Assembly (NCBI GenBank): GCA_002839415.1
Contig: PGXZ01000009.1
Span: 1-50,534 of the forward strand
Source: Candidatus Saccharibacteria bacterium HGW-Saccharibacteria-1
GTDB lineage: Bacteria; Patescibacteriota; Saccharimonadia; Saccharimonadales; Saccharimonadaceae
Direction of reading: 5' to 3'
Length of the DNA stretch: 50,534 nt
Shown: positions 1 to 50,534 of the stretch, piece by piece
Numbering within the stretch: the first letter of the stretch is position 1
Layout: every line of letters begins with the position of its first letter
Notes under the pieces: model-generated
The model's database searches: none
What the model saw: the letters and a program-made list of their open reading frames with translations, nothing else
Told to the model about the DNA's origin: nothing
Position numbers and translations under genes: made by a program

Positions 1-99
1 AACCTACGAGCTGATGCTTACATGTGGTCTTATGAGAGGGCTAAAAAATCTAGTGTTATTAAATCGGTTTATACGGTTGAGTTGGCTCCTAGGTTTTAG
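1..99 (+). CDS. C-terminal end of an unknown protein (cut by window edge)
   Basis: An open frame enters from the left edge and ends at TAG (97-99), giving 32 residues that finish in VELAPRF. Nothing in this tail is diagnostic. It lies 65 bases before pilM on the same strand, so it could be an upstream pilus-locus gene, but a promoter sits between them and the link is only positional. Confidence 0.55.
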   Translation, partial: NLRADAYMWSYERAKKSSVIKSVYTVELAPRF

Positions 100-124
100 A
101 TATAACGAATATTAAATTTAGTAG

Positions 125-154
125 TTGCTTTTATTGTTAATGCTTATGTATAAT
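125..154 (+). promoter_or_regulatory. Promoter of the pilM operon
   Basis: TTGCTT (125-130), an 18-base spacer and a perfect TATAAT (149-154). The expected start of transcription (about 161) lies only a few bases before the ATG at 165, so the pilM mRNA would have almost no leader and would lose most of the GGGAGG at 155-160. Confidence 0.6.
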
Positions 155-164
155 GGGAGGTAAT

Positions 165-1211
165 ATGATATCACTAAAGGGAACGGGCGACTTTTTTGCA
201 CTAGACATAGGCACGAATGCTGTACGTGTTGTACAACTTTCTGCTGTAGGTCCAGATAATTGGAACTTATTGCACTATGGCTATGCACCAGTAGACGAAA
301 AAATTACAAGTAGCAACTCAGTAGAAGGAATGCGTAAGCTAGGCGAGGCGATAATGACAGCCGTCGGTCAAAGCGGTATAAAAGAAAAAAATGTCGTTAT
401 TGGCTTGCCTTCAAACAAAACATTTACGACCGTAGTTGATGTTCCAACTATGAGCGAAGCTGAACTTAGGAGTACTATAAAATATCAGGCGGACCAATAC
501 ATTCCGATGTCAATTGAAGATGCTAAAGTTGACTGGGCTTTGCTCGGCCAATCACTTCATGATCCAAAACAACAAGAAGTCTTACTTGCCAGTACGGCTA
601 ATTCCTACTCTGAAGAGAGATTGGAATTTGTCGAATCGCTTGGTTTTAATGTAATTGCAGCAGAGCCTGATCCAATTGCCATGATTCGCTCTCTTTTGCC
701 ATCTGGCATAAAGGACGCAAGACTGATTATTGATATGGGAGAAAGGTCGACCGATCTGGCTATTACATTTGGCGACTCCCCAAGATTAGTTAGGACAATC
801 CCAACTGGACTAAGATCAGTTGTTCGAGCGGCTGCACAAAATCTCAACGTCCAAGATGACCAGGCAAGACAATTTATTCTGAAATTCGGGCTAGCTCCTG
901 ACAAGCTTGATGGACAAGTTTATCGTTCGGTTGAGGCAATGTTAGATAATTTTGCAGCAGAATTGGTTAAATCGATTAAGTTTTTCCAGACTCGTTACCC
1001 GAATACTTCTGTCGGTGGAATCTTGTTATCTGGTTATTCAGCGGTCGTACCTCAGTTTGGTGATTATATTTCTGCCAAGACTAGTGTAGCTTCTAGCGCT
1101 GCAAACCCTTGGCAAAAGGTTAGAGTTTCTCAGGCGGATCAACAACAACTTGGTACGATAGCGTCTGAATTCGCAACAGTAATTGGACTTGCTCAAAGGA
1201 CGAATAAATAA
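165..1211 (+). CDS. pilM: Type IV pilus assembly protein PilM (actin-like ATPase)
   Basis: PilM is a cytoplasmic actin-fold ATPase that binds the N-terminus of PilN and links the pilus motor to the inner membrane platform. The protein of about 348 residues opens with the actin-like phosphate-1 motif ALDIGTNAVRVVQL and has a second nucleotide-binding strand, LIIDMGERSTDLAI, near residue 190. Both are typical of the PilM/FtsA group. An ATG at 153 is in frame but overlaps the -10 box, and the ATG at 165 follows GGGAGG, so 165 is preferred. The stop codon overlaps the pilN start (ATAATG), which suggests translational coupling. First gene of the pilM-N-O group. Confidence 0.88.
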   Translation: MISLKGTGDFFALDIGTNAVRVVQLSAVGPDNWNLLHYGYAPVDEKITSSNSVEGMRKLGEAIMTAVGQSGIKEKNVVIGLPSNKTFTTVVDVPTMSEAELRSTIKYQADQYIPMSIEDAKVDWALLGQSLHDPKQQEVLLASTANSYSEERLEFVESLGFNVIAAEPDPIAMIRSLLPSGIKDARLIIDMGERSTDLAITFGDSPRLVRTIPTGLRSVVRAAAQNLNVQDDQARQFILKFGLAPDKLDGQVYRSVEAMLDNFAAELVKSIKFFQTRYPNTSVGGILLSGYSAVVPQFGDYISAKTSVASSAANPWQKVRVSQADQQQLGTIASEFATVIGLAQRTNK

Positions 1212-1942
1212 TGATAGAAATTAACCTAGTCCCGGACGTCAAACAAGAACTAATAAAGGCACAGCAGGTTCGCGCTACTGTCATGATGGTTTCAATGATA
1301 GTTGGTGCAGCCTCTATCGGCATAGTTACCCTGCTAGCTTTATATGTCTTCACTGTACAGACTGTTAGGGGTGCTCTGGTGGATAATGGCATAAAAACCG
1401 AAAGTAAGGCCTTGACTGATGTTGAAGATATTTCAAAAACATTGACAATTCAAAACCAGCTTACTAAAATATCAAATTTGAACAGCAACAAAAAGATAAC
1501 ATCAAGGATATTTTCTGTTCTAACCGCTATTATTCCACCTGAACCCAATGTTGTTAAATTTTCGACAATAAAACTTGATACTGCTACGAATACGATAAAA
1601 ATTGACGGTCAGGCTTCGAATAGCTATGCGGCACTCGAAGTCTTTAAAAAGACAATCGAAGGCGCAAAGGTCAAGTTTAAGTCTAGTTCTGATGATAAAG
1701 AATATACTAATGTAACGTTAGCGTCAGAAATTAGCACTAAAGATGTTAGCTATGGCCAAGATTCTTCCGGAAAAAAGGTTCTTAGGTTTACAATTAGCTT
1801 TAAATGCGCTGAAGAGACCTTCAGTCAAGCTTCAAAAGATTTATCAGTTGCTGTGTCGGCTAAAGGCGATGTCACTGACTCTAAGTTAGGCGTTCCGAAT
1901 ATATTTACTAATCGTGCTAAAGATATTACGGAGGATAAGTAG
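1211..1942 (+). CDS. pilN: Type IV pilus assembly protein PilN
   Basis: PilN is the bitopic inner-membrane partner of PilM and PilO. The N-terminus MIEINLVPD matches the conserved INLLP-type PilM-binding motif. One transmembrane helix follows at about residues 25-50, then a coiled-coil-prone stretch and a ferredoxin-like periplasmic-type domain. At 243 residues it is somewhat longer than the usual 180-220. The start overlaps the pilM stop and pilO begins 1 base after its stop. The N-terminal motif, topology and gene order all agree. Confidence 0.85.
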   Translation: MIEINLVPDVKQELIKAQQVRATVMMVSMIVGAASIGIVTLLALYVFTVQTVRGALVDNGIKTESKALTDVEDISKTLTIQNQLTKISNLNSNKKITSRIFSVLTAIIPPEPNVVKFSTIKLDTATNTIKIDGQASNSYAALEVFKKTIEGAKVKFKSSSDDKEYTNVTLASEISTKDVSYGQDSSGKKVLRFTISFKCAEETFSQASKDLSVAVSAKGDVTDSKLGVPNIFTNRAKDITEDK

Positions 1943-1943
1943 T

Positions 1944-2657
1944 ATGCAGCCAAATATCAAAGGCGTAGCTGTACGAAAACGAACGCAAATAGAGGCGACT
2001 AATAAGACTATGTTTTTATGGGTAGCGGGGGCTTCTGTTTTGCTTGGTTTTGCGCTAGTAGGAGCAATATTTCTAACGCAAATGCTGCTGTTTAATGAAA
2101 AGGTTTTACATGAAAAAGATATAACTCTAAAAACTTTAAAGACAAACATTGTCAATATTAAAGAACTTGAGTCAAAAGTTAGAATCCTTGATACGAACCA
2201 AGCTTTGATGGACGCAAGGTCGACACCTGAAGAGCAGGCGATACGAGTAGTTCTAGATGCCTTGCCCTCTGAAGCTAACTCTCCAGCCCTAGGTTCGTCA
2301 CTGCAGAACAAATTGTTATTTGGCATTGATGGCTTCGAACTAGACAAATTACAAGTTGATCCAGTTGTAGGTATTGAAACGCTAGATGAATCTGGGACAG
2401 GTACTTCTATTTCAGCTGGAGAAAATACAATCAGCCTAAGCTTTACTGGCACATCAGGAGATGGACGCGGGGCAACACCCTTGCAGCTTGTGTTAGAAAA
2501 TATCGAAAAGTCGATTCGAACAATACATGTCTCAACCCTGATAGTTGAAGATCAGACGCAAGATGGTGGAGAACAACGGCTAATGCTAACGGTAGGTGCC
2601 AATGCCTTCTATGAGCCAGCGGTACAAGTAAAACTAGAGGATAAAACGGTAAAATAA
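1944..2657 (+). CDS. pilO: PilO-like pilus alignment-complex protein
   Basis: A bitopic membrane protein of 237 residues: a short basic N-terminus, one transmembrane helix at about residues 20-45, a coiled coil (residues 50-75) and an extracytoplasmic alpha/beta domain. This is the PilO plan, and PilO pairs with PilN. Sequence identity to PilO is not obvious, so the name rests on topology and position. The frame is open from a GTG at 1914, but GGAGG at 1929-1933 sits correctly for the ATG at 1944, just after the pilN stop, so that start is chosen. The stop overlaps the next start (ATAATG). Confidence 0.75.
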   Translation: MQPNIKGVAVRKRTQIEATNKTMFLWVAGASVLLGFALVGAIFLTQMLLFNEKVLHEKDITLKTLKTNIVNIKELESKVRILDTNQALMDARSTPEEQAIRVVLDALPSEANSPALGSSLQNKLLFGIDGFELDKLQVDPVVGIETLDESGTGTSISAGENTISLSFTGTSGDGRGATPLQLVLENIEKSIRTIHVSTLIVEDQTQDGGEQRLMLTVGANAFYEPAVQVKLEDKTVK

Positions 2658-2878
2658 TGAAAAAATCAGATATTGCGATGTTAATCCTAATTGCCTCCGT
2701 AAGTGTTATTGTTGCATTTTTTGTAGCAAAAGCGATTTTTGGTGATGTTTACAGTGGTAGCGCAAAGGTTAAGACTATAAGAGCTATTAGTTCTGAAGTG
2801 GTAGAGCCAAGTTCTGAGGTTTTTAACAAAAGCGCGATAAACCCAGTTGTCCAAGTTCAAATAAATGGAACAAAATAG
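2657..2878 (+). CDS. Small bitopic membrane protein of the pilus operon
   Basis: A 73-residue protein with a KK start, one transmembrane helix at about residues 7-28, and a short polar tail ending in VQVQINGTK. It occupies the place where pilP stands in many pilMNOP operons, but it is far shorter than PilP, has no lipobox and shows no recognisable PilP domain. It may be a reduced functional counterpart in an organism with a single membrane. It overlaps the pilO stop and is followed 9 bases later by pilB, so it is co-transcribed. Confidence 0.7.
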   Translation: MKKSDIAMLILIASVSVIVAFFVAKAIFGDVYSGSAKVKTIRAISSEVVEPSSEVFNKSAINPVVQVQINGTK

Positions 2879-2887
2879 GTTTAGCCA

Positions 2888-4651
2888 ATGCCGCTACTTA
2901 CACCTGACACACAAGTAAAGCTTGTCGACCTGTTGGTTGACGAGGGTTTAGTATGTAGAGAAACCTTAGACGCCGCTCAAGATGACGCGATAAAACAAAG
3001 CAAACCTTTGCTCGGTTATTTGACAGAGCAAAAAATTGTCGATGATGAGTTGCTGACGCACGCTATTGCACAGGTTTCGGGCGTGCCTTATGTAAATTTA
3101 TCTAATAGTATAATAGACCAAAGCATACTTAGTTTACTACCCGAGGATATCGCCGAAAGGTTTATGGCAGTGCCGCTTGCGGAAGTTCAAAATCGTTTAG
3201 CTGTTGCTATGATTGATGCAAATAACGTTCAGGCGGTTGATTATCTAGCTAATCGTATCGAGAGGCCCTTGAAAGTGTTTATGGCCTCTGAAACAGGTGT
3301 TAGCCATGTTTTAAGCCAATATAAGACCGACTTGTCAAGCGTTGACGAAGCTGCTGAAGTTAGTCGAATGGAGGCTGCTCAAGAAAATAATCGTGAAATT
3401 AAAACAATTGTTCAAGATTCGCCAATTAGTAAAGCCTTGAGTACAATCCTGGAATATGCCATGAAATCTCGGGCCAGCGATATTCATATTGAACCACTTG
3501 AGGGCTCGCTCAAAATTAGATGTCGAGTTGACGGAATGTTGCGTGAAATTATGCAACTACCTAAAAGTATTGAACCCGCTTTGATTAGCCGAATAAAAAT
3601 TTTATCCAATTTAAAGATAGACGAACATCGAATACCGCAAGATGGTCAGTTTGCCGTTAAAGTCGCCGACAAGGAAGTTGATCTTCGTATTGCAATTAGT
3701 CCAGTCATTTGGGGCGAACAAGTGGTCATTCGTTTGCTAGATAAATCCGGAAATTCATTCGATCTCGAGGAGATGGGTTATGCAGGACGGGCACTCAGGG
3801 CGATTCGCAAGGGTATTAAGCGGCCAAATGGAATGGTGCTGACATCGGGTCCGACTGGTAGTGGTAAATCAACTAGTTTATACGCTTTGATTAAAGAGAT
3901 TAAGGATAATAGTGTAAATATAGTTACGCTCGAAGATCCAGTTGAATATAAAATGGACGGAGTGAATCAAATTCAAGTTAATGCCGATGTTGGACTAACG
4001 TTTGCAAATGGCTTACGATCTATTCTGCGTCAAGACCCTGACGTCGTGATGGTTGGTGAGATTCGCGATAGTGAAACGGCAAACCTTGCGGTTCAAGCTG
4101 CGCTTACTGGGCACTTAGTCTTCAGTACTCTGCACACAAATAGTGCCGCTGGAGTTCTTCCTCGATTACTTGACATGGGTATAGAGCCATTTTTAATTGC
4201 TAGTACAGTAAATACTATTATTGGTCAGCGATTGGTTCGTAAGATTGCAAAAAAGCGTGAGATTTATCAGTCGAATCCAATTGAAACTCAAAATATTGTA
4301 TCGACTATTGGTCATTTATTACCAAAGACTCAGGATGACGTCGCTAGGGTTTCTCAAGATTTGGGGTATAAGGACTTGCCACTTACTAGCCAAAGCGATT
4401 ATACTTTAGCTAAGGGCATCGATAGTCCTCAAACCCCCAGAGGTTATAGTGGTAGACAAGGTTTATATGAAGTCATGGATGTAAACGAAAGTATACAGAA
4501 CTTAATTATAGCCAGGGCAACAAGCGCAGAAATTCAAAAACAAGCTCAGAAAAATGGCATGGTAACCATGCGACAAGATGGCTACATGAAGGTTTTAGAG
4601 GGTTTTACGACTATCGAAGAAGTAAATCGAGTTACATCAGATACAGCATAG
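2888..4651 (+). CDS. pilB: Pilus extension ATPase PilB
   Basis: PilB is the hexameric cytoplasmic ATPase that powers pilin polymerisation. The 587 residues comprise an N-terminal MshE-like/GspE N-domain (about 1-150) and a GspE core with Walker A GPTGSGKSTS (about residue 320), the Asp box (LEDPVEY), the atypical Walker B DPDVVMVGEIRD and the His box FSTLHTNSA. The zinc-binding tetracysteine usual in PilB/GspE is absent: after GQRLVRKI the expected cysteines are replaced by KKREIYQ. It lies between the 73-residue gene and pilT, and reads with them. Confidence 0.95.
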   Translation: MPLLTPDTQVKLVDLLVDEGLVCRETLDAAQDDAIKQSKPLLGYLTEQKIVDDELLTHAIAQVSGVPYVNLSNSIIDQSILSLLPEDIAERFMAVPLAEVQNRLAVAMIDANNVQAVDYLANRIERPLKVFMASETGVSHVLSQYKTDLSSVDEAAEVSRMEAAQENNREIKTIVQDSPISKALSTILEYAMKSRASDIHIEPLEGSLKIRCRVDGMLREIMQLPKSIEPALISRIKILSNLKIDEHRIPQDGQFAVKVADKEVDLRIAISPVIWGEQVVIRLLDKSGNSFDLEEMGYAGRALRAIRKGIKRPNGMVLTSGPTGSGKSTSLYALIKEIKDNSVNIVTLEDPVEYKMDGVNQIQVNADVGLTFANGLRSILRQDPDVVMVGEIRDSETANLAVQAALTGHLVFSTLHTNSAAGVLPRLLDMGIEPFLIASTVNTIIGQRLVRKIAKKREIYQSNPIETQNIVSTIGHLLPKTQDDVARVSQDLGYKDLPLTSQSDYTLAKGIDSPQTPRGYSGRQGLYEVMDVNESIQNLIIARATSAEIQKQAQKNGMVTMRQDGYMKVLEGFTTIEEVNRVTSDTA

Positions 4652-4666
4652 AAGGGTGGAGATAAA

Positions 4667-5737
4667 ATGAACAATCAAGAGTTAAGAATAGAAATATTAT
4701 TAGAGGAAGTGGTACGAAAAAAAGCATCGGACTTACACCTTCAGGTTGGTTTGCCGCCGATGATTCGCATCGACGGTGCTTTAATGCCGATAATGGGCAT
4801 AAACTCACTTGACGAACAAATGGTCGAGGCTTTGGTCTTTGCAATTCTCGACCAAGACCAGCGTCAGATATTATTAAAAGATAAAGAGTTTGATTTTAGC
4901 TTTGCGTTCGGCACGCTAGGTCGTTTTCGCGTTAACGCTTATCACGAGCGCGGTAACCTTGCAGCTGCACTTAGGTTAATACCTAACGAAATCAAGACTG
5001 CCACTGAGCTAGGTCTACCAAATGTTGTTATGAATTTCGCTGATTACCCAAGAGGTTTAGTTCTTATTACTGGGCCAACTGGTAGCGGAAAATCAACAAC
5101 ACTCGCAGCTCTTGTCGACAAAATCAATAGTGAGCGGGCTCAGCATATTATTACTATAGAAGATCCCATTGAGTTTACTCATAAATCAAAAAAATCAGTC
5201 GTCGTTCAACGTGAAGTTCACTACGATACATATAGCTTTAGCGCGGCGCTTCGTTCGAGTTTGCGTCAAGACCCTGATGTTGTCTTGATTGGTGAGATGC
5301 GTGACCTTGAAACTATTAGCGCCGCCATTACGATTGCTGAAACGGGGCACTTGGTGTTTGCGACGCTACACACAAACAGCGCTTCGCAATCTATTGACCG
5401 TATGATTGATGTATTTCCGCCACACCAACAGCCGCAAATTCGTGCTCAATTGTCTAACATTTTGATGGCAATTTGTTCACAGCGCCTAATTCCTGCAATC
5501 GGCGGCGGTCGAGTAGCGGCAGCCGAAGTCCTAGTTACAAATCCTGCAGTTAGAAATATTATTCGCGAAGGCAAATCGCATCAACTTGACGCGGTTATTC
5601 AGACTGGCGCCGACCAAGGCATGCAAACGATGGATCGAACTTTAGTCAATATGGTTCAAAGTGGCATTATCACTTATGATAACGCCTATGAAGTTGCAGT
5701 TGACTTGGTTGAATTTGAGAGATTAATGAGGGGTTAA
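4667..5737 (+). CDS. pilT: Pilus retraction ATPase PilT
   Basis: PilT depolymerises the pilus and drives twitching or pulling. The 356 residues match the family length. Walker A GPTGSGKSTT is at about residue 135, Walker B at DPDVVLIGEMRD, the His box at FATLHTNSA, and the PilT signature region reads VRNIIREGKSHQ (AIRNLIRE in typical PilT). A GGTGGAG ribosome-binding site lies 5-11 bases before the ATG. Having both pilB and pilT implies a pilus that extends and retracts. pilC follows after 3 bases. Confidence 0.95.
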   Translation: MNNQELRIEILLEEVVRKKASDLHLQVGLPPMIRIDGALMPIMGINSLDEQMVEALVFAILDQDQRQILLKDKEFDFSFAFGTLGRFRVNAYHERGNLAAALRLIPNEIKTATELGLPNVVMNFADYPRGLVLITGPTGSGKSTTLAALVDKINSERAQHIITIEDPIEFTHKSKKSVVVQREVHYDTYSFSAALRSSLRQDPDVVLIGEMRDLETISAAITIAETGHLVFATLHTNSASQSIDRMIDVFPPHQQPQIRAQLSNILMAICSQRLIPAIGGGRVAAAEVLVTNPAVRNIIREGKSHQLDAVIQTGADQGMQTMDRTLVNMVQSGIITYDNAYEVAVDLVEFERLMRG

Positions 5738-5740
5738 TAA

Positions 5741-6943
5741 ATGAAAAAGTTTTCATACGAGGCGAGAGACCAATCGACTAATAAAATCACCAAGGCTACT
5801 GTCCAGGCTGATACCGAGACTGCTGCGGCAAAGTTACTAATTAGTCAGGGTATGACGCCTTTAAATATTAAGGAGCTAAACCAAGACGATAACTTTATAT
5901 CAAAAATAACCGGGCGTATAACTACCAAGGATAAAATTGTTTTTACGCGCCAATTAGCAACTTTGATTGGGGCAGGCTTGCCACTATCTCAAAGCTTGAG
6001 TACAGTGTTAGATCAAACCGAAAATAAACAACTCCAAGCTATTGTTCAAGAAATCTCAGCTGGCGTCGAGGGTGGAAAAACTTTATCTGAATCGTTTGCA
6101 AAGCATCCTGAAGTTTTTGACCCAGTATTTTTATCATTGGTTGGTGCCGGTGAAATATCCGGAACGCTCGATGACGCCTTGCAACGAGTTGCTAATCAGC
6201 AAGAAAAAGATGCTGCTATTATGAGTAAAATTAAGGGCGCTTTAACCTATCCGATTATCGTTTTAGTGGTTATCTTTGGCGTTATGGCTTTTATGTTATT
6301 TACGGTCGTTCCTCAGGTAGAGAAGCTGTACCATGACTTAAAAAAATCGTTACCATTTTTGACTAAAATTATGGTAGATGCTGCTAATTTTCTTACTAAT
6401 TTTTGGTGGTTAGCTATTCTTATCTCCGCTGCAGCCATATTCTTCCTTGTTCAATTCATGAAGACCGAGTCAGGCATTAAAATTATGGATAATTTTAAAT
6501 TAAACGTGCCAATCTTTGGTCAAATGTTTAGAAAGTTGTACATGGCCCGATTTATGCGTACTGGTCAGACGCTACTAAGTACTGGTGTGAGCATGTTGGA
6601 TATGCTTGGTATAACAGCAAAAGCTGTTAATAACTCGGTTATTAGCGCTAGTATTTTAAGAGCTGCCGAAAAGGTCAAGGGTGGTAAAGCGCTGTCTGTT
6701 GCAATTCAGCCTGAAGAGTATATATTAAGCCTGGTTCCGCAGATGATAAAGATCGGTGAACAATCAGGCCGTATTGACGAGATGATGGGTAAAACAGCCC
6801 AGGTATTCGAGGATGAGCTCGATAACCAGATCAAGAACATATCAACTGCGATCGAGCCAGTATTGATGGTTGTTTTGGCGCTTGTTGCTGGTAGTATGGT
6901 GGCTGCTATTCTCTTACCGATTTATAGCTTAGTAAACGGATAA
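5741..6943 (+). CDS. pilC: Inner-membrane platform protein PilC
   Basis: PilC (GspF family) is the polytopic protein on which PilB and PilT act. The 400 residues have an N-terminal FSYEARD start typical of GspF/PilC, two repeats of the GspF helical domain (about 65-190 and 270-395) and three or more transmembrane segments, including a C-terminal one ending in YSLVNG. FTRQLATLIGAGLPL and MARFMRTGQTLLSTGVSM are the repeat starts. Last gene of the assembly block; a 111-base gap then leads to the pilin. Confidence 0.93.
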   Translation: MKKFSYEARDQSTNKITKATVQADTETAAAKLLISQGMTPLNIKELNQDDNFISKITGRITTKDKIVFTRQLATLIGAGLPLSQSLSTVLDQTENKQLQAIVQEISAGVEGGKTLSESFAKHPEVFDPVFLSLVGAGEISGTLDDALQRVANQQEKDAAIMSKIKGALTYPIIVLVVIFGVMAFMLFTVVPQVEKLYHDLKKSLPFLTKIMVDAANFLTNFWWLAILISAAAIFFLVQFMKTESGIKIMDNFKLNVPIFGQMFRKLYMARFMRTGQTLLSTGVSMLDMLGITAKAVNNSVISASILRAAEKVKGGKALSVAIQPEEYILSLVPQMIKIGEQSGRIDEMMGKTAQVFEDELDNQIKNISTAIEPVLMVVLALVAGSMVAAILLPIYSLVNG

Positions 6944-6966
6944 ATTGGAAAGTCGAGATTAATATA

Positions 6967-6995
6967 TGGACATATCATTAAACGTGTAGTAGTAT
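6967..6995 (+). promoter_or_regulatory. Possible promoter of the pilin gene
   Basis: TGGACA (6967-6972), a 17-base spacer and TAGTAT (6990-6995). The start would fall about 7002, leaving a leader of about 50 bases that carries AAAGGTGG ahead of the pilin ATG. The match is moderate, but a separate promoter is expected because pilin must be made in excess and a terminator follows the gene directly. Confidence 0.4.
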
Positions 6996-7054
6996 AAGCA
7001 TAAGCGAAAAAATATTTAGCGAAAAAAGTTTATTAGAAAGGTGGAAAAGTTCTT

Positions 7055-7558
7055 ATGAACACCAAAAAAGAAGCAAAGGGATTTACAATTATTGAGGTCG
7101 TCTTAGTCTTGGCTATTGCCGGATTGATTTTCTTGATGGTATTTATTGCATTACCAGCATTACAACGCAACCAACGCGATACGCAACGTAAAAATGACCT
7201 TAGTAGGTTACAGACAGCTATCACTAGCTATACGTCGAATAATAGGGGCGCTTTACCGGCAACAGCGGCTGCTTGGGGTACATTCGTAACTAACTACGTT
7301 ACTATAAATGGCAATGACTCTTTTATTGATCCACTAGGAAACGTTGGTGCTCAGACAGCGATGTATCAACTTACGGCAAGTGTCGTGACTCCGCTTACCG
7401 GAAGCTTTTCTAGTACCACTAACCAGAATATTATCTTTTATTCAGTTGGTGCTACTTGTGGTACTAGTGGCGACACTATTGTCACTGGCGCCGGTGCTCG
7501 TAAGGTCGCTTTCCGCATGTACCTTGAAGGCGGTGGAATTACCTGCGTAAATAATTAG
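7055..7558 (+). CDS. Type IV pilin (probable major subunit)
   Basis: This 167-residue prepilin has a short basic leader cut after Gly in the class III motif KG/FTIIE. The mature protein keeps Phe1 and Glu5 and starts with the hydrophobic helix that packs in the fibre core. Polar residues QRNQRDTQRK follow, then a globular domain with two cysteines (CGTSG and the near-terminal TCVNN) that could form the C-terminal disulphide loop. It has its own promoter and terminator, which is why it is called the major pilin. It is cleaved by PilD encoded just downstream. Confidence 0.88.
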   Translation: MNTKKEAKGFTIIEVVLVLAIAGLIFLMVFIALPALQRNQRDTQRKNDLSRLQTAITSYTSNNRGALPATAAAWGTFVTNYVTINGNDSFIDPLGNVGAQTAMYQLTASVVTPLTGSFSSTTNQNIIFYSVGATCGTSGDTIVTGAGARKVAFRMYLEGGGITCVNN

Positions 7559-7574
7559 TATTAACTAAGACATT

Positions 7575-7614
7575 GAATAGCCCAATGCGGTGAAGTGCAT
7601 GGGCTATTCTTTTT
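7575..7614 (+). terminator. Intrinsic terminator after the pilin
   Basis: The arms GAATAGCCCA (7575-7584) and TGGGCTATTC (7600-7609) pair over 10 bases and are followed by TTTTT. It isolates the pilin transcript from pilD. Confidence 0.88.
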
Positions 7615-7628
7615 ATAGCAATTTAAGG

Positions 7629-7634
7629 TATGAT
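7629..7634 (+). promoter_or_regulatory. -10 box of the prepilin peptidase gene (leaderless)
   Basis: TATGAT lies 7 bases before the ATG at 7642, so transcription would begin at or next to the start codon. No ribosome-binding site lies between them. The -35 region overlaps the pilin terminator. Confidence 0.55.
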
Positions 7635-7641
7635 AGTGCTT

Positions 7642-8520
7642 ATGGAACAATTTATAATTTATTTATCTTTAATATTGACGGGGCTTTGTTTGGGCAGTTT
7701 TGCGGGTGCATTGATGTGGAGGTTAAGGGCTCATCAACTCGAACAAGACAAGGCGAATAGCGAGCCAGTTGATTCAAAAGAATACAAACGACTGAAAAGA
7801 ATAATCAATAAGTCGGTTTTAAGCGATAGGTCTCAGTGTCTAAGTTGCGCCTACGAGCTTAAGTGGTATGATTTAATACCTTTGATTAGCTGGATATCTA
7901 TTGGTGGTCGATGTCGAAAGTGTCGTGTGCCTATTGGCAAGTTAGAGCCTTTGATTGAACTTGGCGTTGCAGTCTTTTTTGTGCTATCGTATATGTTTTG
8001 GCCTTATCCTTTAAATGATATATTAGGGATTGTAAGATTTGTCCTGTGGCTTTCTGCCGGTGTCGGTTTGGCGACATTGTTTGCGTACGATGCTAAATGG
8101 TATCTATTGCCAGATAAGCTTAATTTTATAGTTATTGGAATTGGTTTTGTTAGCGCATCTTTAGTTGTGTTAATATCTCAAGATAAGTTTAGTCAGCTTT
8201 TTGAAATAGCTGGGTCAATTATGATATTAAGTGGCCTATATTTCATTATTTACCAGCTTTCGAAAGGTAATTGGATAGGCTTTGGAGACATAAAGCTTGG
8301 CTTGGGGCTAGCTTTATTGCTTGCTGATTGGAAACTAGCCTTCGTTGCTTTATTTGCAGCAAATCTATTAGGTTGCATTATCGTGGTTCCATTGATGGTA
8401 TATAAAAAGCTTAAACGTGATTCTCATGTACCGTTTGGTCCGATGCTGATAGGTGGTTTTGTAATTGCCGGTCTTTTTGGAAGCTATATTGTAAATTTTT
8501 ATCTATCTTTTCTTATATAA
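7642..8520 (+). CDS. pilD: Prepilin peptidase / N-methyltransferase PilD
   Basis: PilD is a polytopic aspartyl protease that cuts prepilin leaders after Gly and methylates the new N-terminus. The 292 residues contain the N-terminal GSFAGALMWRL segment, the two CxxC pairs of the methylase domain (CLSCAYELKWYDLIPLISW and CRKC), and both protease aspartates, in FAYDAKWYLLPDKLNF and WIGFGDIKLG (the GxGD motif). About seven or eight transmembrane helices follow. An ATG at 7630 is in frame but lies inside the -10 box, so 7642 is taken as the start. It serves all the pilins in this locus. Confidence 0.93.
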   Translation: MEQFIIYLSLILTGLCLGSFAGALMWRLRAHQLEQDKANSEPVDSKEYKRLKRIINKSVLSDRSQCLSCAYELKWYDLIPLISWISIGGRCRKCRVPIGKLEPLIELGVAVFFVLSYMFWPYPLNDILGIVRFVLWLSAGVGLATLFAYDAKWYLLPDKLNFIVIGIGFVSASLVVLISQDKFSQLFEIAGSIMILSGLYFIIYQLSKGNWIGFGDIKLGLGLALLLADWKLAFVALFAANLLGCIIVVPLMVYKKLKRDSHVPFGPMLIGGFVIAGLFGSYIVNFYLSFLI

Positions 8521-8545
8521 TACTGTACGAATAATCTGCTTATGC

Positions 8546-8551
8546 TATAAT
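8546..8551 (+). promoter_or_regulatory. Extended -10 box of the minor pilin operon
   Basis: TGC immediately precedes TATAAT, making a TGn-extended -10 box. The ATG at 8561 is 9 bases downstream, so the message would be leaderless or carry only 2-3 bases. The next four genes overlap or nearly touch and should be read from here. Confidence 0.65.
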
Positions 8552-8560
8552 CATAAGCAA

Positions 8561-9316
8561 ATGAAGTTATCTGGCAAAGCTGGTTTTACGATTATTGAAA
8601 CGATGTTGTTCTTGGGCATCACTTCTCTTTTGATTGTTGGTTTTTTAGCGGGAACAGGTAATACTATAAATAATCAACGATATCGAGACAGTGTTGAGTC
8701 GATTGCTGCGACTTTACAGCAGCAGTATTCGGATGTTCTGAATGTTAGTAATACGCGCAACACAACTTCGAGTATGACCTGTACTGGTATGGCTGATATA
8801 TATACTGGAGGTTCTAGTCCAAAGAAAATTGGACAATCAGATTGCGTGTTTTTGGGTAAGTATATTACTTATAGCGCAAGTACAGACAAATTAGTAATCC
8901 GTACCGTAGTTGGAAGTCCAAAACCGAATACCGATCCATTAAGTCAAAGTTCTGATATAGCAGCTTTGACTGATTATAATATTAAGCCGCTGATTGCAAC
9001 TGCTAGTGATGATTTTTATCTTGAGTGGAGTCCAACGCTAGTCAATGCTGCTGGTTCTCCCATTTCGTTTTCTGTTCTAATCCTCAGATCTCCGCTATCA
9101 GGTTCTGCAAGGACTTTTATAAACAATACCGGAATAACGGCCGACGGTAATATCAGCACACTTGTCCAGAATAGCTATTTAATAAATAGCTTAAAAATGT
9201 GCGTTAAGCGTGATAGTGTGTCTACCATGAAGAAATCGGCTGTTATGATAATCGCAAACGCAACCGCAAGTAGCGGTGTTCAGACTCAGGGCGGGGAAAC
9301 AAGTTTATGCAACTAA
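8561..9316 (+). CDS. Minor pilin / pseudopilin 1
   Basis: A 251-residue prepilin with the cleavage motif AG/FTIIET, so Phe1 and Glu5 are kept, and a following hydrophobic helix (LFLGITSLLIVGFLAG). The globular part has scattered cysteines, including one at the penultimate position. It resembles GspH/FimT-type minor pilins in general form but is not assignable to one. First gene of a four-gene minor pilin set; its last 10 bases overlap the next gene. Minor pilins usually prime fibre assembly or carry adhesion functions. Confidence 0.8.
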   Translation: MKLSGKAGFTIIETMLFLGITSLLIVGFLAGTGNTINNQRYRDSVESIAATLQQQYSDVLNVSNTRNTTSSMTCTGMADIYTGGSSPKKIGQSDCVFLGKYITYSASTDKLVIRTVVGSPKPNTDPLSQSSDIAALTDYNIKPLIATASDDFYLEWSPTLVNAAGSPISFSVLILRSPLSGSARTFINNTGITADGNISTLVQNSYLINSLKMCVKRDSVSTMKKSAVMIIANATASSGVQTQGGETSLCN

Positions 9317-9960
9317 TAAGCAAAATTACTAGTCGTGGTGATACGCTAATCGAAGTTATGTTTGCTATGGCGATTTTTAGCTTAGTTGCTGTTGGTGGGC
9401 TGTCGATTATGAACCAAGGTGTGGCTACTGCGCAACGGGCACTCGAGATAACTCAGGTAAAAGAACAGATTGATGCCCAGGCCGAAACGCTGAGGTTCTT
9501 AAACTCATCATACATATCGGCCTTTGGTAGCGGGACTACTAATGTGCTCAACACGCCAGCTAAAGAGTGGTCTGACATGTTGACTTATATTGATAGTTCA
9601 AGCCATCTCGCCGCATCCAGTTTTGGTGATGGTAAAAGCTGCCAAGAATATATGGTTAATAGGACTTCATCAAAAAGTATGTTTATATTTGACACGCAGA
9701 ACGCAAAATTTGTGCGAAAAAATACAATCCCATTTAATCTGTCAGCTGGCGTAGCACAGATTAAATACAGCGGAGTCGCTATCTCCTCAACAGAGGGGCT
9801 TTGGATTGAGGCTATTAGACAAAAAAATACACTGGCGCCTGCTACGCAAAAAAATGCTGATTATATTGATTTTCACATAAGGGCATGTTGGGATGCGCCA
9901 GGTAGCGCTGTTCCGGCCACCTTAGCTACGGTAGTGAGGTTATATGAACCAACAAAATAG
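9307..9960 (+). CDS. Minor pilin / pseudopilin 2 (PilV/GspI-like)
   Basis: A 217-residue prepilin-like protein with leader MQLISKITSRG and motif RG/DTLIEVMFAMAIFS. Glu5 is present, but residue 1 of the mature form is Asp where Phe is normal; this is tolerated in some GspI/PilV-type minor pilins. One N-terminal hydrophobic helix is followed by a soluble domain with two cysteines (GKSCQEY and ACWD). It overlaps both neighbours (10 and 17 bases), so the set is translationally coupled. Confidence 0.78.
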   Translation: MQLISKITSRGDTLIEVMFAMAIFSLVAVGGLSIMNQGVATAQRALEITQVKEQIDAQAETLRFLNSSYISAFGSGTTNVLNTPAKEWSDMLTYIDSSSHLAASSFGDGKSCQEYMVNRTSSKSMFIFDTQNAKFVRKNTIPFNLSAGVAQIKYSGVAISSTEGLWIEAIRQKNTLAPATQKNADYIDFHIRACWDAPGSAVPATLATVVRLYEPTK

Positions 9961-10684
9961 CAACAAAGGCTTTACGTTGGTCGAGTTAATGCTTGCTATG
10001 GGCTTTTTGTCGGCCTTGATGATTATAATTGCTATGACGGTTGTGCAAATAGGAAACATCTATAACAAAGGCATAACGTTAAAAGAGGTGAATTTAGTAG
10101 GTAAGGCTATATCGACAGAGCTTCAACATAGTATTATTGAGGTAGCGTCCTTTGATCTTAGTGCTAAATCTTATATAGTACAAAAAGATGTTACAGGCAA
10201 TGCAATTGGTGGGCGTTTATGCACTGGTAAATATACTTATATTTGGAATAATGGCACAAATATCGAAGATAATAATTTTGTTAATAAGTATGTGGCGCCA
10301 GTGCCAGCTACGTCCAGCCCGATTCATTTGATTAAAATACTTGATGCCAATAAATCATATTGCGTCCCGGTATCGTTTGGCGTATATAGTGATATTCCAT
10401 TAGCTAATGCTTCTGAACTTATCGTTTCAGACAAGACGCAACTTGACTTGGCTATTCTTGGCTTTAGTGTCAATAGCAACTCTAGCGCCTATGATTCAAT
10501 CACAGGTGAGCGATTATATAATATCCGTTTTACATTAGGGACTAACAAAAAAGCTGCACGTATAACAGATCCGACTACCCATATTATATCTTGTAGGCCA
10601 CCTAGTGACTTTAATTCTGATTTTAATTTTTGTTCGGTAAACGATTTTGATATAGTGGCACGTGCCGGTAATAAAATAAAGTAA
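9944..10684 (+). CDS. Minor pilin / pseudopilin 3 (PilW/GspJ-like)
   Basis: A 246-residue prepilin with the leader MNQQNSNKG and motif KG/FTLVELMLAMGFL, which is a canonical type III signal with Glu5. The C-terminal domain contains four cysteines (LCTGK, SYCVPV, SCRPP, NFCSV) that may form disulphides outside the cell. By order after the GspI-like gene it is most like PilW/GspJ. Starts 17 bases inside the preceding gene. Confidence 0.8.
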   Translation: MNQQNSNKGFTLVELMLAMGFLSALMIIIAMTVVQIGNIYNKGITLKEVNLVGKAISTELQHSIIEVASFDLSAKSYIVQKDVTGNAIGGRLCTGKYTYIWNNGTNIEDNNFVNKYVAPVPATSSPIHLIKILDANKSYCVPVSFGVYSDIPLANASELIVSDKTQLDLAILGFSVNSNSSAYDSITGERLYNIRFTLGTNKKAARITDPTTHIISCRPPSDFNSDFNFCSVNDFDIVARAGNKIK

Positions 10685-10702
10685 CAAGGAGATGAAATAG
10701 GT

Positions 10703-11857
10703 ATGAAAAGCATTATAAATAAATTAAGCAAGCAACGAGGATCGGCGTCCTTGTTTGTGGTTATATTTGCAGCTCTTCTTATTACTACTATCGTTGTTAG
10801 TTTTGTTCGCATAATGGTGAATGACCAACAGCAAGCGACGGCAACCGATCTTGCTCAAAGTGCGTATGATTCGGCGCAGGCTGGTGTAGAGGACTCAAAA
10901 CGAGCTTTATTGTGGTATCAAACTGTTTGCAGTATTGGCACGGCAACTGAGTGTGCTAACGCAAAGGCTGTTATATCTTCGAGTGAATGTAATTTAGCTG
11001 TAAAGAGCCTTGAGGGGGTTGTTCCTTCAACTGACGGCGCAGAGATTAAGGTTCAGACAAAAGTTGCGGGTTCGGACACATTAAACCAAGCTTACACCTG
11101 TACTAAGATAGAGGTTGACACTCTTGACTTCGTCGGTTCGATTTCTAATAGTGAATCAAAAATTATTCCACTTATTTCAGACTTTCCATTTAATACGGTG
11201 CAAGTCGAGTGGTTCAATATGAAAGATTTAACTTCTAGCACCTCGACGGGTGTTACTTTTGGCCCTGCGAACATGCCACTATCTAATCCTTGGACGACGG
11301 CTAGTGCTAACAAGCCGCCTATTATGCGAACTCAGATAGTCCAATCTAATAAAAGCGCAGGATTTACGTTGGGTGAATTTGACGCGTCAAATTCAACTAG
11401 TAATGCGAAGTCAAACACTTTATTCTTATATCCAAGAGATACAGGCATAAACTCATTCTCGATGTCAAGCGATGTTAGGCGGAGTCCAGATGGTCCGACT
11501 GCAATTCGTTGTTCAGGCGCGGTTTCAAGCGGCGGATTCCTTTGCACGGCTCGCTTAACCGTTTCCTCAAGTGCGACTTACGATTCCTTGCTTCGGCTAA
11601 CAACACTATATGGCAAGGCCAACTTTAGAGTTAAATTATACAATGGCGCTTCACAAGTAAAATTTAGTGGTGTTCAGCCAAGCATTGATTCAACCGGTCG
11701 TGCCAATGACTTATACAAGCGGGTTCAAACACGAGTCGAGATGGACGACAGCAGTTTTGCTTATCCAGAAGCCGCAGTTGATGTGACTGGCAATTTCTGT
11801 AAGAACTTTTTTGTTACTGATGTTGCGTCAGAATCAATTACTAGCTGTACGCCATAG
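10703..11857 (+). CDS. PilX/GspK-like minor pilus protein
   Basis: A 384-residue protein with a basic N-terminus, MKSIINKLSKQRG, then SASLFVVIFAALLITTIVVS, a hydrophobic helix resembling the PilX N-terminus. The usual Glu5 is not evident, as in GspK/PilX tip proteins. The following helix contains QSAYDSAQAGVEDSKRAL, close to the PilX/GspK alanine-rich AxxAxxGxE(D) motif. The large C-terminal domain has several cysteines and could be the fibre tip or an adhesin. AAGGAG lies upstream. Last gene of the pilus locus, convergent with the recombinase gene. Confidence 0.72.
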   Translation: MKSIINKLSKQRGSASLFVVIFAALLITTIVVSFVRIMVNDQQQATATDLAQSAYDSAQAGVEDSKRALLWYQTVCSIGTATECANAKAVISSSECNLAVKSLEGVVPSTDGAEIKVQTKVAGSDTLNQAYTCTKIEVDTLDFVGSISNSESKIIPLISDFPFNTVQVEWFNMKDLTSSTSTGVTFGPANMPLSNPWTTASANKPPIMRTQIVQSNKSAGFTLGEFDASNSTSNAKSNTLFLYPRDTGINSFSMSSDVRRSPDGPTAIRCSGAVSSGGFLCTARLTVSSSATYDSLLRLTTLYGKANFRVKLYNGASQVKFSGVQPSIDSTGRANDLYKRVQTRVEMDDSSFAYPEAAVDVTGNFCKNFFVTDVASESITSCTP

Positions 11858-11870
11858 TCGTACTAGAGTT

Positions 11871-12782
11871 TTAAGTGTCGCTATGGAATTTCTCGTATAC
11901 CTCACGTAAATGCTCGTCAGTTACGTGAGTATATATTTGAGTAGTACTGATGTTGCTGTGTCCTAGCATTACTTGAACGCTTCTGATATCAGCGCCGTTC
12001 ATCAATAAGTCTGTTGCAAAACTATGGCGCATGGTATGTGGGCTGACATGTTTGGTTATACCGGCAAGTCGTGTGTATTTATTGATTATTCTTTGAATGC
12101 TTCTTGAAGTTAATCTTCGATAATCACCGGACATAGTTGGTATGTTGTTGCGGCTGTAACTAATAAAAAGTGGCGATAGGTTGTCGGACCTTGACTGCAG
12201 GTAGTTTTCTACATGCGAGCTGGCGCCTTCACTAATAAAAACTGGACGGTCTTTTTGACCTTTACCTCGTACCATAAATTCACGCCTAATGATATTGATA
12301 TGGTCGCGGTTTAAATTTACAAGTTCCGAGACGCGTAGGCCACTGGAAAAAAGTAGCTCAACGATTGCTCGATCGCGCAGTCCTGGTTCTTCATCGGTAT
12401 TTATTTGTTCAAGCAGTCTTTCGACTTCGTCGTAATGTAAAAAAGTAACTTGCTTACGAGTTACTTTTGGAAGTTCAATTTTATCTGGTGGCAGGCTATT
12501 GATGTCTCTCTTTGATAGATAACCCAAAAAACCACGAAGGGCAATTAGATGGTAGCTCTGGGTTATCGTTGCTAATTCGTCATCGTTGTTATTCTTGTAT
12601 CTGTTAAGCCAAAGACGGTACTTACGCACAATTTCTGATGTGATTTTATCAACGATAATGTTATCCGTAAATTCAATGAATCTTTCCAGATATAACTTGT
12701 AATTCTCGGCAGTTTTAGCAGAACGACCACCTTCAACTTCTAGGTGTTCAATGTAATCTAATATCAATTCGGACATATACAT
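11871..12782 (-). CDS. xerC: Xer-type tyrosine recombinase
   Basis: It resolves chromosome dimers or performs other site-specific recombination. About 303 residues: a SAM-like N-terminal core-binding domain (about 1-90) and a catalytic domain with Arg in SSGLRVSELV, Lys in VRGKGQKDRPV, His-x-x-Arg in HTMRHSFATDLL, His in MLGHSNISTTQIYTH and the Tyr nucleophile within the same stretch. This matches XerC/XerD. The frame is also open to a TTG at 12800, but TATGCT at 12794-12789 looks like a -10 box, so ATG 12782 is chosen; ATG 12776 is the alternative. No transposon features flank it, so a housekeeping Xer is likeliest. Confidence 0.88.
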   Translation of the reverse strand: MYMSELILDYIEHLEVEGGRSAKTAENYKLYLERFIEFTDNIIVDKITSEIVRKYRLWLNRYKNNNDDELATITQSYHLIALRGFLGYLSKRDINSLPPDKIELPKVTRKQVTFLHYDEVERLLEQINTDEEPGLRDRAIVELLFSSGLRVSELVNLNRDHINIIRREFMVRGKGQKDRPVFISEGASSHVENYLQSRSDNLSPLFISYSRNNIPTMSGDYRRLTSRSIQRIINKYTRLAGITKHVSPHTMRHSFATDLLMNGADIRSVQVMLGHSNISTTQIYTHVTDEHLREVYEKFHSDT

Positions 12783-12867
12783 ACTATTAGCATAACTCAA
12801 ATGGGCGGTTTACTACATATTTGTAATAATTTGATACAATAGGGAATAGTTAATACAAGGAGTTAAA

Positions 12868-13380
12868 ATGTCATCACAAGAACACATAGAGCAAACATTA
12901 GTTATTTTTAAACCAGACGCCGTACAGCGTGGTATTGTCGGCGAAATTCTAACTCGTTTCGAGCGTATTGGCCTAAAGATCGTTGGTATGAAAATGATTA
13001 CTCCAACTCGTGAACAATTTTTTGGTCATTACGAAACTATTGGTAAGGTAAAAACTCGTCGTGGCGAAGACACGCTAGATGTAGTACTAAATTTTATGTC
13101 AGAAGGCCCAGTCATCGCTACGGTTTTTGAAGGAGTCGAGGCTATTGCGGTCGCTAGGAAACTAATTGGTTCGACCGAACCAAAATCTGCAGCAATCGGC
13201 ACGATTCGTGGTGATTATTGCCACGTTAGCTATGGTCATGCTGATAGTACGAAAAAGGCTGTCGCAAATCTAATTCATGCCAGTGAAAGTGCTGATGATG
13301 CCGAGCAAGAGATTAATCACTGGTTCTCAGATAGTGAGATTTACGATTACCAAGCTTTGAATGAAAAGTTCATTCGTTAG
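12868..13380 (+). CDS. ndk: Nucleoside diphosphate kinase
   Basis: It transfers the gamma-phosphate between nucleoside triphosphates through a phospho-histidine. QTLVIFKPDAVQRGIVGEI is the family start and ANLIHASES carries the active-site His (usual form NxIHGSDS). At 170 residues it exceeds the common 140-150; the extra residues lie around KTRRGEDTLDVVLNF and before the C-terminus, as in several archaeal and CPR enzymes. Ribosome-binding site CAAGGAG lies 7 bases before the ATG, and TACAAT at about 12834 may be the -10 box. Monocistronic; a tRNA gene follows. Confidence 0.95.
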   Translation: MSSQEHIEQTLVIFKPDAVQRGIVGEILTRFERIGLKIVGMKMITPTREQFFGHYETIGKVKTRRGEDTLDVVLNFMSEGPVIATVFEGVEAIAVARKLIGSTEPKSAAIGTIRGDYCHVSYGHADSTKKAVANLIHASESADDAEQEINHWFSDSEIYDYQALNEKFIR

Positions 13381-13402
13381 TCTGTTATAATATATGGTGT
13401 GT

Positions 13403-13479
13403 GCCTCGGTAGCTCAATTGGATAGAGCAGATCCGTCCTAAGGATAAGGTTGTAGGTTCGATTCCTGTCCGGGGTACCA
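13403..13479 (+). tRNA. tRNA-Arg (anticodon CCU)
   Basis: Acceptor arms GCCTCGG and CCGGGGT pair with wobbles. The D arm contains TAGCTCAATTGG. The anticodon loop GTCCTAA is closed by ATCC/GGAT, so it reads AGG. The T arm has GGTTCGATTCC. The discriminator is A and CCA is encoded. TATAAT at 13386-13391 is a suitable -10 box. Confidence 0.93.
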
Positions 13480-13500
13480 TCGATATTGGAGTATTTTTTA

Positions 13501-14017
13501 ATGACAAAAAAACAAAAAAACAAGTTGTATAAAGATTTTGACGGACAACGCGATGGTGAAGTTGTCCTATTCGTGTTTCGGCGGCACATGATAGCAATGC
13601 GAAAAGGTTTTTATATGTTGGTTGTGCCATTTGCGCTAAGTGCAGTTCCGCCACTCGTTTGGAGCGATTATCTTGAGCTGTTTTTACTACCAATCGGTGG
13701 TTTGTTGCTGGGTGCGTTATTATTTTCTTATCACTTTATAATGTGGTATTTTACAGTTTATATTGTAACCGACCAACGCATTAGGCAGGTCACTCAAAAA
13801 GGCTTCTTTGGCAAGGACGTCATCGAGCTAAGACTGTCCAAGGTGCAGAATATAAGTTATAATATACCAGGACTAAGTGGCGAGATGTTCAAATACGGAA
13901 CAATCGTGATTCAGACTTTTGTTGGAGATTTAGTTATTCATAACGTCGAGCATCCGGACAAAATTTACAATAAATTACAGGATGCAGTTAATAATACCCT
14001 AGAAAATCAAGGAATGC

Positions 14018-14037
<20 letters not shown>
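13501..14037 (+). CDS. PH-domain (bPH2/YdbT-like) membrane protein
   Basis: A 178-residue protein with a basic N-terminus, two adjacent transmembrane helices at about residues 35-80, then a bacterial pleckstrin-like beta domain: YIVTDQRIRQVTQKGFFGKDVIELRL is the usual start of bPH2 domains, here followed by KVQNISY. The biochemical role of this family is not established. A TTG at 13486 is in frame, but GGAG at 13488 fits the ATG at 13501. It starts 21 bases after tRNA-Arg and its end overlaps the next gene by 20 bases. Confidence 0.78.
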
Positions 14038-16308
<2,271 letters not shown>

Positions 16309-16314
16309 ACAATT

Positions 16315-18156
16315 CTAATTTTTACTTGAAAAAATATCTTTTATCTTTGAAAAATACTTTACCAAGTCATAATCAGATATATCAGTTATTGTCTTGTTGT
16401 AGATAATGTCGTTATTTATGATACGCTTTAGGTGAGATTTGTGATAACGAATAGTTTCATTATAGCTCGTCGTATGTATATTATTTTTGGCTGATAGATA
16501 GTTTATTTCAAGTTGATCGGCTGGATTTTCGGGGTTAAACGGAGGCAATTGTTCGGGACATAATTCCCGTAATCTAAAACGAAAATTACCATTTTGGTTA
16601 GCAAGGTTTTCAATACTCAGCGTGCTGTTTTCAATTGCTTTATAGGCTAGTAGTTGCAACTCGTCATTTGTATAGATTAGCCTTTCAGCTTTGTGGGCTA
16701 TGCTGTTAGCTATGGTTTTTGTTGATTCGCAATTTTCGGTAATTATTTTTATAATCTGGTGTTGTTGATCTGAATTACTTATTTTGTTTAAATAGAATAA
16801 AGTCTCAATTTCTTGGCTATTGAGTTTGTCGCTCATATCTTTGGCGCACCTTAGGACACTTAGTGGCATCTCGAGTATCTCAGAATTTTTATTTAATTGT
16901 TTGCGTGCAACCTCCAGGTATTCAGTTGTGATAAATTCGCGACTATTTCTAGATGAAGCCATATTGGAGCGTTCTCTATCTAGGTATGAGTGTTTAACTG
17001 CTTTGTCGGCATATAAAGTAAGGTCTTCAAAGGCTTCATCCTTGTCTTGACTTTGCTCAAATAGTTGGATGGCATTCGAGATAGATCTAGATTCGGTATA
17101 GTCTGGGCTATTTTGCTCGTTATCGAGTGCCCACGTCATATCGCAGATAGCGACTGAGGCTGACCCCTTCGAATCTATCGTGATGAATGAATTCCAGGCG
17201 TGGCCTCCGCGGGTCCGGTCGATATTCGTGAGGTTGTCTGAATGACCTGCAGCTTTTCGTGAATCTTCATAGCCCGATCCATCCATTCCGACGTTAAATT
17301 CGCAGTATGTGTTGTTTAGCATACTAAATTCATCTTGGGTATATTTTAATGATTCAAATACCGATTTAACATTCGAAGCGACATTCCTACATATGCCATT
17401 TCCAGTCCATTGTTCATTGTTTTTATTCAAAATACCTTCTTGTAATAGTTTGGTGGTAGTTGAGATGTCGGCTCGGGTTGGGTAGGGGCGGGCCACGTCA
17501 TCGTTTGAGTATTTTGATAGCTTTTGAACAAAAACGGTGCTTAATTTGACAGCCTGTTCAGGTGTAAGATGCTTTAGCGAATTAATTTTTAGATCTTTTT
17601 TAAGTTTCTTACCATCTGTATACTGGCTGAGATAATTGGCCAATAGATTACTTAGGTTTAGTTGCCAATCGGGTTCGTTTAATGTGTTTGCGTATGTGTC
17701 GGGCATCATTTCGTTATCACCCATAAATATATCCTCGATATATTTTGGTATTTCGTTAAAATCTCTATTGGGGGCGATTTTTGGTTTATAATCTTCCAAT
17801 TTCGTAAAACTAACATATGCCGATTCGGACATTTTTATTCTTGCTAGAGACTTAGTGTTGGCTGTTTCCATTTCATTCATTCTATCCAGGCTGTTTAGTA
17901 AGGCTTGGTCGTAATCTTCGCCAGAACCAACGACTTTGTATTCAATGTTGTCTTTGTTGATGACACCTATGACCACTTCTGCGATACGGTCGTTGCTGCG
18001 AAGGAAATGATTTTTTGCATCGTAAAAGTTGGCGACTGATGTTCCAAGCATAGTATTAGATAAGGCTACTTCGCCCATAGACCTCTTTAAATCTGGAGAC
18101 TCTTTTAACGGCTCGTGGTTTGGACTGGTAGAATAACTTTTTTCTGGAGAATTCAT
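16315..18156 (-). CDS. Transglutaminase-like cysteine protein of unknown role
   Basis: This 613-residue protein is not recognisable overall. Residues about 250-345 carry the order Cys-His-Asp of the transglutaminase/papain-like fold: GNGICRNVA (Cys256), GGHAWNSF (His319) and CDMTWA (Asp339). The flanking residues (GxC, GHAW, DxTW) are those expected for a transglutaminase-like protease or amidase. The N-terminal 240 and C-terminal 270 residues are mainly helical and polar, with no signal peptide or transmembrane helix, so it is cytoplasmic or exported by a non-Sec route. It is monocistronic with its own promoter over an inverted repeat, and convergent with tgt (6-base gap). Confidence 0.75.
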   Translation of the reverse strand: MNSPEKSYSTSPNHEPLKESPDLKRSMGEVALSNTMLGTSVANFYDAKNHFLRSNDRIAEVVIGVINKDNIEYKVVGSGEDYDQALLNSLDRMNEMETANTKSLARIKMSESAYVSFTKLEDYKPKIAPNRDFNEIPKYIEDIFMGDNEMMPDTYANTLNEPDWQLNLSNLLANYLSQYTDGKKLKKDLKINSLKHLTPEQAVKLSTVFVQKLSKYSNDDVARPYPTRADISTTTKLLQEGILNKNNEQWTGNGICRNVASNVKSVFESLKYTQDEFSMLNNTYCEFNVGMDGSGYEDSRKAAGHSDNLTNIDRTRGGHAWNSFITIDSKGSASVAICDMTWALDNEQNSPDYTESRSISNAIQLFEQSQDKDEAFEDLTLYADKAVKHSYLDRERSNMASSRNSREFITTEYLEVARKQLNKNSEILEMPLSVLRCAKDMSDKLNSQEIETLFYLNKISNSDQQHQIIKIITENCESTKTIANSIAHKAERLIYTNDELQLLAYKAIENSTLSIENLANQNGNFRFRLRELCPEQLPPFNPENPADQLEINYLSAKNNIHTTSYNETIRYHKSHLKRIINNDIIYNKTITDISDYDLVKYFSKIKDIFSSKN

Positions 18157-18178
18157 TTTTTTATTTTAATTATTTTAA

Positions 18179-18222
18179 GTGTTGTTAACTTAAACATTAA
18201 CACTAATTCATTCATTTGTCAA
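18179..18222 (-). promoter_or_regulatory. Promoter with overlapping inverted repeat
   Basis: Reading leftward, TTGACA (18222-18217), a 17-base spacer and TAATGT (18199-18194) form a promoter for the transglutaminase-like gene. The imperfect inverted repeat GTGTTgTTAA...TTAACAC (18179-18203) covers the -10 box and start site, a position suited to a repressor operator. The leader is about 30 bases with no ribosome-binding site. Confidence 0.5.
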
Positions 18223-18239
18223 TATAGAGTAGGTTGCAT

Positions 18240-18271
18240 AAAAAATCACACCCCGAAAGGTGTGATTTAAA
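18240..18271 (-). terminator. Terminator of tRNA-Asp
   Basis: AAATCACACC and GGTGTGATTT pair around a 6-base loop; on the minus strand the hairpin is followed by TTTTTTATG. It lies just beyond the 3' end of tRNA-Asp. Confidence 0.85.
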
Positions 18272-18280
18272 GTTCAATTT

Positions 18281-18356
18281 TGGCGGGCTCGACCGGATTT
18301 GAACCGGCGATCTCCTCCGTGACAGGGAGGCGTGATAACCCCTTCACTACGAGCCC
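18281..18356 (-). tRNA. tRNA-Asp (anticodon GUC)
   Basis: On the minus strand, GGGCTCG pairs with CGAGCCC over 7 bases. The anticodon loop CTGTCAC sits on CCTCC/GGAGG, giving GUC. The T loop is GGTTCAAATCC, the discriminator is G and CCA is encoded. A GUN anticodon makes it a natural Tgt substrate. Confidence 0.95.
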
Positions 18357-18443
18357 ATGATTCGTGTGAACTTTAAATATGATAGCAGTTTTTTTGTTTG
18401 ATTGCAACAGAGTAGGGTCGTTTATTTTAAGTTATGGGGGTGG

Positions 18444-18449
18444 TATAAT
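18444..18449 (+). promoter_or_regulatory. -10 box of tRNA-Thr
   Basis: A perfect TATAAT lies 17 bases before the mature tRNA-Thr 5' end. The -35 region (TTTATT, about 18421) is weak. Confidence 0.5.
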
Positions 18450-18466
18450 AGTTCTGGTAAACTAAT

Positions 18467-18542
18467 GCCGCTGTAGCTCAGCTGGTAGAGCGGCGCTTTC
18501 GTAAAGCGTAGGTCTCCGGTTCAAATCCGGACAGCGGCTCCA
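18467..18542 (+). tRNA. tRNA-Thr (anticodon CGU)
   Basis: Acceptor GCCGCTG pairs with CAGCGGC. The anticodon loop TTCGTAA gives CGU, which reads ACG. The T arm is TCCGGTTCAAATCCGGA. The discriminator is U and CCA is encoded. U73 matches the A in the UGGAACC bulge of the thrS leader described below. Confidence 0.95.
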
Positions 18543-18548
18543 TATAAT
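18543..18548 (+). promoter_or_regulatory. -10 box directly after tRNA-Thr (leaderless gene)
   Basis: TATAAT starts on the base after the tRNA CCA and ends 6 bases before the ATG at 18555. The membrane protein gene would therefore have its own leaderless transcript rather than depend on tRNA processing. Confidence 0.55.
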
Positions 18549-18554
18549 AAAATT

Positions 18555-18932
18555 ATGAATACAATTATTAAAGAATCATTCAAAAAATTACTTGCCGATA
18601 GGTATCTGTTAATTTTAATCTCATCTATGCTGTTGCTGTCGTTTATTTTGTCGATAGTTGTTGGTTTTTCGGTTCACCCTAGTGAATTGCAGTTAGTTTC
18701 ACATTATTCAGCGTATGGCGTAATGCACCTTTATCGAGATCAGTGGTATTATTTAATATCATTTATTGTTTTTGGTCCGGTTGTGGCTATTTTACATGCT
18801 ATTATCTCTATAAAGTTATTGGTTATTCGCGATCGGTCGTTGGCGCTAGTTTTCGCATGGCTAGGTATTGGTGTGATTATAATTGGCTCTATAATATCCC
18901 TAGCGGTATTAAACGTATGGACGCCACTATAA
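18555..18932 (+). CDS. Small polytopic membrane protein
   Basis: A 125-residue protein with three predicted transmembrane helices (about 17-39, 66-88, 96-118), a basic cytoplasmic N-terminus (KESFKKLLADR) and RDR between helices 2 and 3. I do not recognise a family. It lies 4 bases before the GT2 gene, and the close pairing suggests it is an accessory subunit of that glycosyltransferase, which is inference from position. No ribosome-binding site precedes the ATG. Confidence 0.72.
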   Translation: MNTIIKESFKKLLADRYLLILISSMLLLSFILSIVVGFSVHPSELQLVSHYSAYGVMHLYRDQWYYLISFIVFGPVVAILHAIISIKLLVIRDRSLALVFAWLGIGVIIIGSIISLAVLNVWTPL

Positions 18933-18936
18933 ATTT

Positions 18937-20607
18937 ATGATCGATATAGAAATTCCCATAGGGAAGAGATCTCTTAAGTATCGCTTGTTCGAAATGTTAC
19001 CGGCGGCGCTCAGCTACGGAGCGCTTATTTTGCTCGTGGTGTTGTCTTTAGTTAGCCCTGCGTTAGCTGCTGTTTATTTACTACTGGTTATTGTTACCTT
19101 GCTTGTAAAAGCCGTCGGCATTGCAATTCACACTATTCAAGGTAGAAATAGGCTCGAAGCCGCTCAAAAAGTTGACTGGAGTTCTAGGCTTGCGGACCTA
19201 GAAAACCCTAAAAAGTCATACAAGCGAGTTATTGGTCAAAGTGATTCGTCATTCGCATATTCTGCACATACTGAAAACCTTCGCTTAATTTCGGCAGATT
19301 CGAGCGCCTTTCCTAAGCCATCGCAAATATATAATGCGATTATATTGGCAACATACAATGAAAGTTACGAAATAATTGCGCCTACAATTCAATCGGTGTT
19401 AAATTGCACCTACGATTCGAAGCGGATCATTTTAAGTGTGGCTTATGAAGAGCGCGGTGGAGAATCGACTGAAAAAACCGTTAGGCGGCTCAAGAAGGAG
19501 TTTGGTGATAGATTCTATGCATTTAACTTGGTGAAACACCCAAATGATTTGCCAAACGAGGTTATCGGTAAGGGCGGTAACATAACACATGCAGGCCGTT
19601 TTTTGAAGGGTTGGTTAAAGCACGAGGGTATATTGTCAAAAGATGTTATAGTTACAACGCTTGATGCCGATAACAAGCCTCATGAAAAGTATTTTGATTA
19701 CTTGACTTACGAGTATATTGTTAATGAGGATCGCAAGCATTTGTCATACCAACCGATAGCTCTATTTATGAGTAACATCTGGGACGCGCCAGCTCCAATG
19801 AGGGTAATTGCAACCGGTAACTCATTTTGGAATATTATTAGTTCAATGCGTCCGCACACGTTACGCAATTTTGCATCACATTCACAGCCGATGGAAGCGC
19901 TCGAAGAGATGGATTTCTGGAGTACTCGTACGATCGTAGAAGACGGTCATCAATATTGGCGAAGTTATTTCTATTTCGGTGGTAATTATTCGGTTTTACC
20001 ACTTTATATTCCGATTTACCAAGATGCTGTTTTGTCTAATACATACATCAAGACATTAAAGGCTCAGTTTATTCAATTAAGGCGATGGGCTTATGGCGCT
20101 TCAGATGTACCGTATGTTGCAACTAGATTGTTTTCTAGTGATCGCAATGTGCCATTCGCGGGCGGCTTTGCAAGGTTGGTGAGGCTAATTGACGGGCACG
20201 TTACGCTAGCTAGCGTTTCGATTTTAAGTGCTTTTGGTGGCTGGGTGCCGTTATTTATAAACAGCGAAGCAGCTAGGAGTATTCCAGCGCACCAATTACC
20301 AGAGGTTGTCAGTGTACTCCAACAGATTGCTATGGTTGGTTTGTTTATCACAGTATTCTTATCGTTCAAGATGCTGCCGCCGCGTCCAGAGAGGTACAAA
20401 CAGCGTCGTACGGTACTAATGCTGTTACAGTGGGTCCTAATGCCCTTTACGGCCATTATTTACAGTGCTATCTCTGCGCTTAACTCTCAAGGGCGGCTAT
20501 TTTTAGGAAAATATCTAGACAAGTTTGACGTAACTGACAAGGCCACGCACGAATCAGTTGCCATGGCAAAACAGCTCTCAAAGAAAAAGCCGCCGAAAGC
20601 CGCTTAA
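18937..20607 (+). CDS. Processive family 2 glycosyltransferase (membrane)
   Basis: A 556-residue GT2 enzyme: two N-terminal transmembrane helices (about 20-65), a cytoplasmic GT-A domain starting with IILATYNESYEIIAPTIQSV (about residue 131), the metal-binding DAD in VTTLDADNK (about 242), the acceptor/catalytic ED in IVEDGHQYWR (about 335), the QxxRW-type QLRRWAYGA (about 383), then three or four C-terminal transmembrane helices. This is the plan of cellulose/hyaluronan-synthase-like enzymes that polymerise and export a glycan or glycolipid. The substrate cannot be told. Likely co-transcribed with the preceding small membrane protein. Confidence 0.85.
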   Translation: MIDIEIPIGKRSLKYRLFEMLPAALSYGALILLVVLSLVSPALAAVYLLLVIVTLLVKAVGIAIHTIQGRNRLEAAQKVDWSSRLADLENPKKSYKRVIGQSDSSFAYSAHTENLRLISADSSAFPKPSQIYNAIILATYNESYEIIAPTIQSVLNCTYDSKRIILSVAYEERGGESTEKTVRRLKKEFGDRFYAFNLVKHPNDLPNEVIGKGGNITHAGRFLKGWLKHEGILSKDVIVTTLDADNKPHEKYFDYLTYEYIVNEDRKHLSYQPIALFMSNIWDAPAPMRVIATGNSFWNIISSMRPHTLRNFASHSQPMEALEEMDFWSTRTIVEDGHQYWRSYFYFGGNYSVLPLYIPIYQDAVLSNTYIKTLKAQFIQLRRWAYGASDVPYVATRLFSSDRNVPFAGGFARLVRLIDGHVTLASVSILSAFGGWVPLFINSEAARSIPAHQLPEVVSVLQQIAMVGLFITVFLSFKMLPPRPERYKQRRTVLMLLQWVLMPFTAIIYSAISALNSQGRLFLGKYLDKFDVTDKATHESVAMAKQLSKKKPPKAA

Positions 20608-20659
20608 TTTTATCTGTCTGTCAGTCGTTATTATGGTCTAGATATATAGTCTAATATTA

Positions 20660-20690
20660 AAACTAGCACCAAATGCCTTGGTGCTAGTTT
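20660..20690. terminator. Bidirectional terminator
   Basis: AAACTAGCACC (20660-20670) and GGTGCTAGTTT (20680-20690) pair over 11 bases. It is placed to end both the GT2 transcript (+) and the 42-codon gene (-). U-tracts on both sides are short. Confidence 0.75.
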
Positions 20691-20715
20691 GTTATCTATT
20701 AAATAAAAGCTAAAT

Positions 20716-20844
20716 CTAGTTATGTGTGCGCGATTGGACGTCATTTTTAACTTGTCGCAAGGTCTTGTCGTATTCAAATCCAAGATTAAATCGCTCAAGT
20801 TGTGATGATTGTGCAATGCTTTGAATCTGTTGTTTCTGTTTCAT
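20716..20844 (-). CDS. Small polar protein, 42 residues, leaderless
   Basis: A short gene running from ATG (20844) to TAG (20716). The product begins MKQKQQIQSIAQSSQLERF and is hydrophilic, Gln-rich and probably helical, with no transmembrane segment and no family I know. Support comes from context: a near-consensus promoter ends 6 bases before the ATG, the frame is the only sensible content of this 436-base gap, and a terminator follows. The promoter position implies a leaderless mRNA. It might be a small regulator or a binding protein; the function is unknown. Confidence 0.6.
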   Translation of the reverse strand: MKQKQQIQSIAQSSQLERFNLGFEYDKTLRQVKNDVQSRTHN

Positions 20845-20850
20845 GCTTTA

Positions 20851-20879
20851 ATATTAGCATAAACACCATAATATGTCAA
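20851..20879 (-). promoter_or_regulatory. Strong promoter of the 42-residue protein
   Basis: On the minus strand, a perfect TTGACA (20879-20874), a 17-base spacer ending in TGC, and TAATAT (20856-20851). The start of transcription falls at or within a base or two of the ATG at 20844. Confidence 0.72.
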
Positions 20880-20990
20880 TGGAACATGCTTTTGGCTAAT
20901 ATACTATTTGTGATATATTGCGGTTTAAATATGCCGTCTAACCTAGGTGGAAAACTTATGTGGACTGTGGGTAAAAGAATGGTTGTTTGT

Positions 20991-20996
20991 TATAAT
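20991..20996 (+). promoter_or_regulatory. -10 box ahead of the short upstream ORF
   Basis: TATAAT ends 7 bases before the ATG of the 15-residue ORF at 21004 and 47 bases before the kinase/CYTH start at 21044. No clear -35 box is seen at 17 bases. Confidence 0.5.
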
Positions 20997-21003
20997 TCAA
21001 AAT

Positions 21004-21051
21004 ATGGAAATTAAGCTACTGGATTTAGTAAGGTGTAATTATTATGGGTAG
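21004..21051 (+). CDS. Upstream short ORF (15 residues)
   Basis: ATG at 21004 to TAG at 21049-21051 encodes MEIKLLDLVRCNYYG. The stop lies past the ATG of the kinase/CYTH gene (the two overlap by 8 bases, ATGGGTAG), and the AAGGTG ribosome-binding site for that gene lies inside the ORF. With the -10 box 7 bases before it, the ORF would be translated from the very 5' end of the mRNA and could couple or regulate the downstream gene. It is short enough that chance cannot be excluded. Confidence 0.4.
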   Translation: MEIKLLDLVRCNYYG

Positions 21052-22273
21052 ATCATCAATTTCTACTAAATATGCGGCTAGGGCAGAACGTGGTGATTTT
21101 ATCCCTGAATATAATCTTGAAGATGGCCTTGATAAACTAAGCCAGCTTATAAATATAGCTTTATCGCGACACGGCGGGGTAGTGCTGGTTAAAGTTGCTG
21201 GTGGTTCGGCTTCCGGCAAAACTAGCGCGGTGGCGGATAAAATAAAAAATACTTTTGGTGAATTGGCGGTTATTGTTTCGATGGATGATTATTATTTTGG
21301 TAGTAAATATTTAAAACAGGAGGCTAAAAAGGGTAATATTATCAACTGGGATCAGCCCGAGGCTTTAAATATTGAACTTCTAGGTGAACATTTAAACCTC
21401 TTAAGGAAGGGTGAGTCAATAAACAAACCTATCTACGGATTTAATATTGACCCAATGTCTAAGTTTGAAACAGTAAAACCACACAAGATAATTATTCTTG
21501 AGGGCTTGTTTGCTTTGAACGATAAATTGATTGACGATAAAGATATCAAAGCTTTCGTAGATGTAAGTGTCCATGGCAGGGTTTTGCGAAGGATACTTCG
21601 TGACGTCAATAGAACTGGCCAGGGTCCACATGAAATTTTGAAATATTTTTCTGACGTAGTCGAGCCAATGCATCAAAAGTATGTCCAAAGTACCAGAAAA
21701 AATGCCGATATAATTATTAAAAATGAATATGATCCAAATATTGAGTTTGTTGAGGTCGGAGCTAATGATGTTCAATTGAAATTTAAGCTAAAAAGCAACT
21801 CTAACGTTCTAGGCGGGTTAGCTGTTAAAAGTCTAGGGTCGGTAATCCAGCAAGATTATTATTGCAAACCCAAGGATAATAAGCCGGCTAGAGTGGATGA
21901 AATAGTAAGAGTCCGTGAAGAAAATGGACATGTTTGGATGACGTACAAAGGTCCGATTATTAAGTCAAAATATCAAAAGCGATTAAAGCTTGAATTTGAG
22001 ATCGACAGAGAAACGGCCGACTCCTTTCTAGTAATTTATGATAATCAAAAAGGTAAGTTAATTAAAAAGACACGACTATTTTACAACTTAGATGGCGTGC
22101 CTTTTGTAATAGATTCGGTTATCAAAGTCGAAAATGGGATTGAATCTAACTTAGGTTTTTTCGTTGAGATAAAATTGAATAATAACTATTCAAAACAAAA
22201 AGTAGGCGCCTTATTGAATAAATTAGGATTGAAAGATATATCGCCAATCAAACAATCTTATTCTGAAATGTAA
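21044..22273 (+). CDS. Uridine kinase-like P-loop domain fused to a CYTH domain
   Basis: The 409 residues form two domains. Residues about 40-230 are a uridine kinase/phosphoribulokinase-type P-loop NTPase: Walker A GGSASGKTS (about 53), MDDYYFG, NWDQPEALN and ILEGLFALND. Residues about 235-405 form a CYTH/triphosphate-tunnel domain: VDEIVRVREENGHVWMTYKG, KKTRLFYNLDGVPF and LGFFVEIKL. The CYTH entry signature ExExK is altered to QLKFK, so both metal-binding glutamates are missing. The same domain pair occurs in plant TTM1/TTM2. It may bind or process a nucleotide or polyphosphate; the substrate is unknown. Confidence 0.85.
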   Translation: MGRSSISTKYAARAERGDFIPEYNLEDGLDKLSQLINIALSRHGGVVLVKVAGGSASGKTSAVADKIKNTFGELAVIVSMDDYYFGSKYLKQEAKKGNIINWDQPEALNIELLGEHLNLLRKGESINKPIYGFNIDPMSKFETVKPHKIIILEGLFALNDKLIDDKDIKAFVDVSVHGRVLRRILRDVNRTGQGPHEILKYFSDVVEPMHQKYVQSTRKNADIIIKNEYDPNIEFVEVGANDVQLKFKLKSNSNVLGGLAVKSLGSVIQQDYYCKPKDNKPARVDEIVRVREENGHVWMTYKGPIIKSKYQKRLKLEFEIDRETADSFLVIYDNQKGKLIKKTRLFYNLDGVPFVIDSVIKVENGIESNLGFFVEIKLNNNYSKQKVGALLNKLGLKDISPIKQSYSEM

Positions 22274-22283
22274 TCAATAAAAA

Positions 22284-22303
22284 ATAAACCCTAATGGGTT
22301 TAT
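22284..22303. terminator. Terminator between the kinase/CYTH gene and tRNA-Val
   Basis: ATAAACCC and GGGTTTAT pair over 8 bases with loop TAAT. On the minus strand it is followed by TTTTTATTG, so it mainly ends the tRNA-Val transcript. On the plus strand the U-tract is poor. Confidence 0.7.
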
Positions 22304-22311
22304 CTGATTTC

Positions 22312-22388
22312 TGGTGGGCCCTGGAGGATTCGAACCTCCCACCTCTACAACGTCAATGTAGCGCTCTAGCCAAATGAGCTAAGGGCCC
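22312..22388 (-). tRNA. tRNA-Val (anticodon GAC)
   Basis: On the minus strand, GGGCCCT pairs with AGGGCCC. The anticodon stem CTACA/TGTAG holds loop TTGACGT, giving GAC, which reads GUC/GUU. The T arm is GGAGGTTCGAATCCTCC. The discriminator is A and CCA is encoded. Confidence 0.94.
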
Positions 22389-22474
22389 GTTACTACTTAG
22401 AATATCAAAATGAAGCCTAGGAAGCAAGAATGTGATATTATATTAAGTGAGCGATGATGTAATCTAACTAATTA

Positions 22475-22636
22475 TTGAGCTCCGCGGGTATAGTGATGTG
22501 CGAAACGTTGCTTTATAAGAGTCTGTACAACTAATGTGGTACAGAAAGTCCGGTGGAACCGCCCGTTATAAATGGGTCCGAGACATGCGATAAATAGATT
22601 TAATTATATTTTAAATTTAGACATCGCATGTTTTTA
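22475..22636 (+). promoter_or_regulatory. T-box-like tRNA-sensing leader of thrS
   Basis: In order: a hairpin at 22492-22512 (possible short stem I), a hairpin CTGTAC/GTACAG at 22523-22544 (stem III position), then a canonical antiterminator. Its A1 arms GTC-CGG (22548-22553) and CCG-A-GAC (22578-22584) flank the 7-base bulge TGGAACC (22554-22560) and the A2 helix GCCC/GGGT. The bulge matches the UGGNACC T-box motif, and N = A pairs with U73 of tRNA-Thr. A competing terminator, ACATGCGA (22583-22590) with TCGCATGT (22624-22631) and TTTTTATTT, overlaps the A1 3' arm. Uncharged tRNA-Thr should favour read-through. The specifier codon is uncertain; ACG at 22505 is the only Thr codon in the first hairpin. 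Confidence 0.78.
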
Positions 22637-22659
22637 TTTAATTTAAAAAAGGAGTGAAT

Positions 22660-24471
22660 ATGAACGAAGACAAACTACATATAATGCGACATAGCTTGGC
22701 CCATATTACCGCTGCAGCCGTTCAGCGTATTTGGCCTGATGCTAAATTCGGGGTTGGACCAGTTATTGACAATGGTTTTTATTACGATATCGACCTTGGT
22801 GAAAAGAAGATTTCTGAAGCTAATTTCGCAAAAATTGAAAAAGCTATTCGTGGAATTATTGAATATGGTGATGATTTTACAAAGATTGAAATGCCAATTG
22901 ACGAGGCTATTGCTTGGGCAAAAGATAACAATCAGCCATATAAAGAAGAATTATTGAATGATTTAAAACGTTCAGGCACTACAATCGCCAAGGACATTAG
23001 TGTCGATGAGCTGGGATTATCAACGGATGCTCAATCTGTAATCGAGAATGTAACTTTTTATAAAAACGGTAATTTTATGGACTTATGCCGTGGTCCGCAC
23101 ATTGCTAACACAAAAGAAGTTGGCGTCTTTAAATTGATGCGGATTGCCGGTGCGTATTGGCGCGGCAAAGAAACTAATCCTCAAATGCAACGTTTATACG
23201 GCGTAGCTTTTGAGACTCAGGTTGAGATGGACGCTTATCTTGAACGACTTGAACAGGCGAAATTGCGCGACCATCGTAAATTAGGCAAAGAACTTGACAT
23301 TTATACAACATCGCAGCTAGTTGGGTCTGGTTTGCCAATGTTTACGCCTCGCGGAACTGTTCTTCGCGAAGTATTATCTGGTTACTCTAACCAAATTAGA
23401 ATTGGATACGGTTTTGAAAAAGTTTGGACGCCTAATATAACAAAAACTGATCTTTATGAGAAATCTGGACATTGGGCGAAATTTGGCGATGAACTATTTT
23501 TGGTAGCTAGCCAAGAAACAGACGATAAAATGGCCCTAAAACCAATGAACTGTCCACATCACTCGCAAATTTATGCCAGTCGTCCACGCAGTTATCGCGA
23601 CTTGCCGGTTAGGTACCTAGAAACAACCACAGTTTATCGCGATGAAAAGACGGGTGAGCTAGGTGGACTGGATCGAGTTAGGGCAATCACCCAAGACGAC
23701 AGTCATGTATTTTGCCAACCCGAACAGGTCGAGCAAGAAATTAGTAATTTAATGGCAACCGCAAATGAGCTATATTCAACAATGGCGATGAAATTAAGAG
23801 TTCGTTTGTCTTATCGTGATGATAGTGATGGTTATTTAGGCGACATCTCATTATGGGAGTCAGCCCAAGCCCAATTAAAAGCAGCTGTAATCGCCAACAA
23901 GCTTGATTATTTTGAACAAGAGGGTGAAGCGGCATTTTACGGTCCTAAAATTGATTTCATGGCAACCGATGCGATTGGTCGTGAACATCAAGTTGCGACC
24001 GTTCAGCTAGATTTCGTGCAGCCAAGCCGTTTTGAACTTCAATATACCGATAATGAAGGCAATGCCCAAACGCCGGTCATGATTCACTGTGCGGTTCTTG
24101 GTTCAATCGAGCGATTTCTGAGTGTATTTATCGAACACACTGGCGGATGGTTTCCGTTTTGGACGGCTCCGGAGCAGGTTCGTATCTTGACTATCAACGA
24201 CACTATATCTGATTATGTAGATGAGGTTAAGAATATATTTAATAAAATTGTTTTAATGAAACCAATTAAATACAACGAACTTCGATTTACTGTCGATGAT
24301 CGTAACGAATCGCTTGGCAAAAAAATTCGCGAGGCTACTAGCTGGAAGATACCTGTTCAAATAATTGTAGGTCCAAAAGACAAAGAAGCTCGCGAGGTCA
24401 GTGTTCGTACGCAAACTGACGAGATAAAAGTAAAATTAGATGATTTGGCGGCGTATATCCAAAACCTATAA
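22660..24471 (+). CDS. thrS: Threonyl-tRNA synthetase
   Basis: It charges tRNA-Thr. The 603 residues begin directly in the N2 editing domain (HSLAH near residue 11, DLCRGPH near 143), so the N-terminal TGS domain of most bacterial ThrRS is missing. The class II core follows, with MNCPHHSQIY, YRDEKTGELGGLDRVRAITQDD and FYGPKIDF, then the anticodon-binding domain. AAGGAG at 22648-22653 fits the ATG at 22660; a GTG at 22654 overlaps that site and is less likely. The upstream leader looks like a T-box. The next two genes may be read with it. Confidence 0.96.
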   Translation: MNEDKLHIMRHSLAHITAAAVQRIWPDAKFGVGPVIDNGFYYDIDLGEKKISEANFAKIEKAIRGIIEYGDDFTKIEMPIDEAIAWAKDNNQPYKEELLNDLKRSGTTIAKDISVDELGLSTDAQSVIENVTFYKNGNFMDLCRGPHIANTKEVGVFKLMRIAGAYWRGKETNPQMQRLYGVAFETQVEMDAYLERLEQAKLRDHRKLGKELDIYTTSQLVGSGLPMFTPRGTVLREVLSGYSNQIRIGYGFEKVWTPNITKTDLYEKSGHWAKFGDELFLVASQETDDKMALKPMNCPHHSQIYASRPRSYRDLPVRYLETTTVYRDEKTGELGGLDRVRAITQDDSHVFCQPEQVEQEISNLMATANELYSTMAMKLRVRLSYRDDSDGYLGDISLWESAQAQLKAAVIANKLDYFEQEGEAAFYGPKIDFMATDAIGREHQVATVQLDFVQPSRFELQYTDNEGNAQTPVMIHCAVLGSIERFLSVFIEHTGGWFPFWTAPEQVRILTINDTISDYVDEVKNIFNKIVLMKPIKYNELRFTVDDRNESLGKKIREATSWKIPVQIIVGPKDKEAREVSVRTQTDEIKVKLDDLAAYIQNL

Positions 24472-24472
24472 T

Positions 24473-24784
24473 ATGCTAGATAAAAATTTTCGTGAAAAGG
24501 TTTACGCCATAATATTAAAGGTTCCTTATGGCAGGTTGATAACCTATGGTGATATTGCGGCCTTAGCAGGGAGTGCCTATGCTGCTAGAGTTGTTGGTGG
24601 AATTGCGCATAATGGCGATGATAGTCTACCCTGGCACAGATTAGTCAATCGTTTTGGCGGTTTAGCGTCGGGATTTCCTGGTGGAAGGGAAATTCAGGCT
24701 CAACTACTAATGGCAGAGGGTATTGTTTGTGTGGATTTTAAAGTCGATAAGTTTAAGGAGTTAAGATGGAGTCCGAATCTATAA
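24473..24784 (+). CDS. Alkyltransferase-like (ATL) DNA-binding protein
   Basis: A 103-residue protein with the fold of the MGMT/Ogt C-terminal domain: VPYGRLITYGDIAALAG, AARVVGGI and SLPWHRLVN. The active-site PCHR of O6-alkylguanine transferases reads PWHR, so the alkyl-accepting Cys is Trp. That is the hallmark of ATL proteins, which bind O6-alkylguanine and hand it to nucleotide excision repair. It starts 1 base after the thrS stop; a frame extending upstream into thrS is not used. Its end overlaps miaA by 19 bases. Confidence 0.9.
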   Translation: MLDKNFREKVYAIILKVPYGRLITYGDIAALAGSAYAARVVGGIAHNGDDSLPWHRLVNRFGGLASGFPGGREIQAQLLMAEGIVCVDFKVDKFKELRWSPNL

Positions 24785-25647
24785 GATTACCATTAGTTGT
24801 AATTACCGGCCCGACTGCTAGTGGCAAAACCTCACTAGCCATTAAACTGGCCAAGAAATTTGGTGGCGAGATTATTTGTGCTGATTCGCGAAGCGTGTAT
24901 AAAGGTATGGATATTGGTACTGCAAAACCAACTAAAGCCGAACAACTTGAAATACCTCATTGGGGACTAGATATGGTCAAGCCTGGTGAGTATTTTTCAG
25001 TGGCTGATTTCAAGGAATTTGCTTTAATGAAAATTTCTGAGATTAGGTCTCGCGGTTGTATTCCTTTTTTAGTTGGAGGTACAGGCCTCTATATCGATTC
25101 TATTATTTTTGATTATAATTTTGGCGGTAAAACTGACAATGATGAGCGTGAAAAGTTAGATAAAATGTCAATCGAGCAATTGTGGAATTATTGCAATAAT
25201 AACAACATTAGTATACCTGAGAATAAACACAATAAAAGGTATGTTATACGCAATATTGAGCGAAGAGGCCAGGCTTTGTTGAGGCGAGACTCGCCAATAG
25301 ATGATGCTATTGTTGTAGCAATATCAACAGATAGAGACGTTTTAAGAACTAGAATTGCACTTAGAATTGAACAATTATTTAACGATGGTGTTGTAAATGA
25401 AGCAAAAATGTTGGGCGAAATGTATGGCTGGGAGGGCGAGGCCTTTAAAGGTAATGCTTATCCCCCAATAAAAGCATATTTATCTGGCTTGATCACGTTT
25501 GAAGAAATGAGGGTCAAGATGATTACGTTAGATTGGCGTCTTGCGAAGCGTCAGTTAACTTGGCTTCGACGTAATAAATTTATTCACTGGGGATCTGTTG
25601 ATGACTTGGATTTGTACTTAAATGACTTGCTCGCAAAACAGAGCTAG
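24766..25647 (+). CDS. miaA: tRNA dimethylallyltransferase
   Basis: MiaA adds a dimethylallyl group to A37 of tRNAs reading UNN codons. The 293 residues include the P-loop GPTASGKTSLA (about residue 15), the substrate motif ICADSRSVYKGMDIGTAKP, FLVGGTGLYIDSI and the C-terminal KRQLTWLRRNKF, all family marks. The length is normal. It overlaps the ATL gene by 19 bases. Confidence 0.95.
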   Translation: MESESIRLPLVVITGPTASGKTSLAIKLAKKFGGEIICADSRSVYKGMDIGTAKPTKAEQLEIPHWGLDMVKPGEYFSVADFKEFALMKISEIRSRGCIPFLVGGTGLYIDSIIFDYNFGGKTDNDEREKLDKMSIEQLWNYCNNNNISIPENKHNKRYVIRNIERRGQALLRRDSPIDDAIVVAISTDRDVLRTRIALRIEQLFNDGVVNEAKMLGEMYGWEGEAFKGNAYPPIKAYLSGLITFEEMRVKMITLDWRLAKRQLTWLRRNKFIHWGSVDDLDLYLNDLLAKQS

Positions 25648-25690
25648 ACGTGTTATTATAGAACACGAAAGTTATTCGGGGTAAAACACA

Positions 25691-26311
25691 ATGATAGATG
25701 CATTATTTGGTTCAAAGACAAGGGTAAAGCTCCTGCATCTTTTTTTGAACAATCAGGGTAAGTCTTTTTATGTACGCGAAATTACCCGAAAGATTGATGA
25801 ACAAATAAATTCTGTTCGTCGCGAACTCTCGAATATGCTTGAGGTAGGTATAATCACTTGCGATAGTGCTGACAACAAGCTGTATTATCAAGTGAACCAA
25901 AGATATGAGTTCTTTTTACCGCTCAAGGCCATCTTTAGCGATACAGCGGACGATATCGTTCTTGCTGCGCATATATCCGAAAATGGCTTAGTGGGTGAAT
26001 ATGCTCATATTATGAATGACATAGCCGGTCTAAGGCTTGCAATATTTTCGGGTGTTTTAGTACGGGGCTCGACTACTTCGGTTGATGTAGTATTAGTTGG
26101 AAATATAACTCCCGCAAAAGTTAAAACCTTGATTAAAACTATCGAAAAGAACGAGGGTCGTGAAATAAATTACAGCATTTTGTCATACGATGACTTCCAT
26201 TACAGGTTGGGGATTCGGGATAGGTTTATCACCGAAATAATGAATGGAAAACATGAAGTTATCATCGACAAAGATAATGTGTTAAATAGTATAAAGGAGA
26301 ACGAGAAGTAA
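25691..26311 (+). CDS. Winged-helix regulator with nucleotidyltransferase-like domain
   Basis: A 206-residue protein. Residues 1-75 form a winged helix (TRVKLLHLFLNNQGKSFYVR, then EITRKIDEQINSVRRELSNM as the recognition region, and a wing ending LYYQVN). The rest resembles a minimal nucleotidyltransferase fold (VLVRGSTTSVDVVLVG with only one of the usual catalytic acids, then YSILSYDDFHYR). Such pairings occur in predicted regulators of CPR and archaea. Its target is unknown. It follows miaA after a 43-base gap with a possible -10 (TATTATA) and ends 1 base before the next gene. Confidence 0.7.
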   Translation: MIDALFGSKTRVKLLHLFLNNQGKSFYVREITRKIDEQINSVRRELSNMLEVGIITCDSADNKLYYQVNQRYEFFLPLKAIFSDTADDIVLAAHISENGLVGEYAHIMNDIAGLRLAIFSGVLVRGSTTSVDVVLVGNITPAKVKTLIKTIEKNEGREINYSILSYDDFHYRLGIRDRFITEIMNGKHEVIIDKDNVLNSIKENEK

Positions 26312-26312
26312 T

Positions 26313-26948
26313 ATGTTTGAAATTGAATATAAGGGAGCTAACTGTGTTGTTATCAGCACAAAGAAATCAAAGTTAATAGTTGATCCAAAGCTATCATTGG
26401 TTGGATTAAAGGATATATCGACAAAAGGGGCTGTTGAAATAGCTACCGAAGAACGGTTTGATACAAAAAATCCCGATGCAATTTTATCAATCGAAAGCCC
26501 TGGTGAATACGGAATCTCTGGTTTTGATATAAGGGGGATTGCAGTAAGGCGTCATTTAGATGGTGAAAAAGATCCACTAATTTCGACTATCTATCGAGTT
26601 GAAGCTGGTGATGTAAGAATTGGCGTAATCGGTAATGTATTTGAGAAATTGTCAGATGATCAACTTGAGGGACTTGGAGTTATCGATATTCTTATTTTGC
26701 CCGTTGGCGGTGGTGGGTACACGCTTGATTCAACAGGTGCCGCTAATGTTGTTCGCGCTGTTAATCCAAGAGTTGTAATACCTGTTCACTATGCAGACAG
26801 CGGCTTGAAATACGAAGTCCCGCAAGCTGAACTAAGTACTTTTGTTTCTGAATTAGGCGTTCCATCTGAGTCTGTCTCAAAATACACTCTAAAGCAGTTT
26901 TTGTCAGCACCCGAAACTCTGTCTATTGTTCAGGTCGCTCATTCTTAG
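26313..26948 (+). CDS. Metallo-beta-lactamase-fold protein, apparently non-catalytic
   Basis: 211 residues resembling the UlaG/UPF0173 branch of the MBL superfamily: MFEIEYKGANCVVISTKKSK as strand 1, LIVDPKL, ESPGEYGISGFDI, ILILPVGGGGYTLDSTGAA and VIPVHYAD. The metal-binding HxHxDH motif is absent where expected (the region reads GAVEIATEERFDTKN). Only scattered histidines remain, so hydrolase activity is doubtful. It probably forms an operon with the preceding regulator (stop and start 1 base apart) and may act with it. Confidence 0.75.
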   Translation: MFEIEYKGANCVVISTKKSKLIVDPKLSLVGLKDISTKGAVEIATEERFDTKNPDAILSIESPGEYGISGFDIRGIAVRRHLDGEKDPLISTIYRVEAGDVRIGVIGNVFEKLSDDQLEGLGVIDILILPVGGGGYTLDSTGAANVVRAVNPRVVIPVHYADSGLKYEVPQAELSTFVSELGVPSESVSKYTLKQFLSAPETLSIVQVAHS

Positions 26949-26959
26949 ACCAAAGATTA

Positions 26960-27003
26960 GATATTAAAAAACTCCTAGGAAATCCTGGGAGTTTTTTAAT
27001 ATC
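26960..27003. terminator. Bidirectional terminator
   Basis: GATATTAAAAAACTCC and GGAGTTTTTTAATATC form a long hairpin with A-tract and U-tract built into both arms, so it works on both strands between the convergent MBL-fold gene and rpmB. Confidence 0.93.
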
Positions 27004-27016
27004 TAAGATAAGTTTA

Positions 27017-27211
27017 TTAAGCGATAATGCCTTTTTTCTTAAGCGTTCGAATAGCTTGAGTGCTAAGTACCATTGTTATCTTTTGACCGTCAAGTTCAAA
27101 AGTTTTCTTTTGAAGATTTGGTTTAAAGACACGATTAGTACGGCGCAAAGAAAAGCTGACATTGTGACCAAATTGTTTACCTTTTCCGGTTAATTCGCAA
27201 CGTGCTACCAT
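27017..27211 (-). CDS. rpmB: 50S ribosomal protein L28
   Basis: A 64-residue basic protein with MVARCELTGKGKQFGHNVSF and SLRRTNRVFKPNLQKK, as in L28. The frame extends 21 codons upstream, but the added residues are not L28-like and span the -10 box, so ATG 27211 is used. Monocistronic, with a promoter 36-63 bases upstream and a shared terminator downstream. Confidence 0.95.
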   Translation of the reverse strand: MVARCELTGKGKQFGHNVSFSLRRTNRVFKPNLQKKTFELDGQKITMVLSTQAIRTLKKKGIIA

Positions 27212-27245
27212 AATATTTTTCCACTTATTTTTAACAATCTGTATC

Positions 27246-27274
27246 AGTATAATGCTTTTTGGCTTACAAGTCAA
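27246..27274 (-). promoter_or_regulatory. Promoter of rpmB
   Basis: On the minus strand TTGACT (27274-27269), a 17-base spacer and TATACT (27251-27246). It gives a leader of about 28 bases. Confidence 0.75.
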
Positions 27275-27305
27275 GTTGACAGGTGTTTTTGTTTGAATTT
27301 ATTGG

Positions 27306-27311
27306 TATACT
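27306..27311 (+). promoter_or_regulatory. -10 box of the M50 protease (leaderless)
   Basis: TATACT ends 7 bases before the GTG at 27319. A perfect TTGACA at 27276-27281 is 24 bases away, too far to act as its -35 box in the usual way. Confidence 0.5.
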
Positions 27312-27318
27312 AGGACTT

Positions 27319-27948
27319 GTGAACATTACTTATATAATTATAGTTTTAGTGGTAATACTATTATCAATGACCTTGCATGAGGCTATGCATGCTTTTGCAA
27401 GCAATTGGCTTGGAGATGATACCGCAAGGTTGCAGGGTAGGCTTACTTTAAATCCAATAAAGCATATTGATCCTATCTTAACTTTGTTATTGCCAATTAT
27501 GCTGGCTATTGCAGGGGCTCCTATATTTGGCGGTGCAAAACCAGTGCCATTTAACCCTAATAATGTTCGTTATGGCGAATGGGGCGTGGCAATTGTTGCG
27601 CTGGCAGGTCCATTAACTAATTTTTTGCTTGCTTTTATTTCATTTGGCCTTTGGGTCGCCGTCGGTACGCCGAGCCGTGGAATTATAGGCCAATTTCTAA
27701 TCTCTGCAGTGTCTGTTAATCTTGGATTTTTTATTTTTAATATGATACCGATCCCGCCACTTGATGGGTCGAGGGTGCTATATACGCTTGCACCAGAGTT
27801 TGTCAGGCGTGGCATGGAGGCTATGGAGCAGTTTGGCGTAATGATTGTATTTATTGTTATTTTATTTACAGGCTCAGCTCTAGGAATGTTTATGGCTAAT
27901 GTAATTAATTTCTTTTTTGAGCTATTTAGTCGCATCTTTATGCTTTAA
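27319..27948 (+). CDS. Site-2-protease-like M50 metalloprotease
   Basis: An intramembrane zinc protease of the rhomboid-sized M50 group (YwhC/SpoIVFB-like). About 209 residues with HEAMH as the HExxH zinc site (about residue 21), NPIKHIDPI, and the second site NMIPIPPLDGSRVL carrying the third ligand Asp; four to six transmembrane helices. The frame is open from GTG 27283, but that would include the -10 box, so the GTG at 27319 seven bases after it is preferred. Substrates are unknown. Confidence 0.85.
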   Translation: MNITYIIIVLVVILLSMTLHEAMHAFASNWLGDDTARLQGRLTLNPIKHIDPILTLLLPIMLAIAGAPIFGGAKPVPFNPNNVRYGEWGVAIVALAGPLTNFLLAFISFGLWVAVGTPSRGIIGQFLISAVSVNLGFFIFNMIPIPPLDGSRVLYTLAPEFVRRGMEAMEQFGVMIVFIVILFTGSALGMFMANVINFFFELFSRIFML

Positions 27949-27953
27949 AATGT

Positions 27954-27959
27954 TATAAT
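27954..27959 (+). promoter_or_regulatory. -10 box of 6S RNA
   Basis: A perfect TATAAT 7 bases before the predicted 5' end of the 6S RNA. It starts 6 bases after the M50 protease stop codon. Confidence 0.65.
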
Positions 27960-27965
27960 AAGAGT

Positions 27966-28116
27966 GTCCCGGGGCAACCTAGGCGTGCATGATTTTCCTG
28001 AATATCATATAGATAGGGAGCTTTAATGATTCACTTCTGAGGAAGTGTTTTGCGAGCACCCACCTTGCCTTTTCGGTAGGGAATATCTCGCGCCGACAGT
28101 AAGCTTCGGGATATTT
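27966..28116 (+). ncRNA. ssrS: 6S RNA (regulator of RNA polymerase)
   Basis: A long interrupted hairpin closed by TCCCGGGGC (27967-27975) with GCTTCGGGA (28103-28111), 9 pairs. The 3' half contains GCGAGCACCCACCTTG and CTCGCGCCGACAGTAAGC, which line up with conserved 3' parts of E. coli 6S RNA (CACATTCACCTTG and GCGGCGGCAUCUC). The size is about 150 bases. 6S RNA mimics an open promoter and binds the housekeeping holoenzyme. A probable -10 box precedes it, and rnpB follows after about 35 bases. A reverse-strand open frame here is spurious. Confidence 0.75.
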
Positions 28117-28140
28117 TGGTAATTTGTAATGTTTATTTGA

Positions 28141-28146
28141 TATACT
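28141..28146 (+). promoter_or_regulatory. -10 box of rnpB
   Basis: TATACT, with the predicted RNase P RNA 5' end 7 bases downstream. The -35 region is weak. Confidence 0.5.
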
Positions 28147-28152
28147 AGTTAT

Positions 28153-28497
28153 TAGGCAGTTCATTAAATGATCGCCCCTTATTCTTAAAGGAATTTGGAG
28201 AGGAAAGTCCGGGCAACATAGAGCATGGCAGTCGCTAACGGCGACCGGGGGTAACTCTAGGGAAAGTGCCACAGAAACGAAACTACCTATTTATATAGGA
28301 AAAGGTGAAACGAGTGAGGTAAGAGCTCACAGCATACCATGGCGACATGGATTGAAGGTAAACCCTGTCAGTTGCAAGGAGGTTTGTATAAAAGGGCGGC
28401 TCGTCCGCAAGCCGATATCCGCTTGACCTGATAGGCAACTACTAGGCTAGATAGATGATCATTCACGACAGAACCCGGCTTATCGATGGACTGCCAA
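28153..28497 (+). ncRNA. rnpB: RNase P RNA, A type
   Basis: The catalytic RNA that matures tRNA 5' ends. The terminal helix P1 pairs GGCAGT (28155-28160) with ACTGCC (28490-28495). Conserved region I reads GAGGAAAGTCCGGGC (28199-28213), and the 3' partner of P4 is within ACAGAACCCGGCTTA (about 28469). The length of about 345 bases is normal. The encoded CCA on all tRNAs here fits its recognition mode. Ends just before a terminator. Confidence 0.95.
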
Positions 28498-28500
28498 ATA

Positions 28501-28534
28501 AAATAACCACATCTCGATTGAAATGTGGTTATTT
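28501..28534. terminator. Bidirectional terminator (rnpB / rplT)
   Basis: AAATAACCACAT (28501-28512) pairs with ATGTGGTTATTT (28523-28534) over 12 bases, followed by TTG and T-rich sequence. It separates convergent rnpB (+) and rplT (-). Confidence 0.9.
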
Positions 28535-28550
28535 TGTTTGGTTTGTTTTA

Positions 28551-28898
28551 TTAAATCAATTTAGCTTCTTTTACGATATCTGCAAAAGCTTTCGGTTCGT
28601 TAACTGCAAGTTCGGATAGAATCTTACGATCCAACTTAATATCAGTTGCTTTTAGGCCGGCAATCAATTTACCATAAGTTGTACCTAGCTCGCGGGCAGC
28701 AGCGTTGATTCGAGTGATCCACAGTCCGCGTAGGTCGCGTTTTTTGTTACGACGATCACGGTAAGAATATTGTAGGGCACGAATAACAGCTTGTTTGGCA
28801 AGTCTATAAGACCTGGTGCGGTTATGTTGCATACCTTTGGCTAATTTTAATACTTTTTTGTGCTTTGCTCTGGCATTAACACCTCGTTTTACTCGCAT
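28551..28898 (-). CDS. rplT: 50S ribosomal protein L20
   Basis: 115 residues starting [20 protein letters not shown] and containing [20 protein letters not shown], both diagnostic of L20, an early 23S assembly protein. The length is normal. It follows rpmI after 13 bases with GGAG upstream of its ATG. The infC-rpmI-rplT order is the conserved bacterial operon, and in other bacteria L20 represses it; no L20-binding leader was identified here. Confidence 0.97.
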
Positions 28899-28911
28899 AT
28901 TATTCTCCTTC

Positions 28912-29106
28912 TTAGACGCCTAGCGCTCGTTTAACTTTTTTCGCCATTCCTCCGGTAACGATTGCCGTCGATTTGATAGCTCGTTTACGGCTTTTGCTTT
29001 TCTTTGCAAGCATGTGAACTCCGGATGCTCGTCGTCGTGTCAATTTACCAGTACTGGTAATCTTGATGCGCTTGGCAGTTCCTTTGTGTGTTTTCATCTT
29101 TGGCAT
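28912..29106 (-). CDS. rpmI: 50S ribosomal protein L35
   Basis: 64 residues starting [20 protein letters not shown] with [19 protein letters not shown], as in L35. Start and stop codons of rpmI and infC overlap (TAATG), so translation is likely coupled. Confidence 0.96.
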
Positions 29107-29612
29107 TATTTACTCCTTACTACTATACTCAGATTGCGCCCTGCCATCTGAGGCTTTTGCTCTATTATTGCTTCTTCTTCTAATTTGGATGCAATTTTCT
29201 CAATCATTTCGTATCCCAGCTCTTGGTGAGCCATTTCGCGTCCACGGAAAAAGATGAGAATTTTTACTTTATGGCCAACTTGTAGGAACTCACGGATTTT
29301 GCGAAGCTTGATTTCTAAATCATTTGCTCCAATCTTTAGTCCCATACGAATTTGCTTTAACTCAACTGCTTTTGCGTGTTTTCGATTCTTTTGTTGCTCT
29401 TTTGTTTTCTGGTATTGATATTTACCCCAGTCAACAACTTTCACAACAGGTGGATTAGCATTTGGTGAGATCTCGATAAGATCAACTCCTGCTTCTTCGG
29501 CAATTTTTAACGCCTCGGATAGACTCATTATTCCTAATTGTTCGCCGCTTGGTCCAATAACACGTAATTGTTCAGCTTTGATTTCTTGGTTGATGCGAAT
29601 TGATTTACTGAT
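29106..29612 (-). CDS. infC: Translation initiation factor IF-3 with probable AUC start
   Basis: IF-3 binds the 30S subunit and checks the start codon. It has an N domain (RINQEIKAEQLRVIG), a linker rich in Lys and a C domain (GLKIGANDLEIKLRKI, KILIFFRGREMAHQELG). About 168 residues. The frame is open from a GTG at 29636 that follows a TAA directly and has no ribosome-binding site. AAGGAG at 29625-29620 instead points 7 bases ahead to ATC at 29612. infC of E. coli and Bacillus uses a rare AUU start through which IF-3 limits its own synthesis, so AUC here fits the same control. The alternative is GTG 29636. Confidence 0.93.
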   Translation of the reverse strand: MSKSIRINQEIKAEQLRVIGPSGEQLGIMSLSEALKIAEEAGVDLIEISPNANPPVVKVVDWGKYQYQKTKEQQKNRKHAKAVELKQIRMGLKIGANDLEIKLRKIREFLQVGHKVKILIFFRGREMAHQELGYEMIEKIASKLEEEAIIEQKPQMAGRNLSIVVRSK

Positions 29613-29726
29613 CTTGGGTCTCCTTAGTTGAATCACTTAAACAGTTGAGCGTATACTCGATAGTTATTTTACCAGATATGCATCAGTCTTACAAGGGTAA
29701 AGTTACTTATATCGGCTTAATTCGGA

Positions 29727-31235
29727 TCACTTTCTGTATTGCAGGGCTTCGCTAATATGTTTTGTAGATATTTCAGATTCGCTATCTAGGTCGGCGATTG
29801 TCCTGGCAACTTTAATTATTTTGAAATAGCTTCGTGCGCTAAGCGATAGCTTATCAGCTGCAGTTAATAATAATTGTTTTGATTCGGTTGAGAGGTTAAT
29901 GTATTTTTTAATGTCGCTATTTGACAGTGAAGCGTTGTAAATTATGCTACTATTATAGCGTTTATTTTGGATATCTATTGCTTTATTTATTAAATCTAAA
30001 GCTGTTAAATGTTGGTTATTTGTCAACGAATATTTATTTAGCAGGTCCTCGTTTGATACTCTAGAGACATTAACCCTTAGGTCTATTCTATCTAACAGTG
30101 GTCCGGATAATCTTTTTTTATAGGCTAGAACCTGAGTGCTTGAACACGAACATTCTTTTGTATTGTCGCCAAAATAACCACAAGGACACGGATTCATAGT
30201 TGCGACCAGCATGAAGTCGGCAGGGTAGGATACATGAGAATTTGCGCGACTGACATCGATTTTCTTGTCCTCGAGTGGTTGGCGGAGGGTTTCGAGTGTT
30301 GATCTTGGGTATTCGGGTAACTCATCAAGGAACAATACCCCTGTATGTGCTAGGCTAATCTCTCCTGGTTTAGGATTGTTGCCGCCTCCTACTATTGAAA
30401 CTCGACTTGCGGTGTGATGAGGTGACCTAAAGGGTCTCTGTTTAATAATTTCGCCATCCACGCTACCTGCTAGGCTATGGATTTTAGTTGCTGCTATCTG
30501 TTCTTCGTCTGATAGATCAGGTAATAGATTAACAAGTGTCTTCGCGAGCATAGTTTTGCCGGCTCCAGGAGTCCCTGAAAGCAAAATATTATGATGACCC
30601 GCAGCAGATATGATAAGTGCGCGTTTGGCTTGCTCCTGGCCCCTTACATCGTCTAATATGGGCGGTATTAAGGCTTTTGTGGTCTTAGTCTTTTCGGTAT
30701 TTGACCGATAAGGCTGAATTATCAACTCTTTTTTTAGATGCAAGTAAAGTTGTTTAAGGGATGATATGCCAAATATTTCGATACCACTTATCAAACTGGC
30801 CTGTTTAACGTTTGACCCGGGTAAGTATATCTGGCTGTATCCAGCCTGTTTTGCGAGTTGAGTGATGTTAATTGCCCCTTTGATCGGACGCAAGCTTCCG
30901 TCAAGGGCTAATTCACCGGCAAATACTGCATTATCAAGCTCTTTTTGCTGCAGCTGACCACTTACGCACATTATGGCTAGGGCAATAGGGAGGTCGTAAT
31001 GGGCGCCGTTTTTCGGTAACTCCGCTGGCGCTAGATTGATTGTGATTTTCTTCTTAGGAAACTCTAGTAGAGAGTTGGTGATTGCGCTTCGAACCCGCTC
31101 TTTTGCTTCATCAATTGCTTTATTGCCGAGTCCAACTATCTGAAGCGAGGGAAGGCTTTTGGTTGCGTCACTTTCAACCTCGACGATAGATCCGTCGAAT
31201 CCAATTGGCGCAACTGTTATTACTCTGGCAACCAT
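29727..31235 (-). CDS. comM: ComM/YifB Mg-chelatase-like AAA+ ATPase
   Basis: ComM is a branch-migration helicase that promotes recombination of DNA taken up by transformation. About 502 residues: an N-terminal Lon-like fold (VGLGNKAIDEAKERVRSA, NLAPAELPKNGAHYDLPIAL), the AAA+ core with Walker A SGTPGAGKTMLAKTL and Walker B GVLFLDELPEY, and a C-terminal part with CPCGYFGD and CSCSS zinc-binding cysteines. ATG 31235 (MVARV, the usual YifB start) is chosen over starts 10 codons upstream. Its stop is UGA, the only one seen among complete genes here. With the pilus it suggests natural competence. Confidence 0.94.
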   Translation of the reverse strand: MVARVITVAPIGFDGSIVEVESDATKSLPSLQIVGLGNKAIDEAKERVRSAITNSLLEFPKKKITINLAPAELPKNGAHYDLPIALAIMCVSGQLQQKELDNAVFAGELALDGSLRPIKGAINITQLAKQAGYSQIYLPGSNVKQASLISGIEIFGISSLKQLYLHLKKELIIQPYRSNTEKTKTTKALIPPILDDVRGQEQAKRALIISAAGHHNILLSGTPGAGKTMLAKTLVNLLPDLSDEEQIAATKIHSLAGSVDGEIIKQRPFRSPHHTASRVSIVGGGNNPKPGEISLAHTGVLFLDELPEYPRSTLETLRQPLEDKKIDVSRANSHVSYPADFMLVATMNPCPCGYFGDNTKECSCSSTQVLAYKKRLSGPLLDRIDLRVNVSRVSNEDLLNKYSLTNNQHLTALDLINKAIDIQNKRYNSSIIYNASLSNSDIKKYINLSTESKQLLLTAADKLSLSARSYFKIIKVARTIADLDSESEISTKHISEALQYRK

Positions 31236-31302
31236 AATATGCAATAAGTTAAGCATGACTATCAATTACATGCAAATAATGATAGAATAAAGGTGTTACG
31301 TT

Positions 31303-31717
31303 GGGGCTGACTTTAGCTTTCGACGAAAGGATTTTAATAAGTTATCTTGCAAGTCGAAAGTACTCGTTACGTACAAAATTTTAATTGCAACAATTTCTGC
31401 AAAAGCTAAGAACTTTGTAGCTGAACTTGCATCTAGCTTCGCTAGTGCATTTAACGCTCCTGTTCTTGCAACAGCTCGGATTTAATCCCTGCCATCTTTC
31501 TTTCCAGACGACATAGAGAAAGTAAGGTGTTATAAAGTATGTCGTTTACTGATTTAGTGGGCAGCAACGCTAATGAAGGAACTTTATTGCGCGACAATTA
31601 TAACTTTTTTGTTTAACCTTTAGTTTTAGTGGTCGTTAAGTGTTAAGTTGAACTAAACTTGTAGGAGGATAATTTGTTACCTTTCGGACCGGGGTGCGAT
31701 TCCCCGCAGCTCCACCA
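31303..31717 (+). ncRNA. ssrA: tmRNA
   Basis: tmRNA rescues stalled ribosomes and tags the product. The tRNA-like ends pair GGGGCTG (31303-31309) with CAGCTCC (31707-31713), followed by A and encoded CCA; the T arm is GGACCGGGGTGCGATTCCCCG. The tag frame ends at TAA (31483-31485) in the loop of GGAT/ATCC. The only frame free of stops before it starts at GCA 31387 or GCT 31405, giving 32 or 26 codons, Ala-rich, ending in PVLATARI instead of the common ALAA. TAGAAT at 31283 may be the -10 box. Length 415 bases. Confidence 0.94.
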
Positions 31718-31728
31718 ATGAATTTGTT

Positions 31729-31756
31729 AAAATCACCCTGAAATGGGTGATTTTTT
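31729..31756 (+). terminator. tmRNA terminator
   Basis: AAAATCACCC and GGGTGATTTT pair over 10 bases around TGAAAT, followed by TT. Confidence 0.92.
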
Positions 31757-31757
31757 G

Positions 31758-31857
31758 TAATAAAAAACAACCGCCTGCGAGGAACGGTTGTTTCTAGTGA
31801 AGTTTTTTAAGTGTCTGTTTGTTTTTTGCCTCTGTATAAGTTTTTTATTCAGAAGCT
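31758..31857 (-). ncRNA. Candidate small RNA, about 100 bases
   Basis: A consensus promoter on the minus strand is followed about 100 bases later by an intrinsic terminator: AAACAACCG and CGGTTGTTT (31766-31793) then TTTTTTATT. Between them the transcript is A-rich with little structure (GAGGCAAAAAACAAACAGAC at the centre) and has no ATG frame. That is the plan of a base-pairing small RNA. It faces the tmRNA terminator. Targets are unknown. Confidence 0.5.
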
Positions 31858-31863
31858 ACCCCT

Positions 31864-31892
31864 ATAATATGTCTATATGCCGCTTGTGTCAA
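31864..31892 (-). promoter_or_regulatory. Strong minus-strand promoter of the small RNA
   Basis: TTGACA (31892-31887), a 17-base spacer and TATTAT (31869-31864) on the minus strand. The start would lie near 31857. Confidence 0.7.
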
Positions 31893-32475
31893 CAATATTT
31901 TTAAAAATAACCTAGTAAAAAATACTACGTACTTAACTGCAAAACTTGATCAAGTCTGTTGTACACTTCTAACTATTTTTAATTTTATAAAATATTTGTA
32001 GTAATTTGTAGATTTTTAGATGGTTGATAGCTAACGTTTTCAGCAAAAGTGCTCAATCGTTGTATCAAAGGTAGTGTGGATTTAAAACAAATCATAGTTC
32101 ATTAGGCAGTGGTTATTTAAATACTTTTATAATTAGGCGACTGAACGTTTTTAAATAGTAGGGGCGAGCTTCGATTTTTCCGATAATCTTTGTGTTCTGC
32201 TTTTTTCTAGGTTTATTTTTTGCAGGCTATTATCTTGCGTGGTCATCTTTTTTTGAAATGAATAGAAGTTAAATTTAGTAATTGTTTTTTAAAGCCCGAT
32301 GTAGGTATTTCGATATTTTTTGTGTCTAGCTGTAAAAAATATAAGATGATTTTTGAACCAATATTGTATTCAAAACAACGTTGTTTATATTTCATCTATT
32401 AAAATTATAATCTGTTATATATTCAACCTTTAATTATAAAAGTAATGATTACAACGTAAATGTTTGCGTAAATTA
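31893..32475. other. Gene-free AT-rich stretch
   Basis: I see no credible gene, RNA family, insertion sequence or repeat array in these 580 bases. The sequence is very T-rich on the plus strand. Fragments such as ATTAGGCAGT (about 32103) echo the rnpB start but lack the rest. It may be decayed coding sequence or a regulatory spacer. Confidence 0.4.
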
Positions 32476-32504
32476 TTGACGTTTTATGCAACTTATGCTA
32501 TATT
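32476..32504 (+). promoter_or_regulatory. Promoter ahead of the hairpin cluster
   Basis: TTGACG (32476-32481), exactly 17 bases, and TATATT (32499-32504), preceded by TGC (extended -10). No protein start follows at a useful distance, which suggests the product is an RNA. Confidence 0.6.
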
Positions 32505-32510
32505 TGGAAC

Positions 32511-32871
32511 AAGCTTTAGAAAAACAAAAATATATAAAAAGCTCAGCATTTTAAAAATAAGATTATCGACTGACCCGCGCATTTTGACGGAAATTCGGTG
32601 GTATCAATTTTTGCAATTTGACATCACCGTTGCTCCGCCAAATTGGCGTGTAGCCGTGAAGCGAAGTATAAAAATAGAGTAATTTATTTATTAGAAAATC
32701 CTTCACGTAAATGTATGCTCTGATTATTCAGAGCGGTCAGTCTAGTCCGCGGTGGCGGATTTGTTTGCAGGTTCACACGCTCAATATTTTTTGTAAGAGT
32801 GTTTGCAGTAACCCAAACATGTCAGGTTTCCCTTAAAGTAGATTACGCGTCTATTTTAAGGGATGCCTGAC
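32511..32871 (+). ncRNA. Candidate structured non-coding RNA
   Basis: Downstream of a good promoter come six hairpins in 280 bases: 32596-32629 (CGGTG/CACCG enclosing TCAA/TTGA), 32632-32654 (CGCCA/TGGCG), 32717-32734 (GCTCTG/CAGAGC), 32744-32761 (AGTCCGC/GCGGATT, wobble allowed), 32777-32802 (ACGCTC/GAGTGT) and 32821-32871 (GTCAGG, CCCTTAAA and TAGA with their complements, 18 pairs). No open frame is convincing. I recognise no known RNA family. The 3' end is unclear because no U-tract follows. Protein decay or chance hairpins remain possible. Confidence 0.4.
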
Positions 32872-32914
32872 CGATTCGTCGCCCGGGCTTATTTAAACTC
32901 TAATTATTAAATGC

Positions 32915-32920
32915 TATAGT
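32915..32920 (+). promoter_or_regulatory. Extended -10 box before a small membrane protein (leaderless)
   Basis: TGC then TATAGT. The ATG at 32932 lies 11 bases downstream and a GTG in the same frame lies 5 bases downstream, so the transcript has at most about 4 leader bases. Confidence 0.5.
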
Positions 32921-32931
32921 TAAGAGTGATA

Positions 32932-33318
32932 ATGCTTAAAATTATTATTTCTATTACAACATTAGCCAGTGCAATTTTGCTTGCTATTGTTTTAAATATA
33001 TCAACCCCATCTACTGTTGGGCCTTTTGGTATATTGGCTGTATTTGTTTTTGCATATTTATCATCACTAGGGGTGATGACTTTTTTTATATTTTTTACGG
33101 GTCGCTTGGTGGCCTATGCTTCAACTGTTTTTGTTACGAGACGGCCGTATGATGGGCTATCTTTTAAGCGGTCATATTATTTTTCAACAGTTATAGCGGC
33201 GGCGCCAGTGATGTTTATTGGATTGCAATCTGTCGGTGCTACTAGCGCCTATGGATTTTTACTGATATTATTATTTGTTTTTATTGGGTGCCTATATATA
33301 TCAAAAAAAGTTAGCTAG
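32932..33318 (+). CDS. Small polytopic membrane protein
   Basis: About 128 residues with four predicted transmembrane helices (about 2-22, 28-60 as one or two, 80-95, 100-122) and a short Lys-rich C-terminus (ISKKVS). No family is recognised. It is the first gene of a run leading to the VirD4/TraG-like ATPase, and its position suggests a membrane part of the same machinery. GTG 32926 in the same frame is an alternative start. Confidence 0.65.
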   Translation: MLKIIISITTLASAILLAIVLNISTPSTVGPFGILAVFVFAYLSSLGVMTFFIFFTGRLVAYASTVFVTRRPYDGLSFKRSYYFSTVIAAAPVMFIGLQSVGATSAYGFLLILLFVFIGCLYISKKVS

Positions 33319-33349
33319 TTATATTAGTATAACCGCGTTGTTTACGTGA

Positions 33350-33355
33350 TATAAT
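33350..33355 (+). promoter_or_regulatory. -10 box of the T4SS-associated gene (leaderless)
   Basis: A perfect TATAAT 7 bases before the ATG at 33363. The start of transcription should coincide with the start codon. Confidence 0.6.
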
Positions 33356-33362
33356 TACAGAT

Positions 33363-33773
33363 ATGAAACCAGAAGCTCCGCAACCCCAATTTAACTCTGA
33401 AAATTCAGCTAATCAATATCGGCCAAGTGCTGAAATTATGCCAGTTATTAGTCCAGAACTAAATAATGGAATTGGCTCGGAGCAGTCATCTAAAAGAGCA
33501 GAAGTTGATATGCGCACTGGAAATACGGGCTTGACTATTCCATTACCGATGCCTGTTGTTCCAACACCGGTTGTAGATAATACATCAACATCTTCGGGAT
33601 ATCCTTTGATTGCAAATGACGATGATTTAATTGAGAAAGAGTGGGTGGATAGAGCAAAGAAGATTCTTGCGGAAACTAAAGACGATCCGTACAAGAGGGA
33701 AAAAGAAGTAAGTAGGCTGCAGATTGATTACATCAAGAAAAGGTATGGGAGGGAGCTTGGAGCGGCTGAATAG
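33363..33773 (+). CDS. Small soluble protein preceding the TraG-like ATPase
   Basis: 136 residues. The first 85 are low in order, rich in Pro, Ser and Asn (LTIPLPMPVVPTPVVDN). The last 50 are charged and helical: EKEWVDRAKKILAETKDDPY then KREKEVSRLQIDYIKKRYG. This tail recalls short conserved proteins next to VirB4/VirD4-like genes in CPR genomes, but I cannot name it. It is a probable adaptor or regulator of the ATPase that follows 2-26 bases later. Confidence 0.68.
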   Translation: MKPEAPQPQFNSENSANQYRPSAEIMPVISPELNNGIGSEQSSKRAEVDMRTGNTGLTIPLPMPVVPTPVVDNTSTSSGYPLIANDDDLIEKEWVDRAKKILAETKDDPYKREKEVSRLQIDYIKKRYGRELGAAE

Positions 33774-33799
33774 GCTTGTGTCTGGGTATTTTAAGTAAC

Positions 33800-36532
33800 A
33801 TGGTTAGTTTTTTGTTCACGGTATTTACAATAATTTTTATAGGAATGATAGTGTCTTTGTTGATATTTTCACAATATAAAAAGACTCTTCGGGAGGCTAA
33901 AAATTATGAACGCGGGCTAAAGATGGTGCCAATGTACATACACATCCCACCATCAAGTGATGATATCGAAGGAAATAATCGCGATGAGCGTGATCTAACC
34001 GAGGAAGTCTTGTCGCAGGCTCAGGTGATGTATAACATCATATCTAGTACAGCCGTGAAAGGTTTTAAGAGTAAGATCTATGGTCAGCGCCATATGTCGT
34101 TTGAGATTATTGCTAATGAAGGTTTGATACATTATTATGCGCTTGTTCCTACGGTTTTAACGGAATTAGTTAAACAGGCCGTCGCGGCTGCTTACCCGTC
34201 GGCAAGATTAGAAGAAGTAGAAGAGCATAATATTTTTAGCCAGGCTGGTAAAATAAGTGGAACTATCGGCGGCGAATTTACACTGAAAAAAAGTTATGTT
34301 TATCCAATTGCGACTTATCAAGAATCTAAACGAGATGCGGCGCGTGCATTATTAAATGCCTTGTCTGCAGCTAGTCGCGATGATGGTGTTGCAATTCAGG
34401 TGATGATTAGGCCAGCTGGAGATGGTTGGTCTAAGAACTCTGTATTTGCTGCTAATAAAATAAAAAAAGATAAGGGTGCTGGAGATGGTTTGTCTGGGCT
34501 GTTTAAGCCAAAAAGCTTGATGGAGGCTCTGTGGAAGCCACCTGAAGCAAAAGAAGTAAAGCCAGAGGATAAACAATTATCTTCGCTCGAACAAGGTCTA
34601 ATTGAAGCTATTGAAGAAAAGACTCGGCACCCTGGATATGAAACGTTGATTAGGGTTGTTGTGTCTTCGAATACAGCCAATCGATCACAAGCTTTGTTAA
34701 AGAATGTGATTGCGGCTTTCTCGTTATTTGATTCGACTACTAATAACGGCTTTAAATTTACTATGGCAAAAGATATTGAGGAGCTAGTTACTGCTTATAT
34801 TTTTCGCTTTTTTCCGCAGACGGTTAATCAGAATATATTAAACAGTGTCGAGCTGGCGACAGTCTTCCATTTGCCAGATCAAAATAGCATTCCAACATCA
34901 CAAGTCCAGCGTCAGATGGCCAAGCAAGTTGATGGCCCGACTCAGACTATGGAAGAGGGCTTTTTGCTGGGTTATAACGAATTCCGTGGAATTAAAAAAG
35001 AGATTAGGCTAAATACGAATGATCGTCGTAGGCATACTTACTTTATCGGTCAAACTGGAGTTGGTAAGTCTGGTTTACTGGAGAACTTAGCTTTTCAAGA
35101 TATGATGGATGGCCGAGGATTCGCTTTTATTGATCCACATGGAGATTCAGCAGAAAAACTGCTGGGCATGGTTCCTCGTGAACGCGTAGAGGATGTTATA
35201 TATTTTAGTCCTGGTGATATGGAAAACCCAATTGGGCTAAACTTGTTTGAGTTCGATACTCAGGATCAAAGAGACTTCTTGATTCAAGAATCAATTGCGA
35301 TGTTGTATAGGTTATACGATCCGGGGCATACAGGAATTATTGGTCCTCGTTATGAACATTGGTTCAGAAATGCAGCACTTACGATTATGAGTGATCCAAA
35401 TGGATCAACATTTATCGATGTACCCCAGGTTTTTAATGATCAGTCATTTACTGATGAGAAGATGAAATATATAACCGATAGGACTGTGCTTGATTTCTGG
35501 AACAAAGAAATGGCTCAGACTAGCGATGCTAATAAATCTGAAGTTTTGGGTTGGTTTGTTAGTAAATTTGGTGCATTTTTATCGAATGAGATGATGCGAA
35601 ATATCTTAGGCCAAACTAAGAGTGGCTTTAATATGCGCGATATTATGGATAATAAAAAGATTCTGTTAGTCAACTTATCAAAGGGCAAGACAGGTGAGCT
35701 GAACTCGCAACTACTTGGTATGATCTTTGTTATGAAGTTTCAAGCTGCTGCAATGGGAAGGGCAGATATACCAGAAGATCAAAGGCAGGACTTCTCTCTG
35801 TATGTTGATGAGTTTCAAAACTTTGCGACAGATTCGTTCGCGACGATCTTGTCTGAGGCTAGGAAATATCGATTAAACCTAGTGCTTGCTAACCAGTTTA
35901 TGACTCAGCTGACGGATACCATCCGTGAGTCGATATTGGGAAATATTGGAACAGTTATTAGTGGCCGTTTGGGTATTACTGACGCTGAAATATTACAAAA
36001 GAAGTTTATGCCGACTTTTGATGCCGAGGACCTAACAAAGCTACCTAATTATCAAACGATTGCATCGGTTATGATCAATGGCGTGCCTTCTGCGGCCTTT
36101 AGTATGTCATTGGTGCCACCTATGGGTAAAAGCAGCGATCAGTTGCGAGATGCGCTCAAAAAGCTGTCTGCGACTAAATATGGACGTCCAAGGGCACAGG
36201 TCGAGAAAGAAATTTTTGCTCGCCTTGGTGCTGGTGATGTCGCTAAGAAGGCGAAGGTTGACGCATTAAAGAGGGCTCAACAAGAGAGACTAACTACTAT
36301 GAGTGCTAGTTCAAAAACGCCCGTATCTGCACCTGGTAGTGGCAGCGCTTCATTCCTAGATGACTGGCTTGCAAAACGACAGCAAATTGCGTCGACAGTA
36401 CCCAAACCGGCCGATAAAGTAAACTATAATCAACCTATTCGGAACGAGCCAGTTAATGCAGATAAAGAGGCTAATAATACAAATAGTTTTGATAATAACC
36501 CTGAAGATGAAGTCGTAATTAAACTTAGATAG
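33800..36532 (+). CDS. VirD4/TraG-like type IV secretion ATPase
   Basis: 910 residues: one N-terminal transmembrane helix (MVSFLFTVFTIIFIGMIVSL), a domain of about 350 residues with no clear family, and a VirD4/TraG/HerA-type motor with Walker A GQTGVGKSGLLENL (about residue 417), GFAFIDPHGDSAEKL, Walker B SLYVDEFQNFAT (about 667) and SEARKYRLNLVLANQFMTQL. The C-terminus is a disordered, charged tail. Such proteins pump DNA or proteins across the membrane. No relaxase, VirB-channel set or mobility gene is nearby, so it works alone or with parts elsewhere. TTG 33776 in the same frame is possible; ATG 33800 opens the helix more naturally. Confidence 0.85.
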   Translation: MVSFLFTVFTIIFIGMIVSLLIFSQYKKTLREAKNYERGLKMVPMYIHIPPSSDDIEGNNRDERDLTEEVLSQAQVMYNIISSTAVKGFKSKIYGQRHMSFEIIANEGLIHYYALVPTVLTELVKQAVAAAYPSARLEEVEEHNIFSQAGKISGTIGGEFTLKKSYVYPIATYQESKRDAARALLNALSAASRDDGVAIQVMIRPAGDGWSKNSVFAANKIKKDKGAGDGLSGLFKPKSLMEALWKPPEAKEVKPEDKQLSSLEQGLIEAIEEKTRHPGYETLIRVVVSSNTANRSQALLKNVIAAFSLFDSTTNNGFKFTMAKDIEELVTAYIFRFFPQTVNQNILNSVELATVFHLPDQNSIPTSQVQRQMAKQVDGPTQTMEEGFLLGYNEFRGIKKEIRLNTNDRRRHTYFIGQTGVGKSGLLENLAFQDMMDGRGFAFIDPHGDSAEKLLGMVPRERVEDVIYFSPGDMENPIGLNLFEFDTQDQRDFLIQESIAMLYRLYDPGHTGIIGPRYEHWFRNAALTIMSDPNGSTFIDVPQVFNDQSFTDEKMKYITDRTVLDFWNKEMAQTSDANKSEVLGWFVSKFGAFLSNEMMRNILGQTKSGFNMRDIMDNKKILLVNLSKGKTGELNSQLLGMIFVMKFQAAAMGRADIPEDQRQDFSLYVDEFQNFATDSFATILSEARKYRLNLVLANQFMTQLTDTIRESILGNIGTVISGRLGITDAEILQKKFMPTFDAEDLTKLPNYQTIASVMINGVPSAAFSMSLVPPMGKSSDQLRDALKKLSATKYGRPRAQVEKEIFARLGAGDVAKKAKVDALKRAQQERLTTMSASSKTPVSAPGSGSASFLDDWLAKRQQIASTVPKPADKVNYNQPIRNEPVNADKEANNTNSFDNNPEDEVVIKLR

Positions 36533-36591
36533 ATTTTTGCGACAACTATCTTAAAAAATAGCCAAGCATCACAGGGCTGGACTGCTTAACT

Positions 36592-37170
36592 CTATTTGTT
36601 GTTAGAAAATGGGGTGCGAACAAGATCAAATAATAATCCCGCAAGCCAACCAATTACAAAAGCAAGTATCGTTTCGAATCCAGATAATGGATAGCCGATT
36701 GTTTTGGCAATTGCATAGATTGCAAGCGTTATAATAAATGCGCTAAATGCTCCTGACAGCATAGCGGCTGGCCTTGCAACGGTGTTGCCGACGATATCGC
36801 TAGTCTTTTCAACGGCTTTATTGTGAATTACTTTACTAAATAACCGTTCAGACGATGACATGTCAGCTTGGACGTGTTTCATCGTTCGCGAGTAGCTTTC
36901 GTCTCGAATCTTTTTATTGATTGGGCCGCGTTTATGTAAAGTTGATTGATCTTTGGGCCTTTTTTTCTCGGCTCCGCCCCTTTCAACGCTAACTGCAGAT
37001 TCAAGAGCTTCTTGTCGAGCTCTTTCGGCTTGAGCTTCGGCATCCCTGGGTGATAACTCAGCGGATTTTTCCTGGGAGTTGCGTAGTTTGTTTAGCTGCT
37101 CGGTTGAAGCAGATACTGATTCGACGTTATTTTCTTGATTGTCTTGAAATTGTTCTGGGCTATTACTCAT
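36592..37170 (-). CDS. Membrane protein with long charged cytoplasmic N-terminus
   Basis: 192 residues. Residues 1-125 are polar and charged, rich in Glu, Gln and Lys (AEAQAERARQEALESAVSVE), probably partly coiled. Two transmembrane helices follow at about residues 135-160 and 165-187, ending in a short basic tail. No family is recognised. It follows the LPKTG gene after 22 bases on the same strand and converges on the TraG-like ATPase gene, so it may belong to the same surface or secretion function. No ribosome-binding site is seen. Confidence 0.65.
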   Translation of the reverse strand: MSNSPEQFQDNQENNVESVSASTEQLNKLRNSQEKSAELSPRDAEAQAERARQEALESAVSVERGGAEKKRPKDQSTLHKRGPINKKIRDESYSRTMKHVQADMSSSERLFSKVIHNKAVEKTSDIVGNTVARPAAMLSGAFSAFIITLAIYAIAKTIGYPLSGFETILAFVIGWLAGLLFDLVRTPFSNNK

Positions 37171-37192
37171 ATGGATAATGCTTTCATAATTT

Positions 37193-38503
37193 TTAGATTG
37201 TTCCGGTGTTTGCGTTTTTTCTAATTAAGCGTACTTCTTTTTTGACTTGGCGTGTGCGAGCGTAGAAATAAATCGCTATTGAGAATACTATACCCATAAA
37301 TAACATATTTTCTGTTGCTCCTGTTTTTGGAAGCTCTGCAGTCACGGTTTCGATTACCTTAGGTGTTGGGCAGTCAACATTGACGTCGATTGAATTTCCA
37401 AAAGTGTTTGTCATAACACAATCATAGGATGTGTCGTTGCTTTTACCTTTTGCTGTTGCAGGAATTGCGTCCATAAGTCTGACTATAAAAGTGCGTGTCT
37501 GTTTAGAGTTTGGCTCTAGCGTAATATCAGGCCACGATAGTATATTCGTATCTTTGTCTAAGGTTCCGCCGCCGTTGTCTATGATAGTTGAATATTCTAG
37601 AACGTCAGCAAGGTGCTCTTCTAATTTTAATTGATTAGATTTTAGGCCGTTGTTTTCGACTGTTATCGTATAACTAATTTGATCACTGGCTTTTGCTACT
37701 ACTGTTGAAGCATTTTTTGAGGCTTGGGTGGTGTTAGTGGCGCTTTTGGATTTAATAATATTTGGGATACAGGCTGGACTATCAATCCATAGTGTTGAGT
37801 TGCCGGGGCAAGGTTTGCAATTCTCATCGCTGGCAAGTAGTTCGTTATTTACGACACATTTTGGTGGAGGCGGAGGGGGTGGTGTGATGTCAGTCACTAG
37901 GTTTCCGCACGATTGCATGATTGCGAACCAGCCAATCTTACTGGAGTGTCCAACCCAGCCCCAGACATCGGTGTCTTCACTCATACGTAGGTTTAGGGGC
38001 CTTGAATAGGCAGTTGTTACGATTTGGCCTTCGGAATTAGGTATGCTGTATTGTCTTTCGCCCTGTTCGTAGCTGAAAGTTGGCGCAAAACCCCATGACA
38101 ATCGATTACCAACCTTGAATGATGTGAATTGTGTGGATGTTATTTCATCCCTGGTAATGCCGACGTAATTCATTACATCTCTTAGATATTTTGTGTTTGC
38201 ATCGTAAGGTGCAAGGTAATTACTGAATGATCTCGATTCTCCTGTACCCAATCCTCCAGACACCATATCGCTTGGGTTAGAGGCGTTGGCTGATTCAGCT
38301 GGTTGAAATATGGCGAGTGATTGTACTATTAAAGCTAATATTATAAATATTATGCCAAGTCGTCTAGTTGCTTCTTCTTTTTTTAGTCTTTTAGCATAAA
38401 AACTAAGCTGTCCGATTAGGGCAGGGCTGAATGGAAGGTTGGAAACTATTTTTCTAAACATATTGTTTTTATTTTTTATTAGGTATATCCTCTTATAAGA
38501 CAC
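37193..38503 (-). CDS. LPKTG-anchored surface protein with DUF11-like domain
   Basis: 436 residues. A signal helix (LGIIFIILALIVQSLAIF, about residue 48) with likely cleavage after ESANA, a first domain of about 130 residues, a Pro7 linker, a short Cys-rich segment (CVVNNELLASDENCKPCPG), a DUF11-type beta-sandwich (ISYTITVENNGLKSNQLKLE; about 270-375), and a sorting signal: LPKTG (about 391), a hydrophobic helix and a basic tail. Sortase would link it to the cell wall. A probable adhesin or structural wall protein. The start may be the GTG at 38503 or the ATG at 38461; both lack a clear ribosome-binding site. Confidence 0.83.
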   Translation of the reverse strand: MSYKRIYLIKNKNNMFRKIVSNLPFSPALIGQLSFYAKRLKKEEATRRLGIIFIILALIVQSLAIFQPAESANASNPSDMVSGGLGTGESRSFSNYLAPYDANTKYLRDVMNYVGITRDEITSTQFTSFKVGNRLSWGFAPTFSYEQGERQYSIPNSEGQIVTTAYSRPLNLRMSEDTDVWGWVGHSSKIGWFAIMQSCGNLVTDITPPPPPPPKCVVNNELLASDENCKPCPGNSTLWIDSPACIPNIIKSKSATNTTQASKNASTVVAKASDQISYTITVENNGLKSNQLKLEEHLADVLEYSTIIDNGGGTLDKDTNILSWPDITLEPNSKQTRTFIVRLMDAIPATAKGKSNDTSYDCVMTNTFGNSIDVNVDCPTPKVIETVTAELPKTGATENMLFMGIVFSIAIYFYARTRQVKKEVRLIRKNANTGTI

Positions 38504-38535
38504 TTTAGCATAAGAAATATGTTCAGCGCAATAGC

Positions 38536-38564
38536 TTGAGTGAACACAAATTATCCGTTATAAT
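38536..38564 (+). promoter_or_regulatory. Promoter of gyrB-gyrA
   Basis: TTGAGT (38536-38541), a 17-base spacer and a perfect TATAAT (38559-38564). The start near 38571 leaves a 45-base leader that carries GAGGGAG. Confidence 0.75.
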
Positions 38565-38600
38565 GTTAATATTGTAAATAGCTATAACAGTCTGAAATAA

Positions 38601-40595
<1,995 letters not shown>

Positions 40596-40597
40596 TT

Positions 40598-43108
40598 ATG
40601 GATGATGACAAAAATACACCAATTGAAGGTGAAGTTGTAGAAACAGCAACACATTCACGTGTTGTTGAAAATAGAACAGTTGAAGATGTTATGGAGGATA
40701 ATTTCCTTCGTTACTCAATGAGTGTAATTATTGATCGCGCGTTGCCTGATGTTCGTGACGGCCTAAAGCCAGTTCATCGTCGTATTTTATACTCGATGGG
40801 CGAGCAAGGTTTGCGACCAGGTGGGCGATTCACTAAGTCAGCTCGTATTGTAGGTGACGTTATGGGTAAGTATCACCCACACGGTGATAGCGCTATTTAT
40901 GATTCGATGGTTCGCTTGGCTCAAAACTGGACGATGCGTTACACATTAGTTAATGGTCAGGGTAACTTTGGATCTATGGATGGCGACCCTGCGGCTGCAT
41001 CTCGGTACACCGAGGCTCGACTTGATAAGGCTGGTTTTGAAATGTTAACCGACCTTGACAAGGACACGGTTGACTTTCGAGACAACTACGATGGTTCAGA
41101 AAGAGAACCATCTGTATTGCCAGCCAAGCTCCCAAACTTACTATTAAATGGTCAGATTGGTATTGCTGTAGGAATGGCAACAAGCATTCCGCCTCATAAT
41201 TTAGGCGAGCTTGTTGATGCCACGATTCACTTAATTGACAATCCTGAGGCTAACTTGGATGACTTAATGAAATATGTGAAGGGTCCTGATTTTCCAACGG
41301 GTGCAATCGTCTATGGTGGTGCTCCAATGAAGCAGGCTTATCAGACTGGTCGAGGAAGTGTTGTAATTCGTGCTGTTGCAAATATTGAAGAAACCAAAAA
41401 AGGTCGTAGTCAAATTATCATCACTGAAATGCCATTTGCTGTAAATAAAGCAACATTGATTGAAAAAATCGCTGAACTTGTAAAATCAAAAAAAATTACA
41501 ACAATCAGTGATTTGCGCGATGAGAGTGCCAGAGGTTCAGTCCGGGTAGTGATTGAGCTTAAAAAAGACGCTTATCCAAAGAAAGTATTGAATCAGTTAT
41601 ATAAACTAACATCACTTCAGACAAGCTTCCATTTTAATATGCTGGCTTTAATTGATGGTATTCAACCACGCATCTTGGGTCTTCAGGAAATTTTGAGTGA
41701 ATTCGTTAAACATCGTCAGGTTGTTGTACGTCGCCGAACTGAATTTGAATTAAAGAAAGCAAAAGAACGAGCTCATATTTTGGAAGGTTACAAAATAGCG
41801 CTTGATCATATTGATGAGGTAATTAGAACTATTCGTGCAAGTAGAACAAGTGAAGACGCCGAGAAGTCTTTGATTGAAAAGTTCAATTTATCTGTTATTC
41901 AAGCTAAGGCAATTTTGGCAATGCAGCTGCGAAGATTGACTGGTCTTGAGCGGGAAGCGATTGAAAACGAATTAAGGGAGCTGTTTGAGCTGATTGCTAA
42001 ACTTGAGTTAATTCTGTCTGACGAAAAAGAAATTCTTAGAATTATAAAAGAAGAGTTGATAGAAATGAAAGAAAAGTTCGGTGATGATCGCCGAAGTCAA
42101 ATGATAAATCATGAACTTGGCAAATTTAGCGATGAAGAGTTAATTCCAGAAGAAGATAGCGTTATATTACTAACTGCAGAAAACTATATAAAACGCACAT
42201 TGGTTAGCGAATATCACCGCCAACATCGGGGTGGGAAAGGTAAGCGCGGAATGACCATCAAGGCGGAAGATGTAATCGATCAGCTCGTTCCTGCTAGTAC
42301 GCATGATTATCTGTTGTTCTTTACTAACAAGGGACGAATCTTTAGGTTGAAGGCTTATGAAGTGCCGGCTGCTAGCCTTGCTACTAGGGGTGTTGCGGCG
42401 GTTAATTTGTTGCAACTCCAGCCAGAAGAGAAGATTACATCTATTATTCGTCTAGAAAAAGATGCAAATGATGATGGATACTTGTTTATGGCGACCACAA
42501 AGGGAACAGTTAAGAAGACTCCATTAAAAGACTACTCGAACATACGTACCAATGGTTTAATCGCTATTAAATTGGATGACGGTGATGAACTTAGGTGGAT
42601 CCAGAAGACTAACGGTGATGCCGATGTAATAATTTCGACATCAGCTGGTCAAGCTATTCGATTTAATGAAAAAGATGCTCGACCAATGGGTCGTTCGGCT
42701 CGTGGAGTGCGAGGTGTTCGCTTACGACCAAATGATCAAGTGGTTGGAATGGATATTGTTACAGATGATGGCCGTAAACTGCTGGTAATTAGTGAGAATG
42801 GTTATGGAAAAGCTACGAAAGTTTCTAACTTCCCATCACATAAACGCGGCGGGGTAGGTATTAAGGCGGCGATTGTAACCGCTAAGACTGGTCCAATTAT
42901 TGCTGTTCATACGCTTGAGCCAGATGCAAGCGAGGTGCTACTAATATCTAACGAGGGTCAAGCGATCAGGGTAGGTCTAAAGGATATTCCTACACTAGGC
43001 CGAACTACGCAAGGTGTTCGTATTATGCGGATGCGTGAAGGTGATAAGGTAGCCTCACTCGGGCTAATGCCAGAGCAAGACAAAGTCGATGAAGAGGTTG
43101 AAGACTAA
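40598..43108 (+). CDS. gyrA: DNA gyrase subunit A
   Basis: The cleavage-rejoining subunit. 836 residues: winged helix and tower with the catalytic Tyr137 in ASRYTEARL, quinolone-binding region [14 protein letters not shown] in which Ser and Asp equivalent to E. coli Ser83 and Asp87 are unchanged, a coiled coil (about 370-480), and the C-terminal beta-pinwheel with GyrA box QHRGGKG (usual QRRGGKG), which marks gyrase rather than topoisomerase IV. An acidic tail (DKVDEEVED) follows. Read with gyrB. Confidence 0.96.
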
Positions 43109-43113
43109 CTACT

Positions 43114-43551
43114 ATGATTTATGATGTGATTTCGCCGTACATAGTAGCAGTTGTTATTGCGTGGTTTGGCGCTCACGTCGTTAAATACATTATTAGTTTA
43201 ATAAAAAAAGAAAAATACGGACTTCGATCATATTTGTTTATGTCGGGCGGTATGCCAAGCTCGCATACCGCTACGGTCGTAGCGATGGCGACGTTAATTG
43301 GGCTTCGTGATGGCACAGCTTCGGGACTATTTGGCCTGGCTGTGCTTTTTGCTTTAATCGTAATGTATGACGCAATGAAGGTCCGAAGGTCGTCCGGTGA
43401 ACAAGGAGAGGCAATAAAGAGCCTAATAAAAGCACATAATACAGAAATTAAGCTTCCGCGAGTCTCAAAAGGTCACACCCCTGTTGAAGTGGCTTTTGGA
43501 GCGCTTTTAGGATCCATAATTGGTGCAGTTGTCTTTTTGTCTACAATTTAA
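43114..43551 (+). CDS. Divergent PAP2 / DUF212 membrane protein
   Basis: 145 residues of the YuiD/DUF212 group, a reduced branch of the PAP2 acid-phosphatase superfamily. SGGMPSSHTATVVAMATLIG holds the conserved Ser-His pair and GHTPVEVAFGALLG the second His; three or four transmembrane helices. Possibly a lipid-phosphate phosphatase, but substrates are unproven for this group. Starts 5 bases after gyrA and is probably co-transcribed. Confidence 0.82.
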   Translation: MIYDVISPYIVAVVIAWFGAHVVKYIISLIKKEKYGLRSYLFMSGGMPSSHTATVVAMATLIGLRDGTASGLFGLAVLFALIVMYDAMKVRRSSGEQGEAIKSLIKAHNTEIKLPRVSKGHTPVEVAFGALLGSIIGAVVFLSTI

Positions 43552-43564
43552 TTTCGAAAATCTA

Positions 43565-43594
43565 TTGACGGGTGTATAGATTGTGCGGTATGAT
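43565..43594 (+). promoter_or_regulatory. Promoter of 16S rRNA
   Basis: TTGACG (43565-43570), an 18-base spacer and TATGAT (43589-43594). A second TTGACA lies at 43642 with a poorer -10 (GACAAT, 43664) and may be a P2. Confidence 0.65.
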
Positions 43595-43664
43595 TGAAAA
43601 CAATCTGGTCGTGAGAAAACAAATCACGAAACAACGTGGAGTTGACACAGATGAAAGAACTTTG

Positions 43665-43691
43665 ACAATTTAGTTGTGCAATCAATCGTCA
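43665..43691 (+). repeat. 5' arm of the 16S processing stem
   Basis: These 27 bases are complementary to 45354-45381 (core TAGTTGTGCAATCA) with one bulge and one mismatch. They form the double-stranded RNase III-type stem around pre-16S. Confidence 0.88.
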
Positions 43692-43738
43692 GTTTATATT
43701 GAGTTATAAACTAAGTTAATTTATTAGCTATAGTTTTT

Positions 43739-45214
<1,476 letters not shown>

Positions 45215-45353
45215 TAGGGAGAGTTATGCCAGCAATACGAGTAATCTATTGCTGAAGCTAGGTCGGTCTTGTTATTGTGTTGAGCTTACATAATAACGTA
45301 GTTCTTGATTTATCAAGAACAAGACTAAGTTCAAAGAAATCTCGACGTAGGCT

Positions 45354-45381
45354 TGACGATATGATTGCACAACTAGATTGT
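45354..45381 (+). repeat. 3' arm of the 16S processing stem
   Basis: It pairs with 43665-43691 and lies 10 bases before the terminator hairpin, showing that pre-16S forms a complete unit before tRNA-Ala. Confidence 0.88.
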
Positions 45382-45390
45382 TAAAATAGA

Positions 45391-45421
45391 GTACCTCTAG
45401 CGAAAGCTAGGGGTACTTTTA
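45391..45421 (+). terminator. Terminator after the pre-16S unit
   Basis: GTACCTCTAGC and GCTAGGGGTAC pair over 11 bases (one G-U) with a GAAA tetraloop, then TTTTAGTTT. It would end most 16S transcripts before the tRNAs and 23S. Confidence 0.9.
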
Positions 45422-45590
45422 GTTTATATATTAGACTAAAAATTTAAACAGTAGGCTATATAGTATTCTAAAATAACTGATCAGATTTTAATAATTGTTT
45501 GTAGTTTCTTTGAGCTATGGATAATGTCGCGTTTATGTATAGTGATTCTAATTTTAGTGTTTAAAATGTAATATTTTACACATTTACCTC

Positions 45591-45619
45591 TTGCGGCGAC
45601 ATGTCTTTTGATATAAAAT
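45591..45619 (+). promoter_or_regulatory. Possible promoter of tRNA-Ala / tRNA-Ile
   Basis: TTGCGG (45591-45596), 17 bases, TAAAAT (45614-45619). Expected because a terminator lies upstream. TATAAA at 45612 is an alternative -10. Confidence 0.5.
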
Positions 45620-45639
45620 AGGTTAAGTTCGTGGCACAT

Positions 45640-45716
45640 GGGGCGTTAGCTCAGTTGGCTAGAGCACCTGCTTTGCAAGCAGGGGGTCCGGGGTTCGAGT
45701 CCCCGACGCTCCACCA
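45640..45716 (+). tRNA. tRNA-Ala (anticodon UGC)
   Basis: GGGGCGT pairs with ACGCTCC. The anticodon loop TTTGCAA sits on CCTGC/GCAGG and gives UGC. The T arm is CCGGGGTTCGAGTCCCCG. The discriminator is A and CCA is encoded. Confidence 0.96.
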
Positions 45717-45719
45717 TAC

Positions 45720-45755
45720 GGGGTAGGGCAGGCGAAAGTCTGAGCTACTCCACCA
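45720..45755 (+). other. tRNA-like minihelix with encoded ACCA
   Basis: Thirty-six bases form a 7-pair acceptor-like stem, GGGGTAG (45720-45726) with CTACTCC (45745-45751), followed by A and CCA exactly as in a tRNA. Inside is a 5-pair hairpin, CAGGC/GTCTG, with a GAAA tetraloop. It stands between tRNA-Ala and tRNA-Ile and keeps no D, anticodon or T arm sequence. It could be a collapsed tRNA, a processing signal or an RNA that mimics an acceptor minihelix. Confidence 0.5.
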
Positions 45756-45785
45756 TGAATTTTTTATAAAACACCACATAATTGT

Positions 45786-45862
45786 GGGCGATTAGCTCAG
45801 CTGGTTAGAGCGCGTCACTGATAATGACGAGGTCGGAGGTTCAAGTCCCTCATCGCCCACCA
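45786..45862 (+). tRNA. tRNA-Ile (anticodon GAU)
   Basis: GGGCGAT pairs with ATCGCCC. The anticodon loop CTGATAA on CGTCA/TGACG gives GAU. The T loop is GGTTCAAGTCC. The discriminator is A and CCA is encoded. The Ala-Ile pair in the 16S-23S spacer is common in bacteria. Confidence 0.96.
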
Positions 45863-45896
45863 CTACGTGGTGTTTTAATTTTATTATTGAGGAAAA

Positions 45897-46343
45897 ATGA
45901 AAACAGTAATATCATATCGTTATCACGGCGAAACAATAAAGAATCTTGAGATTCTATTGGTTAATGTCTGTAGTGCCTTTAAATTTGCCGACATCAACCC
46001 ATACTGTGTGTATTTTGAGCATTATAAAAATAGCCGCGATAGGTCTCCGGCTGAAATGATGCAGTTAGCATTTTCACATATAGATAATTCTGATTTTTTG
46101 TTTGTAATCCAGGCAAGCGAGGCTCGCAGCGAAGGGATGTTAATCGAGATAGGCTATGCGATCGCGAGAGGCGTCAAGGTTGTTATCGCAACTAAGAAGG
46201 GTATTAGTAATACGTACCTACCGTCAATGGGTGATTACGCATTCGAGTACGTTGATATACAAGATTTAATACAACGGATTAAAGAAATTAACTTCACGCC
46301 TTTAATACAGGGTCATAACAGTGGTGAAGCTTGTATAGTATAG
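45897..46343 (+). CDS. Nucleoside 2-deoxyribosyltransferase-like protein
   Basis: 148 residues with a Rossmann-like fold resembling the NDT/YtoQ-like group: MKTVISYRYHG at the first strand, DNSDFLFVIQASEARSEGML and IEIGYAIARGVKVVIATKKG, where the Glu is the expected catalytic acid. NDT enzymes swap or hydrolyse nucleoside bases; related proteins act on other N-glycosides or are immune effectors. The substrate is unknown. GAGG lies 5 bases before the ATG. It sits inside the rRNA locus, 34 bases after tRNA-Ile and 390 before 23S, probably sharing the tRNA transcript. Confidence 0.75.
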   Translation: MKTVISYRYHGETIKNLEILLVNVCSAFKFADINPYCVYFEHYKNSRDRSPAEMMQLAFSHIDNSDFLFVIQASEARSEGMLIEIGYAIARGVKVVIATKKGISNTYLPSMGDYAFEYVDIQDLIQRIKEINFTPLIQGHNSGEACIV

Positions 46344-46405
46344 ACTAAAAAAGAGGGTTTTGAATTAGGTATGGAAAATTAGTTAAAGAATTTTAGCAAA
46401 AACTA

Positions 46406-46434
46406 TTGCAAAACATAATTCCATAGAGTATAGT
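46406..46434 (+). promoter_or_regulatory. Promoter of 23S rRNA
   Basis: TTGCAA (46406-46411), 17 bases, TATAGT (46429-46434). A second set, TTTACA (about 46534) with GATAAT 16 bases on, may add to it. They supply 23S-5S with its own transcription start. Confidence 0.6.
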
Positions 46435-46710
46435 TATTTGAAGTTAGCGAATGTTCAAATGAACCTCTGGCGATACGCAAAAATAGGTGGATCGTAAGGG
46501 GTTCTATTTATTGCAAAAACAACAACAAATGTCACTTTACAGCGAGTATCGATAAGTGATAATATGGGTAGGCTTGAGTTCAGATAATGTACATCATTGA
46601 TGTGTGTGAATGTGACCTCAAGGTGTGAGACACAAGAATTTTAACAATTTGTATGTAAGAAAAGAAAAGATTTTAATATTGACGGCAAGTAATTGTAATA
46701 AATGGTTATT

Positions 46711-46729
46711 ACCAATTACTAGTTAAGTC
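46711..46729 (+). repeat. 5' arm of the 23S processing stem
   Basis: Nineteen bases (ACCAATTACTAGTTAAGTC) perfectly complementary to 49979-49997. Flanking bases extend the stem less perfectly. It brings both ends of pre-23S together for RNase III-type cutting. Confidence 0.92.
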
Positions 46730-46736
46730 GATGCAT

Positions 46737-49928
<3,192 letters not shown>

Positions 49929-49978
49929 ATGTCCTTATCATTGATGTTAATGCTTGCATTAACAGAGGTGATAGGGTA

Positions 49979-49997
49979 GACTTAACTAGTAATTGGT
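49979..49997 (+). repeat. 3' arm of the 23S processing stem
   Basis: The exact reverse complement of 46711-46729. Confidence 0.92.
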
Positions 49998-50130
49998 GAC
50001 AATCACCGATGACGTCAATTTTAAAATTTTCATCATACAAACTACCGTGTCCAAGTTTGGACATCGAAGCAAGGTTTAAAGACCCACCCACGATGACTTT
50101 TACGTATCAGTGAAAGCGTCTTAAACCTTA

Positions 50131-50240
50131 CTTCGGTGCCCATGGCGCTGGGGAAATACCTGTTCTCATTCCGAACACAGAAGTCAAGCCCAGCAGCGGC
50201 GATTATACTACGCAAGTGGGAAACTAGCACGGTGCCGAAT
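50131..50240 (+). rRNA. rrf: 5S ribosomal RNA
   Basis: The ends TTCGGTGCC and GGTGCCGAA pair. The core has CCGAACACAGAAGTCAAGCC, the 5S loop region. About 110 bases. An upstream hairpin (AAGGTTTAAAGAC with GTCTTAAACCTT, 50073-50130) probably guides 5' processing. Confidence 0.95.
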
Positions 50241-50245
50241 TATAA

Positions 50246-50275
50246 AAAGACCATCCGAATAGGGTGGTCTTTTTC
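50246..50275 (+). terminator. Terminator of the rRNA locus
   Basis: AAAGACCATCC and GGGTGGTCTTT pair with loop GAAT (G-U allowed), followed by TTTCTTT. Confidence 0.92.
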
Positions 50276-50280
50276 TTTGG

Positions 50281-50309
50281 TTGTATATTTGCTTCATGTT
50301 TGTTAGAAT
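50281..50309 (+). promoter_or_regulatory. Promoter of the last gene
   Basis: TTGTAT (50281-50286), 17 bases, TAGAAT (50304-50309). The leader would be about 63 bases. Confidence 0.55.
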
Positions 50310-50378
50310 TGGACTTAGTAGTAGAAACAAATTTGTGTTTTTAATATAAATAAATAAATAAAAACAGGATATATAACA

Positions 50379-50534
50379 ATGTTAAGTAAGAAAAAAATCC
50401 TAATCATTTCCGCTATTATTCTCGTCATCTTCGCCGTAGGCGGCGTCTTTACATTTATAACTATTAAAACCGCAAACGACAAAAAAGCCCAAGAAGCAGC
50501 TGCAGCCGCTAAAAACACACCCGCCGCCAAGAAG
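50379..50534 (+). CDS. Start of an Ala/Lys-rich membrane-anchored protein (cut by window edge)
   Basis: An ATG at 50379 opens 52 codons that run off the right edge. The product starts MLSKKK, has one transmembrane helix (ILIISAIILVIFAVGGVFTF) and then a tail of Ala, Lys and Pro (KKAQEAAAAAKNTPAAKK). This is a signal-anchor followed by a flexible extracytoplasmic linker. Codons here are more C-rich than in neighbouring genes. AGGA lies 9 bases before the start. Function unknown. Confidence 0.7.
   Translation, partial: MLSKKKILIISAIILVIFAVGGVFTFITIKTANDKKAQEAAAAAKNTPAAKK

What the first reader, a model, noticed from the sequence alone, without database searches (positions are those of the whole stretch)
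22475..22636. T-box-like tRNA-Thr sensor ahead of thrS in a Saccharibacteria-type genome
The antiterminator with bulge UGGAACC, its A1 and A2 helices, and a mutually exclusive U-tailed terminator are all visible. The variable bulge base A matches U73 of the tRNA-Thr in this window. The 5' part is much shorter than a classical stem I, more like the ultrashort stem I forms of Actinobacteria. T-boxes are best known in Firmicutes and Actinobacteria; I do not recall one described for this phylum, which I cannot check here.
Basis: partly seen in the sequence, partly recalled or inferred. Interest (0 to 1): 0.8.

Follow-up and report, generated by a model that had tools for sequence, protein, structure and literature searches.

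The report
Minimal tRNA-Thr sensing switch in Saccharibacteria
The leader in front of the threonyl-tRNA synthetase gene of this Saccharibacteria (CPR) genome is a real but strongly reduced T-box, an RNA switch that most likely reads uncharged threonine tRNA to decide whether the gene is transcribed, in a group of bacteria for which I found no earlier description of T-boxes.

Summary
The T-box is real. It spans 22449-22584, with a U-tailed hairpin at 22580-22639, so it starts 26 nt upstream of the reported start. Stem I is an ultrashort K-turn hairpin whose 7-nt apical loop (CUAACUA) carries ACU, a Thr codon. In 65 thrS leaders from Saccharibacteria the loop triplet is ACC 53, ACU 7, ACG 5. The bulge UGGA matches U73 of all three tRNA-Thr of this genome. 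ileS leaders carry AUC and UGGU instead. A covariance model built without the window finds it at 95.5 bits (E 1e-19). Rfam's T-box model scores only 30.9 bits (cut-off 93), so standard annotation misses it. All 65 leaders end in a U-tailed hairpin, so control is most likely transcriptional. This combination is unusual: transcriptional, yet without the long stem I tip and without stem II. "Mutually exclusive terminator" is only partly right: in most leaders, including the window, A1 shares one nucleotide with the hairpin and four more with its U-tract contacts. In 16 of 27 Ile T-boxes, including this genome's second T-box, the terminator consumes stem III and encloses the antiterminator. Stem III and the aminoacyl-sensing G-U pair come and go together. 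No experiment supports any of this yet.

The parts
22436..22441 (+). -10 promoter hexamer (TATTAT); transcription would start at about the first base of stem I
   Evidence: Sequence, plus conservation: 56 of 65 leaders have a hexamer at least 5/6 like TATAAT in the 20 nt before stem I, 47 of them ending 6-7 nt before it, against 18 of 65 in a control slice. A strict consensus scan found no promoter here.
22449..22482 (+). Ultrashort stem I: basal helix GAGC/GCUC (22449-22452/22479-22482), K-turn (GAU bulge 22453-22455, GA 22456-22457 opposite GA 22477-22478), upper helix 22458-22463/22471-22476
   Evidence: All 8 stem I pairs counted have changes on both sides, 98% of cells paired
22467..22469 (+). 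Specifier codon ACU (Thr) in the 7-nt apical loop CUAACUA (22464-22470)
   Evidence: 65 of 65 relatives (window included) carry AC[C 53/U 7/G 5] at this place; A and C are invariant in the independent MAFFT alignment
22483..22512 (+). Stem IIA/B pseudoknot: CGC 22483-22485 with GCG 22500-22502; second helix 22492-22499 with 22505-22512
   Evidence: CGU pairs with ACG or GCG, CGC never occurs with ACG, one UGU/ACA; helix counts
22517..22547 (+). Stem III with flanking purine motif: AAGAG 22517-22521, helix UCUGUAC/GUACAGA 22522-22528/22539-22545, AA 22546-22547
   Evidence: Sequence. Matches the RRRxG-stem III-AA motif given in PMC7583486
22548..22584 (+). Antiterminator: A1 22548-22553/22578-22584 (bulged A22581), bulge UGGAACC 22554-22560, A2 22561-22567/22571-22577 with basal G22561-U22577 wobble
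22580..22639 (+). Intrinsic terminator: GAGACAUGCGAU 22580-22591 with AUCGCAUGUUUU 22623-22634, inner AU-rich hairpin, tract UUUUUAUUU 22631-22639
   Evidence: Folding; a U-tailed hairpin in 65 of 65 thrS leaders; covariation
22650..22654 (+). Ribosome-binding site AGGAG, outside the hairpin
   Evidence: Sequence
22660..24471 (+). thrS, threonyl-tRNA synthetase (regulated gene)
   Evidence: TIGR00418, 592 bits
18467..18542 (+). tRNA-Thr (CGU), discriminator U73; the GGU and UGU tRNA-Thr elsewhere in the genome also have U73

Best explanation
The thrS leader is a transcriptional T-box. The nascent RNA begins with a hairpin that offers the codon ACU to the anticodon of tRNA-Thr (most likely the GGU isoacceptor), held by a K-turn and an adjacent IIA/B pseudoknot. 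Uncharged tRNA-Thr then pairs its 3' UCCA end with UGGA in the antiterminator bulge and stabilises helix A1, whose 3' strand GAGAC would otherwise complete the base of the downstream terminator and its contacts with the U tract, so thrS is transcribed. Charged Thr-tRNA cannot make that contact and transcription stops at 22631-22639. Shown by comparison: architecture, codon identity, discriminator match, covariation, and a terminator in all relatives that keep the leader. Inferred: tRNA binding, aminoacylation sensing, and that locking only the hairpin base is enough to prevent termination.
For: Independent covariance model: 95.5 bits, E 1e-19, sole hit in the window; present in 56 of 101 family and 68 of 149 order genomes. 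Structure counts: 93.3% of cells paired, 22 of 30 pairs changed on both sides, covariation 0.450 against 0.231 in shuffles (0 of 500 as high) and at most 0.123 in slid controls. Loop codon synonymous in 65 of 65. Two tRNA contacts switch together between gene classes: ACN with UGGA ahead of thrS (tRNA-Thr N73 = U), AUC with UGGU ahead of ileS operons (tRNA-Ile N73 = A). In a search for UGGNACC with N free upstream of 80 thrS, the T-box copy was always UGGA. U-tailed hairpin in 65 of 65. Promoter placed at the start of stem I.
Against: Rfam T-box score far below the curated cut-off (30.9 against 93). No long stem I and no stem II, which the literature considers important for tRNA affinity (PMC7583486). 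Antiterminator and terminator core can coexist in folding calculations. The specifier search used a pattern that required AC, although an alignment made without it shows the same. No expression or binding data exist.
Confidence: 0.88

Rival explanations
1. Translational T-box, as in Actinobacteria with ultrashort stem I: the leader controls ribosome access rather than transcription.
For: Ultrashort stem I without the elbow-binding tip is typical of translational T-boxes (PMC7583486); at least one other CPR T-box lacks a U tract (L036).
Against: All 65 thrS leaders have a hairpin followed directly by a U tract. The ribosome-binding site of thrS lies downstream of that tract, outside the hairpin.
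Confidence: 0.05
2. Autoregulation by ThrRS protein binding a tRNA-like operator, as in E. coli thrS, rather than tRNA sensing.
For: The gene is thrS and the leader has anticodon-arm-sized hairpins.
Against: The loop carries a Thr codon rather than a Thr anticodon. The 7-nt bulge with an NCCA complement tracks the discriminator base, and the same architecture sits ahead of ileS with Ile-specific letters.
Confidence: 0.03
3. The leader is a decaying T-box: it still binds tRNA but no longer switches efficiently, and the hairpin is a mostly constitutive weak terminator.
For: Small antiterminator-terminator overlap; stem III missing in 46 of 65 relatives; T-box absent from thrS in 12 compared genomes scattered over the tree.
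Against: Strong covariation of the structural elements and invariance of the tRNA contacts. A 5-nt overlap of A1 with the terminator foot is itself kept in 59 of 65. The window copy keeps stem III and the G-U sensor pair.
Confidence: 0.1

Closest known systems
Actinobacterial ileS T-box (Mycobacterium, Nocardia), ultrashort stem I
   Same: Specifier in the apical loop of a short K-turn hairpin, IIA/B pseudoknot, antiterminator-like A1/A2 with UGGN bulge
   Different: Those regulate translation, carry stem II with an S-turn, and read tRNA-Ile; this one ends in a transcription terminator, has no stem II and reads tRNA-Thr
Classical transcriptional T-box of Firmicutes (RF00230; thrS/thrZ of Bacillus)
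   Same: tRNA-Thr specificity, UGGA bulge, terminator, thrS downstream, stem III with purine motif and G-U wobble
   Different: Classical stem I is long with an elbow-binding tip, usually followed by stem II; the terminator 5' arm comprises the A1/A2 3' strands, here only up to 5 nt of it
glyQS T-box
   Same: No stem II; transcriptional
   Different: glyQS has a long stem I and no IIA/B pseudoknot (own knowledge and PMC7583486); here stem I is ultrashort and IIA/B is present
Long-stem-I T-boxes of other CPR lineages (L033-L062)
   Same: Same GTDB phylum, aminoacyl-tRNA synthetase genes often downstream
   Different: Long 5' region and classical terminators; 13 of 380 genomes exceed the Rfam cut-off, none of the 101 family genomes does

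Membership tests
T-box riboswitch | Specifier codon in a stem I loop matching the downstream amino acid | tested here: met
   ACU in window; ACC/ACU/ACG in 65 of 65 thrS leaders; AUC in ileS leaders
T-box riboswitch | 7-nt bulge UGGNACC with N complementary to the discriminator base | tested here: met
   UGGA with U73 in all three tRNA-Thr; UGGU with A73 of tRNA-Ile in ileS class
T-box riboswitch | Antiterminator helices A1 and A2 around the bulge | tested here: met
   A2 covaries at all 5 pairs; A1 98% paired though mostly invariant within the clade, with different paired sequences in other clades
T-box riboswitch | K-turn at the base of stem I | tested here: met
   3-nt bulge and GA opposite GA, invariant or at least 90% conserved; by sequence only
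T-box riboswitch | Stem IIA/B pseudoknot (found in most T-boxes, not in glyQS) | tested here: met
   Covariation of CGY with RCG and of the second helix
T-box riboswitch | Stem III with RRRxG and AA flanks, and G-U wobble at the base of A2 | tested here: met
   Met in the window; stem III absent in 46 of 65 relatives, none of which has G-U (labels corrected by eye)
T-box riboswitch | Curated Rfam RF00230 gathering score | tested here: not met
   30.9 bits against 93, though RF00230 is the best family at E 2.3e-5. The cut-off is an annotation threshold, not a biological feature: of 5 well-known control genomes with T-box matches only 2 have one over it
Classical (long stem I) transcriptional T-box | Distal stem I module binding the tRNA elbow | tested here: not met
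   Stem I is 34 nt with a 7-nt loop
Classical (long stem I) transcriptional T-box | Stem II with S-turn | tested here: not met
   Stem I is followed directly by IIA/B in thrS leaders
Classical (long stem I) transcriptional T-box | Terminator 5' arm formed by A1/A2 3' strands, mutually exclusive with antiterminator | tested here: inconclusive
   5-nt overlap in 59 of 65, but 1 nt in the hairpin proper in 38; coexistence is energetically allowed
Actinobacterial translational T-box | Sequesters the ribosome-binding site, no terminator | tested here: not met
   U-tailed terminator in 65 of 65; RBS of the window outside the hairpin
T-box riboswitch | Expression responds to uncharged cognate tRNA | not testable with these tools
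   Needs in vitro transcription or a reporter

The most novel reading that the evidence does not exclude
Saccharibacteria run T-boxes on a different switching logic from the textbook strand swap. In the Ile class the terminator competes with stem III and folds around an intact antiterminator; in the Thr class a 34-nt stem I plus pseudoknot, with neither elbow-binding tip nor stem II, suffices for transcriptional control, and many members lack both stem III and the G-U aminoacyl sensor, implying another way of telling charged from uncharged tRNA.
Probability: 0.5. Interest if true: 0.75.

Novelty: new variant of a known kind. Interest (0 to 1): 0.62.

Why it matters
It extends tRNA-sensing riboswitches to Saccharibacteria, tiny host-dependent CPR bacteria for which I found no T-box description in the held open literature, and which standard Rfam thresholds miss. 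It goes against the rule that transcriptional T-boxes need a long stem I, so it points to a lower size limit for a working tRNA decoder. The repeated joint gain or loss of stem III and the G-U wobble gives a natural experiment on how T-boxes sense aminoacylation. The leader could also serve as an amino-acid-responsive control element in a phylum with few genetic tools.

Tried and rejected
Rfam scan at curated thresholds found no T-box in the window; the permissive scan did. MAFFT plus RNAalifold alone did not recover the IIA/B second helix or A1; I checked these with a structure of my own. First automatic stem III calls had errors (spanning the pseudoknot, or missing mismatched hairpins) and were corrected by eye: L079, L090, L099, L106, L115 set to absent; L089, L112, L133 to present. 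RNAfold's minimum-energy pairing of UCCGCGGG with CCGGUGGA as a tRNA-free off state was considered but not adopted, because both strands are too conserved to test. A strict sigma-70 scan found no promoter although a -10 position is conserved. Literature searches for T-box with Saccharibacteria, TM7, Patescibacteria or CPR returned nothing; subscription journals and the contents of TBDB could not be checked.

Full report
What is there. The Rfam T-box model is the best family for this stretch but scores 30.9 bits, far below its cut-off of 93, so the default scan lists nothing. The Rfam alignment showed that the element begins near 22445, upstream of the reported start. Read by hand and by comparison, the leader runs: stem I 22449-22482, IIA/B pseudoknot 22483-22512, purine string AAGAG and stem III 22517-22547, antiterminator 22548-22584, terminator 22580-22639, RBS 22650-22654, thrS from 22660 (TIGR00418, 592 bits).

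Host. A scan of GTDB genomes with this ThrS returned 80 loci; most record titles name Saccharibacteria, Saccharimonadia or Patescibacteria, and the rest say only 'bacterium'. The nearest ThrS is 84% identical. The genome has 1.10 Mb in 30 contigs.

Conservation. Most of the 80 thrS loci have UGGNACC 76-217 nt before the gene, and the T-box copy is always UGGA. A few more have UGGAACA. Sixty-five leaders, the window included, have enough sequence to locate stem I. All 65 have a 7-nt apical loop with AC followed by C (53), U (7) or G (5), that is, synonymous Thr codons. The search pattern required AC, but in a MAFFT alignment made without that rule the A and C are invariant in all 39 rows. All three tRNA-Thr genes of the genome (GGU, UGU, CGU) have U73, and tRNA-Ile(GAU) has A73.

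Covariation. On 39 leaders without the window, my structure has 93.3% of cells paired, 22 of 30 pairs changed on both sides and a covariation score of 0.450, against 0.231 in shuffles (0 of 500 as high) and at most 0.123 when partners are slid. The shuffle control does not remove relatedness. The first pseudoknot helix is CGU with ACG (17) or GCG (10) and CGC with GCG (7); CGC with ACG never occurs, and one leader has UGU with ACA. A model built from these 39 sequences finds the window at 95.5 bits, E 1e-19, as its only hit, and hits 56 of 101 genomes of the family and 68 of 149 of the order. RF00230 itself hits 32 of 101 family genomes, none over its cut-off, and 127 of 380 across the phylum, 13 over it.

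Second T-box. The same genome has another at G000:C9:21380-21549, ahead of a GNAT-type gene followed by ileS (TIGR00392, 757 bits). Its loop carries AUC and its bulge is UGGU. In relatives the same class stands before ileS or before small genes, some of them with ileS next. So codon and bulge change together with the synthetase, which is the strongest argument that the two sites read one tRNA.

Transcription or translation. All 65 thrS leaders have a hairpin followed at once by a U tract, and the window's RBS is outside it. A -10-like hexamer sits at a nearly fixed place before stem I in 56 of 65, 47 of them 6-7 nt away. I therefore infer transcription attenuation. [quoted passage not shown] The thrS leaders have neither the long tip nor stem II.

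How it switches. A1's 3' strand (GAGAC in the window) is the foot of the terminator with a 5-nt overlap in 59 of 65 leaders, but in 38 only one of those bases pairs inside the hairpin and four pair with the U tract; in 5 all five pair with hairpin bases. For the window, antiterminator and terminator core fit together at -37.1 kcal/mol, against -39.5 for the terminator without A1 and -27.0 for the antiterminator with the terminator blocked. My best reading is that tRNA-locked A1 prevents the hairpin foot from closing into the U tract. This step is inferred.

Ile class. In 16 of 27 Ile T-boxes of the family the terminator's 5' arm is the 3' strand of stem III, upstream of the bulge; about 8 use the 5' strand of A2, and 3 use the classical A1 3' strand (classes assigned by inspection). 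Minimum-energy folds place the antiterminator inside the terminator in these 16. Arm complementarity averages 26.1 for real pairs, 16.9 for swapped pairs and 12.2 for shuffled arms. In 24 T-boxes of other CPR lineages with a U tract the 5' arm is never upstream of the bulge. In those 16 Ile T-boxes stem III rather than A1/A2 is then the competitor of the terminator, a departure from the rule that the 3' strands of A1 and A2 form the terminator's 5' strand (PMC7583486).

Stem III and the aminoacyl sensor. Among 65 thrS leaders (labels corrected by eye), those with stem III have a G-U pair at the base of A2 in 16 of 19; those without it never do (0 of 46; 28 G-C, 18 U-A). On a ThrS tree stem III changes at least 11 times, and in 6 of 7 independent contrasts on well-supported branches the G-U pair changes the same way, never the opposite way (sign test p 0.031). 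The review assigns sensing of 3'-aminoacyl groups to that wobble pair and calls stem III indispensable, so the stem III-less leaders raise a testable question. The window copy keeps both.

Novelty. I found no held paper joining T-boxes with Saccharibacteria, TM7, Patescibacteria or CPR. TBDB ran its class II model on Actinobacteria genomes and on known class I hits with truncated stem I (PMC7778990). Since some CPR T-boxes pass Rfam's cut-off, bare occurrence in CPR is probably already in databases. What looks new is the reduced transcriptional form in Saccharibacteria and its terminator designs. I file it as a T-box and as a new variant of that kind.

Noticed in passing
L086, L087, L088, L091, L093, L094, L124 (and L069, close relative of the window), upstream of thrS: Where thrS has no T-box, a -10-like element often sits directly before the start codon, suggesting a leaderless thrS mRNA, in most with a tRNA-Val gene still upstream as in the window.
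   Followed up: partly
L001 1501-1760 (G000:C9:21380 onward), and L005, L006, L007, L010, L012, L016, L018, L019, L022-L024, L026, L029, L030, L032: Ile T-boxes whose terminator uses stem III as 5' arm and encloses the antiterminator; about 8 others use the A2 5' strand (CCCGCCC with GGGCGGG).
   Followed up: yes
thrS terminators of L126, L130, L133, L134, L138, L142; also L121 and L137: A recurring loop motif like UUGCGAGA in the terminator hairpins of one Saccharibacteria clade.
   Followed up: no
window 46736-49931: 23S rRNA match is 3196 nt for a 2925-position model, so an insertion may be present, as is common in CPR rRNA genes.
   Followed up: no
window 21044-22273: Protein with an N-terminal uridine-kinase-like domain and a C-terminal class IV adenylate cyclase (CYTH)-like domain.
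   Followed up: no
L036 (other CPR lineage, around 1677): T-box with the letters AGGAG of a possible ribosome-binding site in the downstream hairpin and no U tract, so possibly a translational T-box in another CPR lineage.
   Followed up: no
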